A DNA stretch of 64,000 nucleotides from Allomeiothermus silvanus DSM 9946. GTDB taxonomy: Bacteria > Deinococcota > Deinococci > Deinococcales > Thermaceae. The stretch lies in assembly GCF_000092125.1 (NCBI RefSeq), contig NC_014212.1, forward strand, positions 1,136,001-1,200,000. Direction: 5' to 3'. This document shows positions 1-64,000 of the stretch, piece by piece. The notes beneath the pieces were generated by a model. The model ran no database searches and was not told the origin of the DNA. It was given only the letters and a program-made list of their open reading frames with translations. Both the position numbers and the translations under genes were made by a program. The stretch's first letter is position 1. Every line of letters starts with the position of its first letter.

Positions 1-341
1 ATTTCCAAGGTGAGGGGATCCTCCTGGCCTTCGATGAAAAGCCGGGGGCAGGGATCCTCTTGTTCTGGTTTCAGGCGTAGCCTCAAGGGGCGCCGCCGCT
101 TAGCCTCTTGCCAGAGGGCCACCTTGGCCTCACAGTGGGGGCAGCCAGGCCGGTAAAAAAGCTCTACTCGAGGTCCCAGGGCAGCCATCGGGTTCTCGCG
201 GAGGAGCCGCGCGCAGGTGGCGTCTTCTGCTGGGTAGCGTTCCCCGTCTACTTGCACCCAGTGGGGTTCACCCTGGATCTTTGTAGCGCAGAGGGCACAG
301 CGCAGCAGGGTGAGATCGGTCTTGGCCGAAGCCAGGGTCAT
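1..341 (-). CDS. Thioredoxin/glutaredoxin-like protein of the mer cluster (3' part outside the window)
   Basis: The reading frame starts at the ATG complementary to 339-341, five bases after the merA stop, and runs off the left edge. It begins MTLASAKTDLTLLRCALC and has an N-terminal CALC pair, then a YRPGCPHC segment about 60 residues in. That segment resembles the CxxC active site of thioredoxin-fold proteins (CPHC), and the downstream CPRLFIEG fits the cis-proline strand of that fold. The tight spacing suggests co-transcription with merA. A role in thiol redox or metal delivery during mercury detoxification is inference. It is not recognisably MerB. Confidence 0.6.
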   Translation of the reverse strand, partial: MTLASAKTDLTLLRCALCATKIQGEPHWVQVDGERYPAEDATCARLLRENPMAALGPRVELFYRPGCPHCEAKVALWQEAKRRRPLRLRLKPEQEDPCPRLFIEGQEDPLTLE

Positions 342-346
342 AGCAC

Positions 347-1720
347 CTAAGCGCAGCACGAGAGCCTTCCTACCTCGGTATCGAGGGCCTGGGCCACCAG
401 CCGGATGCCCTCGGCCAGGGTCAGGTAGGGGTGGAAGGTGTCGATCAGGTCGCGGTAATTAAGACCAAACTTGACCGCCAGCACCGCCTCCTGCAGCGCG
501 TCGCCAGCCTCAGGAGCCAGGATGGAAAGCCCTAGCACCCCTCCCTCGGTATCGACCACCAGTTTGAACATCCCCCGCGGGTCATGCTGCGCTAAGGCTT
601 TGGGGAGTTGGTCTAAGGGGAGCCTGGCCACCCGGATGCCTGAACCATACCGCTTACGGGCCTCTTCCTCGGTAAGCCCCACCGTGGCCAGGGCAGGGTC
701 GGTGAAGGTCACGCGGGGCACCGCTTGAAGATCGAGGGCTTCTTCCCCTCCCAGCGCATTCCGCGCCGCGACGCGCCCGGACTGGGCGGCCACATAGACG
801 TACTGCGGCAAACCCGCGGCGTCACCCGCGGCAAAGACGCGAGGATTGCTGGTCTTGAGGTGTGCATCCACCTGAATCTCTCCCCGCGGGCCTAGTCCCA
901 CCCCGGCGGCCTCCAACTCGAGCCCCCCGGTGCGGGGTTTGCGCCCGGTGGCTACCAGCAAGCGTTCGGCGCGGAACACCCCGCCCTCGGTGTGTACCCG
1001 GAATTCACTGTCGCGCTCCACCCGCTCTACCCGGACCCCGGTGTGGACCGAAAGCCCTTCGGCCTCGAGGTAGCCCCTGAGCATCGTGGAAAGCTCAGGG
1101 TCTTCGCTGGGGAGCAGGTAGGGGGTGGCCTCGAGCACGGTTACCTCCGTTCCCAGCCGGGCATAGGCCTGGGCGATCTCCAGACCGATAGCCCCTACGC
1201 CGATGACCAGGAGGTTTTGGGGCTGTCTGTCCGGGGAGAGGGCTTCAGGGTAGGTCCAGGGCTTGCTATCAGCCAGGCCAGGGATGGGGGGCAGCGTCGC
1301 AGATGCGCCAGTGGCGAGCAGGTAGCGCTGGGCCTTGTGGACCTGCCCGTTTACCTCCAGGGTCTCCCCGTCGAGGAAACGGGCCTGACCGCGGATCAGG
1401 GGGGCCCCGGCGGCCTCCAGCACCTCGGCGTACTTCTCCTGGCGCAGGCTACGCACCAGGGCATCTTTTTGCTCGATAACCTGCTCCAGCTCGACCCTCT
1501 CGGCTTGGGTCCGAATCCCCCGGAAGGGGTGATGTCCGGCCTTGTGGAAGGCTTCGGCAGCACGCAGCAAGGCCTTGGAGGGCACGCAGCCCACGTTGAC
1601 GCAGGTCCCGCCCAGGACTCCACCCTCGATGACCGCGGCTTTAGCCCCTTTGGAGGCCGCTTCCAAGGCCGCGGCCACCCCCGCCGAGCCCGAGCCTATG
1701 ATGAGGAGGTCGTAGCTCAT
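347..1720 (-). CDS. merA: Mercuric reductase MerA (core form without the NmerA domain)
   Basis: A flavoprotein disulfide reductase of 457 residues that reduces Hg(II) to volatile Hg(0) with NADPH in the cytoplasm. The N-terminus is an FAD-binding GSGSAG motif, followed by the redox pair in GGTCVNVGCVPSKALL. A second Rossmann motif (GVGAIGLEIAQAY) binds NADPH, and the C-terminus ends SCCA, the vicinal cysteine pair typical of MerA. The start at 1720 gives MSYDLLIIGSGSAG; an upstream extension of the frame overlaps the HMA gene and is not real. Its ATG overlaps the TGA of the HMA gene by one base, so the two are translationally coupled. The N-terminal metal-binding domain found in many MerA proteins is here a separate gene. 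Confidence 0.95.
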   Translation of the reverse strand: MSYDLLIIGSGSAGVAAALEAASKGAKAAVIEGGVLGGTCVNVGCVPSKALLRAAEAFHKAGHHPFRGIRTQAERVELEQVIEQKDALVRSLRQEKYAEVLEAAGAPLIRGQARFLDGETLEVNGQVHKAQRYLLATGASATLPPIPGLADSKPWTYPEALSPDRQPQNLLVIGVGAIGLEIAQAYARLGTEVTVLEATPYLLPSEDPELSTMLRGYLEAEGLSVHTGVRVERVERDSEFRVHTEGGVFRAERLLVATGRKPRTGGLELEAAGVGLGPRGEIQVDAHLKTSNPRVFAAGDAAGLPQYVYVAAQSGRVAARNALGGEEALDLQAVPRVTFTDPALATVGLTEEEARKRYGSGIRVARLPLDQLPKALAQHDPRGMFKLVVDTEGGVLGLSILAPEAGDALQEAVLAVKFGLNYRDLIDTFHPYLTLAEGIRLVAQALDTEVGRLSCCA

Positions 1721-1986
1721 CACACCCCCGCAGCGATCAACTGGGCCGGGTAACCCACGGCCTGCAGCTCGTCGAGCCAGGCTTCCAGGGGGGCTTCCCC
1801 TGCCACCGTGGCTTCCTTGCGCAGGTAGTCCACCCGTACCCGCACCGTGCTGGGCACGCGCTCGAGGGCGGCTTCCACCGTGCGGATGCAACCTGAGTAC
1901 CGGCGGTTGCCGGGTCGCGCGGGCGCGACTTCACTGGCACAGTGCATCCCCGGAACCTTGAGTTTGTACTGGTGTGTGGTGTCCAT
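1720..1986 (-). CDS. Small heavy-metal-associated (HMA) protein with interrupted CxxC loop
   Basis: An 88-residue protein beginning MDTTHQYKLKVPGMHCA. Its second half (CIRTVEAALERV through VGYPAQLIAAG) is a clear ferredoxin-like HMA fold such as MerP, CopZ or NmerA. The family norm is GMxCxxC. Here the sequence reads GMHCA, then 14 additional residues, then GCIRTVE, so the two cysteines are far apart. The insert is about 42 bases and contains two short inverted repeats. The gene is first in the operon behind a MerR-type promoter. It may hand mercury to MerA, but with this loop metal binding may be lost or altered. Confidence 0.8.
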   Translation of the reverse strand: MDTTHQYKLKVPGMHCASEVAPARPGNRRYSGCIRTVEAALERVPSTVRVRVDYLRKEATVAGEAPLEAWLDELQAVGYPAQLIAAGV

Positions 1987-1992
1987 GCCGCT

Positions 1993-2024
1993 ACCCTAAA
2001 CCCTGGAGTGGGCTCCAGGGTCAA
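1993..2024 (-). promoter_or_regulatory. MerR-type promoter and operator of the HMA-merA operon
   Basis: On the minus strand a -35 TTGACC (2019-2024) and a -10 TAGGGT (1993-1998) are separated by 20 bases, longer than the usual 17. The spacer holds a perfect dyad: ACCCTGGAG, TGGG, CTCCAGGGT at 2000-2021. This is the hallmark of MerR-family operators, where the activator untwists an over-long spacer. The -10 box ends six bases before the ATG at 1986, so the transcript is probably leaderless. Confidence 0.75.
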
Positions 2025-2036
2025 GGGGTCGGGGGG

Positions 2037-2444
2037 TCAGGCAGGGGTGGGGTCCAGGTAGACGCAGTGGTCCTTGCCATCGCAGGCAGGATCGGGGTGG
2101 GCTTCGGCCCACTCCAGCCGCTCAGCCAGGGCATTGCGCAGGGCGCTGAGTTCGGCGATGCGCTCATCCAGCAGGGCCACCTTCTGGCCGAGTACCCGGC
2201 GCACATCGGCGCAAGGAGGGCGGCCTCCTTGCATGGCCTCGAGCACCGCCTTAATCTCCTCGAGCGACAGCCCCAGTGCCCGGGCCTGCTTGATGAAGCG
2301 CAGGCGCTGGAAAGCCCCCTCACCATAAAGGCGGTAGCCCCCCTCGCTGCGCCCTTCTGGGCATAGCAAACCTTCGCGCTCGTAGAAGCGCAAGGTATCG
2401 CGGCTTAGCCCACTTGCCCTGGCCAGTTCGCCGATGTGGTACAT
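2037..2444 (-). CDS. merR: MerR-family metal-responsive regulator
   Basis: A 135-residue activator-repressor starting MYHIGELARASGLSRDTLRFYEREGLL, the classic MerR winged helix. An alternative ATG lies at 2462, but TACAAT just before it looks like the -10 box, so the downstream ATG is preferred. The dimerisation helix begins with Cys78 (PPCADVRRVL), and the C-terminal loop has Cys121 and Cys127 (ACDGKDHC), a three-cysteine pattern as in MerR and ZntR. Genomic context with merA favours mercury. It should bind the dyad between 2000 and 2021. Confidence 0.9.
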   Translation of the reverse strand: MYHIGELARASGLSRDTLRFYEREGLLCPEGRSEGGYRLYGEGAFQRLRFIKQARALGLSLEEIKAVLEAMQGGRPPCADVRRVLGQKVALLDERIAELSALRNALAERLEWAEAHPDPACDGKDHCVYLDPTPA

Positions 2445-2561
2445 GGACCGATTTTCCTGCATTGTAGTCCTGAAAAAGGTGGCTTTTACAGCACTTGAGA
2501 GCAGGTGCCTACCCTTCAGCCGCCGTAGGGAGCGAAGGAGCTTGTCCTGATAGCTTCTCCA

Positions 2562-3479
2562 TCAGGCCGGGGTTTCCCTGCTCCCTAGCACTGCTGCTAC
2601 CACCCCTACTAGGAGGACCCCCGCCCCCAGTAGCACCTGCAGACCGGGGAGTTCACCAAAGACGAAATAGGCCAGCAGGCTCGCCCCCACCGGCTCAAAA
2701 AGGATCGCCAGCGTCACCAGCACCGGAGCTACCCAACGCACCGCCCAGTTGAAGCTGGTGTGCCCGATAAGTTGGGGAATCAAGGCCATAAGGAGGATCC
2801 ACACATAGGCTTGGGCAGGGTAGCCTAGGTAGGGAGTACCGAATAGAAAAGGGAGTGGCAGCAGTACGAGGGCAGCCGCACTATAGGCGACCGCAGCGTA
2901 AAGACCGATGGGAAACCCCCGCTGTTGGGCTTCCCGCCCCAGCAGAAAATAAAACGAGACCGCCACCGCTCCCGCCACTGCCAGGAAGTTTCCTAAAGCC
3001 GGGTTGGGACCAGGGTTGGAGCCCCCCCCCAGGGCTATGATCAACCCTCCGATGAAGGCCACCGTGATCCCCAAGATAGTAAGCCGTGCTGGGGGCTGCT
3101 TGAGCCAGACCCAGGAGATCAGAGCGACCCAGATGGGGTTGGTGTTGACCAGGGTCACGCTGGCGGCGATGGAGGTGTAGGAGATGGAGGTGATCCAGGT
3201 GGCGAAGTGAACGGCCAGAAACACGCCCGCCAGGATGGCATAGCGCCAGGCTCCGGCCCCCAGCTTGGCCCTGCGCAACGCTCCCCAGGCGGGGATCAGT
3301 ACCAGCGAGGCCAGGGTAAGCCGCAGGGCGCTCACCACCAGGCTGAATCCCACGCTGTGCACCGCGGCGGCTTCGGTCGCTAGCCGAACAAAGATCGAGC
3401 CAAAGGACACCGCCAACACCCCGGCGGCCAGGATAAAGAGGACGGTGAGGCTCGAGGGCCGTGGGATCGAAGGGTGCAT
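2562..3479 (-). CDS. EamA/DMT-family membrane transporter
   Basis: A 305-residue integral membrane protein with about ten hydrophobic helices arranged as two EamA repeats. The first contains FVRLATEAAAVHSVGFSLVV and SYTSIAASVTLVNTNPIWVA, the second LIGHTSFNWAVRWVAPVLVT. Members of this family export small metabolites or amino acids; the substrate cannot be read from the sequence. The start is 42 bases from IS copy A, which now separates this gene from the divergent pnt operon. Confidence 0.85.
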   Translation of the reverse strand: MHPSIPRPSSLTVLFILAAGVLAVSFGSIFVRLATEAAAVHSVGFSLVVSALRLTLASLVLIPAWGALRRAKLGAGAWRYAILAGVFLAVHFATWITSISYTSIAASVTLVNTNPIWVALISWVWLKQPPARLTILGITVAFIGGLIIALGGGSNPGPNPALGNFLAVAGAVAVSFYFLLGREAQQRGFPIGLYAAVAYSAAALVLLPLPFLFGTPYLGYPAQAYVWILLMALIPQLIGHTSFNWAVRWVAPVLVTLAILFEPVGASLLAYFVFGELPGLQVLLGAGVLLVGVVAAVLGSRETPA

Positions 3480-3521
3480 GGCCCTGATTTTCGCATGTAC
3501 GTCCGCTGCCGTGCTAGTGGG

Positions 3522-3687
3522 TGTAATCGGTCAACACATTTGAGACTCTTTGAGGAACCGACTCCTCTTGCATCTTAGCCAAAAACTCCAGCGGAGCAAG
3601 ACCCTGTAATCGGTCAACACATTTGAGACTCTTTGAGGAACCGACTCCTCTTGCATCTTAGCCAAAAACTCCAGCGGAGCAAGACCC
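3522..3687. repeat. 83-bp tandem duplication of the IS end
   Basis: Bases 3522-3604 and 3605-3687 are the same sequence, each beginning TGTAATCGGTCAACACAT and running to GCAAGACCC. The target duplication GTGGG flanks the outer unit, so the duplication arose inside an already inserted element. Confidence 0.9.
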
Positions 3688-4667
3688 CCCAGGGCCATGT
3701 GAGGCCTTCGGCGGTTGTAGTAGTCCAGGTAGGTATCCAGCTCTGCCTGCAGCTCGCTGAGCGGGGTGGGCAAAGGCCGGGTGTAGAACTCCTCCTTGAA
3801 GGTCCGCTGCATCCGCTCCACGTGACCATTGAGTTTAGGACTCCTCGGCGGTAGCACAAACAAGGCAATCCCCAGAGCACAGCAGGCCTCCTCAAACTCG
3901 GCCATGAACTCGCTGCCCCCATCCACCTGGATGGCCCGGATGGGAAAAGGGGCCCTGGCCAGAAGCAAGGACAAGAACCCCTCAGAAAGCTTAGCCGTGG
4001 CCCGGCTGTGCACCTCCGCCAGGACAAACCGGCTATGGAGGTCAATCGCCGAGAAGTGCTTGACCATGCTTCCCGGTCCTAAGGTCAGGGTGAGGGTGTC
4101 CACCTGGACCAGGTCCCCAGGAGCCCTGGCCTCGTATCCTCGGGGCTTCCTTTTGGCGTAGGGCCGGTTTACCCTTCGCTTTAGCTTCCCTCTTTGAGTC
4201 CGGGCCAGGTAGCCGGCCACGCTCTCGATACGTCGGTGCTTCTCCAGGTAGGCCAGGATGCGCCCCACCGTGCGTTCGCTCATCTGGAAACCCTCCTTGC
4301 GGAGGGTAAGCCAGATGGACCAGCGTCCCCAGGTGGGGTTTTCCTTGCGGAGAGTTTCTATTCTAATGAGCAGCCCTGGGGTCCAGTGGACCTTTGTGCG
4401 CAGGTGCTTAGGGCGGCGGGAGCGGGGTTTGAGTCCAGCCAGGCCCTTTTCTTTTAGGGCTTTTTGCCAGCGGTGGTAGGTGGCCCGGCTGATCCCGACC
4501 AGGTCCTGGATCTCCTTCCAGCTCTTTTTACTTTCACGCAGGGCTTTGACCAGTCGGAGCTTGCGCAGACGTTCCTGGACCTCTGGGTCGCTTGCGTTGG
4601 CCTCGGCCAGCCTCTGTGCTTGTCTAGCGCCTCTCCATATCTCTCGGCCAACGGTGGTAAACTGCAC
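3531..4667 (-). CDS. IS481-like DDE transposase (copy A)
   Basis: It starts at GTG behind GGAGG. Residues 1-110 hold two helix-turn-helix regions ([20 protein letters not shown] and later [12 protein letters not shown]). The integrase core shows D in VQVDTLTL, D in IQVDGGSEF and E in [14 protein letters not shown], the DDE triad. The first 354 residues are identical to copies B, C and F. Because the element end is duplicated, this copy gains a tail [12 protein letters not shown]...ESQMC and stops inside the element, unlike its sisters. Confidence 0.9.
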   Translation of the reverse strand: MQFTTVGREIWRGARQAQRLAEANASDPEVQERLRKLRLVKALRESKKSWKEIQDLVGISRATYHRWQKALKEKGLAGLKPRSRRPKHLRTKVHWTPGLLIRIETLRKENPTWGRWSIWLTLRKEGFQMSERTVGRILAYLEKHRRIESVAGYLARTQRGKLKRRVNRPYAKRKPRGYEARAPGDLVQVDTLTLTLGPGSMVKHFSAIDLHSRFVLAEVHSRATAKLSEGFLSLLLARAPFPIRAIQVDGGSEFMAEFEEACCALGIALFVLPPRSPKLNGHVERMQRTFKEEFYTRPLPTPLSELQAELDTYLDYYNRRRPHMALGGLAPLEFLAKMQEESVPQRVSNVLTDYRVLLRWSFWLRCKRSRFLKESQMC

Positions 4668-4779
4668 CTGGGGAACCTCCTTTCCTGGTCGGTTCCCCTC
4701 TTTTTATCCCAGCTTAGAGTCTCACATGTGTTTGTCCGGGTTCAGTGGGATATACTGCACTGCATAAGTGGAGGTGGCG

Positions 4780-5913
4780 ATGGTGCACGTGGCTGTGCCA
4801 AAGGAATCCGCGCCGGGGGAGCGCCGGGTAGCCCTAACCCCAGAGGTGGTGGCCCGGCTGGTCAAGGAGGGGTGTGCGGTGCGCCTCGAGCATGGGGCCG
4901 GGGAGGGCGCGTTTTTCACCGATGAGGCCTTTCACCTAGCAGGAGCCGAGGTCGTAGAAGGGCACGAACTTTACTCGGGGGTCGAGGTGGTGTTCTCGGT
5001 GGGGCCGCTGCCCTTGGAAGTGATCCACCAATTGTCCGCGGATACGGTGCTGGTCAGTTTCCAGTACCCCTACCGTGATCCTGAGCGGGTACGGGCCATG
5101 GCCGAGCGGGGTTTGTCGGCGCTGGCGATGGAGCTTATCCCCCGCATTACCCGGGCCCAGAGCATGGACGCGCTCTCCAGCCAGGCCACCGTGGCGGGGT
5201 ACAAGGTGGCACTGCTGGCGGCGAACCTCTCGAGCCGATTTTTCCCCATGCTCACCACGGCAGCAGGGACGATCCGCCCGGCCAAGGTGCTGGTGATGGG
5301 GGTAGGGGTGGCGGGGTTGCAGGCCATCGCTACGGCGCGGCGCTTGGGGGCCAACGTTTGGGCTTACGACGTACGCAAAGCGGCCGCCGAGCAAGCCCTC
5401 TCCTTGGGGGCCAAGATCATCGAGCTACCCATCAGCGCCGAGGGAGAAGGTGGATACGCCCGCGAGCTCACCGAGGAGGAGAAGCGCATGCAGCAAGAGG
5501 CTTTGGCCAAGGAAATAGGCGGGATGGATGTGGTGATCACCACTGCGCAGATTCCGGGCCGCACGGCCCCTATTTTGATCACCCAGGATATGGTGGCACG
5601 GATGGCCCCCGGTGCGGTGATCGTAGACTTGGCGGCGGAGTCGGGGGGAAACTGCGAACTGACCCGGCCCGGCGAGGTGGTAGAGGCGAGCGGGGTGCGA
5701 ATCTACGGCCCTCTGAACCTGCCCAGCGAGCTTGCCATCCACGCCAGCGAGATGTACGCCAAAAACCTGTATAACCTTGCCAAACTCCTCATCAAAGATG
5801 GCCATCTGGCCCCTGACTGGTCCGATGAGATCCTGGCTGGGGCTTTGCTGGTGCATGGTGGCCAGGTGGTGCACGGGCCCACCCAAGAGTTGATCAAAAA
5901 GGAGGCGCGCTGA
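4780..5913 (+). CDS. pntA: NAD(P) transhydrogenase subunit alpha 1 (NAD-binding domain I)
   Basis: The 377-residue soluble subunit of the proton-translocating transhydrogenase, which transfers hydride between NADH and NADP+. It opens with the alanine-dehydrogenase/PNT N-terminal domain (VAVPKESAPGERRVALTP). A Rossmann motif VLVMGVGVAGLQAIATARRL follows near residue 170, and the C-terminal part contains NLPSELAIHASEMYAKNL. ATG 4780 follows GGAGGT at good distance; an upstream GTG at 4768 is less likely. IS copy A ends only 35 bases upstream, leaving a TATACT box at 4750. Confidence 0.95.
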   Translation: MVHVAVPKESAPGERRVALTPEVVARLVKEGCAVRLEHGAGEGAFFTDEAFHLAGAEVVEGHELYSGVEVVFSVGPLPLEVIHQLSADTVLVSFQYPYRDPERVRAMAERGLSALAMELIPRITRAQSMDALSSQATVAGYKVALLAANLSSRFFPMLTTAAGTIRPAKVLVMGVGVAGLQAIATARRLGANVWAYDVRKAAAEQALSLGAKIIELPISAEGEGGYARELTEEEKRMQQEALAKEIGGMDVVITTAQIPGRTAPILITQDMVARMAPGAVIVDLAAESGGNCELTRPGEVVEASGVRIYGPLNLPSELAIHASEMYAKNLYNLAKLLIKDGHLAPDWSDEILAGALLVHGGQVVHGPTQELIKKEAR

Positions 5914-6206
5914 TGGATCCCACTTGGGCTGCGCTATACATTTTCTTGCTGGCGGCGTTTACCGGTTATGAGGTGATCTCGAGGGTCCCGGTGATCCTCC
6001 ACACTCCCCTTATGTCCGGTTCCAACTTCATTCACGGCATCGTGCTGGTGGGGGCCATGGTGGTATTGGGCAAGGCCGAGACCCCGCTCGAGCAGGCTAT
6101 CGGCTTCATCGGGGTGATGCTGGGCGCGGCCAACGCAGCGGGTGGCTACGCGGTGACCGAACGGATGCTGGAAATGTTCGAGAGGAAGCCGGCGGCTAAA
6201 CGCTGA
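5913..6206 (+). CDS. pntAB: NAD(P) transhydrogenase subunit alpha 2
   Basis: A 97-residue membrane protein with three hydrophobic helices, forming part of proton channel domain II. The ATG overlaps the TGA of pntA by one base. The conserved segment SGSNFIHGIVLVGAMVVLG and the glycine/alanine-rich third helix (GFIGVMLGAANAAGGYAVTERM) match the family. The three-gene split of alpha1, alpha2 and beta is the usual arrangement in Thermus and many other bacteria. Confidence 0.95.
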   Translation: MDPTWAALYIFLLAAFTGYEVISRVPVILHTPLMSGSNFIHGIVLVGAMVVLGKAETPLEQAIGFIGVMLGAANAAGGYAVTERMLEMFERKPAAKR

Positions 6207-6225
6207 GCGCCCAGGGTTTTCGCCT

Positions 6226-7590
6226 ATGGAAACGATTATTCAAGCAGTCTACTTCCTGACCGCTTTCCTCTTCATCACGGGCTTGCGGCGGATGGCCTCG
6301 CCCGCGACGGCCAAGAGCGGAATCGTGTGGGCAGGTGGGGCGATGGTGGCGGCTACGCTGGTTACCTTCTTGTCCCCGACCAGCCTTTCCACCAACTTGG
6401 TATTGATGATCGTAGCCATCGCGATCGGCGCGGGGGTGGCCTGGGTCGCGGCCAAGCGGGTGCAGATGACCGACATGCCACAGATGGTCGCCATCTACAA
6501 CGGCATGGGCGGCGGCGCGGCGGCTTCTATCGCGGCGGTGGAACTGCTACGCTCGGACTTCGAGAGCGGCGGGCTGATGGCCTTGGCCATCCTGGGCGGC
6601 CTGATCGGCTCGGTCTCCTTCACCGGTAGCCTGATCGCCTTCGCCAAGCTGCAAGGGCTAATGTCCAGCCGCCCCATCCAGTTTCCCCTCCAGCGCACAA
6701 TCAACCTGGCGGTGTTGGCCATCGCTCTGGTGATCGGGGCGATCTTGCTGGGCAACGACGCTTTGGGGCTTATCTTCCTGTTTTTCTTGGCGGCGCTAGC
6801 CTTTGGCGTGATGATGACCCTGCCCATCGGCGGGGGGGACATGCCGGTGGTGATCTCGCTGTATAACGCCTTCACCGGGCTGGCGGTGGGCTTTGAGGGG
6901 TTCGCCATCGGGAACCCTGCACTGATCGTGGCGGGCACGGTGGTGGGGGCGGCGGGCACGCTGCTTACGCTGCTGATGGCCAAGGCCATGAACCGCTCGC
7001 TATGGAGCGTACTAGTGGGTGGATTTGGGGTGGAGCAGACGGCGGGTGCGGTTCAGGGGAGCCTCAAGCCGATTGACCTCGAGGACGCCGCAGTGATGCT
7101 GGGTTATGCCCAGAAGGTGATTTTCGTGCCCGGATATGGGATGGCGGTGGCCCAGGCGCAGCACAAACTGCGCGAGCTAGCGGATGTGCTCGAGGCCAAA
7201 GGGGTAGAGGTCAAGTATGCCATCCACCCGGTGGCGGGCCGGATGCCGGGCCACATGAACGTGCTGCTGGCGGAGGCGGGTGTGCCTTACGAAAAACTCT
7301 ACGACCTCGAGGACATCAACCCGGAGTTCCCTCAGGCCGACGTAGCGGTGGTGATCGGGGCCAACGACGTGGTGAACCCGGCAGCCCACCGCCAGGGGAG
7401 CCCGCTTTACGGGATGCCGATTTTGGAGGTAGGTCAAGCCAAGAACGTCATCGTGATCAAACGCGGGCAGGGGAAGGGCTTTGCTGGGGTGGAGAACGAA
7501 CTGTTTTATGCCGATAACACCCGCATGCTCTACGGAGACGCCCAGAGCGTGCTGGGACAGCTGGTGCAGTCGCTGAAAAAGCTGTCCTAG
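6226..7590 (+). CDS. pntB: NAD(P) transhydrogenase subunit beta
   Basis: A 454-residue protein: about nine transmembrane helices (residues 1-260, with MPVVISLYNAFTGLAVGFEG) and a C-terminal NADP(H)-binding domain III containing VPGYGMAVAQAQHKLRELAD, HPVAGRMPGHMNVLLAEA and VVIGANDVVNPAA. It is last in the pnt operon, 19 bases after the alpha 2 gene. Its stop is followed by only 73 bases before IS copy B, with no clear terminator. Confidence 0.95.
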   Translation: METIIQAVYFLTAFLFITGLRRMASPATAKSGIVWAGGAMVAATLVTFLSPTSLSTNLVLMIVAIAIGAGVAWVAAKRVQMTDMPQMVAIYNGMGGGAAASIAAVELLRSDFESGGLMALAILGGLIGSVSFTGSLIAFAKLQGLMSSRPIQFPLQRTINLAVLAIALVIGAILLGNDALGLIFLFFLAALAFGVMMTLPIGGGDMPVVISLYNAFTGLAVGFEGFAIGNPALIVAGTVVGAAGTLLTLLMAKAMNRSLWSVLVGGFGVEQTAGAVQGSLKPIDLEDAAVMLGYAQKVIFVPGYGMAVAQAQHKLRELADVLEAKGVEVKYAIHPVAGRMPGHMNVLLAEAGVPYEKLYDLEDINPEFPQADVAVVIGANDVVNPAAHRQGSPLYGMPILEVGQAKNVIVIKRGQGKGFAGVENELFYADNTRMLYGDAQSVLGQLVQSLKKLS

Positions 7591-7663
7591 GAGGGTTGGG
7601 TTGGCAAAACCGGTGCATTTCTGCCCGGTAAAACGTTTCATCCTAAGAGGAGAGGATTTTCCC

Positions 7664-8803
7664 TGAACCCGGACAAACACATGTGAGACTCTAAGCTGGG
7701 ATAAAAAGAGGGGAACCGACCAGGAAAGGAGGTTCCCCAGGTGCAGTTTACCACCGTTGGCCGAGAGATATGGAGAGGCGCTAGACAAGCACAGAGGCTG
7801 GCCGAGGCCAACGCAAGCGACCCAGAGGTCCAGGAACGTCTGCGCAAGCTCCGACTGGTCAAAGCCCTGCGTGAAAGTAAAAAGAGCTGGAAGGAGATCC
7901 AGGACCTGGTCGGGATCAGCCGGGCCACCTACCACCGCTGGCAAAAAGCCCTAAAAGAAAAGGGCCTGGCTGGACTCAAACCCCGCTCCCGCCGCCCTAA
8001 GCACCTGCGCACAAAGGTCCACTGGACCCCAGGGCTGCTCATTAGAATAGAAACTCTCCGCAAGGAAAACCCCACCTGGGGACGCTGGTCCATCTGGCTT
8101 ACCCTCCGCAAGGAGGGTTTCCAGATGAGCGAACGCACGGTGGGGCGCATCCTGGCCTACCTGGAGAAGCACCGACGTATCGAGAGCGTGGCCGGCTACC
8201 TGGCCCGGACTCAAAGAGGGAAGCTAAAGCGAAGGGTAAACCGGCCCTACGCCAAAAGGAAGCCCCGAGGATACGAGGCCAGGGCTCCTGGGGACCTGGT
8301 CCAGGTGGACACCCTCACCCTGACCTTAGGACCGGGAAGCATGGTCAAGCACTTCTCGGCGATTGACCTCCATAGCCGGTTTGTCCTGGCGGAGGTGCAC
8401 AGCCGGGCCACGGCTAAGCTTTCTGAGGGGTTCTTGTCCTTGCTTCTGGCCAGGGCCCCTTTTCCCATCCGGGCCATCCAGGTGGATGGGGGCAGCGAGT
8501 TCATGGCCGAGTTTGAGGAGGCCTGCTGTGCTCTGGGGATTGCCTTGTTTGTGCTACCGCCGAGGAGTCCTAAACTCAATGGTCACGTGGAGCGGATGCA
8601 GCGGACCTTCAAGGAGGAGTTCTACACCCGGCCTTTGCCCACCCCGCTCAGCGAGCTGCAGGCAGAGCTGGATACCTACCTGGACTACTACAACCGCCGA
8701 AGGCCTCACATGGCCCTGGGGGGTCTTGCTCCGCTGGAGTTTTTGGCTAAGATGCAAGAGGAGTCGGTTCCTCAAAGAGTCTCAAATGTGTTGACCGATT
8801 ACA
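7664..8803 (+). mobile_element. IS481-like insertion sequence, copy B (no target duplication)
   Basis: A full-length 1140-bp copy with both inverted ends. The left flank ends TTTTCCC and the right flank begins ACCTGG, so there is no direct repeat, whereas copies A, C and F each have a 5-bp one. The right flank falls in the middle of a sugar permease gene. The element therefore marks a recombination or deletion breakpoint. Confidence 0.9.
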
Positions 8804-9288
8804 ACCTGGTGCTGGCCATGACCATGTTTCCCCAGGTTTCGGTTTTGTCGGGCATGTTCGTGCTGCTGCGGCAACTGGGCATTTTCAACACCTACTGGGG
8901 CTTGATTTTCTCGTTAGGACTTACGCAGTTGGCTGAAGGATGTGGAGGGGATGGGCGAGATAACTTCGTATTGCCTCGCGAACAATGGACGCCTTGGCCT
9001 CGTACCAGCTCACCCCCCTGCGCAGCCGGTAGACCTCCAGCCGGAGAGAAGGCCCGCAAAGCCAGGAGGAGGTGCCGCAGGATGGAGACCGCCTTCCTCA
9101 CCTGGGCCCGCTCCACCCCACAGCACTGCTTGAGCCCCCGATGGTACACTTCGATCCCCCATCCTTGCCGCTCTAACTCCGCCCGCTTCTCTTCGCTCAT
9201 CCCCAGATGGTTCGTGGCCCAGTACTCCGCCTCCCCGTCCTTGGAGAGCGTTCGGAACACCCTCACGAACCCAAAACCCCGAAGATGA
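7741..9288 (+). CDS. IS481-like transposase (copy B) with read-through into flanking DNA
   Basis: The GTG start follows GGAGG. The first 354 residues are the intact HTH plus DDE transposase, identical to the other copies. The element supplies no stop codon, so the frame crosses the right end after NVLTDY and continues through the permease remnant (NLVLAMTMFPQVSVLSG) and antisense through IS copy D to 9288. The last 160 residues are chimeric and probably meaningless. Whether the elongated protein is active is unknown. Confidence 0.75.
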   Translation: MQFTTVGREIWRGARQAQRLAEANASDPEVQERLRKLRLVKALRESKKSWKEIQDLVGISRATYHRWQKALKEKGLAGLKPRSRRPKHLRTKVHWTPGLLIRIETLRKENPTWGRWSIWLTLRKEGFQMSERTVGRILAYLEKHRRIESVAGYLARTQRGKLKRRVNRPYAKRKPRGYEARAPGDLVQVDTLTLTLGPGSMVKHFSAIDLHSRFVLAEVHSRATAKLSEGFLSLLLARAPFPIRAIQVDGGSEFMAEFEEACCALGIALFVLPPRSPKLNGHVERMQRTFKEEFYTRPLPTPLSELQAELDTYLDYYNRRRPHMALGGLAPLEFLAKMQEESVPQRVSNVLTDYNLVLAMTMFPQVSVLSGMFVLLRQLGIFNTYWGLIFSLGLTQLAEGCGGDGRDNFVLPREQWTPWPRTSSPPCAAGRPPAGEKARKARRRCRRMETAFLTWARSTPQHCLSPRWYTSIPHPCRSNSARFSSLIPRWFVAQYSASPSLESVRNTLTNPKPRR

Positions 9289-10007
9289 ACCACCCTCCCC
9301 TCCCCAGGGATTTCCACCTCACGGATGGGTACATTTCCCTTCCCCTCCGGGTTGACCAGGCGGTTGCCCTTCAGCCGCGTCAGAAACCGCCAGCCAAAGC
9401 TGACTATGGCCTTGAGGTTCTCCAAGCTGGCATACCAGCTGTCCATCAGGACATATTCCGGCTGAAACCCCCGCTCCTTCGCTTTCTGGAGCATGGTCTG
9501 AAAGTGGTCGTTTTTGCTCTTCCCATCCTGGGGCTTGTCGTAGACCCGAAAGTCGCAGGGGATCAGGGCCTGCCCCTCCGTCCACAGCAGGGTCATGAGG
9601 GCGATGCCCCTAACCACCCTTTGGTGTTTGCCGCTCCAGTGGTAACTCACCAGATCCATGTCCCGAGCGTAGGGCTTATCCAGGGTGGTGTCGTCCAGGA
9701 TCAGCAGCCCCTCCCTGAGCTTCACGAAGGCCTTGGCCTCCTGCCACAGCGCCGCCGTGTCGGGCGGCTGTCTTTGCAGCAGGCGGGTAAAGGCATCATG
9801 GGCGGGAGGGCTCTTCTCCTTTGGACTACAGCGAGCGGCCTCGGTACAGGTGAAGACCCGCTGAGCGGCGATGAGAAAGTGGATGTAGTCCAGGTCATCG
9901 CACTTCGGTGGGTTCATGGGCATCACCCCCTTTGGAGAAGCTTGGCTAAGCACTCTCCTCCTAGCACACAGAAGAATGTCCAGTCAACTGCAACTGCGTA
10001 ACTCCTA
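8915..10007 (-). mobile_element. IS701-like (IS4-superfamily) insertion sequence, copy D
   Basis: Ends TAGGACTTACGCAGTTG and, inverted, TAGGAGTTACGCAGTTG, with a 5-bp target repeat CTCGT (8910-8914 and 10008-10012). The element is 1093 bp, one base longer than copy E at 28998. It is inserted in a sugar permease gene already truncated by IS copy B. Confidence 0.9.
8921..9917 (-). pseudogene. IS701-like transposase, frameshifted near the C-terminus
   Basis: The same protein as the intact copy E, starting [15 protein letters not shown] with the DDE-type motifs LILDDTTLDKPYA, YVLMDSWYAS and WGIEVYHRGLKQ. In copy E the DNA reads GGGCCTTCCTCCGG; here it reads GGGCCTTCTCTCCGG. This single extra base shifts the frame after LLALRAF, so the last roughly 40 residues are replaced. 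The element is probably inactive unless served in trans by copy E. Confidence 0.85.
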
Positions 10008-10416
10008 CTCGTATCTGCTTTTCACCCTGCCCTTTACGGTTTGGGTGTTGACCGGGTATTTCCGGGGACTGCCGCGGGAACTCGAGGAGGCCGCCTACGT
10101 GGATGGAGCCACCCCGATGCAGACCCTACTTAGGGTGATGCTCCCGCTTACCGGCCCAGGGTTGGTGACCACCGGGCTTTTGGCTTTCATCGCGGCCTGG
10201 AACGAGTACCTCTTCGCCCTCACCTTCACCATCGGCAACCAGGCCAAGACCGTGCCCGTGGCTATCGCTTCCTTTGGCGGGGCGACCCCTTTCGAGGTCC
10301 CCTGGGGCTCGATCATGGCGGCCAGCGTGATCGTGACGGTGCCGCTAGTGATTTTGGTGCTGGTCTTCCAACAGCGCATCGTGGCTGGCCTCACCGCAGG
10401 GGCGGTGAAGGGATAG

Positions 10417-10614
10417 CCGCACGCGCGGCATCGAACGTTCGACCCCGGTTTACTTCTTTGCTGGCGTTCGGCGCTTAGCGTTTGGTAGAAGGAATATGCG
10501 CGAAGTTTGCTTTCTCCAGCGGGAGGGCCGAATGGGGATGAACTTCGGCGCAGGTTGCCCTACATCAACTCGGCGACAGACATTGAAGCTGACCCTCAGT
10601 ATGATGGTCAGGCT
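10417..10614. other. Intergenic segment with short palindrome
   Basis: No gene is seen between the permease stop and the carboxypeptidase start. A 12-bp palindrome TCGAACGTTCGA lies near 10432. Further on is a quasi-repeated stretch of the form GGCGTTCGGCGCTTAGCGTT. A weak, non-canonical spacing precedes the ATG at 10615. Confidence 0.4.
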
Positions 10615-10649
10615 ATGACTGCACAAGAAGCCTACAACTGGCTCCTCCA

Positions 10650-11726
10650 TCACAGCAAAGAGATGTAATCGGTCAACACATTTGAGACTCTTTGAGGAAC
10701 CGACTCCTCTTGCATCTTAGCCAAAAACTCCAGCGGAGCAAGACCCCCCAGGGCCATGTGAGGCCTTCGGCGGTTGTAGTAGTCCAGGTAGGTATCCAGC
10801 TCTGCCTGCAGCTCGCTGAGCGGGGTGGGCAAAGGCCGGGTGTAGAACTCCTCCTTGAAGGTCCGCTGCATCCGCTCCACGTGACCATTGAGTTTAGGAC
10901 TCCTCGGCGGTAGCACAAACAAGGCAATCCCCAGAGCACAGCAGGCCTCCTCAAACTCGGCCATGAACTCGCTGCCCCCATCCACCTGGATGGCCCGGAT
11001 GGGAAAAGGGGCCCTGGCCAGAAGCAAGGACAAGAACCCCTCAGAAAGCTTAGCCGTGGCCCGGCTGTGCACCTCCGCCAGGACAAACCGGCTATGGAGG
11101 TCAATCGCCGAGAAGTGCTTGACCATGCTTCCCGGTCCTAAGGTCAGGGTGAGGGTGTCCACCTGGACCAGGTCCCCAGGAGCCCTGGCCTCGTATCCTC
11201 GGGGCTTCCTTTTGGCGTAGGGCCGGTTTACCCTTCGCTTTAGCTTCCCTCTTTGAGTCCGGGCCAGGTAGCCGGCCACGCTCTCGATACGTCGGTGCTT
11301 CTCCAGGTAGGCCAGGATGCGCCCCACCGTGCGTTCGCTCATCTGGAAACCCTCCTTGCGGAGGGTAAGCCAGATGGACCAGCGTCCCCAGGTGGGGTTT
11401 TCCTTGCGGAGAGTTTCTATTCTAATGAGCAGCCCTGGGGTCCAGTGGACCTTTGTGCGCAGGTGCTTAGGGCGGCGGGAGCGGGGTTTGAGTCCAGCCA
11501 GGCCCTTTTCTTTTAGGGCTTTTTGCCAGCGGTGGTAGGTGGCCCGGCTGATCCCGACCAGGTCCTGGATCTCCTTCCAGCTCTTTTTACTTTCACGCAG
11601 GGCTTTGACCAGTCGGAGCTTGCGCAGACGTTCCTGGACCTCTGGGTCGCTTGCGTTGGCCTCGGCCAGCCTCTGTGCTTGTCTAGCGCCTCTCCATATC
11701 TCTCGGCCAACGGTGGTAAACTGCAC
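10650..11726 (-). CDS. IS481-like DDE transposase (copy C)
   Basis: Identical to copies A, B and F up to NVLTDY. Translation then leaves the element and adds ISLL before a TGA in the interrupted carboxypeptidase gene. The short tail makes this the most natural-looking copy. HTH and DDE residues are intact, so it is probably functional. Confidence 0.9.
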
Positions 11727-11803
11727 CTGGGGAACCTCCTTTCCTGGTCGGTTCCCCTCTTTTTATCCCAGCTTAGAGTCTCACATGTGTTTGTCCGGGT
11801 TCA
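10664..11803 (-). mobile_element. IS481-like insertion sequence, copy C
   Basis: A full 1140-bp copy in minus orientation with a 5-bp target repeat AGAGA (10659-10663 and 11804-11808). It splits the M32 carboxypeptidase after its 16th codon. Confidence 0.95.
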
Positions 11804-13321
11804 AGAGACCGCCTACTTGGGATCGTTTGGGGCCTTGGCCGGGTGGGATCAGGCCACCTACATCCCGCGCAAAGGTCATGCCCACCGGGCCATGATGCAG
11901 GCCACCCTCGCCCGGCTGCTGCACCAAAGAAGTACCGATCCGCGCATCGGGGAGATGCTGGCGCGGGTCGAGGGCAGCGATCTAGTGCACGACCCTACCT
12001 CGGTGGAGGCGGTCAACGTGCGGGAGTGGCGGCGCAGCTACGACCTGCAAACCAAAATCCCTGAGCGGCTGGCGGTGGAACTGGCTCAGGCCACCAGCCT
12101 GGGCCAGGCCACCTGGGAGGAGGCCCGACCCAAGAACGACTGGGCTTCCTTCAAGCCAATCCTGCAAAAGATCTTCGACCTCACCCGCGAGGCCGCCGAC
12201 GCCATCGGCTACCAGCAAGAGCGGTATGATGCCCTGCTCGACCAGTACGAGCCGGGAGCCACCACCCGCCAGCTCGAGCCGATCTTCAGACGGGTCCGCG
12301 AGGCCACCGTGGACCTGCTACAGCGGATCGAAGGGACTTCCCGCAAGCCCGACCCTGCGATCCTGCGGCGCTACTACCCTCGAGCGGCCCAAGAGGCCTT
12401 GGGCAAGGAAGTTATCGCACGAATCGGCTTCGACCTTGAAGCAGGCCGCCTGGACGTGACCGCTCACCCTTTCATGCAGGGCATTGGCCCCGGTGATGTG
12501 CGGCTTACCACCCGTTACGATGAGCACTTTTTCAACCCGGCCTTTTTTGGCACCATCCACGAGATGGGCCACGGGGTATATGGGCAGGGGCTCCCCAGCG
12601 AACACTACGGCACCCCCATGGGCACCGAGGTCAGCCTGGGCATCCATGAATCGCAAAGCCGCACCTGGGAAAACCTGGTGGGCCGCTCTTTAGGCTTCTG
12701 GCGCTATTTTTTCCCCAGGGCCCAAGAGCACTTCGAGGCCCTACGGGAGGTGCGCCTGGAGGACTTCCACTTCGCGGTCAATGCGGTGAAGCCCAGCCTG
12801 ATCCGCATTGAGGCTGACGAGGTAACCTACAACCTGCACATCATGATCCGCTTCGAACTCGAGCTGGCCATCCTGCGCGGAGACCTCTCCCTGGAGGATG
12901 CTCCCGAGGCCTGGAACGCCAAGTACCGGGAGTACTTGGGCATTGAGTCTGCGGAGATCAAGGACGGGCTGATGCAGGATGTGCACTGGAGCGCCGGGCT
13001 GATCGGCTACTTCCCCACCTACTCCTTGGGCAACCTGTACGGGGCGCAGTTTTTCCAGCAGGCCGAGAAAGAGCTGGGGAACCTCGAGGAGCAGTTTGCT
13101 CGCGGGGAGTTTGCCCCCCTGCTGGAGTGGCAGCGGAGAAACATCCACCAACAGGGCAGCCGCTACTGGCCGCGTGATCTCGTGCGGCAGGTGACCGGCG
13201 AAGACCTCAACCCCGAGCACCTGATCCGTTACCTGAACGCCAAGTTCGGGGCGCTGTACGGGGTGTGAAAAGCTGTAGACGTGATGCTGAAGGGGATGTA
13301 GGAAGTTTCGCGGCGTTAGCC

Positions 13322-13365
13322 GGGTGGATGCAGCGAGTATGGGGGTCAGGGTCTTTCATCCACCC
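13322..13365 (+). terminator. Inverted repeat downstream of the carboxypeptidase
   Basis: GGGTGGATG at 13322-13330 pairs with CATCCACCC at 13357-13365 around a 26-base loop. No T-run follows, so it is a weak terminator candidate or an mRNA 3' structure. Confidence 0.35.
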
Positions 13366-13403
13366 TACACCTACCCTAAGGGAATCGCTGCTACATTCCG
13401 GCT

Positions 13404-14651
13404 ATGCCCTTGCGTGCCTTAGCCCTGGCGGCTTTCCTGACTTCGGCCTTTGCTAGCCCGGCCAGCGAACTCTTTCGCGAGGCCAGCTTCTACCTCGAGT
13501 TCTACTACTACGGCCCCGCGCAGACTCCTCCGCAGGAGGTGACGGCCCGTTACCATGAGCAGCTCGAGCAGGCTTGCGCTCCCCAGGGGGAAGCGTGTGG
13601 CTTCGAGGTGGCCCGTCCGCTCATTGCGCAGATGCTCCGGGACCTGGGGGATGGGCACACCTACTACCTGGCGCCGGAGGATTTCCGCAGCGCGCTCGAG
13701 CGCGCGGGCGGCACGGTGGCGGCCCGCCCGCTGGTGGGGCTGCAGTTGGGCCCAGCTGTGCCGGGGGCGGTGCTGATCCAGGACATCGTAACGGGAAGCC
13801 CGGCGGAAGCGGCGGGGTTACGGCCCGGCGACCGCATTGTGGGGGTAAACGGTACACCGCCCTCGAGCGCGGAAGTCTTGCGCCAACAACTGGCCAGCGA
13901 CGCCCCGGTGCGCTTGCAGATCGCTCGGGGGGACATAGCCCGCCCGGAGCAGCTCGAGGTAAGCCTAAGGCGCCGGGCGGTGGTTCCGCTCGAGCTTCCC
14001 TATGCCTATAACTTGCCCACCCTCCCCGGTATGGTAGTGATCCGTATCCCCCAGTTCGCCACCTACGGCCAGGTAGGTCCGCGGGTCCATGCCCTGGTGC
14101 GTCAGGCGCAAGAGCAGCATGCCAAAGCCATCCTGCTCGATGTGCGCAACAACGGGGGAGGCGAGGAGACGGAGTGCGTTTCGGCGGCGGCGGCCTTTAT
14201 CGGCGACTACGAGATATCCATGCAGAGCCGACTGGGTCGCTCCCCGTTGGGGTTTCGCGAGGGGGCCACCCTAGGCAACGACCCTCGTGACCCGCGCGGC
14301 TACTCTATCCCTGCCGCCACCCTCTGGCGTGGCCCAGTGGCCGTGCTGGTCAATCGGCGCAGCGCTTCTTGTGCGGAGGTCTTTGCCTACTTGTTGCAGC
14401 GTGCCGGGCGGGCCCCGGTGGTGGGGGAGCGCACCGCTGGGGTGACCAATACCGCCACCGACTTTTTCCCGCTCTTGGACCACTCGGCGGTGGCCATCAC
14501 CTACGTACGCACCCTCAACAGCGACGGCTCCCCCCTGCCGGATTTTGTCCAGCCCGATGTGCCCGTTAGCGATGATCCCGCCGCTTGGCTGCGCACCGGG
14601 CGTGACCCGGTGATCGAGCGGGCCCTGGAGGTGTTGAGGTTGCGCCACTAG
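13404..14651 (+). CDS. Secreted S41-family (CtpA/tricorn-like) peptidase with PDZ domain
   Basis: 415 residues with an N-terminal signal peptide (MPLRALALAAFLTSAFA). A PDZ domain spans about 95-190 (GAVLIQDIVTGSPAEAAGLRPGDRIVG), followed by the S41 catalytic domain. The nucleophile is probably the serine in NRRSASCAEVFAYLLQRAG. The lysine that normally follows in TfGKG is replaced (GERTAGVTNTA), so the usual Ser-Lys dyad is not evident and a tricorn-type mechanism is possible. TACATT seven bases before the ATG suggests a leaderless promoter. Stop codons of this gene and the next overlap by four bases in convergent orientation. Confidence 0.8.
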   Translation: MPLRALALAAFLTSAFASPASELFREASFYLEFYYYGPAQTPPQEVTARYHEQLEQACAPQGEACGFEVARPLIAQMLRDLGDGHTYYLAPEDFRSALERAGGTVAARPLVGLQLGPAVPGAVLIQDIVTGSPAEAAGLRPGDRIVGVNGTPPSSAEVLRQQLASDAPVRLQIARGDIARPEQLEVSLRRRAVVPLELPYAYNLPTLPGMVVIRIPQFATYGQVGPRVHALVRQAQEQHAKAILLDVRNNGGGEETECVSAAAAFIGDYEISMQSRLGRSPLGFREGATLGNDPRDPRGYSIPAATLWRGPVAVLVNRRSASCAEVFAYLLQRAGRAPVVGERTAGVTNTATDFFPLLDHSAVAITYVRTLNSDGSPLPDFVQPDVPVSDDPAAWLRTGRDPVIERALEVLRLRH

Positions 14652-14965
14652 GAACTTTTCTTGGTCCAGCGCTCGCTGTCGCGGATTCGGTACTTCTCCA
14701 GTACCTGCTCGAACTTCTCCTCGAGGTCTATCCGGTCGCGGTTAGCCATGCAGATCAGCACGAAGAGAACATCGGCCAGCTCGAGGCCCAAATCCCCTGC
14801 GTCCTCACCGGGTTTGGGTTTCTTCCCGCTTTGGTGCGCGATGACCCGGGCCACTTCTCCCACTTCCTCGGTGAGCCGGGCCAGGTTGAGCAGATGGGGG
14901 AAGTAGCCTTCCTCGAACTGAGATATCCAGGCATCCACCCGAGCTTGGGCTTCTTTCAGGGTCAT
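14648..14965 (-). CDS. MazG-like nucleotide pyrophosphohydrolase
   Basis: 105 residues, mostly helical. The EEVGEV (RLTEEVGEVARVIA) and ELADVLF (GLELADVLFVLICMAN) motifs supply the metal-binding acidic residues of the all-alpha NTP pyrophosphohydrolase family, which hydrolyses aberrant nucleotides. The start MTLKEAQARVDAW is chosen because CATAAT at 14973-14978 looks like a -10 box overlapping the alternative ATG at 14974. Divergent from mgsA across a perfect palindrome. Confidence 0.8.
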   Translation of the reverse strand: MTLKEAQARVDAWISQFEEGYFPHLLNLARLTEEVGEVARVIAHQSGKKPKPGEDAGDLGLELADVLFVLICMANRDRIDLEEKFEQVLEKYRIRDSERWTKKSS

Positions 14966-14987
14966 GGTTGTCATTATGCTACTCAGC

Positions 14988-15003
14988 ACGGCGGTACCGC
15001 CGT
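14988..15003. promoter_or_regulatory. Perfect 16-bp palindrome between divergent promoters
   Basis: ACGGCGGTACCGCCGT is a perfect palindrome. It lies where the -35 regions of both the MazG-like gene (-10 CATAAT, minus strand) and mgsA (-10 TATAAG at 15017-15022) should be, so a dimeric repressor bound here could control both genes. Confidence 0.5.
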
Positions 15004-15030
15004 CTGATAAGAACCCTATAAGCTAAGCTC

Positions 15031-15417
15031 ATGAGCAAGGCTCTGGCCCTCATCGCGCACGATGGCAAGAAAACTGACCTGGTGGTCTTTGCCAAAGATC
15101 ACCGTGAGCTATTGTCCAAATACCCCCTCATCGCTACCGGCACTACCGGGCGGCTCCTGCACCAGAAAGCGGGGCTCGAGGTTATGTGCCTTCTCTCCGG
15201 ACCGCTGGGGGGTGATCAGCAGATCGGCTCGATGGTGGCTGAAGAGAAGGTGATCGCGGTGATTTTTCTGCGCGACCCCCTGGCCGCCCAGCCCCACGAG
15301 CCCGACGTACAAGCGCTGATGCGCGTTTGCGATGTGCATAATGTCCCCCTCGCCACCAACCTGGCAGCGGCAGAGGCCATACTGGCTTGGCTCGAGGCGC
15401 GTTCTCCCCAGGGCTAA
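15031..15417 (+). CDS. mgsA: Methylglyoxal synthase
   Basis: A 128-residue cytoplasmic enzyme converting dihydroxyacetone phosphate to methylglyoxal and phosphate. Family motifs are present: [11 protein letters not shown] near the N-terminus, phosphate-binding TGTTGRLL, the catalytic aspartate region [11 protein letters not shown], and FLRDPL followed by [16 protein letters not shown] at the C-terminus. TATAAG ends eight bases before the ATG, so the mRNA is probably leaderless. Confidence 0.95.
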
Positions 15418-15557
15418 GCCGGGAAGACCGAGTGCCCGCCTCGGGGTACTTGTTCTGAAGCGTTCGTATCATCACTGTGGAGACTCCAATAACGCCGAAC
15501 CTATGGTATGTGACCTCACTGGCTATCCCGCGCAAAGTTTGGGTGTCTAATATTTTC

Positions 15558-15782
15558 ATGGACTTTCGCGAATGGCTCGAGAAGATGCTAGAAGATAACC
15601 GGGAGGCGCTTCAGCAGTTCCCCGAACCGCCGGGGCTCGAGGATTTCGTGCGGGATTTGGTGCGCTCGGGGCAGGCTGAGCGGGTGTTGCACCTGGTCAA
15701 GTTCTCGTTTTTATTCGGCCTGCAGCAGGCTCAGGCCCAAGCGCGGCCAGAGGTCCCACCGCCGCCCAAAATCCAGGCTTAG
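15558..15782 (+). CDS. Small hypothetical protein
   Basis: 74 residues, acidic and helical (MDFREWLEKMLEDNREALQ), with a short hydrophobic patch (VLHLVKFSFLFGLQQ) and a proline-rich end. No family is recognised. The ATG at 15558 is chosen because TAATAT lies just upstream, in the leaderless style of the neighbours; the frame is open further upstream. Confidence 0.5.
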   Translation: MDFREWLEKMLEDNREALQQFPEPPGLEDFVRDLVRSGQAERVLHLVKFSFLFGLQQAQAQARPEVPPPPKIQA

Positions 15783-15809
15783 GTTTTCCACTTCGGCTTT
15801 CCGGCTCCC

Positions 15810-15828
15810 GCTCCCCCTCCCGGGGAGC
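15810..15828 (+). terminator. GC-rich hairpin after the small hypothetical gene
   Basis: GCTCCCC and GGGGAGC form a 7-bp stem with a 5-base loop. There is no T-run. The rest of the 257-base gap up to 16040 shows no gene. Confidence 0.4.
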
Positions 15829-16039
15829 GATCTTCGTTAGATCACGGGATCGACTCGAGGCTCTGCTTGCTTGGTCACGCTAATGTAACGCAACCCGCAG
15901 CGTTAAGCTGAGGGTGAAGCCGCTGTTTCTTAGCGAAACGGTTGAGTCTTGATAGGTAAAATCGGAGTTGGCTAGGCCCTCCTGGACACAGATCTGGTTC
16001 ATAACGGGGGATTTACGCCTCACCCCTGAGATTGGAAAT

Positions 16040-18937
16040 ATGATTCCATCGCTGAACCGGAATTCCCTACGTCACCTCGGCCTCATGGTGGTGCTGTTTA
16101 GCGCTTCCGCCCTGCTCAGTGCATGTACAGCCCCGCTACCCGCCCCCGATTTTGACTTCTCCCTCAGCCCCGCGGCGGTTACCTTACAGCAGGGCTCGAG
16201 CCAGAACATCCAAGTGAGCGTTACCCGCAAAGGTAGTTTTAGTGCTCCGCTCACACTGAGGGTGGAGGGTTTACCTAGTGGGATCAGCCATAGCGAGGCG
16301 GCTTTGCCGAGCGGAGCTAGCCAGACGAACCTGACTTTGTCCGCCAGCGAATCGGCGGTCTTAACGGCAGGGGTTGACCTCACGGTTTGGGTCAGCGGGG
16401 GAGGTAAAGAGCGCAGCCGAAGCCTGCGCCTGAGCGTGGTGCCCAAACCTGATCTGCTGCTCGAGCTGAAGGGAAGCGAGATCTCGCTCTATAAAGGCGG
16501 GAGCAATACCATGGCCGTGCAGATCTCACGGGTAGGCGGGTTTGATGACCCAGTGAGCGTCAGTGTGGTCGGGCTGCCCGCGGGGGTCAGTGCCGATCCC
16601 CTGACGATCCCTTCCGGCAGCAGTTTAGGAGCCCTTACCCTGCGGGCTCAAGCCGGTGCCGCAACCCTTAGCGGTCAGCCGATCGAGGTGGAGGCCAGGG
16701 GAGGCGGGTTGGTTCGCACGGCTAACCTCAACCTGACTGTGCTCGACGCCCCCAGCTTCATGCTCGAGCTAACCCCCAGCACCGTGGTCGTCGCGCCCGG
16801 CGAGGGAGGTTCGCTCCAGGTGAGCCTCCGCCGCACCCCAGGGTTTGGCAGTCCGGTGAGCTTGGAATTGTTGAACGCCCCCCCCGGAGTGACAGGCAGC
16901 TTCGATCCCGATACCGTCAGTGGGGACCAGAGCATCCTCCGCCTCAGCGTGGCCGGGGCAGTTCCGCCGGGCGCCTACACCCTCAGCGTGCGTGGCAGCG
17001 GGGGAGGCCAGGAGGCTATACAGAATCTGGTACTGATAGTTTTCGGGTTCAGCCTGACCTTGAGTCCAGCCACCCTGACTTTGCAACAGGGTGAACAGGG
17101 TTCCTCAGCGGTGACGTTGATGCAAAAAGGCGGCTTTGGTGGCGCAGCGACCCTCAGCATCTCGGGTGAGATCGTGGGTAGCGGACCGGACAAGGTAGCG
17201 GCGGTTTTCAGCCCGAACCCCCTTCCCAGTGGCACCAGCATTCTTACCCTGAGCGTCGGGTCAGCTGTACCGGCGGGGGTCTATATCCTGAACCTTACTG
17301 GGGTCAGCGGGAGTTTGAGCGACAGCAAGATCCTGCAACTCACCGTAACCCAGCCGAGCCTGAGCCTCGACCCCGAGAGCGCTACCGTGCTGGGTAAAGA
17401 CCCCCCTGAACCTGCCCAGATCTCCTTGAGGGCCACCCTGAGCGGGGGGAGCGGGCAACTTCGTTGGGAACTGGCTGGCCCCGGCTCACTCTCGAGCACC
17501 ACCGGCTCGAGCGTGACCTATACTCCCCCAGTCTGTTTCTCCAGCGCAGCCACCGCTTTAGTGACTGTGAGCGTGGAGGGCACCAGCGCCCGTAAGACAG
17601 CGACCATCGCGCTCAACCCAGCCACCCGCAACGACCTGACCGTGAACTTTACCGGTCTGCCCACTGGCCTGAGCGGATCGGTACGGGTTCAAGGGCCGGG
17701 GGACTTTGACCGCACCCTCACCGCCAGCCAGACCCTAAGGGACGTTCCAGGGGGCACCTACACCTTCACCCCCAAGGGTGCAGTCCAGCAAGGATCTGTG
17801 GCCGATTGGTACTACCAGGCTAACCCCGCAACCATTACCCTCTCGCCCTGTCGCCCGGCGACGGTAAACCTACCCTATCAACAGCGACCGGGAACGGGCC
17901 GACTCTGGGTGGTGGATAACTCCACGAAGCAGCTCCGGGGTTACCTCCAAGGCAGCGGCACCCCGGTGGAACTAAACCTGAACCTCTCCGGCCCTGAACT
18001 GATGGCTCTCGACCCTCAAGGCAACCTCTGGATCGCTGACTACTTGGGCAACCAGGTAGTAATGTACGCTGCGCAGGATTTGGCCGCAGGGGGAAGTCCG
18101 GCAGCCCGGCTCAAGATCACAGGTAGCGGGATAGACGGTCCTAGCAATGTGGCTTTCGATGCCCAAGGCAACCTCTGGGTAACAGACTGCGGATCGGGGG
18201 TCAGGCCCAATGCGGTGGTCAAATACCAAGCGAGCAAGTTGACCGGGAATTATAGTGGAGAACCTGACCTGGCAATCACCACCTGGAGCGGCCATCTCAA
18301 CTGCCCCTCGTCGCTGACTTTTGACGCGACAGGAAACCTGTGGGTAGCCTCGTTCCTCTCCGACGAGATCCTCAAGTACACCCCGTCCCAGTACGCTGCT
18401 TCGTATTCGGGTCGCCCAGCCCTCATCGTGCATGGGGCTTCGACCCAGATCCTGCGCCCGACCAATCTCGCTTTTGACTCGCTGGGTAATCTCTGGGTCT
18501 CGAGCATCCAGAGCGGAATGCTGCTCCGCTTCGATAAGAACACCTTGCCCCCAGACTGCGACCCCTTGCCCGCTTGCACTGGGGGGACAGGGACTTACGA
18601 AGCCGCGCCGAGCAAAGTGGTGACGGGTCTCAATCAGCCCTGGGGGTTGGCCTTCGACAACCAGGGTGATCTCTGGGTGACCGAAGGAACCCCCTGGTTA
18701 GGCCCTCAGGCTCTGGGGGTGAGCCCACAAAGCCCTCGAGCCCTGCGGCTTCAGAGTTTGGTAGGTGTCCGGTCACAAAGCGCGGATAAGCGGGTTTTGA
18801 AGTTTGCTGCAGCGGACATTGAAGCCGGGGGAACTCCAACCCCAGTCGCGGAACTCGGCGGTTTCACCGCCCCGGCTGGGCTGGTCCTCAACCTTCCTCC
18901 GGCAGGACTCCCGTTCTACAGCCGTCCGGCTCCATAA
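16040..18937 (+). CDS. Large lipoprotein with Ig-like repeats, PEGA-like segment and NHL-type propeller
   Basis: The product has about 965 residues from ATG 16040. A signal peptide with lipobox (SASALLSAC) predicts a lipid-anchored surface protein. Four related units of 85-100 residues follow, recognisable by LSPAAVTLQQG, KGSEISLYKGG, LTPSTVVVAPG and LSPATLTLQQG with GF..P/A strands between, probably Ig-like domains. Next come another beta domain and a PEGA-like part (LTVNFTGLPTGLSGSVRV). The C-terminal third has repeats of the form DPQGNLWIAD, DAQGNLWVTD, DATGNLWVAS, DSLGNLWVSS and DNQGDLWVTE, typical of NHL/SMP-30-like beta-propellers. The function is unknown, probably ligand or cell-surface binding. 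Confidence 0.75.
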   Translation: MIPSLNRNSLRHLGLMVVLFSASALLSACTAPLPAPDFDFSLSPAAVTLQQGSSQNIQVSVTRKGSFSAPLTLRVEGLPSGISHSEAALPSGASQTNLTLSASESAVLTAGVDLTVWVSGGGKERSRSLRLSVVPKPDLLLELKGSEISLYKGGSNTMAVQISRVGGFDDPVSVSVVGLPAGVSADPLTIPSGSSLGALTLRAQAGAATLSGQPIEVEARGGGLVRTANLNLTVLDAPSFMLELTPSTVVVAPGEGGSLQVSLRRTPGFGSPVSLELLNAPPGVTGSFDPDTVSGDQSILRLSVAGAVPPGAYTLSVRGSGGGQEAIQNLVLIVFGFSLTLSPATLTLQQGEQGSSAVTLMQKGGFGGAATLSISGEIVGSGPDKVAAVFSPNPLPSGTSILTLSVGSAVPAGVYILNLTGVSGSLSDSKILQLTVTQPSLSLDPESATVLGKDPPEPAQISLRATLSGGSGQLRWELAGPGSLSSTTGSSVTYTPPVCFSSAATALVTVSVEGTSARKTATIALNPATRNDLTVNFTGLPTGLSGSVRVQGPGDFDRTLTASQTLRDVPGGTYTFTPKGAVQQGSVADWYYQANPATITLSPCRPATVNLPYQQRPGTGRLWVVDNSTKQLRGYLQGSGTPVELNLNLSGPELMALDPQGNLWIADYLGNQVVMYAAQDLAAGGSPAARLKITGSGIDGPSNVAFDAQGNLWVTDCGSGVRPNAVVKYQASKLTGNYSGEPDLAITTWSGHLNCPSSLTFDATGNLWVASFLSDEILKYTPSQYAASYSGRPALIVHGASTQILRPTNLAFDSLGNLWVSSIQSGMLLRFDKNTLPPDCDPLPACTGGTGTYEAAPSKVVTGLNQPWGLAFDNQGDLWVTEGTPWLGPQALGVSPQSPRALRLQSLVGVRSQSADKRVLKFAAADIEAGGTPTPVAELGGFTAPAGLVLNLPPAGLPFYSRPAP

Positions 18938-18953
18938 AGCCAAACTGAGCGAT

Positions 18954-18977
18954 GAACCCCCTCGCAAGAGGGGGTTC
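18954..18977. terminator. Strong bidirectional hairpin between convergent genes
   Basis: GAACCCCCTC and GAGGGGGTTC form a perfect 10-bp stem with a GCAA tetraloop. It sits in the 42-base gap between the lipoprotein stop and the mutS2 stop and can serve both. Confidence 0.75.
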
Positions 18978-18979
18978 GG

Positions 18980-21265
18980 CTACTTCCGCAAATGCACTAC
19001 CGTCACCCCGTGCCCCCCCTCGTAGGGCACCGCGTCGTGGAAGGTCTCCACCCGCTTGTCGCGCCGTAAGGCCTCGCGGATGGCGTTCCTCAGGGCACCG
19101 GTACCTTTGCCGTGCAACAGCCGCACCGGGGTCTCGCCCAGGCTCTTGGCCTCGGTGAGGAAGTCATCAATCGCTAATAGCGCCTCGTCCACGGTCATGC
19201 CGCGCAGGTTGAGTTCGGCATCGAAATTGCTTTTGACCCGCGCTCCACCGCCATGGCCCTGGGGTGCTTGCAACACCTGCAAGCTAGAGAGGGGTAGGCT
19301 CATCTTGACCGAGCCCATCTGCACCAAGGCCTCGCTGCCCCGCACCTCGAGTACCCGGGCTTGCGCGTTGTACTCCGGGACATGCACAGTAGCTCCTGCA
19401 GTTACCTGAGGGAAGGTAGGTTGGGGTTTGGGCGCTTTCTGGTAGCGGCCCCTTAGCTGCATTAGCTCTTGCAGGGCTTTGCCCTGCCCCTCACTCTTGC
19501 CCCGAAGGCGCACCTGCCGCAGGCGCTCTTGGGCCTCGCTCACCAGCATCTCGGCTTCGCGGCGGGCCTCCTCCAGGAGCTGTTGGCGGTTTTGCTCGAG
19601 GTCACGCAACTGGGCCTGAAGCTCTTCCCGCTCCCGCCGGGCCTGGCCTTGAAGCTGCTCCGCTTCGGCCAGTCGTTGCCGGAGGCTTTCCCGCTCGGCT
19701 TCCAGCGCGGCCAATAGGCGTTCGACCCGCCCTCCTTCAGGGCCCAACAGCGCTTCGGCGCGGACGTTGAGGGCCTCGGGGAAGCCTAGCCGCCGGGCAA
19801 TGGCCAAAGCGTAGCTGCGGCCCGGCGTACCCACCACCAACTGGTAGGTGGGCGCTAGGCGCTCGAGGTCGAAACGCATCGAGGCGTTGTGTACGCCCGG
19901 GGTTTCCTGGGCGAAGGCCTTGAGCGGGGAGAGGTGGGTGGTGATGAGGCCCCGCGCCCCGCGCTCGAGCAAGGCTTCCAAGAAAGCTTGGGCGAGCGCC
20001 GCCCCTTCCTCGGGGTCGGTGCCGGAACCCAGCTCGTCGATGAGCACCAGGCTTTGGGGGGTGGCTTCAGCCAGGACCCCCTTGAGCCTGAGCAGGTGCG
20101 CGGCAAAGGTCGATAGGCTGGCCTCGAGCGACTGCTCGTCGCCGATATCCACAAATACTTTGTCCGGAAAAGCCAGGTTAGCAGCCTTGGCTGCTACGTA
20201 AAGCCCGCTTTGGGCCATCAACACGGCCAGCCCCAGGGTTTTGAGCAAGGCGGTCTTACCGCCCATGTTGGGGCCGGTAAGGAGCAGCAGCCGCGCGGTT
20301 TGGGAAAGCTCGAGGTCGTTTGCCACCGCGCCAGGGATAAGCGGGTGCCAAACCTGCTCGAGGTGGTAGGTGCCCTCGGTGTTGAAACGTGGTTTGCTGA
20401 GGCCCCAGTCCTCGGTCAGTGCGGCGGCGGCCCGGGCCAGATCGAGTTCGGTAAGGGCTGCGAGGGTCTGGTCGATCTGTGGGTCTTGGGCCAGGAGGCC
20501 GGTCAGCTCGAAGAGAATACGGGCGATCTCGGCTTCTTCCTCGAGGCGCAGACTATACAGTTGGTTGTTGAGCGGTACCACGCTGCTGGGCTCGATGAAG
20601 ACCGTCACCCCGGTGTCGGATTGGTCGAGCACGATCCCCGGGACCTGATGTTGAAAACTCGCCTTGACGGGGATCACATAGCGGTCCCGGCGCAGGGTGA
20701 TGTAGCGTTCCTGGATGGCGCTACCTGCGCGGTCCATGATGCTGTAAAGCCGCTGCTGGATCTGTTCGCGCAGCGGGCCCAGCCGTTTGCGAATCTGGGA
20801 TAGCCGGGGGCTAGCTGAGTCCTTGACACTACCGTCAAAGTCCAGGCTCTCTGCCACCCGGCGACGGTACAGGGTGTGTTCCCCGATGCGCTCGGCCAGG
20901 GCCGAGAGCCGCTGAGTACCGGCATGGCCGGGCCGCTGGTGCGGCTTCACTTCGCCGATCTCCAGTAGCTCGTGTTTGAGCGCCGCGGCCGCCTCGAGCG
21001 TGTGGGCGATGCTCAGCAGTTCCATCCCCGAAAGCCGTTTTCCCTCGCGGGCGGTGGCCAGTGGAGCCCGTATGTCGCTGATCCCACCCAGCCGGTAGGG
21101 GTAGCTGAGCGCCTCAGCGATAGTGGCTTGTTGGGCTAAAGCCTCCTCCAGTGAGGATTTGGGCGCGATGGCAAAAGCCGCCTCCTGGCCCATAAAGGTG
21201 GAGGCGCGGTCCGCTAAAGCCTGGCGGATACGGTAAAACTCGAGAGCCTCCAAAGCATCGCGCAT
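18980..21265 (-). CDS. mutS2: Endonuclease MutS2
   Basis: 761 residues. A MutS-type core is followed by Walker A GPNMGGKTALLKTLG, the DIGDEQSLEASLSTFAAH signature and Walker B LVLIDELGSGTDPEEGA. A long Glu/Arg/Gln-rich coiled coil (about 510-620) leads to a C-terminal Smr nuclease domain with LNLRGMTVDEAL and LLHGKGTGALRNAI. MutS2 acts on branched DNA or stalled ribosomes and suppresses homologous recombination; it is not part of mismatch repair. TATACT upstream of the ATG is a probable -10. Confidence 0.95.
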   Translation of the reverse strand: MRDALEALEFYRIRQALADRASTFMGQEAAFAIAPKSSLEEALAQQATIAEALSYPYRLGGISDIRAPLATAREGKRLSGMELLSIAHTLEAAAALKHELLEIGEVKPHQRPGHAGTQRLSALAERIGEHTLYRRRVAESLDFDGSVKDSASPRLSQIRKRLGPLREQIQQRLYSIMDRAGSAIQERYITLRRDRYVIPVKASFQHQVPGIVLDQSDTGVTVFIEPSSVVPLNNQLYSLRLEEEAEIARILFELTGLLAQDPQIDQTLAALTELDLARAAAALTEDWGLSKPRFNTEGTYHLEQVWHPLIPGAVANDLELSQTARLLLLTGPNMGGKTALLKTLGLAVLMAQSGLYVAAKAANLAFPDKVFVDIGDEQSLEASLSTFAAHLLRLKGVLAEATPQSLVLIDELGSGTDPEEGAALAQAFLEALLERGARGLITTHLSPLKAFAQETPGVHNASMRFDLERLAPTYQLVVGTPGRSYALAIARRLGFPEALNVRAEALLGPEGGRVERLLAALEAERESLRQRLAEAEQLQGQARREREELQAQLRDLEQNRQQLLEEARREAEMLVSEAQERLRQVRLRGKSEGQGKALQELMQLRGRYQKAPKPQPTFPQVTAGATVHVPEYNAQARVLEVRGSEALVQMGSVKMSLPLSSLQVLQAPQGHGGGARVKSNFDAELNLRGMTVDEALLAIDDFLTEAKSLGETPVRLLHGKGTGALRNAIREALRRDKRVETFHDAVPYEGGHGVTVVHLRK

Positions 21266-21331
21266 ACCAAAGGCCCAGTATAGCCGATGCCCCTCGAGCT
21301 ATCCTAAACTAATCCGCAATTGGCCGGGATC

Positions 21332-23062
21332 TTAAGTAATCTGGAAAACTCCTAAACCGTGGACCACGGCTCTTCCGCCCATCTTTTCCCCGCTTAAGAG
21401 GTTTTGGCTGGGCGGCAGCTCGAGGCGCACCGGGGTGGGAGCCGCGTACACCCAGACCTCCTGGCCCTGGTAGACCCGTTTGTAGGCGATCGCGCCGGTG
21501 GGGGCCTGGAGCGGCAGGAGCCCGCCCCGGCGCAAAGCAGGGGTGTTCTTGCGCAGGTGGATGAGCCGCCGAGTCCACTCGAGCACCTCCCGGTTCCATT
21601 TCGACTCGTCCCAGGGGAAACTTCCCCGGCACATCGGGTCGCCGTTCCAGACCTCGTAGGGGTTGCTCTGGTTGAGGGCGATTTCGTTGCCGTAGTACAG
21701 GCCGGGCGCGCCGGGGAAGGTGAGCAAAATGCCCAGAGCCATCTTGTATAGCTCAACGTCTCCCCGCAACCGCCAGAAGGCCCGGGGTACGTCGTGGCTG
21801 TCGAGGAGGGTATACATGGTCTGGCGGATCTGCAAGGGTAGCGCGGCGTAGTGGTCCCAGAGGGTCTGCCAGGCCTCTGAAGCGCTCACCTCTACCTCCC
21901 AACCGTAGATGTTCCTGCCGCTGAGCCACTCGAGCAGCGGGTTGGCAAAGCCGTGGTAGTGCATCGAACCATCCAGAGTGTGGGCTCGGAGGTGGTTCGT
22001 GGAGTCAAAGAAAAGCTCCCCGAACACGAAGGCCTCAGGGTTTTCCTCGCGGCTGTTGCGGTGGATGAGGCGGAGCAGCTCGAGGTTGTGCCGGTCCGTT
22101 CCACCCTCCCCGATCTGGTGGGCCACGTCCAGCCGCCAGCCATCGGCGCCTTTGCGCAGCCAGTGGCGCACCGGAGCGTGGTAGCCATCGAGCCAGCGCT
22201 CTACTGCCAGCGGGCTGGCATAGTCGAGCTTGGGCAGGGTCTTGACCCCCATGAAAGAGGCGTAGCTGCCGTCGGCGTGGAAAGTGAATTGGCTGGCTTC
22301 GGGCGAATCGGGGTCGTGCAGGGCTTTCTGAAAGTCCGGATGGGCGTCGCCTATGTGGTTGAACACCCCGTCCAGCACGATTTTCAGGCCGTGGGCGTGG
22401 AGGTCGGCGACCAGCCTATCAAAAGCTTCGTTGCCGCCCAAGTAGGGGTCCACGTTGAGGTAATCCAGCCCGTCGTAGCGGTGGTTGGAGCGGCTGGGCA
22501 GGATAGGGGTGAGGTAGAGCGCTTCGATGCCTAACTCCTGGAGGTAACCCAAGGCCTGGCGGATGCCCTCGAGGTCGCCCCCGTAGTGTTGCAACGGCCC
22601 GATCTTGAGGTCTACCGGATCGTCCCATGCCTTCTTCACGATCTTCTGGCCCATGTAGATCCACTCGCCGTCTTTGGGGTCGTTGGAGGGATCGCCGTTT
22701 TTGAAGCGGTCCGGGAAGATCTGGTAAAACACCGCCCCCACCGCCCACTCCGGCACGCTGGGGGCCGAAAGCAAGTGAAAGAAGCGGTCGTAGCGGGGCA
22801 TGGTGCTCGAGGGCCCGCCGCTGGTGAGGTAGACTTTCTCCTCGGGGAGAAAAAAGCAGTAGCGGATGGGAGAAGCATGCATGGGCAGGGTGATCTCCAG
22901 CCCATCCGGGACTGCCTGCAGCGGCCTGCGCTCCACCTCACCAAAGCGCTCGAGGAGCAACACCCCGGCCTTGGCCGAGGTCCGCACCCGTAGGGTCACC
23001 TCGGCGCCCAGCTCGGGGGTCATAGGGCTGACGCAAAAGGGTTCCCAGTCGTGATAATGCAT
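21332..23062 (-). CDS. GH13 cyclomaltodextrinase/neopullulanase-type alpha-glucan hydrolase
   Basis: 576 residues. An N-terminal CBM34-like beta domain (1-110) is followed by the (beta/alpha)8 barrel starting AVFYQIFPDRFKNGDP. The four GH13 regions are visible: DGVFNHIG, GWRLDVAHQ with the nucleophile Asp, FGELF with the acid/base Glu, and LLDSHD. The MPRYDRFF linker and HYGGDLEGI are typical of the neopullulanase subfamily. There is no signal peptide, so it should hydrolyse imported maltodextrins in the cytoplasm. It ends the malE-F-G cluster, four bases after malG. Confidence 0.9.
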   Translation of the reverse strand: MHYHDWEPFCVSPMTPELGAEVTLRVRTSAKAGVLLLERFGEVERRPLQAVPDGLEITLPMHASPIRYCFFLPEEKVYLTSGGPSSTMPRYDRFFHLLSAPSVPEWAVGAVFYQIFPDRFKNGDPSNDPKDGEWIYMGQKIVKKAWDDPVDLKIGPLQHYGGDLEGIRQALGYLQELGIEALYLTPILPSRSNHRYDGLDYLNVDPYLGGNEAFDRLVADLHAHGLKIVLDGVFNHIGDAHPDFQKALHDPDSPEASQFTFHADGSYASFMGVKTLPKLDYASPLAVERWLDGYHAPVRHWLRKGADGWRLDVAHQIGEGGTDRHNLELLRLIHRNSREENPEAFVFGELFFDSTNHLRAHTLDGSMHYHGFANPLLEWLSGRNIYGWEVEVSASEAWQTLWDHYAALPLQIRQTMYTLLDSHDVPRAFWRLRGDVELYKMALGILLTFPGAPGLYYGNEIALNQSNPYEVWNGDPMCRGSFPWDESKWNREVLEWTRRLIHLRKNTPALRRGGLLPLQAPTGAIAYKRVYQGQEVWVYAAPTPVRLELPPSQNLLSGEKMGGRAVVHGLGVFQIT

Positions 23063-23066
23063 CGCA

Positions 23067-24395
23067 CTATTCCTTTACCGAGCCAGCGGTGTAGCCAGAG
23101 ACAAAGTACCGCTGAAACCCATAGAAGGTGAGGAGAATCGGGATTGAGCCCAGCACCGATGCCGCGGCGAAGAGCCCCCACTTGGTCTGAAACTGCCCGG
23201 TGGTGAAGTTCCGCAGGCCCATCCCTACCGTCCAGCTTTCAGAGCCGGTAAGCATCAGGTTCGCTACGATGAACTCGGAGTAGGTGCCCACGAACTGCAA
23301 GAGGAAAATGAACACGAACATCGGGGTCGAGAGGGGCAAGAGGATCAGGTAAAACACCTGCCACTTGGTGGCTCCGTCGATGGTGGCGGCCTCCTCCAGG
23401 CTTTTGCTGATGCTCTCGAGAAATCCTTTGTACACCCAGGTACCGAAGCTGATGATTCCGCCCGAGTAGGCCAGGATCAGGCCAGTATAGGTGTTGAGCA
23501 GATCCAGGTTGGACATCAGCGTGTAGATGGCGATGAGCCCCAAGAAGCCCGGGAACATCTGGACAAAGATGAACACCAAGAGCATGGGGTAGCGCCCCGG
23601 AAAGTCGAAGCGGGCGAAGGCGTACCCTGCCGTCGCGGTGAGGAGCACCGCCAAAAGCCCAGTCAGCGCCGAGACGAACAGGGTGTTGCGCACCCACAAG
23701 ACGAACTTGGCTTCGGTGTTGGGGCTGGTAAATTGGGAAGGCGAGATCAGCAGGACGAGCAGGAACGTCGCTGCCGCAAAAGCTGCCAGGTAGCGGTTTT
23801 GTAGGGCCGCCAAGCGGCTATTCTCCTGGGTATCGCCCATCACCCGCCGGTATGCCGCAACTCCCAACAGTAGCAGTGCAGTAACCGCAACGGCAGCCAG
23901 AAGTAGCCATTGGTAGCCATAGACTACCACCCCGTCGAAGAGCTTGGCGTAGTTCTCGAGGCTGGCCTGCGAGAAGTCGGGGAGGACCCTCGAGTCGAAG
24001 AGCAGATTGCCAGTCCGGGGGGCACTAAACTTGTAGAGGCTGTTGGTGGGGTCAAAGGAGGCCGCCACGATCTGCACCACCGGGTAGTAGGCAAAAAGCA
24101 GGAAGATCCACAAGAGCAGATGGGTCACGCCCTGACCAAACAGCGGCCAGGGGCTCTTGCGACTTCCACGGCGCCGGTTGTTGTAGGCGGTGATGGCCAA
24201 GCTGTAGACCAGGATCAACCCCACGATAACTAAAAGCCCACCCAACGCGTAGAGCCAGCCGTTCTCGATACGCACGAAGCCGAAGGGGACCCGCGGCTGC
24301 ACCCGTCCAGCCAGCTCGGGGGCGTAAAAGAACACCAGCCAGCCCAGGATGGCAGCCCCGATGACCCAGGGGAGCCAACGCGAGAGGCTATTCAC
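23067..24395 (-). CDS. malG: Maltose/maltodextrin ABC transporter permease MalG
   Basis: A 442-residue inner-membrane permease starting at GTG behind AGGAGGTG. It has an N-terminal extension with several hydrophobic segments, longer than E. coli MalG. The binding-protein-dependent transport domain carries the EAA loop EEAATIDGATKWQVFYLILL and ends TAGSVKE. It pairs with MalF; no ATPase gene lies nearby, so a shared MsmX-type ATPase is likely. Confidence 0.9.
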   Translation of the reverse strand: MNSLSRWLPWVIGAAILGWLVFFYAPELAGRVQPRVPFGFVRIENGWLYALGGLLVIVGLILVYSLAITAYNNRRRGSRKSPWPLFGQGVTHLLLWIFLLFAYYPVVQIVAASFDPTNSLYKFSAPRTGNLLFDSRVLPDFSQASLENYAKLFDGVVVYGYQWLLLAAVAVTALLLLGVAAYRRVMGDTQENSRLAALQNRYLAAFAAATFLLVLLISPSQFTSPNTEAKFVLWVRNTLFVSALTGLLAVLLTATAGYAFARFDFPGRYPMLLVFIFVQMFPGFLGLIAIYTLMSNLDLLNTYTGLILAYSGGIISFGTWVYKGFLESISKSLEEAATIDGATKWQVFYLILLPLSTPMFVFIFLLQFVGTYSEFIVANLMLTGSESWTVGMGLRNFTTGQFQTKWGLFAAASVLGSIPILLTFYGFQRYFVSGYTAGSVKE

Positions 24396-24447
24396 GCTGC
24401 ACCTCCTGGGGTAGAGGAGTAGGCTTTTGGCGGTTGGCGTTTTGCAT
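24388..24447 (-). CDS. Possible 19-codon coupling ORF between malF and malG
   Basis: An ATG overlapping the malF TGA (TGATG) opens a frame MQNANRQKPTPLPQEVQRE whose TAG overlaps the first codons of malG. It also contains the malG ribosome site. The arrangement could pass terminating ribosomes from malF to malG. No homologue is recognised and coding is unproven. Confidence 0.35.
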   Translation of the reverse strand: MQNANRQKPTPLPQEVQRE

Positions 24448-25808
24448 CACCGCACCTCCCGCAAAGCCCCTGTCACCCGGAAGTTGATGAGGCTGATCGC
24501 TACGGTGATGATGAAGATGATCACCGAGATAGCCCCGCCCAACCCATAAGCCTGTCCGCCGTCGGCCTGGAAGGCGGTCTTGTAGGCCCAGGAGATGAGG
24601 ATGTCGGTGGACTGGGCGGTGGAAGGTCGCCCCTGGGCAGCGGGTCCCCCTCCGGTGAGGAGGTAGATGAGGCCGAAGTTGTTGAAGTTAAAGGCGAAAG
24701 ATCCGAGTATCAGCGGGGTAAAGGGCTGTCGTAGCAGCGGTAGGGTGATGCCGATGAGGGTCTGCCAGCCGCTCGCCCCGTCGATCTTGGCGGCCTCGTA
24801 TACGTCGTCGGGGATGGTAGTGAGAGCGCCCAAGGTAGCGGTCATCCAGTAGGGAAAACCCAGCCACAGGCTGGTGAGGAGCACCGCGACCTTGGCCCAT
24901 TCGGGGTCGGTATTCCAGGGGATGGGGTAGGAGCCCAGAAGCCCCAAGAAGCGGTTCACCGGCCCGAAATTTACGTTGAGCATGGCGCTCCATACTTGGT
25001 AGCTGATCACTCCTGGTATGGCCCAGGAGATAATCAGGGCGGTGCGGTAAAAGCCGCGCAGCTTGAGCCCTTTGTTGCTGAGAAGAAGCCCCAAGATGAG
25101 TCCGGCCAGGGCCCCCACCGCCACCGCGCCCGCCGCGAACGCCACGTTCCACACGAATACCGGCCAGAGAATGGTGCTGGCCCGGGAGAAGATCTCCACA
25201 TAGTTGCCGAAGCCGATGAAGTGGTAAGCGTTGATGTGGTAGGCCAGGCTGGGGGTAAAGGGCGGAGGGGCGCTCAGCACGATCTGTGTGCCCTCAACCC
25301 GGCTTACCCTCACGGTAGCCCGCTGGGTAGTGGTGGTGATCTCCAGGCGCTCGCCCGCGCAGTCTGCCTTCTCACAGCGCAGGCTCTGGGTTGCGTCGGA
25401 GGCGGCGATGAGGGTGTTGCCCTCCACCCGCACGATCTGGGTCTCCGTGGAGCGGTCCGCCTTACCGTTTCTGAGCCCGGTGTAGTCGGTGAAGCCGAAG
25501 TAGACCGTGAGGATGATCGGATACACCGTGAAAGCCAGCAAGAACACGATGGCCGGGAGCAAGTAGTACCAGTCGATGATGAAGGGAAAGCGCCGGGCGA
25601 TCAAAACCGTGAGTGGCAACAGAAACACCGCGGTGAAGATCAAGGTCAGGTAGCCAGGATACTGGCTATCCAACGGGCGAGGGAACGCGGCCTGCAACCC
25701 CCAATACGCCAGCAGGCCAAGCATAAACGACACCACCAGGGCTCCGCCCAACAGGCCAATCGCCAGGAGAAAGCCCCGCACGCCGGGAGGGGATCGGTAC
25801 ATAGCCAA
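24447..25808 (-). CDS. malF: Maltose/maltodextrin ABC transporter permease MalF
   Basis: A 453-residue membrane protein. Two N-terminal helices are followed by a third near residue 80 (VFLLAFTVYPIILTVYFGFTDY). A large extracytoplasmic segment of about 75 residues (DRSTETQIVRVEG to PSLAYHINAYHFIG) resembles the P2 loop of MalF that touches the binding protein. The permease domain has the EAA loop YEAAKIDGASGWQTLIGITL. It forms a heterodimer with MalG. Confidence 0.9.
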   Translation of the reverse strand: MAMYRSPPGVRGFLLAIGLLGGALVVSFMLGLLAYWGLQAAFPRPLDSQYPGYLTLIFTAVFLLPLTVLIARRFPFIIDWYYLLPAIVFLLAFTVYPIILTVYFGFTDYTGLRNGKADRSTETQIVRVEGNTLIAASDATQSLRCEKADCAGERLEITTTTQRATVRVSRVEGTQIVLSAPPPFTPSLAYHINAYHFIGFGNYVEIFSRASTILWPVFVWNVAFAAGAVAVGALAGLILGLLLSNKGLKLRGFYRTALIISWAIPGVISYQVWSAMLNVNFGPVNRFLGLLGSYPIPWNTDPEWAKVAVLLTSLWLGFPYWMTATLGALTTIPDDVYEAAKIDGASGWQTLIGITLPLLRQPFTPLILGSFAFNFNNFGLIYLLTGGGPAAQGRPSTAQSTDILISWAYKTAFQADGGQAYGLGGAISVIIFIITVAISLINFRVTGALREVR

Positions 25809-25991
25809 GTCCTCCTATTAGCTCAGGCAGATTCTAACGTACTTCCAAAGCTGTAGACAGACGATCCGGGCATGGGGAAGGGATTTTTTCGCGATCTCCC
25901 CGCTTTTCTCCGCCTCGGGATAAACCCTTTTTGATAGGTTTTGATAGACCAAAGCTTCCGATAAGGTCAGGGCGAGGACGGGTAAAACTTT

Positions 25992-26016
25992 GGCCCCCAC
26001 CGCACCGGTGGGGGCC
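25992..26016 (-). terminator. malE-malF intergenic stem-loop
   Basis: GGCCCCCACC and GGTGGGGGCC form a perfect 10-bp stem with a 5-base loop, ten bases after the malE stop. A hairpin here would allow high malE and lower malFG expression, as in other mal operons. The remaining gap to malF (about 180 bases) shows no convincing gene. Confidence 0.6.
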
Positions 26017-26026
26017 AGCGTGGTGC

Positions 26027-27223
26027 TTATTTGCCCGCGATGCCCTTGCGAATCTCCGCTACCATGTCGTCGACGATCTTCTGGACGTTCGTATCCGGCT
26101 TCTGGATGGCCTGCTGGATGGCATTGCCCCAGGGGCCCCAGACCTTACCCATCTCGGGGATGTTGGGCATGGGGGTACCGCTGGCGATCACCGGCGAGAA
26201 CCCAGCCACTACGGGATCGTCCTTGAGGCGGGCCACGGCAGCCTTGGAGACCGGGATGCGCCCTCCGGCTTGGTTGAAGGAGATTTGGCTTTGTTCGCTT
26301 ACGAGGAGCTTAGCAAAGTTAGCGGCAGCGGTCTTGTTCTTGGAGTAGGCATTGATGGCTACCCCCTGTACACCTACAAAAGGCTTCCAGGCCGAGCCAC
26401 CGGGCGGAGCGGGGAAGGATGCGATCCCAAAGTCGATTTTAGCTTTCTTGTAGTCACCGATAGCCCAGGGGCCATTGATGATCATGGCCAAAGAGCCGTC
26501 TTTGAAGGCTCCGTCAGCCACCCCGTAATCCACGCCCTCGGGGACCAGCTTGTACTTGTACCGCAGATCCTTGATGAAGTTCAGGGCCTTGACCCCAGCC
26601 TCCCCGCCTAGGCGTACTTCGCTGGTATTGAGGTTTCCCCCGCTGCTGGCGAAAACCGAGGCCCCATAGGCCGCGAAGAAGCCGTAATTGAAGTAAGGAT
26701 CGCCGATATTGTAGAGGAAGCCGAAGGTGTTGCCCTTGGTGTTTTCCTGGGCAACCTTGAGGAATTCATCCCAGGTCTTGGGTGCGGTCTTGACGAACTT
26801 CTTATTGTAGATGAGCGCTACCGACTCGGCGAACATGGGTAAGGCGAAGAGCTGGTTCTTGTAAGAAAGCGCCTGTACCGCTACATCGCTTAGCCCTTGC
26901 AGGTAGCTCGAGGTGGCGTATTTACCCATGGGCTCGAGCACCCCTGCCGAAGCCATGGCGCCTACCCAGTCGTGGGGGATGCTCACGATGAGGTCAGACG
27001 CCTGGCCTTGCGGGGCGCCCAAGATGAACTTGTTCTGAATATCCCCAAACGGCACCTCTACCACTTCTACCTGGGTGCCGCTGGTTTTCTTAAAGGTTTC
27101 CGCCTGTTGCTTGAGCCAGGTGAGCTCGGGGCCGCCGTAGTGGGTCCACACCGTGATCTTGCCCTGGGCCATAGCCAGGCCCATTGCCAACACGGCTGCT
27201 GCTAGAAGACTCCTCTTCATCAC
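26027..27223 (-). CDS. malE: Maltose/maltodextrin-binding protein MalE
   Basis: 398 residues with a secretion signal (MMKRSLLAAAVLAMGLAMAQG). The mature part is a cluster 1 extracellular solute-binding protein: ITVWTHYGGPELTWLKQQ, ALPMFAESVALIYNKKFV, TWDEFLKVA and MIINGPWAIGDYKKA are characteristic. Unlike most Gram-positive-type homologues it has no lipobox, so it should be free in the periplasm. It feeds MalFG and leads the cluster. Confidence 0.9.
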   Translation of the reverse strand: MMKRSLLAAAVLAMGLAMAQGKITVWTHYGGPELTWLKQQAETFKKTSGTQVEVVEVPFGDIQNKFILGAPQGQASDLIVSIPHDWVGAMASAGVLEPMGKYATSSYLQGLSDVAVQALSYKNQLFALPMFAESVALIYNKKFVKTAPKTWDEFLKVAQENTKGNTFGFLYNIGDPYFNYGFFAAYGASVFASSGGNLNTSEVRLGGEAGVKALNFIKDLRYKYKLVPEGVDYGVADGAFKDGSLAMIINGPWAIGDYKKAKIDFGIASFPAPPGGSAWKPFVGVQGVAINAYSKNKTAAANFAKLLVSEQSQISFNQAGGRIPVSKAAVARLKDDPVVAGFSPVIASGTPMPNIPEMGKVWGPWGNAIQQAIQKPDTNVQKIVDDMVAEIRKGIAGK

Positions 27224-27325
27224 TCCTCCTTAGAACTGAACGACGCCAGCACTTTGGCAACGCTTCCACACGCATACAAGACAACCCCAGGTCTTAGCCA
27301 GAACCCCCCATGCTGCGTCGGATAC

Positions 27326-27353
27326 ATTTTATGCCATTTGCCCTGGCCGTAAA
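27326..27353 (-). promoter_or_regulatory. Candidate malE promoter
   Basis: On the minus strand TTTACG (27348-27353) and TAAAAT (27326-27331) are separated by 16 bases, about 100 bases upstream of malE. The rest of the 232-base gap (27224-27455) shows no gene. Confidence 0.4.
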
Positions 27354-27443
27354 GTAGGGACATATCTCCCTCGAGGATGGCTGGGGATTCGATGGCTAGC
27401 GAAAACCTAAACCAAGGCCCGGCGGCACATCGGACCCGTTCTT

Positions 27444-27455
27444 TGAAACGTTTAA
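27444..27455. promoter_or_regulatory. LacI/GalR-type operator candidate
   Basis: TTTGAAACGTTTAAC contains the palindrome AAACGTTT with the central CG typical of LacI-family operators. It lies just after the SDR stop and upstream of the malE promoter, so it could take part in maltose control. Confidence 0.35.
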
Positions 27456-28172
27456 CTACTTTTTAGGTGGTCGGCTGGGGCGCAGTTCGATCTGGCTGGG
27501 GATGGTGCGGGGGTTGCTGGTAAGGAGGTAGCGCACCGCCTCCACAATGTCCTCGGGCTGGATTTTCCACTCGGCTCCGGTGCTGTTACCAGCAAAGGCA
27601 GTGTCTACCGAGCCAGGCAGGATGGTGCTCACCCGGATGCCGTAGTAGCGAAGGTCCTGCATCACTGCCTCAGAGAAGCCGATCAGGCCGAACTTGCTGG
27701 CGTTATAGGCGGCACCCCCGGCGAAGGCGTTTTTCCCGGCCAAGGAGCCGATGTTGATGATATAGCCGCCTCCCCGCCGCAGCAGCGCGGGAATAGCGGC
27801 GCGGGTCATGTAGAAGGGGCCGCTGAGGTTGGTCTCCAGCACCTGCTGCCACTCCTCCGGGCTAAAGTCCTGGACGGGTTTAAAAATCCCCACCCCAGCG
27901 TTGTTGATCAGGTAGTCGAGCCCGCCAAAAGCGGCCTCGAGCTGGGCCACCGCGCGCTCGGCGTCTTGGGGGCGGGTGACGTCTCCAGGCAGGCTCAGCA
28001 CCTCCCCCCCGTTGGGCTGGGCGGATTTAAGTTCTTGCTCCACCTCGGCCAACTGTTCCTGGTTACGGGCGAACAGACCTACCCGCACGCCCTCCCAGGC
28101 CAGGGCTCGGGCTATGCTGAAGCCGATTCCACGGGAAGCCCCAGTGACCAAAGCGACTTTGCCCTTGAGCAT
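27456..28172 (-). CDS. Short-chain dehydrogenase/reductase (SDR)
   Basis: A 238-residue NAD(P)-dependent oxidoreductase of the classical SDR type. The cofactor motif TGASRGIGFSIARAL is at the N-terminus, NNAGVGIF near residue 90, and the catalytic Ser-Tyr-Lys set in GSLAGKNAFAGGAAYNASKFG. The cofactor loop has Arg after the second strand (GLFARNQEQL), suggesting NADPH preference. The substrate is unknown. Confidence 0.85.
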   Translation of the reverse strand: MLKGKVALVTGASRGIGFSIARALAWEGVRVGLFARNQEQLAEVEQELKSAQPNGGEVLSLPGDVTRPQDAERAVAQLEAAFGGLDYLINNAGVGIFKPVQDFSPEEWQQVLETNLSGPFYMTRAAIPALLRRGGGYIINIGSLAGKNAFAGGAAYNASKFGLIGFSEAVMQDLRYYGIRVSTILPGSVDTAFAGNSTGAEWKIQPEDIVEAVRYLLTSNPRTIPSQIELRPSRPPKK

Positions 28173-28264
28173 AGTTACACTGTAAATCTATTCGAGGGAG
28201 TTTGCGAGGGTAGCGAGCGACCCACCACTTGATGGGCGGGCCACGGGCTACTCGGGCAAGGCCT

Positions 28265-28678
28265 TTACTGAGCGGGCTTATACAGGTCCACGCCGCCTGC
28301 TTTGTCCAACGCCTGCTGCAAGAAGGCGGGGTCTACCAGGGGTTTGCTGTTGGGATCGCCCGGCAGGGTTCCGGCGAAGACCTCGAGTACATCGGTGTAG
28401 CCATCGCCGTCGGAGTCTTTGTTGGCCTTGAGCGCATCGTAGAGGGCCTGGCTGATATTGCCCTTGAAGTTTGCGCGCACGTTCTCCCCGAAGGGATTCC
28501 AAGGCGCGCCGCCATTAGGGCTCACGTGGCAGTAAATACAGCCTACGGTGCGGACGTTGTTCTTGTCGGCCACCAGGTGGAATTGGGTGATGGCCTGGAG
28601 GCGGTAGGGGGGACGAGCCACGGCGACGGAGGCGACCAACAAACCGAGCAAGGCTATAGCCAACCAAAATTTCTGCAT
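28265..28678 (-). CDS. Periplasmic mono-haem c-type protein with calcium-type repeat
   Basis: 137 residues with signal peptide (MQKFWLAIALLGLLVASVAVA). One haem-binding motif CIYCH lies near residue 47, followed by NGGAPWNPFGENVRANF. A DSDGDGYTD loop resembles the thrombospondin type 3/EF-hand calcium site. The protein belongs to a patch of secreted redox or metal proteins. No specific partner can be named. Confidence 0.7.
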   Translation of the reverse strand: MQKFWLAIALLGLLVASVAVARPPYRLQAITQFHLVADKNNVRTVGCIYCHVSPNGGAPWNPFGENVRANFKGNISQALYDALKANKDSDGDGYTDVLEVFAGTLPGDPNSKPLVDPAFLQQALDKAGGVDLYKPAQ

Positions 28679-28997
28679 ACGTCCTCCTTAAGGCACTGTG
28701 ACAGAACTTTCTACGTGACCTACAACTCCAGCTATTACCGGTTAGGGATTCACCGTGATCCTTCCGACCATCCCCGTGGTGCTGCTGGGGGTTGCATGGA
28801 TCTCACAGTAGTACTCGTATTCTCCGGCAAGATTCAGCACCCGCTTTTTAGGAGTATTGACGACGAAATCACTTGAGGAAATATCCAAGTCCGCTGCATT
28901 AACCCCAGCAGGAATGGTCTTGAACTTTACGCTGTGAAAACCACCTTTATTGATGAAAGTTACCGAACCCCCTTTCTTGAGGGTAACGTTATTTGGG

Positions 28998-30089
28998 TAG
29001 GAGTTACGCAGTTGCAGTTGACTGGACATTCTTCTGTGTGCTAGGAGGAGAGTGCTTAGCCAAGCTTCTCCAAAGGGGGTGATGCCCATGAACCCACCGA
29101 AGTGCGATGACCTGGACTACATCCACTTTCTCATCGCCGCTCAGCGGGTCTTCACCTGTACCGAGGCCGCTCGCTGTAGTCCAAAGGAGAAGAGCCCTCC
29201 CGCCCATGATGCCTTTACCCGCCTGCTGCAAAGACAGCCGCCCGACACGGCGGCGCTGTGGCAGGAGGCCAAGGCCTTCGTGAAGCTCAGGGAGGGGCTG
29301 CTGATCCTGGACGACACCACCCTGGATAAGCCCTACGCTCGGGACATGGATCTGGTGAGTTACCACTGGAGCGGCAAACACCAAAGGGTGGTTAGGGGCA
29401 TCGCCCTCATGACCCTGCTGTGGACGGAGGGGCAGGCCCTGATCCCCTGCGACTTTCGGGTCTACGACAAGCCCCAGGATGGGAAGAGCAAAAACGACCA
29501 CTTTCAGACCATGCTCCAGAAAGCGAAGGAGCGGGGGTTTCAGCCGGAATATGTCCTGATGGACAGCTGGTATGCCAGCTTGGAGAACCTCAAGGCCATA
29601 GTCAGCTTTGGCTGGCGGTTTCTGACGCGGCTGAAGGGCAACCGCCTGGTCAACCCGGAGGGGAAGGGAAATGTACCCATCCGTGAGGTGGAAATCCCTG
29701 GGGAGGGGAGGGTGGTTCATCTTCGGGGTTTTGGGTTCGTGAGGGTGTTCCGAACGCTCTCCAAGGACGGGGAGGCGGAGTACTGGGCCACGAACCATCT
29801 GGGGATGAGCGAAGAGAAGCGGGCGGAGTTAGAGCGGCAAGGATGGGGGATCGAAGTGTACCATCGGGGGCTCAAGCAGTGCTGTGGGGTGGAGCGGGCC
29901 CAGGTGAGGAAGGCGGTCTCCATCCTGCGGCACCTCCTCCTGGCTTTGCGGGCCTTCCTCCGGCTGGAGGTCTACCGGCTGCGCAGGGGGGTGAGCTGGT
30001 ACGAGGCCAAGGCGTCCATTGTTCGCGAGGCAATACGAAGTTATCTCGCCCATCCCCTCCACATCCTTCAGCCAACTGCGTAAGTCCTA
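28998..30089 (+). mobile_element. IS701-like insertion sequence, copy E (intact)
   Basis: Ends TAGGAGTTACGCAGTTG and, inverted, TAGGACTTACGCAGTTG; 1092 bp; target repeat TTGGG at 28993-28997 and 30090-30094. It splits the cupredoxin gene. Confidence 0.95.
29088..30083 (+). CDS. IS701-like transposase (intact copy)
   Basis: 331 residues starting [18 protein letters not shown]; an ATG two codons earlier is also possible. Catalytic-type residues lie in LILDDTTLDKPYARD, YVLMDSWYASLEN and WGIEVYHRGLKQCCGVERAQ. The order D, D, E with the Y-(2)-R-(3)-E-(6)-K-like YHRGLKQ end fits the IS4 superfamily, closest to IS701. Copy D is the same protein with a frameshift. Confidence 0.9.
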   Translation: MNPPKCDDLDYIHFLIAAQRVFTCTEAARCSPKEKSPPAHDAFTRLLQRQPPDTAALWQEAKAFVKLREGLLILDDTTLDKPYARDMDLVSYHWSGKHQRVVRGIALMTLLWTEGQALIPCDFRVYDKPQDGKSKNDHFQTMLQKAKERGFQPEYVLMDSWYASLENLKAIVSFGWRFLTRLKGNRLVNPEGKGNVPIREVEIPGEGRVVHLRGFGFVRVFRTLSKDGEAEYWATNHLGMSEEKRAELERQGWGIEVYHRGLKQCCGVERAQVRKAVSILRHLLLALRAFLRLEVYRLRRGVSWYEAKASIVREAIRSYLAHPLHILQPTA

Positions 30090-30306
30090 TTGGGTTGAAC
30101 GCGGCGCTATCGACAGTTTGTATGTCTTGGTTACCAGACGCTGGGGTGCTGTTACCACAAGCCGCCAAGGCCCCACCGATGACCAGCAACAAGGCTACAC
30201 GCTTCATCTTTACCTCCAAAAGGGCGTCCAAATTGGCTGGACCCATGTAGCCTATCACCCCTGATTTCGGGTTAAACCTTGCTAGGTCGCAGATTAAGTA
30301 AAAGGA

Positions 30307-30747
30307 TCACTTCATCTCCACCATGCCACAGGCGATGCTGGCTCCCACCGGTTGGGGGCTGTTGGAGTGGATGTTGACGTAGGTAGTACCCGAGGGGTAC
30401 TTCACGCTTGTGGGAAGTTCGGTAAAGGCCACGGCATACCCCTTGCCGTCGGCAACCAGGTTGGCGAGGCCTACTAGCTTGTCGCCGTTTTGGGCTTGGC
30501 AGTTGGCATCTCCCTTGTCGTTGTAGTGGATGTGATTGGCGTAGCTGCCCGAGCCCGGCTTGAGGCCCTCTACCTGAACGAAGACCTTATGCTCGCCCGA
30601 GGGCAAGGTCATGATCACGGCGGTCCCCTCGATGCCCCCGGCCCCGGTGATGGTGGCATACTGCACCTGTGGCTTTGCCGCCTGCTGAGCCAGGGCCAAC
30701 ACCCCTACCACCGCCAATACCGCGCCGAATCGCGTATACCGGTTCAT
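30307..30747 (-). CDS. Secreted CHRD / Cu,Zn-SOD-like protein
   Basis: 146 residues with a signal peptide (MNRYTRFGAVLAVVGVLALA). The mature part is all-beta and contains NHIHYNDKGDANC and YVNIHSNSPQPVGASIACG, a histidine pattern resembling CHRD and Cu,Zn-superoxide dismutase folds. The usual SOD metal ligands are not all present, so catalytic activity is doubtful. Located beside the cupredoxin and cytochrome genes. Confidence 0.65.
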   Translation of the reverse strand: MNRYTRFGAVLAVVGVLALAQQAAKPQVQYATITGAGGIEGTAVIMTLPSGEHKVFVQVEGLKPGSGSYANHIHYNDKGDANCQAQNGDKLVGLANLVADGKGYAVAFTELPTSVKYPSGTTYVNIHSNSPQPVGASIACGMVEMK

Positions 30748-30821
30748 GTTTTGCCTCCGAGCCTAGATACGCAGGGCGTGGTTGGATGGATTCAACAAGG
30801 TAGCAGAAGTGTCATTGACCC

Positions 30822-32087
30822 CTACTCGAGCACCACGATTTCCCGGGGGGGCGGGCCGTTTCTGTGGGCCTCGAGCAGGGCCCGCAGGGCCTTGCCCCGG
30901 TGCGAGTAGTGGGCCTTTTCCTCCAGGCTCATCTCGGCAAAGGTTTTTCCAGCCTCGGGCACATAGAACAGGGGGTCGTAGCCGAAGCCGCCTTCGCCGC
31001 GTGGAGCTTCCAGGATGAGGCCGTGGGCTTCCCCTCGGTAAGCCTCAAGGTGCCCGTCGGGATAGGCCAATACCAGCACTGCCACAAACTTGGCCCGGCG
31101 CTCCTCGCCTTTGACGTGCCGGAGGCGGTCCAGCAGGTAGAGATTGCGCTCGGTATCGCTGGATTTGCCGCCATAGCGGGCCGAGTACACCCCAGGCTCA
31201 CCTTGCAGGGCTTCCACCTCGAGCCCTGAGTCATCGGCTAGAGCGGGTATCCCCACCTGCTTGGTGGCAAAGGCGGCTTTGAGCATGGCGTTGTCCTCGA
31301 AGGTCGAGCCGTCCTCGTGGGGCAGCTTGAAGGGGTAATCGAGCAACGAGAACAACTGCCAGCCCAGGGGGGCTAGGCCTTCGCGCAGCTCCTTGAATTT
31401 ACCGGCATTAGAAGTGGCTACCAAGACACGCATAGGAGTGGGTTGGGGTGGAGGGGGTTCGGGCTTAGCCTCCGGTTGAGCCGCAGGCATAGAGGGCTGG
31501 AGTCGGGGTTTGCTGGCTTGCTGGGCTTCCACCAAGCGCTCTACTGCCCGCCGCCAGGGGGAGACGGCTTCGCGCTCCTCGGGGGTCATATCGGCTAGGG
31601 TCTTGCTGGCCTCGGTGACGAAGAAAAGAGGGTCATAACCGATTCCGCCCTGATTCTCCATGCGCTGAAGGATAAGGCCAGCGGTCTCGCCCTGGAATAC
31701 CTCGAGCGCCCCCGAAGGCTGGGCTAGGGCCATCACCGTGATGAAGCGGGCCCCACGGCGCTCGATGGGCAGGCCGCGCAGCCGCTCCAAAAGGCGCAGG
31801 TTGCGCTCTAAGGCGGTATTCCAGGGGCCGAAGTGCATCGAGTAGTGCTCGAGCTTGCCGTTTACCTGCAACTCGAACACCGACTCATCGGCGATGGCTG
31901 GAATACCGCTGGCCTTGGCGGCGGCGGCGGCCCGCACCAGGGCGCTATCCAAAGGGCTCAGGTGGGGCACTTCGGGGATGGGCACCTGCTGTTCAGCCAG
32001 CGAAATCACCTGCCAGCCCAACGGGCGCAACAACTCCTGGAGCCGCTGGGCTTTGAGAGGGTTAGTGGTGGTCGCCAGGACACGCAT
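30822..32087 (-). CDS. Tandem RdgB/HAM1 fusion (non-canonical purine NTP pyrophosphatase)
   Basis: 421 residues, about twice the normal length. The C-terminal half (from about 219) has the full active-site set: ATSNAGKFKE, EDGSTFEDNAMLKA, ADDSGLEVEAL, GFGYDPLFYV and YSHRGKA. It should hydrolyse dITP, XTP and similar to the monophosphate. The N-terminal half is homologous (ATTTNPLK, ADESVFELQ, GIGYDPLFFV) but lacks the TFEDNAxxKA and SHRGxA residues, so it looks inactive. A proline-rich linker joins them. It follows rph by 21 bases, a common rph-rdgB pairing. Confidence 0.9.
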   Translation of the reverse strand: MRVLATTTNPLKAQRLQELLRPLGWQVISLAEQQVPIPEVPHLSPLDSALVRAAAAAKASGIPAIADESVFELQVNGKLEHYSMHFGPWNTALERNLRLLERLRGLPIERRGARFITVMALAQPSGALEVFQGETAGLILQRMENQGGIGYDPLFFVTEASKTLADMTPEEREAVSPWRRAVERLVEAQQASKPRLQPSMPAAQPEAKPEPPPPQPTPMRVLVATSNAGKFKELREGLAPLGWQLFSLLDYPFKLPHEDGSTFEDNAMLKAAFATKQVGIPALADDSGLEVEALQGEPGVYSARYGGKSSDTERNLYLLDRLRHVKGEERRAKFVAVLVLAYPDGHLEAYRGEAHGLILEAPRGEGGFGYDPLFYVPEAGKTFAEMSLEEKAHYSHRGKALRALLEAHRNGPPPREIVVLE

Positions 32088-32108
32088 TCCTCTTTAGCCT
32101 ACCCAATA

Positions 32109-32816
32109 TCAGGATAGCGCTTGGTGTATACGGCGCACTAGCTCGGGGATGAAGCCCAGCCCGGTCTCGAGCATCTGCTTGTACACCGGCTGGGGCACTG
32201 CCCGGCCCTCGCCCCCGCCGTGTACCTCGATCACCTCGCCTCCCTGGGTGGCGACCACGGTTAGGTCAGCCCAGGCGTTTTCGTCTTCGACGTGGGTGAG
32301 ATCCAGCAAGATGCGCTCCTCGCCAAACCAGCCTAGGCTGATGGCGGCAAACTCCTGCAAGGGCCACTCGTCCAGGGCCCCTGAGCGCACCATCTTGTCG
32401 AGGGCTTGATGCAAGGCTGCATATCCCCCGATCAAGGAGGCGACGCGGGTTCCTCCATCGGCCTGGAGCACGTCGGCGTCGATCACTACGGTTTTGCCGG
32501 GGAGCGAGCTGAGATCTAGCACCGCCCGGAAGGCCCGCCCCATGAACCGTTGGATCTCAGCAGTGCGCCCTGAGAGCTTTTGCCGCTCGCGCTCCTTGCG
32601 TTCTTTGGTGGAGCGGGGCAGCAGGTTGTACTCGGTCATCAGCCAGCCTTCGCGTGGTCTGACATGGCGGGGAACCCCGTCGGTGAGGGAGACTGTAACC
32701 AGCACCTTGGTGTGGCCCAATTCTACCAACGCTGAGCCCTCGGCGTAGAGGTTATATCCGGTATGAATGGAGAGCGGACGCATTTCGAGGGGGGCACGGC
32801 CATCTTTACGGTTCAT
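32109..32816 (-). CDS. rph: Ribonuclease PH
   Basis: A 235-residue phosphorolytic 3'-5' exoribonuclease that trims tRNA 3' ends. Typical features are GSALVELGHTKVLVTVSLTDGVPRH near the N-terminus, the phosphate-site segment MTEYNLLPRSTKER, FMGRAFRAVLDL and VIDADVLQADGGTRVASLIGG. Length and order match the family. It heads a two-gene unit with the RdgB fusion. Confidence 0.95.
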   Translation of the reverse strand: MNRKDGRAPLEMRPLSIHTGYNLYAEGSALVELGHTKVLVTVSLTDGVPRHVRPREGWLMTEYNLLPRSTKERKERERQKLSGRTAEIQRFMGRAFRAVLDLSSLPGKTVVIDADVLQADGGTRVASLIGGYAALHQALDKMVRSGALDEWPLQEFAAISLGWFGEERILLDLTHVEDENAWADLTVVATQGGEVIEVHGGGEGRAVPQPVYKQMLETGLGFIPELVRRIHQALS

Positions 32817-32917
32817 CTAAGGCTGAATCGTACCATGCCGACACCAAGAAAATCTTCTGGTTCTGCAGCTGGAAGAGGGTCAATACCCGCCCACGCTTGG
32901 GAAATGGGAGGTGTAAC

Positions 32918-34057
32918 TGAACCCGGACAAACACATGTGAGACTCTAAGCTGGGATAAAAAGAGGGGAACCGACCAGGAAAGGAGGTTCCCCAGGTGCAG
33001 TTTACCACCGTTGGCCGAGAGATATGGAGAGGCGCTAGACAAGCACAGAGGCTGGCCGAGGCCAACGCAAGCGACCCAGAGGTCCAGGAACGTCTGCGCA
33101 AGCTCCGACTGGTCAAAGCCCTGCGTGAAAGTAAAAAGAGCTGGAAGGAGATCCAGGACCTGGTCGGGATCAGCCGGGCCACCTACCACCGCTGGCAAAA
33201 AGCCCTAAAAGAAAAGGGCCTGGCTGGACTCAAACCCCGCTCCCGCCGCCCTAAGCACCTGCGCACAAAGGTCCACTGGACCCCAGGGCTGCTCATTAGA
33301 ATAGAAACTCTCCGCAAGGAAAACCCCACCTGGGGACGCTGGTCCATCTGGCTTACCCTCCGCAAGGAGGGTTTCCAGATGAGCGAACGCACGGTGGGGC
33401 GCATCCTGGCCTACCTGGAGAAGCACCGACGTATCGAGAGCGTGGCCGGCTACCTGGCCCGGACTCAAAGAGGGAAGCTAAAGCGAAGGGTAAACCGGCC
33501 CTACGCCAAAAGGAAGCCCCGAGGATACGAGGCCAGGGCTCCTGGGGACCTGGTCCAGGTGGACACCCTCACCCTGACCTTAGGACCGGGAAGCATGGTC
33601 AAGCACTTCTCGGCGATTGACCTCCATAGCCGGTTTGTCCTGGCGGAGGTGCACAGCCGGGCCACGGCTAAGCTTTCTGAGGGGTTCTTGTCCTTGCTTC
33701 TGGCCAGGGCCCCTTTTCCCATCCGGGCCATCCAGGTGGATGGGGGCAGCGAGTTCATGGCCGAGTTTGAGGAGGCCTGCTGTGCTCTGGGGATTGCCTT
33801 GTTTGTGCTACCGCCGAGGAGTCCTAAACTCAATGGTCACGTGGAGCGGATGCAGCGGACCTTCAAGGAGGAGTTCTACACCCGGCCTTTGCCCACCCCG
33901 CTCAGCGAGCTGCAGGCAGAGCTGGATACCTACCTGGACTACTACAACCGCCGAAGGCCTCACATGGCCCTGGGGGGTCTTGCTCCGCTGGAGTTTTTGG
34001 CTAAGATGCAAGAGGAGTCGGTTCCTCAAAGAGTCTCAAATGTGTTGACCGATTACA
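32918..34057 (+). mobile_element. IS481-like insertion sequence, copy F
   Basis: A full 1140-bp copy with target repeat GTAAC (32913-32917 and 34058-34062). It is inserted between rph and tRNA-Thr, directly upstream of the tRNA promoter. Confidence 0.95.
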
Positions 34058-34134
34058 GTAACTTGCCTCCCGGGCGTTCGCTCGCTAAAATACCTAAGCG
34101 TTCGCCTTCGGGCGGGTCAGACTTGCCGAAGTAG
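32995..34134 (+). CDS. IS481-like DDE transposase (copy F)
   Basis: Identical to the other copies through NVLTDY, with HTH and DDE motifs intact. The frame then leaves the element and adds SNLPPGRSLAKIPKRS and a few more residues; its TAG lies inside the first bases of the tRNA-Thr gene. Confidence 0.85.
   Translation: MQFTTVGREIWRGARQAQRLAEANASDPEVQERLRKLRLVKALRESKKSWKEIQDLVGISRATYHRWQKALKEKGLAGLKPRSRRPKHLRTKVHWTPGLLIRIETLRKENPTWGRWSIWLTLRKEGFQMSERTVGRILAYLEKHRRIESVAGYLARTQRGKLKRRVNRPYAKRKPRGYEARAPGDLVQVDTLTLTLGPGSMVKHFSAIDLHSRFVLAEVHSRATAKLSEGFLSLLLARAPFPIRAIQVDGGSEFMAEFEEACCALGIALFVLPPRSPKLNGHVERMQRTFKEEFYTRPLPTPLSELQAELDTYLDYYNRRRPHMALGGLAPLEFLAKMQEESVPQRVSNVLTDYSNLPPGRSLAKIPKRSPSGGSDLPK
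34063..34091 (+). promoter_or_regulatory. tRNA-Thr promoter
   Basis: TTGCCT (34063-34068), a 17-base spacer and TAAAAT (34086-34091). IS copy F ends five bases before the -35 box, leaving the core intact. A CGCC-TTCG-GGCG hairpin follows in the leader. Confidence 0.7.
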
Positions 34135-34199
34135 CTCAGCGGTAGAGCACTCGATTCGTAATCGAGCGGTCGTGGGTTCAAATCCCACCTTCGGCTCCA
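34125..34199 (+). tRNA. tRNA-Thr (anticodon CGT)
   Basis: The acceptor stem GCCGAAG pairs with CTTCGGC, followed by T and an encoded CCA. The anticodon stem CTCGA/TCGAG encloses the loop TTCGTAA with anticodon CGT, reading ACG. The T arm contains GGTTCAAAT. The phage integrase gene lies just downstream, so the 3' half of this gene is the likely attachment site. Confidence 0.95.
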
Positions 34200-34231
34200 A
34201 AAAGATATCCGTGTAGAACGGTGTAAAATGC

Positions 34232-34264
34232 AATAACCGGGAGTTGCAATGACTCCCGGTTATT
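34232..34264. terminator. Hairpin between tRNA-Thr and integrase
   Basis: AATAACCGGGAGT pairs perfectly with ACTCCCGGTTATT (13 bp) around a 7-base loop. It lies between the convergent tRNA and integrase genes and can terminate either. Confidence 0.7.
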
Positions 34265-34269
34265 GATTC

Positions 34270-34291
34270 CTGACGGCAACCTGACGGCAAC
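34270..34291. repeat. Two tandem 11-mers next to the integrase gene
   Basis: CTGACGGCAAC occurs twice head to tail, ending five bases before the integrase stop. Direct repeats in this position can be integrase arm-binding sites. Confidence 0.5.
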
Positions 34292-34296
34292 GCACC

Positions 34297-35460
34297 TTAA
34301 GCGGTGGGTCTGTCTTCCCTGGGGCCAAGCAGCTCGCCAACGGCCAGGGCAGCTTTTTTGCGCTGCGCCCTGAACAGATGTTGGTACGTTTGCTGGGTAA
34401 AAGCTACGCTGGCGTGCCCTACCCGTTCTGAGACTACCTTGGGATCAACCCCGGCCAGGGCCAGCAGAGAGACGTGAGTATCCCGTAAATCATGGAAGCG
34501 AATTTCTTTGACTTTAGCCCGCTTGATGATGGCTAGAAACTCCCGACGCAGGTTGCTCGGCTCGATGGGGGTTCCCACAGAAGTTGTAAACACCCAGCCC
34601 TCGTCAGTCCAGGCGTCCCCTATCCCCAGGCGATCCTTTTCTTGCTGCTCCCGATGTTGCTGCAATACCTCGAGCACATCGCTTGAAACGTCTACTGGAC
34701 GGCTCGAGCGGTAAGTTTTAGGGGATTGAACAACCCGCTTGCTGCCGGCTTTGGTAAGGTTTTGCCGCACCCAGATCGCGCCTTCCTGCCAATCAATGTC
34801 CGCCCACTTCAGCCCTAGCAGTTCGCCTCGGCGCATCCCGGTCATGAGGGCCAAGAAGAAAAGGGCATACAAGCGGGAGTGCTGTGCCTCAGCCAGGAAA
34901 CGCCAGACTTCCTCGGGCGTCCACACCTCGCCGGTGTAGCGTGGCGCCTGAGGGGGCTTGACCCGGTCCGCCGGGTTCCAGGGCAACAATCCCCAACGCA
35001 CGGCGTCCTCGAGCGCGGCGTGCAAGGTCCGGTGCACCAGCCGGACGGTCGTTGGGGAGAGGGTTTTGAGCCGCTTGGGGTCGTTGGGGTGAATGCGCTT
35101 CTTAAGCAGATCAGCGTAAAGGTGAGTCAAGTGCAGCGGCTGTAAGCGCTGCACCGCTATATCCCCCAATATAGGGATTGCGTGTTTCTCAAGGGCGACT
35201 TTGTACCCGTAATGGGTGGTGGGTTTGACTCGGTGTTCTACTGAAGTCAGCCAGCGCTCACAAAACTCTTTGAGGGTGATCCGGTCGGGGTCAGGGAGCA
35301 AATTGCGGCCATAGGCCACCAGCAGCTCAGCCAGCTTCTTGGCGGCTTCTTTGCGGGTCTTGGCGTACCCCCGGTGGCGCTTACCGCTGATCATCAACGA
35401 ATACTCGTAGCGCCCGTCTGCGCGTTTGTAGATGGTGCCTTCATTGTTGGCGCGTTTCAT
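34297..35460 (-). CDS. int: Tyrosine site-specific integrase
   Basis: 387 residues from MKRANNEGTIYKR; a longer start at 35520 adds only a low-complexity proline-rich leader. The N-terminal AP2-like arm-binding domain contains GRYEYSLMISGKRHRGYAKT. The SAM-like core-binding domain is at about 65-165. The catalytic domain shows Arg in TGMRRGELLGLKW, His-x-x-Arg in RFHDLRDTHVSLL, His in VGHASVAFTQQTY and the Tyr of the same segment. It should recombine at the tRNA-Thr site. Confidence 0.95.
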   Translation of the reverse strand: MKRANNEGTIYKRADGRYEYSLMISGKRHRGYAKTRKEAAKKLAELLVAYGRNLLPDPDRITLKEFCERWLTSVEHRVKPTTHYGYKVALEKHAIPILGDIAVQRLQPLHLTHLYADLLKKRIHPNDPKRLKTLSPTTVRLVHRTLHAALEDAVRWGLLPWNPADRVKPPQAPRYTGEVWTPEEVWRFLAEAQHSRLYALFFLALMTGMRRGELLGLKWADIDWQEGAIWVRQNLTKAGSKRVVQSPKTYRSSRPVDVSSDVLEVLQQHREQQEKDRLGIGDAWTDEGWVFTTSVGTPIEPSNLRREFLAIIKRAKVKEIRFHDLRDTHVSLLALAGVDPKVVSERVGHASVAFTQQTYQHLFRAQRKKAALAVGELLGPREDRPTA

Positions 35461-35864
35461 AGGTGGTTGTGTGGCGGGGGATGGGGAGGGGGGAGGGCAT
35501 GGGTCAGTTCGTGGGGTCAAGTACTATCGAATCTTGGTCAAGACCCACACGCGTACTTGTTCCAAGTTTTGCGATCTGTGTACCGATATGTGCTTCCCCA
35601 AAATTCAGCTAGTTCAAGTTGGGCGGTGCGCATAGCCGGGTTATAAGTAGCAATTACGCTGAAAGGGCTGGTTTGACCGTTAAGCACTGGCTGGTAATCT
35701 ATAAGAGCATCTTGAGAAGTAATGAACTCGTCGTTTTTGGTGAAGAAAGAAACTTTAGCAACAACTTTATCCAAGCTTTGGCCTGACACGTTTGTCACCC
35801 TACCCTCGGCCTTTACAAAACTGTCGCCAATCTGACTCCAATGCCAATCCTCAATGTTGACACT

Positions 35865-35885
35865 CCCACGGCTAAAGCACGTGGG
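35865..35885 (-). ncRNA. Right-end hairpin of the TnpB element (putative omega/reRNA 3' part)
   Basis: CCCACG and CGTGGG enclose GCTTTAGC, whose TAG is the tnpB stop. In IS605-type elements the RNA covering this end acts as TnpB guide, with the flanking DNA as guide sequence. This is family knowledge applied to the structure seen here. Confidence 0.5.
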
Positions 35886-37071
35886 ATTCTTGGTTCGACG
35901 AGGACTGCCTACGTTGTGTAGGTCTTACACCCTCTCCCCAAGCGTTTAGCGTCTCCGGGTGCCCCACGGCGACGGGGATAGCTCGTATCCCTTCGGCCCG
36001 GATGTTCAGGGCCGCGTTCAGGTCTCGGTCGTGCACCGCCCCGCACTCACAGGTCCAAACCCTGTCCGAGAGGGTGAGGGCGGTGTGGATTGTCCCGCAC
36101 TCCCGACAAAGCTTGCTGCTGGGGAAGTATCGGTCAATCACGACGAGATGTTTGCGATACCAGACCGCCTTGTACTCCAACTGCCGCCGAAACTCACCCG
36201 GGGCCGCATCTAGAACCGACTTGGACAGCTTGGTTTTCGCCATCCCTTTCAGGTTCAGGTCCTCGATGCACAGCCCGTCGTACTTCTGGACGAGTCCGGT
36301 GGTCAGCTTGTGCAGCCAGTCCTGCCGCTGGTTGCGAACCTTGGCGTGGACCCTGTTCAGCCGATGCCTGGCCTTTTCCCGGTTCTTGCTACCCTTCTGC
36401 TTGCGGGAAAGCTCCCTTTGCGCCCTGCGAAGCTTGCGCTCTGCTTTGCGGTAGAACTTGGGTGGAGCTATTCTTGTACCGTCGGAAAGCACTGCGAAGT
36501 CTTTCAAGCCGAGGTCAATCCCCACCACATGCTCAGGGTTTACGGGGGGCAGGGGTACGTCGGGCATCTCGAACTCGGCGGTCAGGGTGACGTGCCAGTG
36601 CCCTTCGGTGTCGCGTTTGAATGTTGCGCCTTTGATGACGCAATCAATCGGCTGGCTCTGGCGAATCTTCACCCCACCGACCTTGGGGAGGTAAACCTTG
36701 CCTTCCTCCACCCGGACGCGCTGGGGAATGCGGAAGCGGGGCGGGTCCTTCTTTCGGGTCTTGAACCGGGGGAACCCGGCCCGTCGCTCGAAAAACGCCT
36801 TGAACGCCCGGTCGAGGTCTTGGAGGGCTTGTTGCAAGAGTTGGCTATCCGCTTCTCTGAGCCAGGCCATCTCAGGCCGCTTCTTCAGGGCGGTGAGTTC
36901 GGTGGCCTGCCCGTTGTAGGTCAACCCCTTCCCGGTGGCGGCATACGCCTCCTTGCGCCGTGCAAGGCCCCAGTTCCACACGAACCGCCGAGCTCCGGCC
37001 ATACGCAGCAAAGCCTCAGCTTGGGCTTGGGTGGGTTCCATGCGGAAGCGGTAGACCTTGCGGAGCAGCAT
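35872..37071 (-). CDS. tnpB: TnpB RNA-guided nuclease homologue
   Basis: 399 residues. The N-terminal domain starts [21 protein letters not shown]. The RuvC-type acidic residues are present: Asp in [13 protein letters not shown], Glu in [12 protein letters not shown] and Asp in [12 protein letters not shown] zinc ribbon is formed by LCRECG and CECG. All catalytic residues seem intact, so it could be an active guide-RNA nuclease. Its ATG directly follows the tnpA stop. Confidence 0.9.
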
Positions 37072-37470
37072 TCAGTCCCTCGTCTTCTGGGCGGCGATGT
37101 ATTGCTCGATGGTTTTGCTACTGACCATGCCAGCCGTGGAAACGAAATAGCTCCGTGTCCACAGGGCGGGAAGGCGGATGAGTTGGGGAAACTCCCGGCG
37201 CAACACGTGCGAGGTGTAGCCCTTCAGGCGGTGGGCGACCTGGTTAGGGGCCACGTCGGGGTCTACCGAAATGAACAGGTGTACGTGGTCGGGCATGATT
37301 TCCAGGGCGATGATTTCCCAGCCTAGTTTAGCGGTCTTCTCCCTAAGCAGAATATCCAAGCGCTCGGCCAACGGTCCTACCAGAATCTTGCGGCGGCGCT
37401 TGGGCACGAAAACGAAGTGGTAACGCAGCAGCGAGACGGAGGTGTTCTTGTGTTTGTAGGCCGTAGGCAC
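37072..37470 (-). CDS. tnpA: TnpA Y1 (HUH) transposase of IS200/IS605 family
   Basis: 132 residues from a GTG start (PTAYKHKNTSVSLLRYHFVF). The HUH motif is in IMPDHVHLFISV and the catalytic Tyr in SSKTIEQYIAAQ near the C-terminus. Length and motifs match single-strand transposases of this family. It is followed without gap by tnpB. Confidence 0.9.
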   Translation of the reverse strand: MPTAYKHKNTSVSLLRYHFVFVPKRRRKILVGPLAERLDILLREKTAKLGWEIIALEIMPDHVHLFISVDPDVAPNQVAHRLKGYTSHVLRREFPQLIRLPALWTRSYFVSTAGMVSSKTIEQYIAAQKTRD

Positions 37471-37811
37471 TATCACAGTATAGCACACCTGCCGCCCACC
37501 ATGCGATGTGCCCCTGCGGGGCACATGGGGGAGTCCATGTATCCCATCCCTGAAGGGAAGGGTTTTATAGCTCCCCCACACCCCCTCGCTTCTATAAGAT
37601 TGCTCCTAGCACCCAGCCCCAACGTTTCCCCTTGGGTTTACGAAAAGCGAAAACCAACAACCCTATGAAAACGATTGGCCATAAAAGGTATAGCATATCT
37701 CCCTCCAAAGCTTCACCTAATCTATTTTGAATTTACATCAATGTTCGTCCAACTTAGGGTCATTTGCCATTCAGCGTTTCAATCCTCACTCGAGCTTTCG
37801 CCCGAGCGCAA

Positions 37812-38465
37812 CTACATTTTCCGCACCAGGGTAGCTGCCACCCCAAGGACGCGGTCGTTATCGGTAAGAGGAACCGGCGGGTGGTCGGGGTTATCAGAGT
37901 AGAGGTACCAGGAACCGTTGTAGCGCTGTAACCGCTTGACGATGACCCCATCCCAGTGGACATGCACCGCCACGATGCGCCCCGGCTCGACTGCTCCCCC
38001 GGTCCAGAACACCACCACGTCCCCGTCCTTGAGCGTGGGCTGCATGGAATCCCCACCGACCCGCACAGCGAACAGTTCAGACTCCGGCTTGCCTTTGAGG
38101 TCCGGGATGTGGAGAGTGATGTATTCGGCGTTTTCATTCCACATCGGCGGCCCGGCTCCGGCATCTACGACGGGGATACGATACCGCGTCACCGGAATGG
38201 TAGCAGTGATTTCCGACCCGGGGAGCTGGATGCCTGTCTCCTGGGAAAACTCCTCGGGAGTCCATTGGAGAACATCCAAAATGCGCTCGAGGGTTGTGGG
38301 CTCCTTATATGCTAAATAACGAACCATTGTGTCTACACTAGGGAGAAAACGCGCTCCTGCCCACCCCGGGCTTTTACCTACTCGCTTAGAAAATTCAGCT
38401 TGACTAATATCTAGTTGTTTCAAACGAGCCTTGATCGCTTCTGCGGCTTCTATTATTGCCACCAT
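37812..38465 (-). CDS. CI/LexA-type phage repressor
   Basis: 217 residues starting MVAIIEAAEAIKARLKQL behind GGAGGGGG. The N-terminal helix-turn-helix (DISQAEFSKRVGKSPGW) binds the operators just upstream. The C-terminal S24 peptidase domain has the catalytic Ser in GGDSMQPTLKDGDVVV and Lys in GVIVKRLQRY, so RecA-stimulated self-cleavage is likely. It is divergent from the Cro-like gene, forming the lysogeny switch. Confidence 0.9.
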   Translation of the reverse strand: MVAIIEAAEAIKARLKQLDISQAEFSKRVGKSPGWAGARFLPSVDTMVRYLAYKEPTTLERILDVLQWTPEEFSQETGIQLPGSEITATIPVTRYRIPVVDAGAGPPMWNENAEYITLHIPDLKGKPESELFAVRVGGDSMQPTLKDGDVVVFWTGGAVEPGRIVAVHVHWDGVIVKRLQRYNGSWYLYSDNPDHPPVPLTDNDRVLGVAATLVRKM

Positions 38466-38479
38466 ACCCCCTCCAGTCA

Positions 38480-38526
38480 AATACCTTTGGTATTAGGGTA
38501 GCAAATAAATAACTACTAGTGGTATT
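38480..38526. promoter_or_regulatory. Operators of the CI/Cro switch
   Basis: O1 is a perfect 6-3-6 dyad AATACC-TTT-GGTATT (38480-38494), placed over the minus-strand TAATAC box that should be the -10 of the repressor. O2 is the related ACTACT-AGT-GGTATT (38512-38526), overlapping the -35 of the rightward promoter. A third similar dyad TACTAC-CT-GTAGTA lies near 38742 inside the Cro-like gene. Confidence 0.7.
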
Positions 38527-38553
38527 GACGCAGCGATTCGTATCGACTACAAT
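38525..38553 (+). promoter_or_regulatory. Rightward early promoter of the prophage
   Basis: TTGACG (38525-38530), 17-base spacer, TACAAT (38548-38553); the ATG of the Cro-like gene is eight bases later, so the message should be leaderless. The -35 box overlaps O2. Confidence 0.85.
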
Positions 38554-38561
38554 GTGTAGCG

Positions 38562-38783
38562 ATGATAGGTGAACGCCTAAAAGCTCTTCGAGAGGCACGG
38601 CAGATGTCACAGTACGATCTGGCCCGTGCTGCGCATGTCAGCCAAGGGCTAATCTGGCAAATTGAGGCCAACCGTAAAAATCCTGGCTTGAAAACGCTAT
38701 TGCGGCTAGCAAACGCCCTATCTGTATCTCCTGACCAACTACTACCTGTAGTATCTCATGTAGGACAGGAGGCCCCCCGATGA
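38562..38783 (+). CDS. Cro-like HTH regulator
   Basis: A 73-residue XRE-family protein: MIGERLKALREARQMSQYDL, then the recognition helix region HVSQGLIWQIEANRKNPGLK. It is small enough to be a Cro repressor acting at O1/O2. First gene of the early operon; its stop overlaps the next start by four bases. Confidence 0.85.
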   Translation: MIGERLKALREARQMSQYDLARAAHVSQGLIWQIEANRKNPGLKTLLRLANALSVSPDQLLPVVSHVGQEAPR

Positions 38784-39010
38784 CTGACCCCACCCTCATC
38801 TGGCAAGTAGCCGAATCCCTCGGCTTTGGCCGCCGTGTGACCTACACCCCGGATGAGGTAGCAGCCATTTTGCGCATGGGCCGCAGGCAAACCTACGAGC
38901 AGATTCGCTCGGGGCATATCCGGGCTGTCCGCAACGGTAGCCGCTGGCTCGTACCAGTCAACGCCATTGCGGAATTCGTTGGGGCAGGGCGGGAGGCCAT
39001 CTCCCGATGA
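38780..39010 (+). CDS. Excisionase-family (MerR-like HTH) DNA-binding protein
   Basis: A 76-residue protein with the pattern TYTPDEVAAILRMGRRQTYEQIRSG followed by HIRAVRNGSRWLVPVNAI, the winged-helix arrangement of excisionase/HTH_17 proteins. It may aid excision or regulate early genes. ATG overlaps the Cro stop (CGATGA). Confidence 0.75.
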   Translation: MTDPTLIWQVAESLGFGRRVTYTPDEVAAILRMGRRQTYEQIRSGHIRAVRNGSRWLVPVNAIAEFVGAGREAISR

Positions 39011-39053
39011 AATGTCCCCCGCTAGCGGGCGGGGGAGGAAGGAGGAGAAAACA

Positions 39054-39242
39054 ATGTACAGGGACAGTATAGCACAACTCGAACGGGCCAGGGCAGAGCT
39101 GGCCGAGATGGGCAACCCATACGCCTACCCCGTGCGGGATTGGATAGACGATCATCTGCGGCATCTGGCCCTGCAGCGTTATCAAGCGCTGCAGGAGGAG
39201 GTCGCGGCGATTGAGCGGCGGTTGGATAGGGAGGTGGCGTGA
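39054..39242 (+). CDS. Small coiled-coil phage protein
   Basis: 62 residues (MYRDSIAQLERARAELAEMG...LQEEVAAIERRLDREVA), charged and helical at both ends. A strong AGGAGG precedes the ATG. Family unknown; an early-operon accessory protein. Confidence 0.65.
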   Translation: MYRDSIAQLERARAELAEMGNPYAYPVRDWIDDHLRHLALQRYQALQEEVAAIERRLDREVA

Positions 39243-39514
39243 TGCCTAGCCCTATGCGGCGCCTCGAGAAGGCCCTACGGATCGCTTTGGGCCGGGCGCA
39301 CGGCGGCGATGCTGCATACGCCGTGCAAGTAATCGAAACCCTCGAGACCGACGCCGAAGCCCCCGACTACGCCCCCCGCCCCTATCAGGGGTGGCGGGAT
39401 GCCCGGCGGCTCATCAACGAGATTGAAGCCCTCGAGCGCTCAGAGGGGGTTGAGCACGTCCGCATCAAGCGCCGGGTTCCATCGGCCTACCGAACCGGAG
39501 AGTTTTATGTCTAA
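39242..39514 (+). CDS. Hypothetical early phage protein
   Basis: 90 residues, starting at the ATG that overlaps the previous TGA by one base. It contains LEKALRIALGRAHGGDAAYA and a helix INEIEALERSEGVEHVRIKR. No known family is recognised. Confidence 0.6.
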   Translation: MPSPMRRLEKALRIALGRAHGGDAAYAVQVIETLETDAEAPDYAPRPYQGWRDARRLINEIEALERSEGVEHVRIKRRVPSAYRTGEFYV

Positions 39515-39629
39515 GCGCAGATTCGACTGGCCTGCTTTCTTCGCGGCCTTCTTTCTGGCCCTCATCGCCTGGGGGATCGCCTTCGGCATCCCCTGGGGCC
39601 TGGATTGGATGGATCGGAGGCTGCCCTGA
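39507..39629 (+). CDS. Single-pass membrane miniprotein
   Basis: 40 residues. A basic start MSKRRFDW is followed by one hydrophobic helix FFAAFFLALIAWGIAFGIPW. It overlaps the previous gene by eight bases and the next ATG by one. Its place in a tight translational chain supports coding. Function unknown. Confidence 0.6.
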   Translation: MSKRRFDWPAFFAAFFLALIAWGIAFGIPWGLDWMDRRLP

Positions 39630-39847
39630 TGTGGTGGCCCGACGACCTCCGCGATTTCCGCCGTTTCCGCGCGGTGTATGGCGCGGGGCAGTTCCGCTGG
39701 GGTAGCCCCGCCACCACCCCGGCCAAACGACCAGGGGAGACCAACACCTGCCAGACCTGGACCGAGCGGCAGGTGTTGCGGCTGGCGCGGCTGGGGGAGC
39801 TTGATTCTGATCGGCCAATCGCGGCGAGCGCCGCTGGCAATGTGTAG
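39629..39847 (+). CDS. Hypothetical early phage protein
   Basis: 72 residues (MWWPDDLRDFRRFRAVYGAG), ATG overlapping the previous TGA. It has a C-terminal TERQVLRLARLGELDSD segment that could be helical. Not recognised. Confidence 0.55.
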   Translation: MWWPDDLRDFRRFRAVYGAGQFRWGSPATTPAKRPGETNTCQTWTERQVLRLARLGELDSDRPIAASAAGNV

Positions 39848-39874
39848 CCCCAAGGGGGCAAAAGGAGTGTGTGT

Positions 39875-40492
39875 ATGCCGTTTGTGATGGAAAAACCGCA
39901 ACAAAATGACTTTGGCACTGAAAGCGTGGTCTTCCCCCCCAACACCCCACTCGAGTTCACCCTGGAGAAGATCGAGGCTGGGCTTTACGAGCCCTTCAAG
40001 CCCGACGGTAGCCGGGATCAGCCTTATCCCCATTTCCGCTTCACCTACAAGGACGCTGAAGGAGACATCTACCAGACTCAGCCGATGCGTTTTCCTCGAG
40101 CGTTCCAGTTCAACGAAAAGGCCGGCTTTTGGAGGCATATAGGGGCCCTTTTTGGCCGCCCACTCACCGAAGAGGACGCTGGAGCTGTGGAGATCGATCT
40201 AGGGCCGGGCTTCGACACCTGGGAGGACGTGCTATCCCGAGATAAGATGCCTAACTTGTTTGCCAAAAAAGACGAGGTGCGCCCGCTCCAGGTTAGGAGC
40301 ATCAAGGTCCACGGCAAGGAACTGATCAGCTCCGATAGCAAGGTGCTTTTGATGTTCTCCACACAAAAGAAAAAAGACAAAGACGGCAAGCCCAAGCGTG
40401 ACAGCAACGGGGATGAGATCGAGTACAGCAAGCTCGAAAGCGTATTTCCGATTTCCAGTGGTGAGAGCGGCAAGAAGAAGCGCCCCGTTTAG
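39875..40492 (+). CDS. Hypothetical phage protein of the replication block
   Basis: 205 residues from ATG 39875, behind AAAAGGAG. It is beta-rich in the first half (FTLEKIEAGLYEPFKPDG, FRFTYKDAEGDIYQT) and has a lysine-rich acidic tail (KKKDKDGKPKRDSNGDEI). Placed before the helicase and ended by a strong terminator, it may be a DNA-binding accessory or SSB-like protein, but this is a guess. Confidence 0.6.
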   Translation: MPFVMEKPQQNDFGTESVVFPPNTPLEFTLEKIEAGLYEPFKPDGSRDQPYPHFRFTYKDAEGDIYQTQPMRFPRAFQFNEKAGFWRHIGALFGRPLTEEDAGAVEIDLGPGFDTWEDVLSRDKMPNLFAKKDEVRPLQVRSIKVHGKELISSDSKVLLMFSTQKKKDKDGKPKRDSNGDEIEYSKLESVFPISSGESGKKKRPV

Positions 40493-40501
40493 GAATCCCG
40501 C

Positions 40502-40533
40502 AAGCCCCTACCCGGAATCCTGGGTAGGGGCTT
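40502..40533 (+). terminator. Rho-independent terminator in the early region
   Basis: AAGCCCCTACCC and GGGTAGGGGCTT form a perfect 12-bp stem with an 8-base loop, followed by CTT. It separates the small early genes from the helicase gene and may need antitermination or permit partial read-through. Confidence 0.8.
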
Positions 40534-40555
40534 CTTGACGCTCGAGGGGACAACT

Positions 40556-42289
40556 ATGGACCACAGCAAACTCACCAAACTCACTGGGGTGGGACCCGCC
40601 TTGGCCGAGCGGATCGCCAATCACTTTGGGAGTGAAGCCGAAGCCCTGGCGGCCTTGTCTGAAAATCCCTATCGGCTGATGGAAGTAGAAGGCATCGGTT
40701 TTCGCCGGGCTGACTGCATTGCCCAGGCGCATTTTGGGATTTCCCCTGATGACCCTATCCGGCACGGCTACGGCAACGACTGGGTTTTGCGGCAAGCCGG
40801 GGGGCGGATGCCCCTCGACCTCTACCAGGCCAGACGAATGGAGATCGGACTCTTTGATCGTCGGTACGAGCTATGGGGAGCTTTTTGTGACATCCTCCTA
40901 GAACCTGATTTGCAAGATTCCCCGGAGTTTGCGCAGTACGTTTGGCTAGAGCCCGAGCTTAGGGCCGAACAAAGTTTGGCCCGCTTTTTGGTAAAGGCGA
41001 CGCGACCAACCACTAACCCTTTTATCATGCCTAACGGCATTCCTACTTATCTAAACGAGGCTCAGGTAAATGCGGTATTGAAGATGTCCTGCCCCGGATT
41101 TGTCCCCGCTCTTTGCGTCACGGGCGGGGCAGGGACGGGTAAGACCACGGTGATCGCTGAGGCAGTGAGGCGGTTAGGGGCCGGGGCAGCAAGAATCATG
41201 ACGTTTACGGGAAAGGCCGCCCAGCGGGTTAGGCAGGCACTCGCTGGGCGTGGTTGTGAGGATTTTGCCGAAGTCAGCACGCTGCATCGCGGATTGGATT
41301 ACAAACCCGGGGAGGGATTCCGCAGGGAACGCTTTACGGAGTCCGTTGTAATCATCGACGAAGCCAGCATGGTGCCCAATTGGCTGCTGGCCCAGGTAGT
41401 GACGCGGCTAGAGCCCTTGGCAACGCTGGTGCTAGTCGGCGACGTGGCTCAGTTGCCGCCAATAGACGCCGGGTTCCCCTTCAAAGACTTTATCGACGCT
41501 GGGGTTCACACCGTAACTCTGACCCAAAACTACCGCCAGGAAAACCAGCGGGAAATTTTTGAGCTGGCCGAAGCAGTACGAACTCGAGCCCTCCAGCCCC
41601 CACCTTTGCATGCCTCGATCTGCGCCACCAATCTTTCCGCCTACGAGTTCAACTACTGGTGTGAAGCCTTGCTCGACCCAGATCAGCTACCCCCTTTGCT
41701 GGACTGGCAAGCCATCACGTACAGAAACGCTGACCGCGAGCGGATCAACCTGGAGTTGCAAAAAATATTCAACCCCCACGGGGGGAAAGCTTTCGAGTAC
41801 TGGCCCCGCGCCCTCCCCAAGGAAGAACGAAAGCCGATCACGGTAAAGACGGGGGACAAAATCGCGGTGCGGGCAAATGTTTACTCCCTGGAGGTGATGA
41901 ACGGTCAGACCGGGATCGTCCGGGATGTTAAGCTCGACCGCGAAACCTACGAACCGGTTTCGGTAATTGTAGAAATTGAAGGACGAAGTGTAGAAGTTCC
42001 GTTGGAACTGGCTCCAGATCTCCTCGAGTTGGGCTATTGCATCACCACTCACAAGGCCCAGGGGTCGGGGTGGAAGGAGGTGTTTATCTTGCAGCCGGGG
42101 GCAGTTGGGTTTGACTCCCGGCGCTGGTGGTATACGGCGATCTCGCGAGCTGAGGAACAGCTCGCAATCCTCACTCAAATGGGAACCAGGACCTGGTGGG
42201 CCAATGCCACCAAGCCTATGCCCTTCGAGCCGAGCAGCTTGCTCGCGCGGTTCCAGCGTTACGCCTCCCAGCCGGTGGGGGTTCGTTGA
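40556..42289 (+). CDS. RecD2/TraA-like superfamily 1 DNA helicase
   Basis: 577 residues. Helix-hairpin-helix motifs lead (LTGVGPALAERIANHFG, EVEGIGFRRADCIA). Motif I is CVTGGAGTGKTTVI, motif II VVIIDEASMV, motif III VLVGDVAQLPPIDAG, motif IV/V LTQNYRQ, and the C-terminus has CITTHKAQGSGWKEVF with YTAISRAEEQL. This is the RecD2 layout of a 5'-3' helicase. It probably serves phage replication or recombination together with the nuclease and primase downstream. Confidence 0.9.
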   Translation: MDHSKLTKLTGVGPALAERIANHFGSEAEALAALSENPYRLMEVEGIGFRRADCIAQAHFGISPDDPIRHGYGNDWVLRQAGGRMPLDLYQARRMEIGLFDRRYELWGAFCDILLEPDLQDSPEFAQYVWLEPELRAEQSLARFLVKATRPTTNPFIMPNGIPTYLNEAQVNAVLKMSCPGFVPALCVTGGAGTGKTTVIAEAVRRLGAGAARIMTFTGKAAQRVRQALAGRGCEDFAEVSTLHRGLDYKPGEGFRRERFTESVVIIDEASMVPNWLLAQVVTRLEPLATLVLVGDVAQLPPIDAGFPFKDFIDAGVHTVTLTQNYRQENQREIFELAEAVRTRALQPPPLHASICATNLSAYEFNYWCEALLDPDQLPPLLDWQAITYRNADRERINLELQKIFNPHGGKAFEYWPRALPKEERKPITVKTGDKIAVRANVYSLEVMNGQTGIVRDVKLDRETYEPVSVIVEIEGRSVEVPLELAPDLLELGYCITTHKAQGSGWKEVFILQPGAVGFDSRRWWYTAISRAEEQLAILTQMGTRTWWANATKPMPFEPSSLLARFQRYASQPVGVR

Positions 42290-42624
42290 TGCCTGGGGCC
42301 ATGGATACCCACAGCTTCCGCCGTCGTCTGGCTGAGGCCATGAGCGAGGCGGAAATCCAGCAAGGGATTGTGAGGTACCTACGGGCTACGGGCTGGGTAG
42401 TACTGGAGATCAAAGGCAACGCCAAGCGGGGTGGGACGGTATTTCAGACTAAGGGGATCCCTGACCTCTATGCCGCACGAAAGGGACGCAGCTTGTGGCT
42501 CGAGGTCAAACGGCCCGGCCAGAGGCCGCGCCCCGAGCAAGAAGCGCTCCATGAACGTTTGCGCCAGGAAGGGTGCGAGGTGCACGTCATAGACGGGATC
42601 GAAGCGCTGGAGAAGCTGTTATGA
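42289..42624 (+). CDS. VRR-NUC family nuclease
   Basis: 111 residues, ATG overlapping the helicase TGA by one base. The PD-(D/E)xK core reads GIPDLYAARKGRSLWLEVKRPGQRPRPEQ, the VRR-NUC hallmark. Phage members cut branched DNA such as Holliday junctions. The first basic helix and SEAEIQQGIVRYLRATGW match the family start. Confidence 0.9.
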   Translation: MPGAMDTHSFRRRLAEAMSEAEIQQGIVRYLRATGWVVLEIKGNAKRGGTVFQTKGIPDLYAARKGRSLWLEVKRPGQRPRPEQEALHERLRQEGCEVHVIDGIEALEKLL

Positions 42625-45314
42625 CCGGAATTTTAACTCCTCCTACCACCTACGCCTTTTTCCAACACCTCAGGCTTCCGGAGGAGCGCGGGTTTTTGGA
42701 GTTTCGCGCTTTGCCTTCTAAAAAGCAGAGTTGGCAAGAGTGGCCCCCGCCCGAGAATTTTGATGGGCTTTATGAGTTTCCTCGCGAAGAGATCTACTTC
42801 GGAGTTCTCTTGCGCGATACCCGCAAGGGCAACGCCGCCCACGTACGGCGAGGCAGTGTTGCCTGGCTCGAGCTGGATTTAGCAGGGAGCCTTTACCTTC
42901 CCGATTGGGACAAGAAGAGCGTGAAACAGGCACCCCCCGAGATCCTTCGCCGGAGCGCGGAGCAGCTTTGGGCGGACCTGGAACTCGAAGCTCGAGAGCT
43001 GGGACTACCCCCGCTGGCCGCCGTGTATAGCGGGCAGGGGCTACATGTGTACTGGGGGCTGGACACTCCCCAGGAGGGGAAGTGGTTGGAGGGGCTCAAC
43101 AAAAGCTTGATCAAGCTGTTTCGCTCCTATAACCCCGAGGAGTCCGCCTTCGACCGCGCCAGAATCCTGCGGGTTCCCGGTACGTGCCACAGTAAAAACC
43201 CTCAGCGCCCACTGCCGGTCGAGCTACTGTACCTAGGCGACGAGCGCCTCCCGCGAGAACGGCTAGAGGCGATTCTGCAGGTCGAGGATCCTCCAGCACT
43301 CCCCCCGTCGCTGGAACGGGCCATGCGAGCCGGGCTCTCCCCCTGGGAGCCCTCCGAGCACGATTTACGACTACTGGTGGAGCACTGGCATGTCGGTGAG
43401 CGTAACCAAAAGGCCATGGCCTTTGGTGGATGGTGCGCCTCCCACGGGGTGCCGGAGAAGGTGGCGCTGGATTTGGTAGAGCGGATTTGCCGCGAGGCAG
43501 GGGATGAGGAGCCCGCCAACCGCCGCAGCGCGGTGGCCAACAGCTACCGCCGATATCAGCAGGGGCTGTCGATTCTGGGGTTTTCCAGTTTGCGTAAGCT
43601 GGTGCCTGGCCTGGAGGGGAAAGGCCGAGTGAGCCTGGGAATGCTTTCCGCCTCCGAAAGCGAGGCCCTGGAAGGCGCCGTCCCTGGCGAGAGCCTATCC
43701 CTCCCTCCCGAGTACCGCCTGGACGAGGCGGGGCGGCTGGTAAAGGTCGAAGTACGCAGCACCCGTTGGGGGATCGTGGAGGACATAGAGCTACTGGCCC
43801 CCCGCCCCATTGGGGTGCGCGAGGTGTACACCGACCTGGCCACCGGCGAAAAGCATTTGCGGCTGTTCTGGCCCGACCTGGATGGCACGGTGGTAGAGCG
43901 GCTGGTACCGATGGGGGAGGCCATGACCCGGCAAGGGCTGTTACGTTTGGCCGCCCAGGGGTTGCCGGTGGACGAACCCAATGCTGCCCAGCTATCGCGC
44001 TTTTTACAGATGTACCTCTCCCACAACCGCTGGGCACTACCGCACCGGCGAGTCACCTCGCACCTGGGCTGGCAGGGAAAAACGTTCATTTTACCCGGCG
44101 GCGATGTAGAGGTGCTGGAGGTAGATTCCGAGCCTTGGCGCCCAAGGGGCAATCTAGAAGGGTGGCTGGAGGGCCTGAGAGCCCTTCTAAGCTGGGGGGT
44201 GACCCCGGCCCTTATCGCAGCAGCCCTCAGTGCGACGGCGCCCCTGGTGCGAGGCGCGCGGCTGGTCAAGAACCCCATCCTGGCGCTATCCACCACCAGC
44301 CATTCGGGGAAGACCACGGCGGTGTACTTCGCACTGAGCATCTGGGGGAGCCCAGAGTACAACGAAACGCTCTACCTCGAAGACGCCACGGTGAACGGAT
44401 TGATGGGTCGAATGATGGCCCGCCAGGATCTGCCGCTAGGTTTAGACGACTTACAACGCTATGACGACCGCAAAGTAGGGGAACTGGTGCACTTGCTTTC
44501 TGGAGGCGCCGAAAAAGCCCGGCTTAAGCGCGATGGCAGCGAGCGCCCGGCCCGGCGATGGCGAGGGGTGGCCTTGCTCACTGGAGAGGTGAGCGCATTG
44601 CGGGAGACATTGGGTTCAGGGGCGGTGAACCGGATGGTGGAGCTCGATGACTACCCTCTGGGGGTGGGCAAAGGACCGGAGGGGGCCGAACGTTCCCGAA
44701 TCCTGCGCGAAGCGGCTCAGCATTGGGGGCAGGCACGCACCCCGCTGGTCGAGTTGTACGCCGACCTCAACGTGCGGGAGGTAATCGATGCCTTAGGCCG
44801 ATTGGCCTTGGAGGCCGGCGCCCCGGCAGATATGACCGACCTGTGCGGGTTGGTGGGGCTAGGGGTACAAATCCTTCAAGTACTTGGAGGGTGGGAGGGG
44901 GAGAGCCAGGATGAAGCGGCCGTGACCTACTTAGCCCGCAACCTGGTGGAGCTGCGCGAGCGGCACGGCAGCCTGGCAGGGCGGGCGATGGAGGCGCTGC
45001 GCGACTTCCTGCGCAGTTATGCCGGAGCGGGCGATCAGCCGACCGATGAGATCCGGGTACGGGAGGAGCTACAGGCGTTTTACAAGGGGGGGAGCTGGTT
45101 CATCAACCCTAACGGGCAGGAGGTGGAGCGGGTCATGCGGCGGTATGGAGGGTTGGAAGTGCATCTGCCGGAGTGGGCTCGAGCTGGGTGGATTGAGGTG
45201 GAGCAGGTAGAGGGGAAACGGCGCTATAAACCGTTGGTTCGGTACAAGGGAGAGCGATATCGTTGGGTGGCCGTTCCTTTACTTGATCACGCGGAGGATG
45301 CTGATGATTGCTAA
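42621..45314 (+). CDS. Phage primase-helicase (PrimPol-like N-terminus, DUF927-type ATPase)
   Basis: 897 residues, ATG overlapping the previous TGA by four bases. The first 230 residues resemble a RepB/PrimPol-type primase: acidic WLELDLAGS, AVYSGQGLHVYWGLD and FDRARILRVPGTCHSKN. The C-terminal half has HLGWQGKTFILPGGD and Walker A TTSHSGKTTAVYFALS, then LGLDDLQRYDDRKVGELVHLLSGG, as in DUF927 helicases. It probably starts replication at the repeat-rich region directly downstream. Confidence 0.8.
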   Translation: MTGILTPPTTYAFFQHLRLPEERGFLEFRALPSKKQSWQEWPPPENFDGLYEFPREEIYFGVLLRDTRKGNAAHVRRGSVAWLELDLAGSLYLPDWDKKSVKQAPPEILRRSAEQLWADLELEARELGLPPLAAVYSGQGLHVYWGLDTPQEGKWLEGLNKSLIKLFRSYNPEESAFDRARILRVPGTCHSKNPQRPLPVELLYLGDERLPRERLEAILQVEDPPALPPSLERAMRAGLSPWEPSEHDLRLLVEHWHVGERNQKAMAFGGWCASHGVPEKVALDLVERICREAGDEEPANRRSAVANSYRRYQQGLSILGFSSLRKLVPGLEGKGRVSLGMLSASESEALEGAVPGESLSLPPEYRLDEAGRLVKVEVRSTRWGIVEDIELLAPRPIGVREVYTDLATGEKHLRLFWPDLDGTVVERLVPMGEAMTRQGLLRLAAQGLPVDEPNAAQLSRFLQMYLSHNRWALPHRRVTSHLGWQGKTFILPGGDVEVLEVDSEPWRPRGNLEGWLEGLRALLSWGVTPALIAAALSATAPLVRGARLVKNPILALSTTSHSGKTTAVYFALSIWGSPEYNETLYLEDATVNGLMGRMMARQDLPLGLDDLQRYDDRKVGELVHLLSGGAEKARLKRDGSERPARRWRGVALLTGEVSALRETLGSGAVNRMVELDDYPLGVGKGPEGAERSRILREAAQHWGQARTPLVELYADLNVREVIDALGRLALEAGAPADMTDLCGLVGLGVQILQVLGGWEGESQDEAAVTYLARNLVELRERHGSLAGRAMEALRDFLRSYAGAGDQPTDEIRVREELQAFYKGGSWFINPNGQEVERVMRRYGGLEVHLPEWARAGWIEVEQVEGKRRYKPLVRYKGERYRWVAVPLLDHAEDADDC

Positions 45315-45640
45315 AACGTCACCACGTGGTGACGTTGTGGTGACGCTAGTGGTGACGGTTGTTTTTTTGTGTAGGACGAATAAAACACAATGTGTCACCA
45401 CCGTCACCACTCTTTATTTCATTTCTATACGCGCGCGTTTTTTTGTACCAGGGGGACCCCCCTACTTAATTAAGTACTTAAGTACCCGGTTAGTAGGGGG
45501 GGCAAAAATTTTTGCCAAATTTTCTTCTATAAACTGCTTGTTTTAGTGGTGACAGTGGTGACGTTGGGGGATTTCCCCGTACAGAACGATAAAAAAGCGT
45601 CACCACTAGCGTCACCACAGTGGCACCACCGCAGTGACGG
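45315..45640. other. Candidate phage replication origin (iterons, palindromes, AT-rich core)
   Basis: A gene-free stretch of 334 bases. The 8-mer GTGGTGAC or its complement GTCACCAC occurs ten times, in clusters at 45317-45357, 45394-45410, 45546-45563 and 45598-45618. The first pair forms a perfect 22-bp palindrome at 45315-45336. The centre is AT-rich with palindromes TACTTAATTAAGTA and GGCAAAAATTTTTGCC, and CCCCCCTACT/AGTAGGGGGG can pair across 25 bases. The position beside the primase-helicase supports an origin. Confidence 0.7.
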
Positions 45641-45648
45641 GGGGATGT

Positions 45649-46485
45649 ATGACTGAACCCACCCTCCTCCTCCGCATTGCCCGGTTCTGGGGTGTCTCCC
45701 TTGCTGACCTATGCCGCCAGTTGCAACCAGAACCGCCGTTGCGCCGGATGGTTGGAACGCTATGCCAGGACTGTTTGAACGGTTTGGAAAGCCACGGCCT
45801 CCGCCCTCCGATACATTTGCTCAAAGAACTGCGGACCAATCCCCAGAAAAAGCGCTACGCGCTCTTGCTTGGCTGGTTAGAGCAGTATCGGCGTTGGTGT
45901 GAGCTGAGTAAGACTCCCTGGACAGAACGCGGGGCCGTCCATCAAGAAAACCAGGCAGCCCGGGAAGACCTGGGCTGGCAGATTTACCTGGTGGAGTCGC
46001 TAATTCAGGAAACTCCCTACCCAAACACTGTCTCTAACTGGATAGAAACGCTCATCGGCCTAGAAAAGGAGGAACCTATGCCCATTCAAGGAAAAGTCGC
46101 AAACACCAGCTCGCGCCTGCACGACCTGGCTGAGATCGAGCAGGCCATTCACGAACTGCCCGGCCAGGTAGAACCTTGGGACGCTGACCACAAAATGCTC
46201 TACACGTTGTTGCTGGACATCCGCTGCGCCCTGCAGACCTACGGTCCCCGGCACGATCCCACCAGCCTTGAGCAAGATCCCGTCGAAGCGCTCCCTGATT
46301 ATCTGGAGATGTACCGGGAGTATTTGAGTAACTTGAAAGATTCAGACGGAGCTCGAACTGACGACGAGATGCGATATGGGGCTCGGCTGGCCTGGCGAAT
46401 CTGGCAGATGCTCGAGCGCCAAGGGGCTACCTACGAAGATTTAGCAAAGCGAGTGGCACTATTATCTGACCCTTCCGCGGCCTAG
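45649..46485 (+). CDS. Hypothetical phage protein with internal start
   Basis: 278 residues from MTEPTLLLRIARFWGVSLADL. A paired CQDC lies near residue 42. No known family is recognised. Inside the frame AAAAGGAGGAACCT precedes ATG 46078, an excellent ribosome site, so a second product of 135 residues (MPIQGKVANTSSRLHDLAEI onward) may be made. The two halves read like separate helical domains. It follows the origin and may take part in replication control. Confidence 0.6.
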   Translation: MTEPTLLLRIARFWGVSLADLCRQLQPEPPLRRMVGTLCQDCLNGLESHGLRPPIHLLKELRTNPQKKRYALLLGWLEQYRRWCELSKTPWTERGAVHQENQAAREDLGWQIYLVESLIQETPYPNTVSNWIETLIGLEKEEPMPIQGKVANTSSRLHDLAEIEQAIHELPGQVEPWDADHKMLYTLLLDIRCALQTYGPRHDPTSLEQDPVEALPDYLEMYREYLSNLKDSDGARTDDEMRYGARLAWRIWQMLERQGATYEDLAKRVALLSDPSAA

Positions 46486-46490
46486 CCGCG
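46476..46490 (+). terminator. Short GC hairpin over the stop codon
   Basis: CGCGGC and GCCGCG pair around CTA; the TAG stop of the previous gene is in this hairpin. No T-run. It may reduce read-through into the late region. Confidence 0.35.
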
Positions 46491-46584
46491 AGGTACCGCC
46501 ATGCTGAAGGTCCGACCCCTGAAAGCGACAAAGGACACGGGAGTAGCTAGCCCCTGGGGAGCGGCGGGGGCGACTATGAGGAGG

Positions 46585-46613
46585 GATTGATTGCGCTATA
46601 CTGAATCCATACA
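46585..46613 (+). promoter_or_regulatory. Phage promoter-like motif, first copy
   Basis: GATTGA, six bases, TATACT (46597-46602), five bases, CATACA, then a CCCC...GGGG hairpin. The same elements with identical spacing occur at 53190. It lies directly before the RusA-like/terminase operon. The usual -35 box is absent at 17 bases. Confidence 0.6.
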
Positions 46614-46659
46614 CCCCGCTCGAGGGGAAACGGCAGGAGGAGCTGCCATCCCCGAGGGC

Positions 46660-47058
46660 GTGTTGCTCATCCCTGGTAGACCCCAATCCAAGCTCGGCAC
46701 CCCCGAGTTCGAGCGCTGGCGTATGCACGCCAGCCGGGCTGTGCTCGACCAAATCGACAACCCGCCTCTAATCCCGTCAAGTTTTCTCGAGCTGGCCCTC
46801 GACTTCTACTACCCCTTTGAGCAGCCCAGCTACACTGCTGACGACCTGGCCGAGCACCGCATCCCCCGCATCACCGCGGCAGCTGAGCCGGTGCTGATCG
46901 CCCTGGTCGGGCTATTGTTCCAGCGTCGAGGGCAGATCAGTAGCCTGAGCGTCACGCGGATTGTGCGTCCTGCTAGCGCCCTCGAGGCGGAGTGGGGCGA
47001 GGCTTGGCGTAGGGGTGGGGTGCGGGTGCGGTATTGCGCGGAGGATGAGGGGCCGTGA
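46660..47058 (+). CDS. RusA-like protein (degenerate Holliday-junction resolvase?)
   Basis: About 132 residues from GTG 46660 (MLLIPGRPQSKLGTPEFERW). A better-spaced ribosome site GGAGGA at 46636 points to ATC 46648 as a rare start. IPGRPQSK and the VLIALVGLLFQRRGQISSLSVTR segment resemble RusA, but the aspartates of its catalytic DxDN and DD motifs are not seen, so nuclease activity is doubtful. The gene opens the late operon and overlaps terS by four bases. Confidence 0.45.
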   Translation: MLLIPGRPQSKLGTPEFERWRMHASRAVLDQIDNPPLIPSSFLELALDFYYPFEQPSYTADDLAEHRIPRITAAAEPVLIALVGLLFQRRGQISSLSVTRIVRPASALEAEWGEAWRRGGVRVRYCAEDEGP

Positions 47059-47510
47059 GCAAGGAACCGCACCGTCCGACTCTTAAAAACCCACGGAGCC
47101 GACGCGGGGTGCCTCCTAGCGAGGAACAATGGGAAGTTTTCCTGGAGGAGCTGCGCCAGCACGCCACTGTCAAACGGGCAGCCAAAGCGGCTAAGATCCA
47201 CCACTCCACGGTGTACGAACGTCTGGCTAAAGATGAGGTTTTCCGCCGTGTGGTTGAAGAGGCCCTCGAGGTCGGCGCGGTTGCGCTCGAGCAAGAGGCC
47301 ATCCGCCGCGCGGTCGAGGGAGTCAAGGAGCCCGTTTTTTATCAAGGGCAAAAGGTTGACACGGTAACCCGCTACTCCGATACTTTATTGATTTTCCTGC
47401 TCAAGGGGCTCAAACCCGAGCGTTACAAAGATCGGCACGAGCACACCGGCCCCGGTGGCGGCCCGATTCAGGTGATCAGCATCGAGGTGGTGCCCCCCGA
47501 TGACGCTTGA
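47055..47510 (+). CDS. terS: Terminase small subunit
   Basis: 151 residues, GTG start overlapping the previous TGA. An N-terminal HTH (HATVKRAAKAAKIHHSTVYERLAKD) for recognising the packaging site is followed by helices (RRVVEEALEVGAVALEQEAIRRAVEG) and the terminal segment LLIFLLKGLKPERYKDR, all typical of small terminases. It overlaps the large subunit gene by eleven bases. Confidence 0.85.
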   Translation: MSKEPHRPTLKNPRSRRGVPPSEEQWEVFLEELRQHATVKRAAKAAKIHHSTVYERLAKDEVFRRVVEEALEVGAVALEQEAIRRAVEGVKEPVFYQGQKVDTVTRYSDTLLIFLLKGLKPERYKDRHEHTGPGGGPIQVISIEVVPPDDA

Positions 47511-48804
47511 TCGCGATTTGACCACTGTGACCCCGCAGGGCAAGCTGCGCTTCAACCTGCACCGCGGCCAGTGGAAAGCTTGGCAAAGCTCAAAGCGCTT
47601 TGTGCTGGTGCTAGCGGGTACCCAAGGCGGCAAAACCAGTTTTGGCCCGCTTTGGTTGTACCGCGAGATCCAGCGCAAGGGGCCGGGGGATTATATCGTG
47701 GCGACTCCGACTTTTCCCCTACTCGAGCTAAAGCTGCTGCCGGAGTTTCGCAAGCTTTTCGAGCAGCACCTATTGCTAGGTCGCTACGTCGGATCACCCA
47801 GCAAAAAATTTGTCTTCAGCCCGGAGGGCTTCGAGCGCACGTTTGGGCGTAGGCCAGGGCCGGACGACGCGCCGGTGCAGGTGTTTTTTGGCCATGCCCA
47901 GGACCCTGACTCGCTCGAGTCTGCCACCGCCAAAGCCGCGTGGCTCGACGAGGCGGGGCAAAAAAAGTTTCGGCGCGACTCCTGGCAGGCCATTCTGCGC
48001 CGCCTTTCCATTCACCAAGGCCGGGTGCTCATCACCACCACGCCCTACTATTTGGGCTGGCTTAAGGCCGATTTACACGACCCCGCCCGGCAAGGCCACC
48101 CTGACATCGAGCTGGTCAATTTCAAATCGGTGGACAATCCCAATTTTCCTCGAGCCGAGTACGAGCGCGCTCGGGCTACCTTGCCGCGCTGGAAGTTCGA
48201 TATGTTCTATAACGGGCTCTTCACCCGGCCAGCAGGCCAGATCTATGACTGCTTCGACCCCGAGGTGCACGTTCGGCCAGCCTTCAATGTCCCCGAGGAC
48301 TGGCCGCGCTTCATAGGCCTGGACTTTGGCGGGGTTAACACCGCGGCGGTCAAGCTCGCCAAAAACCCGGCGTCCGAAGAATATTTTGTTTATGCCGAGT
48401 ACAAAGCCGGCGGGCGTACAGCCCGGGAGCACGCTGAGGTTTTGCTGAAGGGCGAGCCCCGGGCGCCCCACGCGGTGGGCGGGGCCAAGTCGGAGGGGAA
48501 CTGGAGGCTCGAGTTTGCCGCGGCGGGCCTGGGTGTGGCCGCCCCGCCGGTGGCGGATGTCGAGGTGGGTATTAACCGGGTATACGGGCTGCTCAAGAGT
48601 GGGCGGTTGTACGTCATGGATAGCTGCCCCGACCTCATCGACGAGATCATCAGCTACAGCCGGGTACTCGACGAGAACGACGAGCCTACCGAGCAAATCG
48701 AGGACAAAGAGACCTATCACCGCGCCGATGCCCTGCGCTACATCGCCACTTATCTCGCGCGCGGCATCAATGACTGGCAAGTGAAAGGAGAGCACGCCGG
48801 ATGA
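47500..48804 (+). CDS. terL: Terminase large subunit
   Basis: 434 residues. The packaging ATPase has Walker A AGTQGGKTSFGPL, Walker B AAWLDEAGQ and coupling motif TTTPYYLGW. The C-terminal RNase H-fold nuclease shows its acidic residues in IGLDFGGVNTAAV and YHRADALRYIATYL. It cuts and pumps phage DNA through the portal. The start overlaps terS and its stop overlaps the portal ATG. Confidence 0.95.
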   Translation: MTLDRDLTTVTPQGKLRFNLHRGQWKAWQSSKRFVLVLAGTQGGKTSFGPLWLYREIQRKGPGDYIVATPTFPLLELKLLPEFRKLFEQHLLLGRYVGSPSKKFVFSPEGFERTFGRRPGPDDAPVQVFFGHAQDPDSLESATAKAAWLDEAGQKKFRRDSWQAILRRLSIHQGRVLITTTPYYLGWLKADLHDPARQGHPDIELVNFKSVDNPNFPRAEYERARATLPRWKFDMFYNGLFTRPAGQIYDCFDPEVHVRPAFNVPEDWPRFIGLDFGGVNTAAVKLAKNPASEEYFVYAEYKAGGRTAREHAEVLLKGEPRAPHAVGGAKSEGNWRLEFAAAGLGVAAPPVADVEVGINRVYGLLKSGRLYVMDSCPDLIDEIISYSRVLDENDEPTEQIEDKETYHRADALRYIATYLARGINDWQVKGEHAG

Positions 48805-50228
48805 GCCAACGTTTTGACGTGACCGGTCAGAGTGTCGGGTGGGCCGAACCGCCCCCCCTCGAGCTGCGCCTATCCCCCGACGCGGCCACCAACCCCCGCA
48901 TTGAGGAGAGCTTGGCCAGCCTCACTGCTTTTGAGGCCACCCCCATCCCCTGGCCGCTGGACCCCGCTACCCTGATCGACGTTTGGTACGGGAGCCCCTG
49001 GCTGGGGGCCATCGGGCGGCTATTAGGGGACGCTCTGGCATCGGCCAATTACGACCTCGAGCCCGCCCCTCGCCGCCCCGACGGTACCCGGTTGGGCCGG
49101 GGGTCAGGGCAGACCCCCCACGATGAACGGCAGTACGACCAGGGCATGGCTTGGCTGGAGCGCGAGGACCTGGGCCAGGACGGGCTCAGTCTCTACAGCC
49201 TGCCCGAGCTAGCGCGCACCCTAGCGCTGCACCTGGACCAGACCGGCAACGCTTTCGTGGAGGTGGTGCGCGACCGGGCCGGTAGGGGCCCGATCCGGCT
49301 CGCGGTTTTGCTCCCGCAGTTCGTGAGCTACGTGATCCGCCGGGAAGACGGCATCGCTAAGCCGATGCTCTACCAGCTCGATCCCTACTGGGGCCAGCAG
49401 TGGTTCATTCCCTTTGGCACCCGCCTTCCGGGTGCGCCCGAGCGCGAGTACCTCCATCAACGCCTCCCCAACAGCGTGAGCAACGTCTACGGGCTGCCCC
49501 CCTGGATCGAGGCCCGGCAGAGCGTGGAGGTGGACAACGCCCACCGCGCCTACTTGCGGGGGTTTTTCCGCTCTCACGCGGCCCCACGCTGGCTGGTCGA
49601 AATCACCCAGGACCCAAGCTGGACCGGCCCCCAACCGGCGCAAGAGCAGGTGGACCAGGTACGGGCCCTCATCGTCAACTACCTCTCGGCCAACGCCGGG
49701 GAGATGGCCGGGCGGAACCTAGTGCTCTCCTACCCCGGGGGAATCCTGCTGCGGGCCACCCCGATGGATCAAAAGATCGATGATCCCACCTTCGGGACCA
49801 CCGCCAAAAACGCCCGCGACGAGATCATGGCGGTGCGCCACGTGAGCCTCATCAATCTGGGGCTTCCCGAGGGCGGCTACCGGGCTACCGCCGATCAGCA
49901 ATCCGACAACTTCGACCGGCAGGTACTCGAGCCCTTCGCGGCCCCCCTGCTGGCGATGTTCAACCGGGTGTTGCGCACCCCGCCGCCCTCTGGGCTGGGC
50001 ATTACCGACTACCGGCTGGTGGCCGAGTTCCGCGATGTGGACATCCTTCAGCAGCGCATCGAGGCAGTGATTAAGGCTGCAGGGCGCCCCGTGCTCAGCG
50101 GCGACGAGGCCCGTGAGCTGCTGGGCTACGAGCCGCGCGGGGACGACGAGGTGCTAGTGCCCGCCGGGCTGGTCCCGGCGGGCAGTTTGGTCCCCCCACC
50201 CGGCCCCGATGATGGCAGCCCGGAATAG
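48801..50228 (+). CDS. Portal protein
   Basis: 475 residues of the HK97/SPP1-like portal family. Early residues WYGSPWLGAIGRLLGDALASANYDLEP match the wing domain, and the stretch VSNVYGLPPWIEARQSVEVDNAHRAY precedes the stem. Further on are EIMAVRHVSLINLGLPEGGYR and the proline-rich end. It forms the dodecameric DNA channel of the head. Its end overlaps the MuF gene. Confidence 0.85.
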   Translation: MSQRFDVTGQSVGWAEPPPLELRLSPDAATNPRIEESLASLTAFEATPIPWPLDPATLIDVWYGSPWLGAIGRLLGDALASANYDLEPAPRRPDGTRLGRGSGQTPHDERQYDQGMAWLEREDLGQDGLSLYSLPELARTLALHLDQTGNAFVEVVRDRAGRGPIRLAVLLPQFVSYVIRREDGIAKPMLYQLDPYWGQQWFIPFGTRLPGAPEREYLHQRLPNSVSNVYGLPPWIEARQSVEVDNAHRAYLRGFFRSHAAPRWLVEITQDPSWTGPQPAQEQVDQVRALIVNYLSANAGEMAGRNLVLSYPGGILLRATPMDQKIDDPTFGTTAKNARDEIMAVRHVSLINLGLPEGGYRATADQQSDNFDRQVLEPFAAPLLAMFNRVLRTPPPSGLGITDYRLVAEFRDVDILQQRIEAVIKAAGRPVLSGDEARELLGYEPRGDDEVLVPAGLVPAGSLVPPPGPDDGSPE

Positions 50229-51081
50229 CCCCCGCACCAGCCGCCGCCACCTAGCTGAGGTCGAGGCGGCGGTGGCTGAGTACGCCGGGTTGCTATGGCA
50301 GCGGGCGGCTGCCTGGCGGCTACGCTGGTTGCGCTTGGTGCTGCGCCGGATTCGCCCCGCCCTGGAGCGCTTGATAATCGTGCGCACCCCGCCCGAGGCG
50401 GTGCTGCTGGAGCAGCTCATCCGGCAGGCAGCCCTCGAGTTCCCCATCCCCGACCTCAGCGACACCCTGACCGAGCTGGGGCGGAAGATCGCTCTGCAGT
50501 ATGGCTTCCTCCCCAACGACCCGCGCACGGCGACGCTCGAGCGGGAGTTCAAAGCCCTGCTTGAGTCCGACCTCTCGAGCTACTGGCGCACCCTCACTGA
50601 CCCGGCTACCCTGGCTAAACGATTGGCCGAGCTGCGCGATCAGAATAAGAGCACTGCCCAGATCATCCAGGCCGTGCAGCGGGAATACGGCGCTGAGTAT
50701 TTTTCCGCCGAGCGCCTGGTCCGAACGCTCTACAACTCGGGGGCTAACCGGGCTCAGTACGAGGCGCTGCTGGCCCAGGGCTACACCCACCTGCGCTGGC
50801 TCACCGCGCGGGACAACCGGGTGCGCGTAGCCCACGGCTCGTCGAGGTTTGACCACCGCCGCATGGACGGGGTGATCGTGCCCATTGGGGAATTTTTCAT
50901 CACCCCATCGGGCTCGAGGCTGCGCTACCCGGGTGACCGCAGCCTGGGGGCTCCGGCGGGGGAGGTGGTGAACTGCCGGTGTACGGTGGTGGGGGTGGCA
51001 CTTGGGAACGAGAATGCTCAACTATCGCGCAATGACTTGGATCTTCCCGCACCTCCCGCCCAACCCCGCCGTCAGGATTAG
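50212..51081 (+). CDS. MuF / SPP1 gp7-type head morphogenesis protein
   Basis: 289 residues. A long basic helical N-terminal part is followed by the MuF domain: RLVRTLYNSGANRAQYEALLAQ, HLRWLTARDNRVRVAHGSSRF, DHRRMDG and the closing EVVNCRCTVVGVAL. MuF proteins enter the head with the portal. After QPRRQD the frame meets a single TAG and then stays open for a zincin-like domain, suggesting an originally longer polyvalent protein. Confidence 0.85.
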   Translation: MAARNSPRTSRRHLAEVEAAVAEYAGLLWQRAAAWRLRWLRLVLRRIRPALERLIIVRTPPEAVLLEQLIRQAALEFPIPDLSDTLTELGRKIALQYGFLPNDPRTATLEREFKALLESDLSSYWRTLTDPATLAKRLAELRDQNKSTAQIIQAVQREYGAEYFSAERLVRTLYNSGANRAQYEALLAQGYTHLRWLTARDNRVRVAHGSSRFDHRRMDGVIVPIGEFFITPSGSRLRYPGDRSLGAPAGEVVNCRCTVVGVALGNENAQLSRNDLDLPAPPAQPRRQD

Positions 51082-51651
51082 GTTCCAGTAGGCTCCCCCT
51101 GGCGAAGCTTTCTGCGTCTGCCCCGCAAAAAACTCCTCGAGATCGACCAAGAGGTCTTCGAAGTAGTAGAGGAAGCCGCTGCTATCGCTTCGAAGGTTCA
51201 TGGCTTGCAGGGGCTACCTCGAGTACCGGTAGTGCAACGGTTGCTGGATCGTGATGAACTTGCCCGTTACGTCCCGGACCCGGAGACTGGAGATCCGGCA
51301 TACATCGGAGTTCAGAAGGGCAAGACCACCTTGCTGGCAGTCCTGGAAGAGTTTGGCCACATGATCGATCATCAAGCATTTTTTCGGGGCCAGTACGCCA
51401 GCCGCGCTGCGCAACAAGGCCAAGGGCCGCTGGTTAGGTGGTGGGAAATTGTCTGGGAAACTCAAGCGGTTAGAGAGTTGCGCTCGTTAAGGCGCGCGTT
51501 TTACACCTTCGACATTGAAGGGCGGAAAAAGGTAGATCGGGGGTTTGTAGCCTACTTGCTTCAGCCCGACGAAATTTTTGCCCGTAGCTATCGCCAATTC
51601 ATCGCGGTCTATTCCGGTGATCCGCGTTTGTTGAAGGCCATTGGTTCACCA

Positions 51652-52896
51652 AAACCACCCCCGGAAGCCCCTGTCTTTAGACATGGGGAGGAAGGGGGTG
51701 GCGAGCGAAGCTCGCTGAATGGTCAAAAGCGTGATAAACTGAGTCAAGGTATGTCCCTCCTGTCCGTGCGTTGCAAACTGATACCCGACGCGAGTACGGC
51801 CGAGAAGCTGACCCGCACGGTGAACCAGTTCGCGAATGCCTGTAACTACACCCTCCAAGTCGCAAGGCGGGACAACCTGTGGAACAAGTTCGCCCTGCAA
51901 CGTGCGGTCTACCGGGAGCTTCGGGAGCGGTTCGGCCTCAGCGCCAACCTCGCGGTGCGGGCCATCGCTCGGGTGGGCAAGCGCAAAGGCCACAAAGTGG
52001 GCGGCTTCAAGGCTACCAGCGTGGACTACGACCAGCGCATCCTCTCGGTCAACCTGGACACCGAAGTGGTCAGCCTCTCCACCGTGGACGGGCGGGTGAA
52101 AGTCCCCATGCAGATTGCGGGGTATCAGCGCCACCTTTTGCGAACCGCCAAAAGCATCCAGGGCGGTCAACTGGTCAGGGGGCGGGACTCCTGGTACGTC
52201 CACCTGTGGTGCGAGTACGACGACCCGCCCGCCATGACCCCAAACGGCTTTCTCGGGGTTGACCTCGGCATCGTGAACATCGCCACCGATTCGGACGGAG
52301 AGACCTACTCCGGCTCCCACCTCAACTCGGTTCGCCACCGCCACCGGAGGCTCAGGAGGAAGTTGCAGAAGAAAGGCACCAAGGGGGCCAAGCGCCGCCT
52401 GAAGAAGCTCTCGGGCAAGGAGGCCCGCTTTTCCAACCATACAAACCACGCGCTCAGCAAGCGCATTGTCGCCAAGGCCCAACGCACCGGGAGGGGTATC
52501 GCCATCGAGGATTTGGGTGGCATCCGCGACCGGGTACGGCTCAGACGGCCTCAACGGGCGGCCTTGCATAGCTGGGCGTTCTTCGACCTGGGCCAGAAGC
52601 TTCGGTACAAGGCTGAACGGGCGGGAGTCGTTCTGGTCCAGGTTGACCCCCGCAACACTTCCCGCACCTGCCCGGCCTGCGGGCACTGCGAGAAGCTCAA
52701 CCGCGTTTCGCAGGCACAGTTCGTCTGTCGGTCGTGCGGCCTCGTTGGGCACGCAGACCACTTCGCAGCCGTGAACATTGCCGTTCGCGGCTGGGCCGCT
52801 GTAAACCGGCCATACCTGGGGGAAGCGGAGAGTGCTATCCGGCATAATCCTGTCCCTGGAAGCCCCCGGCTTTAGCCGTGGGGTGGTTTACGGCAA
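51652..52896 (+). mobile_element. TnpB-only (IS1341-type) IS200/IS605-like element
   Basis: About 1245 bp with ends set by restoring the interrupted frame (AIGSP then NKPGFEIG); they are uncertain by a few bases. The left flank ends TTCACC. Similar hairpins occur near both ends: CCCCTGTCTTTAGACATGGGG at 51668 and CCCCCGGCTTTAGCCGTGGGG at 52863, the latter containing the tnpB stop. There is no tnpA, so it needs transposase in trans. Confidence 0.7.
51751..52875 (+). CDS. tnpB: TnpB RNA-guided nuclease homologue (second lineage)
   Basis: 374 residues starting MSLLSVRCKLIPDASTAEKL. RuvC residues: Asp in FLGVDLGIVNIATDS, Glu in GIAIEDLGGIRDRV and Asp in LVGHADHFAAVNIAV. The zinc ribbon is CPACGHCEK...CRSCG. 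The sequence differs strongly from the TnpB at 35872. The frame is open from the interrupted phage gene, but ATG 51751 is the natural start. The TAG lies in the right-end hairpin, as in the other tnpB. Confidence 0.9.
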   Translation: MSLLSVRCKLIPDASTAEKLTRTVNQFANACNYTLQVARRDNLWNKFALQRAVYRELRERFGLSANLAVRAIARVGKRKGHKVGGFKATSVDYDQRILSVNLDTEVVSLSTVDGRVKVPMQIAGYQRHLLRTAKSIQGGQLVRGRDSWYVHLWCEYDDPPAMTPNGFLGVDLGIVNIATDSDGETYSGSHLNSVRHRHRRLRRKLQKKGTKGAKRRLKKLSGKEARFSNHTNHALSKRIVAKAQRTGRGIAIEDLGGIRDRVRLRRPQRAALHSWAFFDLGQKLRYKAERAGVVLVQVDPRNTSRTCPACGHCEKLNRVSQAQFVCRSCGLVGHADHFAAVNIAVRGWAAVNRPYLGEAESAIRHNPVPGSPRL

Positions 52897-52994
52897 AACA
52901 AACCGGGTTTCGAGATCGGCTATACTATACAGTGGGCAGATCAGGAGTTCGCAGAGATCGCGATCGAACTTGAGGACGTTTTCAGGAGGCTAGG

Positions 52995-53195
52995 ATGGCT
53001 GAGATAACCGAAAGGAAGCGCGAAAAGCAGACTGCCGCGGCTCGCCGTCTTGAGCGTTTCCGCAGCATGGGCATTGACGGGGCGGAAGCACGCATCTATG
53101 CCGGGTTGGGGGGGGGTCAATACCGCAGCGCGTCGGAAGGCCCGCGCCGATTCGAGCCGCCTACCCCCGAAGAACTCGCCACATACGAAGATTGA
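52995..53195 (+). CDS. Hypothetical small phage protein
   Basis: 66 residues, basic and helical at the start (MAEITERKREKQTAAARRLE), with an acidic end PTPEELATYED. The ATG overlaps the end of the zincin-like remnant in another frame and follows CAGGAGG. No family is recognised. It lies just before the second promoter-like motif. Confidence 0.5.
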   Translation: MAEITERKREKQTAAARRLERFRSMGIDGAEARIYAGLGGGQYRSASEGPRRFEPPTPEELATYED

Positions 53196-53218
53196 GTGTG
53201 CTATAGTTAACTCATACA
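53190..53218 (+). promoter_or_regulatory. Phage promoter-like motif, second copy
   Basis: GATTGA, six bases, TATAGT (53202-53207), five bases, CATACA, then the hairpin CCCC-TA-GGGG type sequence at 53221-53230. Spacing equals the copy at 46585. It precedes the protease-capsid genes, which need very high expression. Confidence 0.6.
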
Positions 53219-53859
53219 TCCCCCTAGGGGAAGGCCCACCGGGCACCTCGAGGGGGATTTTTCTTTGCCCATTCACTCTTTTACCCACCGCATCCCGCTA
53301 CAACTGCGGCAACTACGCCAGGGCGTCGTGCTGGTGCGGGCCAGCAACGACACGGTGGTGGATGAGTACGGTACCACCATCACCGTCGAAGCGCTGATGC
53401 GGGACTGGGTGCCGGCGTTTTTACAGCACCGCACCATCAGCCTGCAGCACAACCTGCCGGACCTGCGCGGCATCCAGGGCAAGCCCTTCGTGGGGCTGGC
53501 CCGTCGGGTGGACTTTGCTCCCCAGCTCGAGGTGGAGGTGGAGGTGCTCGACCCGGAGACCCAAGCCCTGATAGATGCGGGCCGGATCACCGGGGCCAGC
53601 CTGGAGTTCGTGCCCCTCGAGTCCCGCACCCAACGGGTAGGTGGCAAAGAGAGCGAGGTCTACTACCGGCTGGCGTCGGAACCGGAGCTCGCCGGGCTGA
53701 CCCTCACCGACCTCCCGGCGGTGCCGGGGGCGGAGGTCCTCGAGATTCGGGCCGAAGTCCTGGCCCCCTGGCAATTCGCGGTGGTGGACCCCGCGGTCTT
53801 CGAGGCCCGCAGCCTAGCCGACGCGACGCGGCTGATGTGGTTCCCCCACCACGACGCCC

Positions 53860-55018
53860 CAGGCTTTTATCACAACCCTCGGATTAGCCTCAGCAGAACT
53901 TTGGGATCAGCCGAGAACTTTCTAACCGAGCGCAACACCGGCCACCTTTTGAGATGCAGGAGGTTCAGGATCACATCCCGTAGGTACATCAGCCCCGCCG
54001 CCCCCTTGCGGCTGCGGGAGGCATCTTCTCCCAACACCGTGTCTCGTTTATGGTGTAAGCGATTCTCTACCTCCCAGTGTCCCCGCCACAGGGCATACAG
54101 CCGCTTGGCCGGGGCCTGTAGGCTGGTCAGGGCATAGGCGGTCTCCTCCCGTAGCTCCCCGCTATTCTTGCGCACCACCCGCCGTCGCATCCGCAAGGCC
54201 ATCCGCGAGCCCCGCCAGCCGCTCACCCCCTCCGGCAGGGGGAGCCCTTCCAGGTGCCATATCCAGACCTCTCCACCCCGAACCTGGTGCTGGATGTAGT
54301 GGTCGGTCGCCTGGTAGTTGGCAAAGGCCCACTGGATCAGTTCCTTGAGCTCTGCCTGGTTCCCTTTGACGCTGAACAGATACCCCCCTTTTGCTCCACC
54401 ACCACTGCCGCCAACTCCTGGGTGCACAAGGCCGCATCCCCCGTCAGTACCCAGTCCACCCCCAGCCCCTCCATGTGTACCACCAGTCCCTGCGCCGCCG
54501 CTGCCTCACCGTCGGCAATCGCCTGGCTCCCCAAGGAGAGCCCCAGCCCCTGAACCAACGCCGACAAAAAGACCAGCGCCTCTTCCCCTCGCCAAGCACA
54601 CCGGGTGCCCCGGAGGTGTTTACCGTCCACGGCTACGGGCAAGGGTTCATCGCCCTCCTTGCCCAGGGCCTTGAGTACCTCCCGAGCCCAGGATAGTAAG
54701 GCCTTTTGCAAGGGTTGTAGGTCCTTGCTCAAGGACCAAAAGAGGCGGTAGAGGGTGGCTTGCCCGGGTAGTTTGCGCTCACCCCGGCGGGTACGGATAT
54801 GGACCTCGTCCAGCAAGAAGCGTCGCTGGTCTTGCACCCACTGGCTGACGGCCAGGATATTGTGCCGTCCCGAGCCCACCGCCATCAAGCAGATCAGCAG
54901 CAGGTCTTGCCAGCGATGCTGGGTCTTCAGGTACTCGCGGGGATCGGGTATCTGGGCTAGGTATGGCAACGGAGAGGGAATGGAAGCAGTTTTCATATGG
55001 CTTTATGATAAAAGCCTG
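53860..55018 (-). mobile_element. ISAs1-family insertion sequence (1159 bp)
   Basis: Inverted ends CAGGCTTTTATCA and TGATAAAAGCCTG, with a 9-bp target repeat ACGACGCCC at 53851-53859 and 55019-55027. The long target repeat and transposase fit ISAs1. Confidence 0.9.
53870..54996 (-). pseudogene. ISAs1-family transposase with a frameshift at A4G6
   Basis: The N-terminal part starts MKTASIPSPLPYLAQIPDPR and includes HRWQDLLLICLMAVGSG, VAVDGKHLRGT and LTGDAALCTQELAAVVVEQKGG. The rest (YLFSVKGNQAELKELIQWAF ... LRDVILNLLHLKRW) is in the -1 frame. The change occurs at AAAAGGGGGG; one step back there would give the family sequence EQKGGYLFSVKGNQ. It may be a mutation or a programmed slip. Confidence 0.8.
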
Positions 55019-55203
55019 ACGACGCCCGCACGCACGCGGTGGACCCGGACCTGCTGAGGCAAGCCCTGGCTGATCTCGAGGCCGGGCGCTTCGAGGTATC
55101 CGCCGCCGCAACCCTATCCCGCGAGGAGGTGGCACGCCGCGCTCGAGCCCACCTGGAACGGCACACGGCCCTAGGCATCGGTATGCGTACTACGGAGGAA
55201 AAC

Positions 55204-56691
55204 ATGGAACAAACCCAATCCCAGGCTCCTACCCAGGAGCGCAGCCAGCAGGTTGACCTCAACATCAACCTGGACTTTCGCACCCCCGCCGAGCGCGCCG
55301 CCGGCGTGGCCGAGACCCCCGCCGAGCGCGCCGCCCGTGAGCAGCGCGAGCGCCAGCAGCCCACCGCCCCCAACCCCGCCGAGCGCTGGCTTCAGGCCCG
55401 CTCCGCCCAACTCGAGGCCGAGGGCACCCCGTCAGCCCAGGCCGAGGCCCAGGCCCGGCAGGAGCTCGAGCAAAACCCCGAGCTGGCCCAGCGGCTGGCC
55501 GAGGCGGGCCGTGAGCCCACCGTCGAGGAGCGCGCCGCCCGCGCGGCCGCTCAGGCCGTGACCGAGGCCCTGTCCCGCCTGCCCGAGCCCCCGTTGGCGC
55601 TGGTTACCGACGGCGGCATCTCGGTGCGCTCGCGGCGCCCCACCAGCGATGAGCTGCTGTCCGAGATTTTCGCCCGTTCGGTAATCCCTCAACTGCAGCG
55701 TCGCCAGCCTACCCCCACCGAGCGGCAGGAAATTGACAACATCCTGCGCCGCAACGGGCTCGACGTGCGCGCCATCACCGTTGAGGCCAACGGCACCGTG
55801 ATCTACAACGAGCTGGCCCGGCAGTTCGTGGTGCGCCCGGAGCCCGATATCATCGCGCGTAACCACTGGGCCAGTGTGCCGATGGGCGGGACCAACAAGC
55901 GCACCTTCCCCCGCTTCGACCGCGGCGGCATCTCCCACACCTGGGGGCGCACCTCCACCACCGCCATTACCGAGAGCGACCCCACCCTGGACACGTTCGA
56001 GGTCGAGGTCACCGAACTCAACTCCAAGGTGCCCGTGCCCGATAGTTTTTCCTTGTTCAACGCCCAGGGGCCCAGCTTCATCCAGCGCGTGCTGCTCCCG
56101 GCCATGCGAGGAGCGGCCCAGTACGAGGAGGACCGCGCCTTTTTCCTCTCCAACGGGGTGAGCCCTAACCCCACCAAGATCATCGGCCTGCGCAACAAGA
56201 CCGGCGTGACCGTGGTGGCTTCCTCGGCCAACGGCGACGCCTTCACCCAAGACATCCTCACCAGCCTGCTGCGGGCCATGCCCGTGCGCTACCGCAATGA
56301 CACCAGCCGCCTGGCCTACTACTTGCCGGTAGCCCTGGCCGATGACTACGGCGACATCCTGGCCGCCCGGCAGACCTCTGGAGGCGATACCTGGCTGCAG
56401 CGCTTCGCCAATCAGCCGGGGCCCATGCCTATCGGGGTCCACCGCGGCATCCCCATCTACTCCGTCTCCCATTTGCCCACCAACGAGACCCAGGGCACCA
56501 GCAGCAACGCCGCTACCATCTACCTGGTGCACCGCGACATCCCGGTGATCGGGGACGCGCTATCCATTCGCATCGAGCCCTATCGCCGGGAAAACTTCAT
56601 CGACGTGCTGCAGCTGCAAGGGTTCGTGGGGCTGGGGTACCAGTGGCCGGACGCTATCGTGCGCCGCTCCGGTGTGCTGCCCAAGGTTTAG
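55204..56691 (+). CDS. Major capsid protein (HK97 fold) with N-terminal scaffold-like region
   Basis: 495 residues from ATG 55204, five bases after GGAGG. Residues 1-170 are rich in Glu, Gln, Ala and Pro with repeated PAERAA motifs, like the delta/scaffold domain removed by the protease. The shell part starts near TDGGISVRSRRPTSDELLSE and contains ANGTVIYNELARQFVVRPEP, WASVPMGGTNKRTFPRFDRG and IPIYSVSHLPTNETQG. The start is in frame with the protease gene upstream. Expression probably remains possible despite the insertion. Confidence 0.85.
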   Translation: MEQTQSQAPTQERSQQVDLNINLDFRTPAERAAGVAETPAERAAREQRERQQPTAPNPAERWLQARSAQLEAEGTPSAQAEAQARQELEQNPELAQRLAEAGREPTVEERAARAAAQAVTEALSRLPEPPLALVTDGGISVRSRRPTSDELLSEIFARSVIPQLQRRQPTPTERQEIDNILRRNGLDVRAITVEANGTVIYNELARQFVVRPEPDIIARNHWASVPMGGTNKRTFPRFDRGGISHTWGRTSTTAITESDPTLDTFEVEVTELNSKVPVPDSFSLFNAQGPSFIQRVLLPAMRGAAQYEEDRAFFLSNGVSPNPTKIIGLRNKTGVTVVASSANGDAFTQDILTSLLRAMPVRYRNDTSRLAYYLPVALADDYGDILAARQTSGGDTWLQRFANQPGPMPIGVHRGIPIYSVSHLPTNETQGTSSNAATIYLVHRDIPVIGDALSIRIEPYRRENFIDVLQLQGFVGLGYQWPDAIVRRSGVLPKV

Positions 56692-56701
56692 GAGGTAGCG
56701 C

Positions 56702-56935
56702 ATGGCTAAAAAGAACGAGAGTGCCGCCGAAAACCTCGAGTCTACCCCAGCCCCCACTGGGCTGGTGCCGGTGCGGCTCAAGCCGGATTCGCCGTATGGC
56801 CGGGTGGTGGTGGGTACCGTCGTGGTCGAGCGCTCTAAGTCGCCGGGCGCCGACTGGCCGCTGATTCCGGCGGAGGAACTCGAGCGCCTGGCCGAGGAGT
56901 ACGGCCTCGAGGCCGTACCCATAGACGAGGAGTAG
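56702..56935 (+). CDS. Small hypothetical head protein
   Basis: 77 residues following AGGAGG. It contains GLVPVRLKPDSPYGRVVVGTVVVERS, a beta-rich core, then an acidic helix ELERLAEEYGLEAVPIDEE. Its place between capsid and connector suggests a head accessory or decoration protein, but no family is recognised. Confidence 0.6.
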   Translation: MAKKNESAAENLESTPAPTGLVPVRLKPDSPYGRVVVGTVVVERSKSPGADWPLIPAEELERLAEEYGLEAVPIDEE

Positions 56936-56936
56936 C

Positions 56937-57491
56937 GTGGGCTGGCTCGCCCCATACGCCGACGACCTGCTACGCCTGGCAGGCTACCCTTCCCCCCACC
57001 CCCTGGCGGGGGATGCGCTGACCTATGCCGAGCAGGCCATCGAAAGCTACACCCGCCGGGTGTGGGGCTCGAGCCAGCCCTTTACCCAGCGTGTGTTTAC
57101 CACGGCCAAATCCTACGCCCTGCCCCTGCCCCCAGATGCTACCAGCGTCGCCACCGTCAACGGCAGCCCAGCTCCGACTGGGGTCACCTGGAGCATTACC
57201 GCGCTGGGGCTCGAGGCCACCGACGCCGAGGGCCGACCGGTGGCCTGGGCTCCCGGCGTGTGGACGGTGGCCGGGCAGCGCGGCAGCGCAGCCATCCCCC
57301 AGGGAGTGCTCAAAGCCGCCAGCCTGCTGATCAATGCCTATTTGAGTCTTTCCGACGCCCAGCGCAGCCAGATGGCCAACGCCAGCCGGGGCGACCTGAG
57401 CTACTCGATGCGCTATGCCCAGCTGAGCGTGCCCGAGGCCGAGACCTATTTGGCTCCTTACGCCAACCGCATCGCCGGGGGGCTGTTGTGA
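56937..57491 (+). CDS. Head-tail connector (gp6/DUF3168-neighbour type)
   Basis: 184 residues from GTG 56937. The start LAPYADDLLRLAGYPSPHPLAGDALTYAEQAIESYTRR resembles the helical beginning of head-tail connector complex proteins that dock below the portal. The middle is beta-rich (VATVNGSPAPTGVTWSIT) and the end helical. It overlaps the next gene by four bases. Confidence 0.6.
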   Translation: MGWLAPYADDLLRLAGYPSPHPLAGDALTYAEQAIESYTRRVWGSSQPFTQRVFTTAKSYALPLPPDATSVATVNGSPAPTGVTWSITALGLEATDAEGRPVAWAPGVWTVAGQRGSAAIPQGVLKAASLLINAYLSLSDAQRSQMANASRGDLSYSMRYAQLSVPEAETYLAPYANRIAGGLL

Positions 57492-57814
57492 ACAACGTGA
57501 TCGCCAAAATCTACAACACCAAGCAGCGCCTCGAGGCGGGCTTCCTCACCGACGAGACGGGCAGCCTGCTGCTCGAGCAGCCCGCCCAGCTTTCGAGCCC
57601 CACCCGCCCCTGGGAGCGTGCAGCTGCGCTGGAGGGCGTTTTCTCGGCCACGCTCTACGTGCAAAGCGCCGAGGATCTGACCCAATCCGACCTCGCCGTC
57701 ACCGAGGAGCCGATTAGCGGACAAACGCGGCAGTGGCGCGTGCTCAGCCACGCCAACAGCGGCCCCGAGTGGCGCTTGGAGCTATCCAGCCGGGAGGTGC
57801 GCCGTGGCCCTTGA
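57488..57814 (+). CDS. Putative head closure protein
   Basis: 108 residues from a GTG overlapping the previous TGA (MNNVIAKIYNTKQRLEAGFL). It is short and beta-rich (ALEGVFSATLYVQSAEDL, QWRVLSHAN). Size and order fit the stopper/head-closure position between connector and tail terminator. Assigned mainly from position. Confidence 0.5.
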   Translation: MNNVIAKIYNTKQRLEAGFLTDETGSLLLEQPAQLSSPTRPWERAAALEGVFSATLYVQSAEDLTQSDLAVTEEPISGQTRQWRVLSHANSGPEWRLELSSREVRRGP

Positions 57815-58343
57815 TCCCAGCGTTCGGGCCAAGTTGCGCCGCAAGCTCACCGCAGGGCTGGCGGGCGTGGCCGTGGCGCTGACCAACGAGGCCAAGGTGC
57901 GGGCCACCCGCCACGTGGACACCGGGGAGCGCCGTAACTCCATCGCCCACGCCGTGCTGCCCAACGGCTCGGTGATCTGGGGCCTGCCGGGCAACGCCAA
58001 GAACGCCGCGCTCGAGCTGGGCTTCCGCCCCCACTGGGTGCCAGCCGGATATATCGGAGTATGGATGCGGCGGCATGGATTGACGCGCGGCAAGCTAACC
58101 CGCCGAGCCGCAGGGCTCTACGTGGGCGGGCCGGGCTCGAGGCTCGACAGCGGACCCGGTGGGGCCAGCGGCACCCGCCGGATCGGCAACAAGAACGTCT
58201 TTGGGCGCTGGCGCACGCGGGGCGAGGTTAGCCGCTACCTCGCGCCGGGGAAAGTAGGCCACAGCGTACTGCGCCACACCGTTGCTACTCGCCTGCGGGT
58301 GGTTGCGCCTGCTGCGTTTATCAGGGGGTACCAGCGTGGCTAG
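57804..58343 (+). CDS. HK97 gp10-like neck protein
   Basis: 179 residues from GTG 57804, overlapping the previous gene by eleven bases. Features typical of gp10-like proteins are HVDTGERRNSIAHAV, LELGFRPHWVPAGY and AAFIRGYQRG at the end. Basic throughout. Probable tail-attachment or neck protein. Confidence 0.7.
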   Translation: MALDPSVRAKLRRKLTAGLAGVAVALTNEAKVRATRHVDTGERRNSIAHAVLPNGSVIWGLPGNAKNAALELGFRPHWVPAGYIGVWMRRHGLTRGKLTRRAAGLYVGGPGSRLDSGPGGASGTRRIGNKNVFGRWRTRGEVSRYLAPGKVGHSVLRHTVATRLRVVAPAAFIRGYQRG

Positions 58344-58770
58344 CTTGCAAGCCGCCGCGTTGCGGCAGTTCTACGCCGCCCTCGAGACCTACCCCCCGCT
58401 GGTGGCCCTCACCGGCCACGTCCCCGGCGCGACCAGTCTGGGGGCGGGCGCTCGGATTATTGGCGACTCGGTGCGGTTGCGGCCCCATCCCATCCCCGGC
58501 GTGGTGCTCGGGCTGGGGAACCGCAACCAGGGGGGCAAGGCCACGACACACGAGGCTCTGCGGGATTGGGAGATCAGCCTGCTCGTTTGGGCTGAGGACG
58601 TATTCCAGGCCGCGGAGATCGCCGAAGCGGTCGAGGACTTCTGCTCCCTGGCCCGTTGGGAGACTGGCCCGGTGCGCCAGGCGCAGTGGGTCTCGAGCCA
58701 GCAAATGGAGCTTTCTCAGGACCAGGAGTATATCAGCGTGCTGATCACGGTGCGCTTACGCATCGCATAG
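58336..58770 (+). CDS. Tail terminator/completion protein
   Basis: 144 residues from GTG 58336, overlapping the previous gene by eight bases. It has an N-terminal helix (LRQFYAALETYPPLVALTG), then alternating strands (SVRLRPHPIPGVVLGLGNR, DWEISLLVWAEDV) and the final YISVLITVRLRIA. This is the usual shape and place of tail terminators that cap the tube. Confidence 0.6.
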   Translation: MASLQAAALRQFYAALETYPPLVALTGHVPGATSLGAGARIIGDSVRLRPHPIPGVVLGLGNRNQGGKATTHEALRDWEISLLVWAEDVFQAAEIAEAVEDFCSLARWETGPVRQAQWVSSQQMELSQDQEYISVLITVRLRIA

Positions 58771-58778
58771 GAGGACAC

Positions 58779-59567
58779 ATGGGACGTTCGGCGGTAGACA
58801 CCAACAAAATCGGCTTTTCGGCGGGGGCCCGTATGTTCGAGGGCCCGGTAGGGGCCACCGAGGCCTCCCTGCGCCCGTTGGGGCTACTGGGGGCGGACGC
58901 CACGCTCAACATCGGCCAGACCACCAAGCAGAAGCAGGACCGGGCCCCGCTGGTAGTAGTCAAGCAGGCCATCAACCAGCAGTCGGCGCAGATTCAGGTA
59001 GTGCTCCACGAGATCACCCAGGATAACCTGCGCCTGGCGTTCGGCCTGCAGGACTCGGACCTCACCGCCCTGGCCGGGGGCGACGTGGTGGTGACCGACG
59101 AGCAGGTGGTGCTCGATGCGAACGGGAACGGGGTGCTGGCCAATCCGGTCAAGACGGGCAACGTGCCGGTGGTGACCAACGTGGGCGGCACCACCACCTA
59201 CGTGGCCGGGACCGATTACATCTTTATCCCCCGCGACCAGTTCGGGCGCAGCGTGATCTACCGGCTTTCGACCGGCGCGATCCCCAACGGGGCCACGCTC
59301 GAGGTGGATTACACCTGGACCCGCACCGCGCGGGTGGAGTTCCCCATCGGCTCGCGTACTACCGTAGTCGAGCGCAAAATCAAGCTCGAGGAGGAATACA
59401 GCGACGGGCGCAAGCTGGTGGCGGTCTTCTATCGCGCCGTCTTGAGCATCAACGGCAACATCACCGTCAACACTGACGGCGAGAACGGCATGAGCGTGCC
59501 GGTCACGGTGGATGGGCTCTACGACCCCACCCAGAACAAGATCGTCTCGATTTACCTGGAGGGCTAG
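58779..59567 (+). CDS. Major tail tube protein
   Basis: 262 residues, ATG six bases after AGGAGG. Mainly beta: DTNKIGFSAGARMFEGPVG, ADATLNIGQTTKQKQDRAPL, TTTYVAGTDYIFIPRD and the C-terminal MSVPVTVDGLYDPTQNKIVSIYLEG. Size and position directly before the tail chaperone pair identify it as the tube protein. Its TAG overlaps the next start. Confidence 0.75.
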   Translation: MGRSAVDTNKIGFSAGARMFEGPVGATEASLRPLGLLGADATLNIGQTTKQKQDRAPLVVVKQAINQQSAQIQVVLHEITQDNLRLAFGLQDSDLTALAGGDVVVTDEQVVLDANGNGVLANPVKTGNVPVVTNVGGTTTYVAGTDYIFIPRDQFGRSVIYRLSTGAIPNGATLEVDYTWTRTARVEFPIGSRTTVVERKIKLEEEYSDGRKLVAVFYRAVLSINGNITVNTDGENGMSVPVTVDGLYDPTQNKIVSIYLEG

Positions 59568-60173
59568 TGGCTAGCCAAGCCAAGCTGATCGAGGAATTGC
59601 GCGCCCGCGTGGCCGAACTGGAAGCCCGTCTGGCTGCGCTCGAGCCCGCCCCCGGCTCCACATCAGGGCAGCCGGGGGAGGTGCGCGTAGGCGGGCAGCC
59701 GGTGCGGCTCAGGCCGCTTTCCCCAGCCCAGTGGGTGCTGGCGTTGAAGGAGCTGCCCGGTTTCCTGCTGGCGTACGCCGTGCAGGAAGCGCGGGGCCAG
59801 GAACCCGAGGAGGCATTGCTCGAGCGGCTGGTGAACACCGCGCGGCAGTGGGTGGTGGCCTGCGCCATAGACCCCTGCGACCCGGCGATGCTCACCATCC
59901 CCGAAGCTCAGCAGGTGCTGGTGGAGGTGAGCCGCCAGAACGGGCTGGACGCGCAACTGGCGGAGTTTTTTCGCCAGCGACTCGGCCAAACTGCTGGATC
60001 AGGCAGCGCGGCGCTACGGAGTCCGCCCCAGCCAGATGCTCGGGCTAACTGATTCGCGGCTAGCGCTAGCATTTGACCTGGGGCTGGCCGATCACTGCCT
60101 GCGCTGGGAGCTCGAGGAGGGATTAGGCGAGTTTTGGTGGATTAGCGTATTGCGCGCATTCACCGGCAAATAG
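59567..60173 (+). CDS. Tail assembly chaperones G and G-T (programmed frameshift)
   Basis: The zero-frame product (161 residues, stop at 60052) begins MASQAKLIEELRARVAELEA, with PLSPAQWVLALKELPGFLLA in its core. At TTTTTTCGCC (59966-59975) a +1 or -2 shift enters a second frame reading FASDSAKLLDQAARRYGVRP, SQMLGLTDSRLALAFDLGLA and onward to a TAG at 60171. This extension is the classic T half of lambda-like G/GT chaperones, which bind the tape measure. The -1 frame soon stops. Confidence 0.8.
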
Positions 60174-60181
60174 GGGGGACT

Positions 60182-63100
60182 GTGGCCGAGCAGCTGAACC
60201 TGGGAGACCTCATCTATCATCTGGGATTTGCCAACCAGGATGAGTTTCTGCAGGCTCTGCAACGAGTGCTTGAGCAGGCTGAGGCCAAGGCCAAATCGGG
60301 CGGAGGCGCCGGAGGCCGCGAGTTCGGGGAGGCGTTCGAAAACGAGGCCAAAAAAGCCCTCGCCGGAACCGGGTCGCAGCTGGTGCGCTCGCTGGGGCTG
60401 GACGCCGTTGGGGTGTTCCTCGGCAACGCCCTGTATAACGCATTCCAAAATGCGCTGGGCGCGACCAAACAGTTCATCGGGCAGTCCGTAAACGAGTTTG
60501 CCCGCTATGAACAGGGGTTAGTCCAGCTGAGGCTGGCTGGCGAGGAGAACCTGGGGGCCGCCGCCGCCAAGATCAAGGAGATTGCGGAAGCTTCGAAAGT
60601 CTTCAGCGAGACCGACGTAAGCCTCACCCTGGGTGAGCTGGTCAAAGCTGGATTCGACGCCAGCACCGCGATGGAGCTGACGGCTAAATCCACCAACCTG
60701 GCCAGCGCGGAAATCGACACCGCCACCGGCAAATTCCTTGACCTCACCAGCTCGGCCAAGTCGGTCTCGGACATCCTCTCTGGCCTGGACTACAACGTCA
60801 GTCAGGCCGGGCGGGTCATTGACGTGCTGGGCAAAACCTCGCAGGACTCCAAACTGTCGCTCTCCGACCTGGTCCCGGCCATTGCCAGCGTCGCGGGGAC
60901 GGCTAGAGGGGTGGGCCTCGAGGTCGAGGACCTGGGGGCGACCTTCGCCGCGCTCAAAGATCGGGGTATCCCCGCCGCCGAAGCGGCCACCGGGCTGCGT
61001 TCAGTCATCAACTCGCTGATTCAGCCCCCGGCTACAGCTAAAGACGCGTTTGAAAAGTTGGGGCTCGTCTTCATCAAAGCCGACGGGAGCACCCGCAGCT
61101 ACGCCGAGGTGCTGCAAAACCTCAACCGGGTGGTAGCCGCCGGGCCCAGGGGGGTTCAGCTATTGGCCCAGGGGATGGACACCTTCGCGCTCAACACCGC
61201 CGTGGCCCTGGGCAAATCCTCGAGCGCCATTGGCGACTTCAAACAGAATCTGGAGAACGCCAGCGGGGCCACCGAGGAGCTGGGGAATACCCTGAAAAAC
61301 ACGGCCCTAGGGAAATTCCAACAACTCGAGGCCGAAATCGCTAACACCCGGCGAGAGATTGGGCAAAACCTGCAGCCCGCCATCGCCCTGTTCCTGGAGA
61401 ACGTGGCAGGGCCGTTCGCCCGCTGGGTGGGGAATATCGCCGCCGGATTCCGCGCCGCTTCCGTATCGGTGCGGGACTACCGCCAGGAGATCGAGGCTGT
61501 TCGGAACGGCACCGCGCCGATTAACACCCAAACTCGCCTACTGCGCGAGGCCGTGCAGCAGCTCGAAAAAACCACCAGTAAAGAAGGGCAGCCGCTAAAG
61601 GTTGGACCGATCACGGTAGGGCGCTTTTTCGTGACTGGCTCGCTCGAGGGCGACCTAAAGCTGCTCGAGGAACAGCGCAAAAGACTGCAGGAAGCCGAAG
61701 CGAAACTGCAAGCGGCTAACGCCAAAACGCCGCCCCCGCGTAAGGAGCCCCCGCCGTCCCCAAAACCGCTCGCCATTCCCGACGAAGACCCGGTGATCAG
61801 GCAGGCCAGAGAGCTGCAGGACCAGCTAAAGATTCTCCAGTATCGCTACACCCTGGGCCGACTTTCCGCTGAGCAATACCGCGCCGAGTTAGAGAAGCTG
61901 CAACGCCAGCTGCAGGCTCTGGAGAAGGCGGCCACCACCACCGAGCGCAAATCTGCGGTGCTGGGCGGGCTAACTGACATTAGGAAGACCCTTGAGGATA
62001 TTTCCAGGTCAGATTTTGAAACTCGCATAAAGGCCCTCAGCGACGAACTCGAGCGGCAGAAAAGGCTTTTTGCCGATACCCGTGATATCAACCAGTATGC
62101 GGGCGCGTTGGCGAGCGTGGAGAAAAAAGCTCAAACTCTGGGCAAAACCGCCACCACGGAGCAGGCCAAAAAAAGCGTCCGCGAACTGCTCGACCAGATC
62201 GCCACAGGCCGGAAGGAGTTGCAAAAAACCCTCGAGGAAGGCGGCACCCAAGCGGCAGAAGTTCTCTCGGAGCAGGCCCGAGCTCGCCTGCAAGCCATCT
62301 ATGGCGATGGGATACAAGCCACCATCGCCGCCGTGCGCCGCAGCTATCCCGACTTCAAGAGCGCGTTTGAAGACCTGCTCAAAGACGGCTTGAAGTTTGA
62401 CGATGCCCAAATGCTGGCCGCCCTGGCATTCCCCTCTAGCTTTTTGGAAGGGCTGGCAGAGACCTGGGGGGAGGGGCTCAGCACCGCCGCCCAGCGGGCC
62501 GGGGAACGGGCCCTGGATGAGTTTTACCAGATCCCTGAGCGGCTGCAGAAACAGACCGATGCGGTGCTGCTCCGGCTGCGGGTGAGCGAGATGAGCCCTG
62601 AGGAGCTGTTGGGGCTCTCGCCGCAACTGCTGGAAAAGTATGTCAAGGAACTCGAGCAGTACGGGATAGACGCGGAAAACGAGATCGACCGGCTCAGGAC
62701 GGCCATCGCCACCCTCACCGCTGATCCCGCCGTAATTGAGCGGGCCATACGGGAGAGTGCTGAGTACGGCGACGAGATTGTAAAAACCGGGCGCAAGGTG
62801 GCCGACGGCACCGACTACGCCCGCACCGGGCTGGATGAGTTCAGGAAGTCTCTGGAGGCCCTGGCCGCCGCGGCGGGCACCCCGCTAGCGGCCATCCAGC
62901 AGCTAGCCGTGCTCGAGGGGAACCTCAAGGACGCGCTGGCCCTGGGATTCAGCTCTCCCCAGGAAGCCGAGCGGGCTCAAGCCCAGCTCGAGGTCCTCTC
63001 CGGCTTGCTCGACAAGCTTAGCAATTCTCTGCGAGTCACCGAGGCTCCCCTCGACCGCTTCGTTCGCAAGCAGGGGGAGGTACGGGACGGCTTGCAGGTG

Positions 63101-63919
63101 ACCATCGAGGGATTCACCTACTACCTCGACACCCTCGAGCAGTTCGCGGCCCTCGCAAGCAATCTCCCCGATGATGCGCTCATCGGGCTATTTAGCGGCC
63201 TCGAGGCTGAGGCCGAGCGGGGCAACGAGCAAGCTAGGGCGCTACTCGAAACGCTGCGGCAGATCATCCTGGCTAGGGGCCAGGCGTTTGGCGAGGCCCC
63301 CAACCTGGGGGCCACCGATTATCGCAAGCTCGAGCGCGAGGGTTACGGCATGGATCAGGGCCGTGAGGCGTTCGAGAAAGACCGCCAGAAACGAGAAGAT
63401 GATGCTCAAAAACAGCTTGAGCAATTCGAGGCCCAGCTCACCGATATCGCGCTATCCTTTCCCAAAGCCCTGGTAAGCGGGATTCTCTCCGGGGACGTGG
63501 CGGGGGCCCTAAAGCAAGCGCTGGGCTCGGCCACCGACTTCTTCCTCAACAAGATGCTGGAAGCCATCCTGGGGCCCATAGCCGAAGAGTTCTCCAAAGT
63601 CATCGCCAAGCAGGGACTAGGGGCGGCGCTGGGCGGCTCATCCATTCTAGGGGCATTAGGGCCCATCGGGCTGGCGGTGGGGGCCGGGCTGCTGCTCTTC
63701 GACTTCCTCTTCAACAAACCCCAGCCCGCATCAGAAAAAGCCGCCGCTGAACGCTCGAGCTTGCAATCCTCAACCCCCTCCATCACCTACAACGTCGAGG
63801 CCGTCCTGAACGCCACGCTGCAGGGGGATCTCAAAGACCCGGCGACTCGGGCCGAGTTGCGCGGCCTGATGCGCCAGGTGGCGCTAGATGTGCTCAAGGA
63901 GGTGCAACTCGTCAAATGA
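60182..63919 (+). CDS. Tape measure protein
   Basis: 1245 residues from GTG 60182 behind GGGGGG, by far the longest prophage gene. The conserved TMP segment is in the first third: LTLGELVKAGFDASTAMELT, YNVSQAGRVIDVLGKTSQDS, DLVPAIASVAGTARGVGLEV and FEKLGLVFIKADGSTRSYAE. Long charged helices follow (LEKLQRQLQALEKAATTTER), then hydrophobic segments (GGSSILGALGPIGLAVGAGLLLFD) near the end. It sets tail length and helps eject DNA. Its length predicts a tail of roughly 180 nm by the usual rule. Confidence 0.9.
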   Translation: MAEQLNLGDLIYHLGFANQDEFLQALQRVLEQAEAKAKSGGGAGGREFGEAFENEAKKALAGTGSQLVRSLGLDAVGVFLGNALYNAFQNALGATKQFIGQSVNEFARYEQGLVQLRLAGEENLGAAAAKIKEIAEASKVFSETDVSLTLGELVKAGFDASTAMELTAKSTNLASAEIDTATGKFLDLTSSAKSVSDILSGLDYNVSQAGRVIDVLGKTSQDSKLSLSDLVPAIASVAGTARGVGLEVEDLGATFAALKDRGIPAAEAATGLRSVINSLIQPPATAKDAFEKLGLVFIKADGSTRSYAEVLQNLNRVVAAGPRGVQLLAQGMDTFALNTAVALGKSSSAIGDFKQNLENASGATEELGNTLKNTALGKFQQLEAEIANTRREIGQNLQPAIALFLENVAGPFARWVGNIAAGFRAASVSVRDYRQEIEAVRNGTAPINTQTRLLREAVQQLEKTTSKEGQPLKVGPITVGRFFVTGSLEGDLKLLEEQRKRLQEAEAKLQAANAKTPPPRKEPPPSPKPLAIPDEDPVIRQARELQDQLKILQYRYTLGRLSAEQYRAELEKLQRQLQALEKAATTTERKSAVLGGLTDIRKTLEDISRSDFETRIKALSDELERQKRLFADTRDINQYAGALASVEKKAQTLGKTATTEQAKKSVRELLDQIATGRKELQKTLEEGGTQAAEVLSEQARARLQAIYGDGIQATIAAVRRSYPDFKSAFEDLLKDGLKFDDAQMLAALAFPSSFLEGLAETWGEGLSTAAQRAGERALDEFYQIPERLQKQTDAVLLRLRVSEMSPEELLGLSPQLLEKYVKELEQYGIDAENEIDRLRTAIATLTADPAVIERAIRESAEYGDEIVKTGRKVADGTDYARTGLDEFRKSLEALAAAAGTPLAAIQQLAVLEGNLKDALALGFSSPQEAERAQAQLEVLSGLLDKLSNSLRVTEAPLDRFVRKQGEVRDGLQVTIEGFTYYLDTLEQFAALASNLPDDALIGLFSGLEAEAERGNEQARALLETLRQIILARGQAFGEAPNLGATDYRKLEREGYGMDQGREAFEKDRQKREDDAQKQLEQFEAQLTDIALSFPKALVSGILSGDVAGALKQALGSATDFFLNKMLEAILGPIAEEFSKVIAKQGLGAALGGSSILGALGPIGLAVGAGLLLFDFLFNKPQPASEKAAAERSSLQSSTPSITYNVEAVLNATLQGDLKDPATRAELRGLMRQVALDVLKEVQLVK

Positions 63920-64000
63920 GCAGCTACACGCCGATTACCATTACCCCGCTCAATCCAGCAGGCCCTGCCGTGATTCTGCCCATGCCGGAGTCGGTGGAGA
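63916..64000 (+). CDS. Probable distal tail protein, 5' end only
   Basis: ATG overlapping the tape measure TGA by four bases. Only MSSYTPITITPLNPAGPAVI and a few more residues are visible before the window ends. The position after the tape measure suggests a Dit-type protein. Confidence 0.45.
   Translation, partial: MSSYTPITITPLNPAGPAVILPMPESVE

Follow-up and report, generated by a model that had tools for sequence, protein, structure and literature searches.

SaPI origins carry element-specific iterons on either side of an AT-rich region. According to Ubeda 2007, as far as it is quoted in PMC7581432, the C-terminal domain of SaPI Rep binds iterons situated directly downstream of its own gene. 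Cch2, too, binds immediately downstream repeats via its C-terminal domain in vitro (PMC7581432). In the pRN1 plasmid, a sequence required for replication lies downstream of the replication operon (PMC4234260), a position comparable to that of the island described here. At the oriT of pCW3, the winged-helix protein TcpK (5vfy) uses its β-wing to bind 9-nt tandem repeats whose boxes are three nucleotides apart (PMC6137059).

The locus considered here belongs to a lambda-like prophage within a 64-kb stretch of DNA that was analysed as a whole (the window). Its genes follow the order integrase, repressor, Cro-like gene, RecD-like helicase, VRR nuclease and PrimPol-DUF927 primase-helicase; then comes a repeat-rich island (45315-45640) and, 3' of it, two small genes, terminase and other phage genes (Table 1). 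The prophage very probably uses this island as its replication origin. A preliminary description had proposed a two-sided iteron origin, and this is the best-supported reading, given that the layout recurs behind DUF927 genes of unrelated phages and plasmids and that the repeat words co-vary with the winged helix of the helicase.

Repeat array, core and adjacent helicase

The word GTGGTGAC/GTCACCAC occurs in ten exact copies within the island, which fall into four clusters, and a degenerate eleventh copy (GTGGCACCAC) follows at the right end. The preliminary description had counted ten copies in four clusters and a perfect 22-bp palindrome formed by the first two; all ten exact matches and the palindrome were located. 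Of the positions it listed, 45326, 45337 and 45349 are correct, whereas 45598 and 45610 are each one base off (45599 and 45611). Its 'outward clusters' are too simple a picture, as the actual order is -+++ / -- / AT-rich core / ++ / --. In the left outer cluster, the copies are spaced by 8 bp (the abutting palindrome), 11 bp and 12 bp, in the right outer cluster by 12 bp and in both inner pairs by 9 bp. Ten copies are far more than chance would produce: for the whole 64-kb window, the expectation for GTGGTGAC is 1.65 (maximum 5 in 100 shuffles), and first-order Markov versions of the island (n = 5000) contain no 8-mer in more than 4 copies. No other stretch of equal length in the window reaches 5 copies of any 8-mer. 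Moreover, paired copies of GTGGTGAC occur nowhere else in the 3.72-Mb genome, in which the array is unique.

Table 1. Coordinates of features in the window (positions of the 64-kb stretch)
Feature	Position	Strand	Remarks
Integrase	34297-35520	-	Beside tRNA-Thr (34125-34199)
S24/LexA-like repressor	37812-38480	-	
PrimPol-DUF927 primase-helicase, predicted initiator and self-loading helicase	42621-45314	+	ATG at 42621; 897 aa
C-terminal winged-helix domain, predicted iteron reader	44985-45311	+	AF2, TcpK fold match, co-variation
Wing P872-L873-V874-R875	45231-45242	+	Numbering from codon 42618
Divergent cassette	45229-45648		About 420 bp; last ~27 helicase codons and whole island
Perfect 22-bp palindrome	45315-45336		Built from first two abutting repeats
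Exact repeat copies	45318(-), 45326(+), 45337(+), 45349(+), 45394(-), 45403(-), 45546(+), 45555(+), 45599(-), 45611(-)		
Left outer cluster	45318-45356		Repeats 45318(-), 45326(+), 45337(+), 45349(+)
Left inner pair	45394-45410	-	9-bp spacing; 45 bp from outer cluster
AT-rich core, predicted unwinding element	45411-45545		GC 0.39; two palindromes, inverted repeat
Right inner pair	45546-45562	+	9-bp spacing
Right outer cluster	45599-45629	-	45599(-), 45611(-), degenerate copy at about 45620-45629; 44 bp from inner pair
Downstream gene	45649-46485	+	278 aa

The iterons flank an AT-rich region on both sides, the GC content being 0.39 in the core and 0.47 in the island, as against 0.62 in the window. 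The core palindromes and the long inverted repeat noticed earlier are all present, namely, TACTTAATTAAGTA at 45463-45476, GGCAAAAATTTTTGCC at 45501-45516 and CCCCCCTACT/AGTAGGGGGG at 45457-45466 and 45492-45501. The first repeat starts 3 bp past the stop codon of the helicase; this ORF, as had been stated, ends just before the island, at 45314. The view that the island contains no gene also stands: the sole ORF spanning it (87 aa, TTG start) is shifted in frame by indels in the sister prophage described below, and thus no gene is supported there. Rfam gave no match for the island at the gathering threshold, and GC skew was uninformative.

The primase-helicase matches Pfam DUF927 (E=5e-25) and a PHROG primase/helicase family (1e-46), with additional N-terminal matches to DNA primase/polymerase. 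In the PDB, phmmer retrieves 5dgk ('Active helicase', 6e-5) and 8tch ('Pathogenicity island protein', 2.6e-4), which are helicases of the kind found as Cch in SCCmec and as Rep in SaPIs. The NCBIfam model SCCmet_Cch1 matches at 9.7e-7 with a score far below the model cut-off; thus, the protein is a distant homologue of Cch and not Cch itself. In an AF2 model of the last 109 residues (pLDDT 70), a helix-turn-helix is followed by a beta wing, in which the wing triplet and R875 are located. The nearest PDB fold of this domain is TcpK 5vfy, and the match, though marginal (E=0.035, TM 0.48), suggests a plausible DNA-binding mode. Modelling the helicase and the C-terminal domain together gave a pLDDT of 44, too poor for use. 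A protein scan of the genome contigs with the window's helicase as query returned no relatives, and the only close relative of this exact helicase that was found belongs to the sister prophage.

A sister prophage with a different repeat word

The sister is a collinear prophage located beside the same tRNA gene in another genome of the genus (G001, IMG/VR L001); a DNA scan of viral contigs with the core pattern retrieved it together with two others. Its helicase is 97% identical to that of the window. All ten repeat positions and orientations are kept in its array, and the word is GTGGCCCC (nine copies exact, one degenerate), in which CCC replaces TGA inside the 8-mer. The exact 8-mer of the window is missing from the sister because every copy changed together while the array stayed. 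Hence, the refutation once suggested for the origin, namely, absence of the repeats from prophages with the same primase, would mislead.

The divergence between the two prophages is sharply bounded. Identity is 100% over 45150-45229, ranges from 40 to 95% per 20-bp bin over 45230-45648 and recovers at the start codon (ATG) of the gene at 45649, the flanks being mostly 90-100% identical; the divergent block therefore comprises the last 27 helicase codons and the island. The wing sequence in this block is KPLVRYKGER in the window and KVKTRYKGEQ in the sister, and the core palindromes GGGGGGCAAAAATTTTTGCC and ATTAAGTACTTAAGTAC are conserved. Such a pattern would be expected if a specificity cassette had been exchanged. 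An origin whose iterons are read by a protein other than the helicase, such as the product of the gene at 45649, with the helicase being recruited, would suit that gene, which lies directly next to the island and is also present, well conserved, in the sister prophage. However, its product has no family match and, at 90% identity, lies outside the swapped cassette, and the residue-base rule described below points at the helicase C-terminus, which makes reading by another protein highly improbable.

The two prophages differ in other modules as well. The immunity region (37812-38783) encodes a repressor that is 55% identical between them and a Cro-like protein whose gene has no homologue in the sister, which is consistent with different immunity of the two prophages. 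Iterons often serve as operators too, and operators of a phage repressor or activator governing the downstream genes could account for a word that differs along with these regulators and for an array preceding the gene start at 45649. On the other hand, a search for a sigma-70-like promoter found none, the repressor/cro intergenic region holds no copy of the word, and the array is conserved at DUF927 gene ends; the operator reading is thus very unlikely compared with that of an origin. For the TerS and TerL genes (47055-48804), no homologue was detected at the corresponding position of the otherwise collinear sister, indicating replacement of the module.

Several further differences set the window's prophage apart. 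A TnpA/TnpB-like pair (IS200/IS605 type, 35872-37581) adjoins the integrase and is missing from the sister, which also lacks the stretch with a TnpB-like ORF (51205-52875) that seems to be joined in frame to the beginning of another ORF. An insertion (53860-55020), with a transposase in two frames on the minus strand, splits the phage gene at 53265, whose copy in the sister is intact, and the prophage of the window may be unable to form particles. In the sister genome, a 45-bp perfect repeat of the tRNA-Thr 3' end (34155-34199) is found about 37 kb away (L014, G001:C1 about 184160-184204) and is likely the attachment repeat that fixes the right end of the sister prophage.

Origin layout and wing residue among DUF927 loci

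DUF927 loci of unrelated phages and plasmids show the layout again, with different words. Directly 3' of the gene, most of them have 6-15 copies of one 8-mer. The common layout starts with an outer cluster whose copies are 11-12 bp apart; after 42-50 bp comes an inner pair (7-9 bp), then a core of mostly 80-120 bp, followed on the far side by an opposite inner pair, 44-56 bp and outer copies. It is carried by the 7.4-kb Deinococcus plasmid pDATS04, which has three annotated genes, by plasmid pFP4 of Streptomyces, by a Geobacillus plasmid, by the phages THSA-485A and FP_Epona (Faecalibacterium) and by most related viral contigs. The shared geometry covers Deinococcota, Bacillota, Actinomycetota and Pseudomonadota. 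The window departs from it in its right half (-- and a degenerate copy, where -, + is usual) and in its longer core (143 bp versus mostly 80-120). A scan for Geobacillus DUF927 gave no matches.

A second set of loci was made up of 66 taken from bacterial genomes and a few from viral contigs. Here, an array, defined as at least 5 copies within 400 bp of a gene end, was present at 45 of 60 new DUF927 gene ends, whereas the 396 other gene ends of these loci had none. At the remaining 15 ends, some arrays lie further downstream and some were not found. In L055-L058, the array is located 1.5-2.3 kb further downstream.

This distribution bears on two further readings of the island. One is a packaging site (cos/pac) recognised by TerS; the terminase genes are located about 1.4 kb 3' of the island, and the change of terminase in the sister coincides with the change of word. 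Nevertheless, a packaging site is extremely unlikely: the layout also occurs 3' of DUF927 genes in plasmids, including the three-gene plasmid without an annotated terminase; the words track the helicase wing across many elements; and the repeat positions are kept despite unrelated terminases. Centromere-like sites can also bear iteron-like arrays, and a partition or incompatibility site might be imagined in place of an origin. However, no partition genes were recognised next to the array in this prophage, and the array is tied to the end of an initiator-helicase gene; the probability of such a site is very small.

A second Thermaceae DUF927 family carries a near-perfect ten-copy dyad (pair, 42-46 bp, cluster, then the mirror image) embedded in the 3'-terminal part of the helicase reading frame, so that iterons encode the tail of the protein. 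Such arrays are found in L072, L073, L076, L078, L079 (402-616) and L080, with words that differ by element (AGTGGGAACA, ACCGGTAAC, CCGGGAAC). L079 is from the same genome as the window but lies outside it (C1, about 1575469-1575683); this arrangement of inside-out half-sites occurs once in the genome. A shorter array with 9-bp-spaced pairs lies 3' of other Thermaceae DUF927 genes (L074, L082 and L083), the word being TCCCAACA in L074 and L082.

The pairs L044/L065, L043/L048 and L050/L051 have near-identical helicase cores and differ in both wing and word; L056 and L057 have identical wings and identical words. Most words fit a frame of AGGTGTAACA-like positions 1-10, in which the word of the window reads nGTGGTGACG. 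In the training loci, the residue aligned with R875 is R or K with C, W with G and F with A at word position 9 (34/35 as aligned); the exception is L011, whose Trp lies one column off in a gapped stretch. This rule was fixed in writing before new loci were fetched, and the frame of the new words was set without positions 9-10. Among 34 new islands taken as confident at a threshold picked with the data in view, W was paired with G in 23/23 and R/K with C in 9/9, so the rule held in all 32 cases that it covers; the others were a Y with G, which is outside the rule, and an unreadable base. Below the threshold, the rule fits several further W/G loci but not L157, which has W with an apparent A and whose frame is uncertain.

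As the loci are related, the phylogenetic independence of the rule is limited: the training tree contains 4 independent residue-base switches (one being the hand-placed Trp of L011) and the combined best tree 6, all of them concordant, with only 2 of the 6 on well-supported branches. In a scan of 4770 column combinations, R875/position 9 ranks fourth, and the top three rest on 2-3 deviating sequences each. A partial Mantel test gave 0.14 (p=0.036), the wing being only slightly better than the core as a predictor of word distance; since this result is weak, the argument rests on the close pairs and on the residue-base rule. Contact of R or K with the guanine opposite C would account for the rule. 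Given the rule and the wing swap, it is most likely the helicase itself that reads the repeats, and it would load as two opposed rings.

Proposed mechanism and relation to known systems

In the proposed mechanism, the array, its position, the conserved layout and the co-variation of its letters with the wing are taken from the DNA, and binding, ring loading, melting and priming from homologues. The PrimPol-DUF927 protein would bind the 8-bp iterons via its C-terminal winged helix, chiefly the beta-wing. The origin would comprise two near-mirror half-sites, each with an outer cluster (11-12 bp period) and an inner pair (9-bp spacing) 44-45 bp off, on which two helicase rings could assemble in opposed orientation, open up the intervening AT-rich core with its palindromes and then move away from each other. 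The fused PrimPol would prime the exposed strands for the host polymerase, and new words may arise when a short cassette comprising the wing tail and the array is swapped. Taken as a whole, from iteron binding by the winged helix to the cassette swap, this model is considered highly likely. Two other candidates were dropped: an NrS-1-like PrimPol priming site for the 8-mer, as the words co-vary with the winged helix, and a classical iteron plasmid (RepA/RepE/Pi), as the initiator is a PrimPol-DUF927 fusion, not of the Rep_3 type, and the array is two-sided with both orientations.

A broader proposal, which seems reasonably probable, combines an origin grammar shared by at least four phyla (opposed half-sites with an outer cluster ~45 bp from a pair spaced by 7-9 bp), a simple wing code that pairs R/K with C, W with G and F with A at position 9 and helps to set the word, the cassette swap and the inside-out Thermaceae version. 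The analysis locates the putative origin of a thermophilic prophage and provides a sequence rule for finding origins in a large group of mobile elements, most of which lack an annotated one. With the residue-base rule, initiator specificity, which is usually hard to predict, becomes testable by single substitutions, and the sister prophage offers a ready-made natural experiment. It is also suggested how replicons with the same helicase might escape mutual interference.

Among described systems, the SaPIbov1-type Rep shares the DUF927 helicase and an iteron origin directly 3' of its gene; in the present case, a Thermaceae prophage encodes a single protein in which PrimPol and helicase are fused. 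The comparison with SaPI was made through the literature. SCCmec Cch (DUF927; 5dgk) and Cch2 (D5_N type) likewise have putative origins directly 3' of the helicase gene; however, the Cch2 site consists of three 5-nt iterons, as against ten 8-mers in four clusters. The lambda ori has iterons beside an AT-rich region and element-specific words that are swapped along with the domain that reads them, as appears to be the case here, whereas lambda O is a loader-recruiting initiator without helicase activity, and its iterons lie inside the O gene. TcpK, linked to the locus by a weak fold match only, is a conjugation accessory protein and not a helicase. ORF904 of pRN1 resembles the window's protein in being a PrimPol-helicase, but its helicase belongs to a family other than DUF927 and its replicon is a crenarchaeal plasmid. 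In the literature searched, which lay outside the primary SaPI origin papers, the cross-phylum geometry, the residue-base rule and the swap of wing plus array appear to be new. The arrangement itself, which had been called an unfamiliar type, is rather of a known kind, the SaPI/SCC order of a Rep helicase gene followed by iterons, found here with a fused PrimPol-helicase in a Thermaceae prophage.
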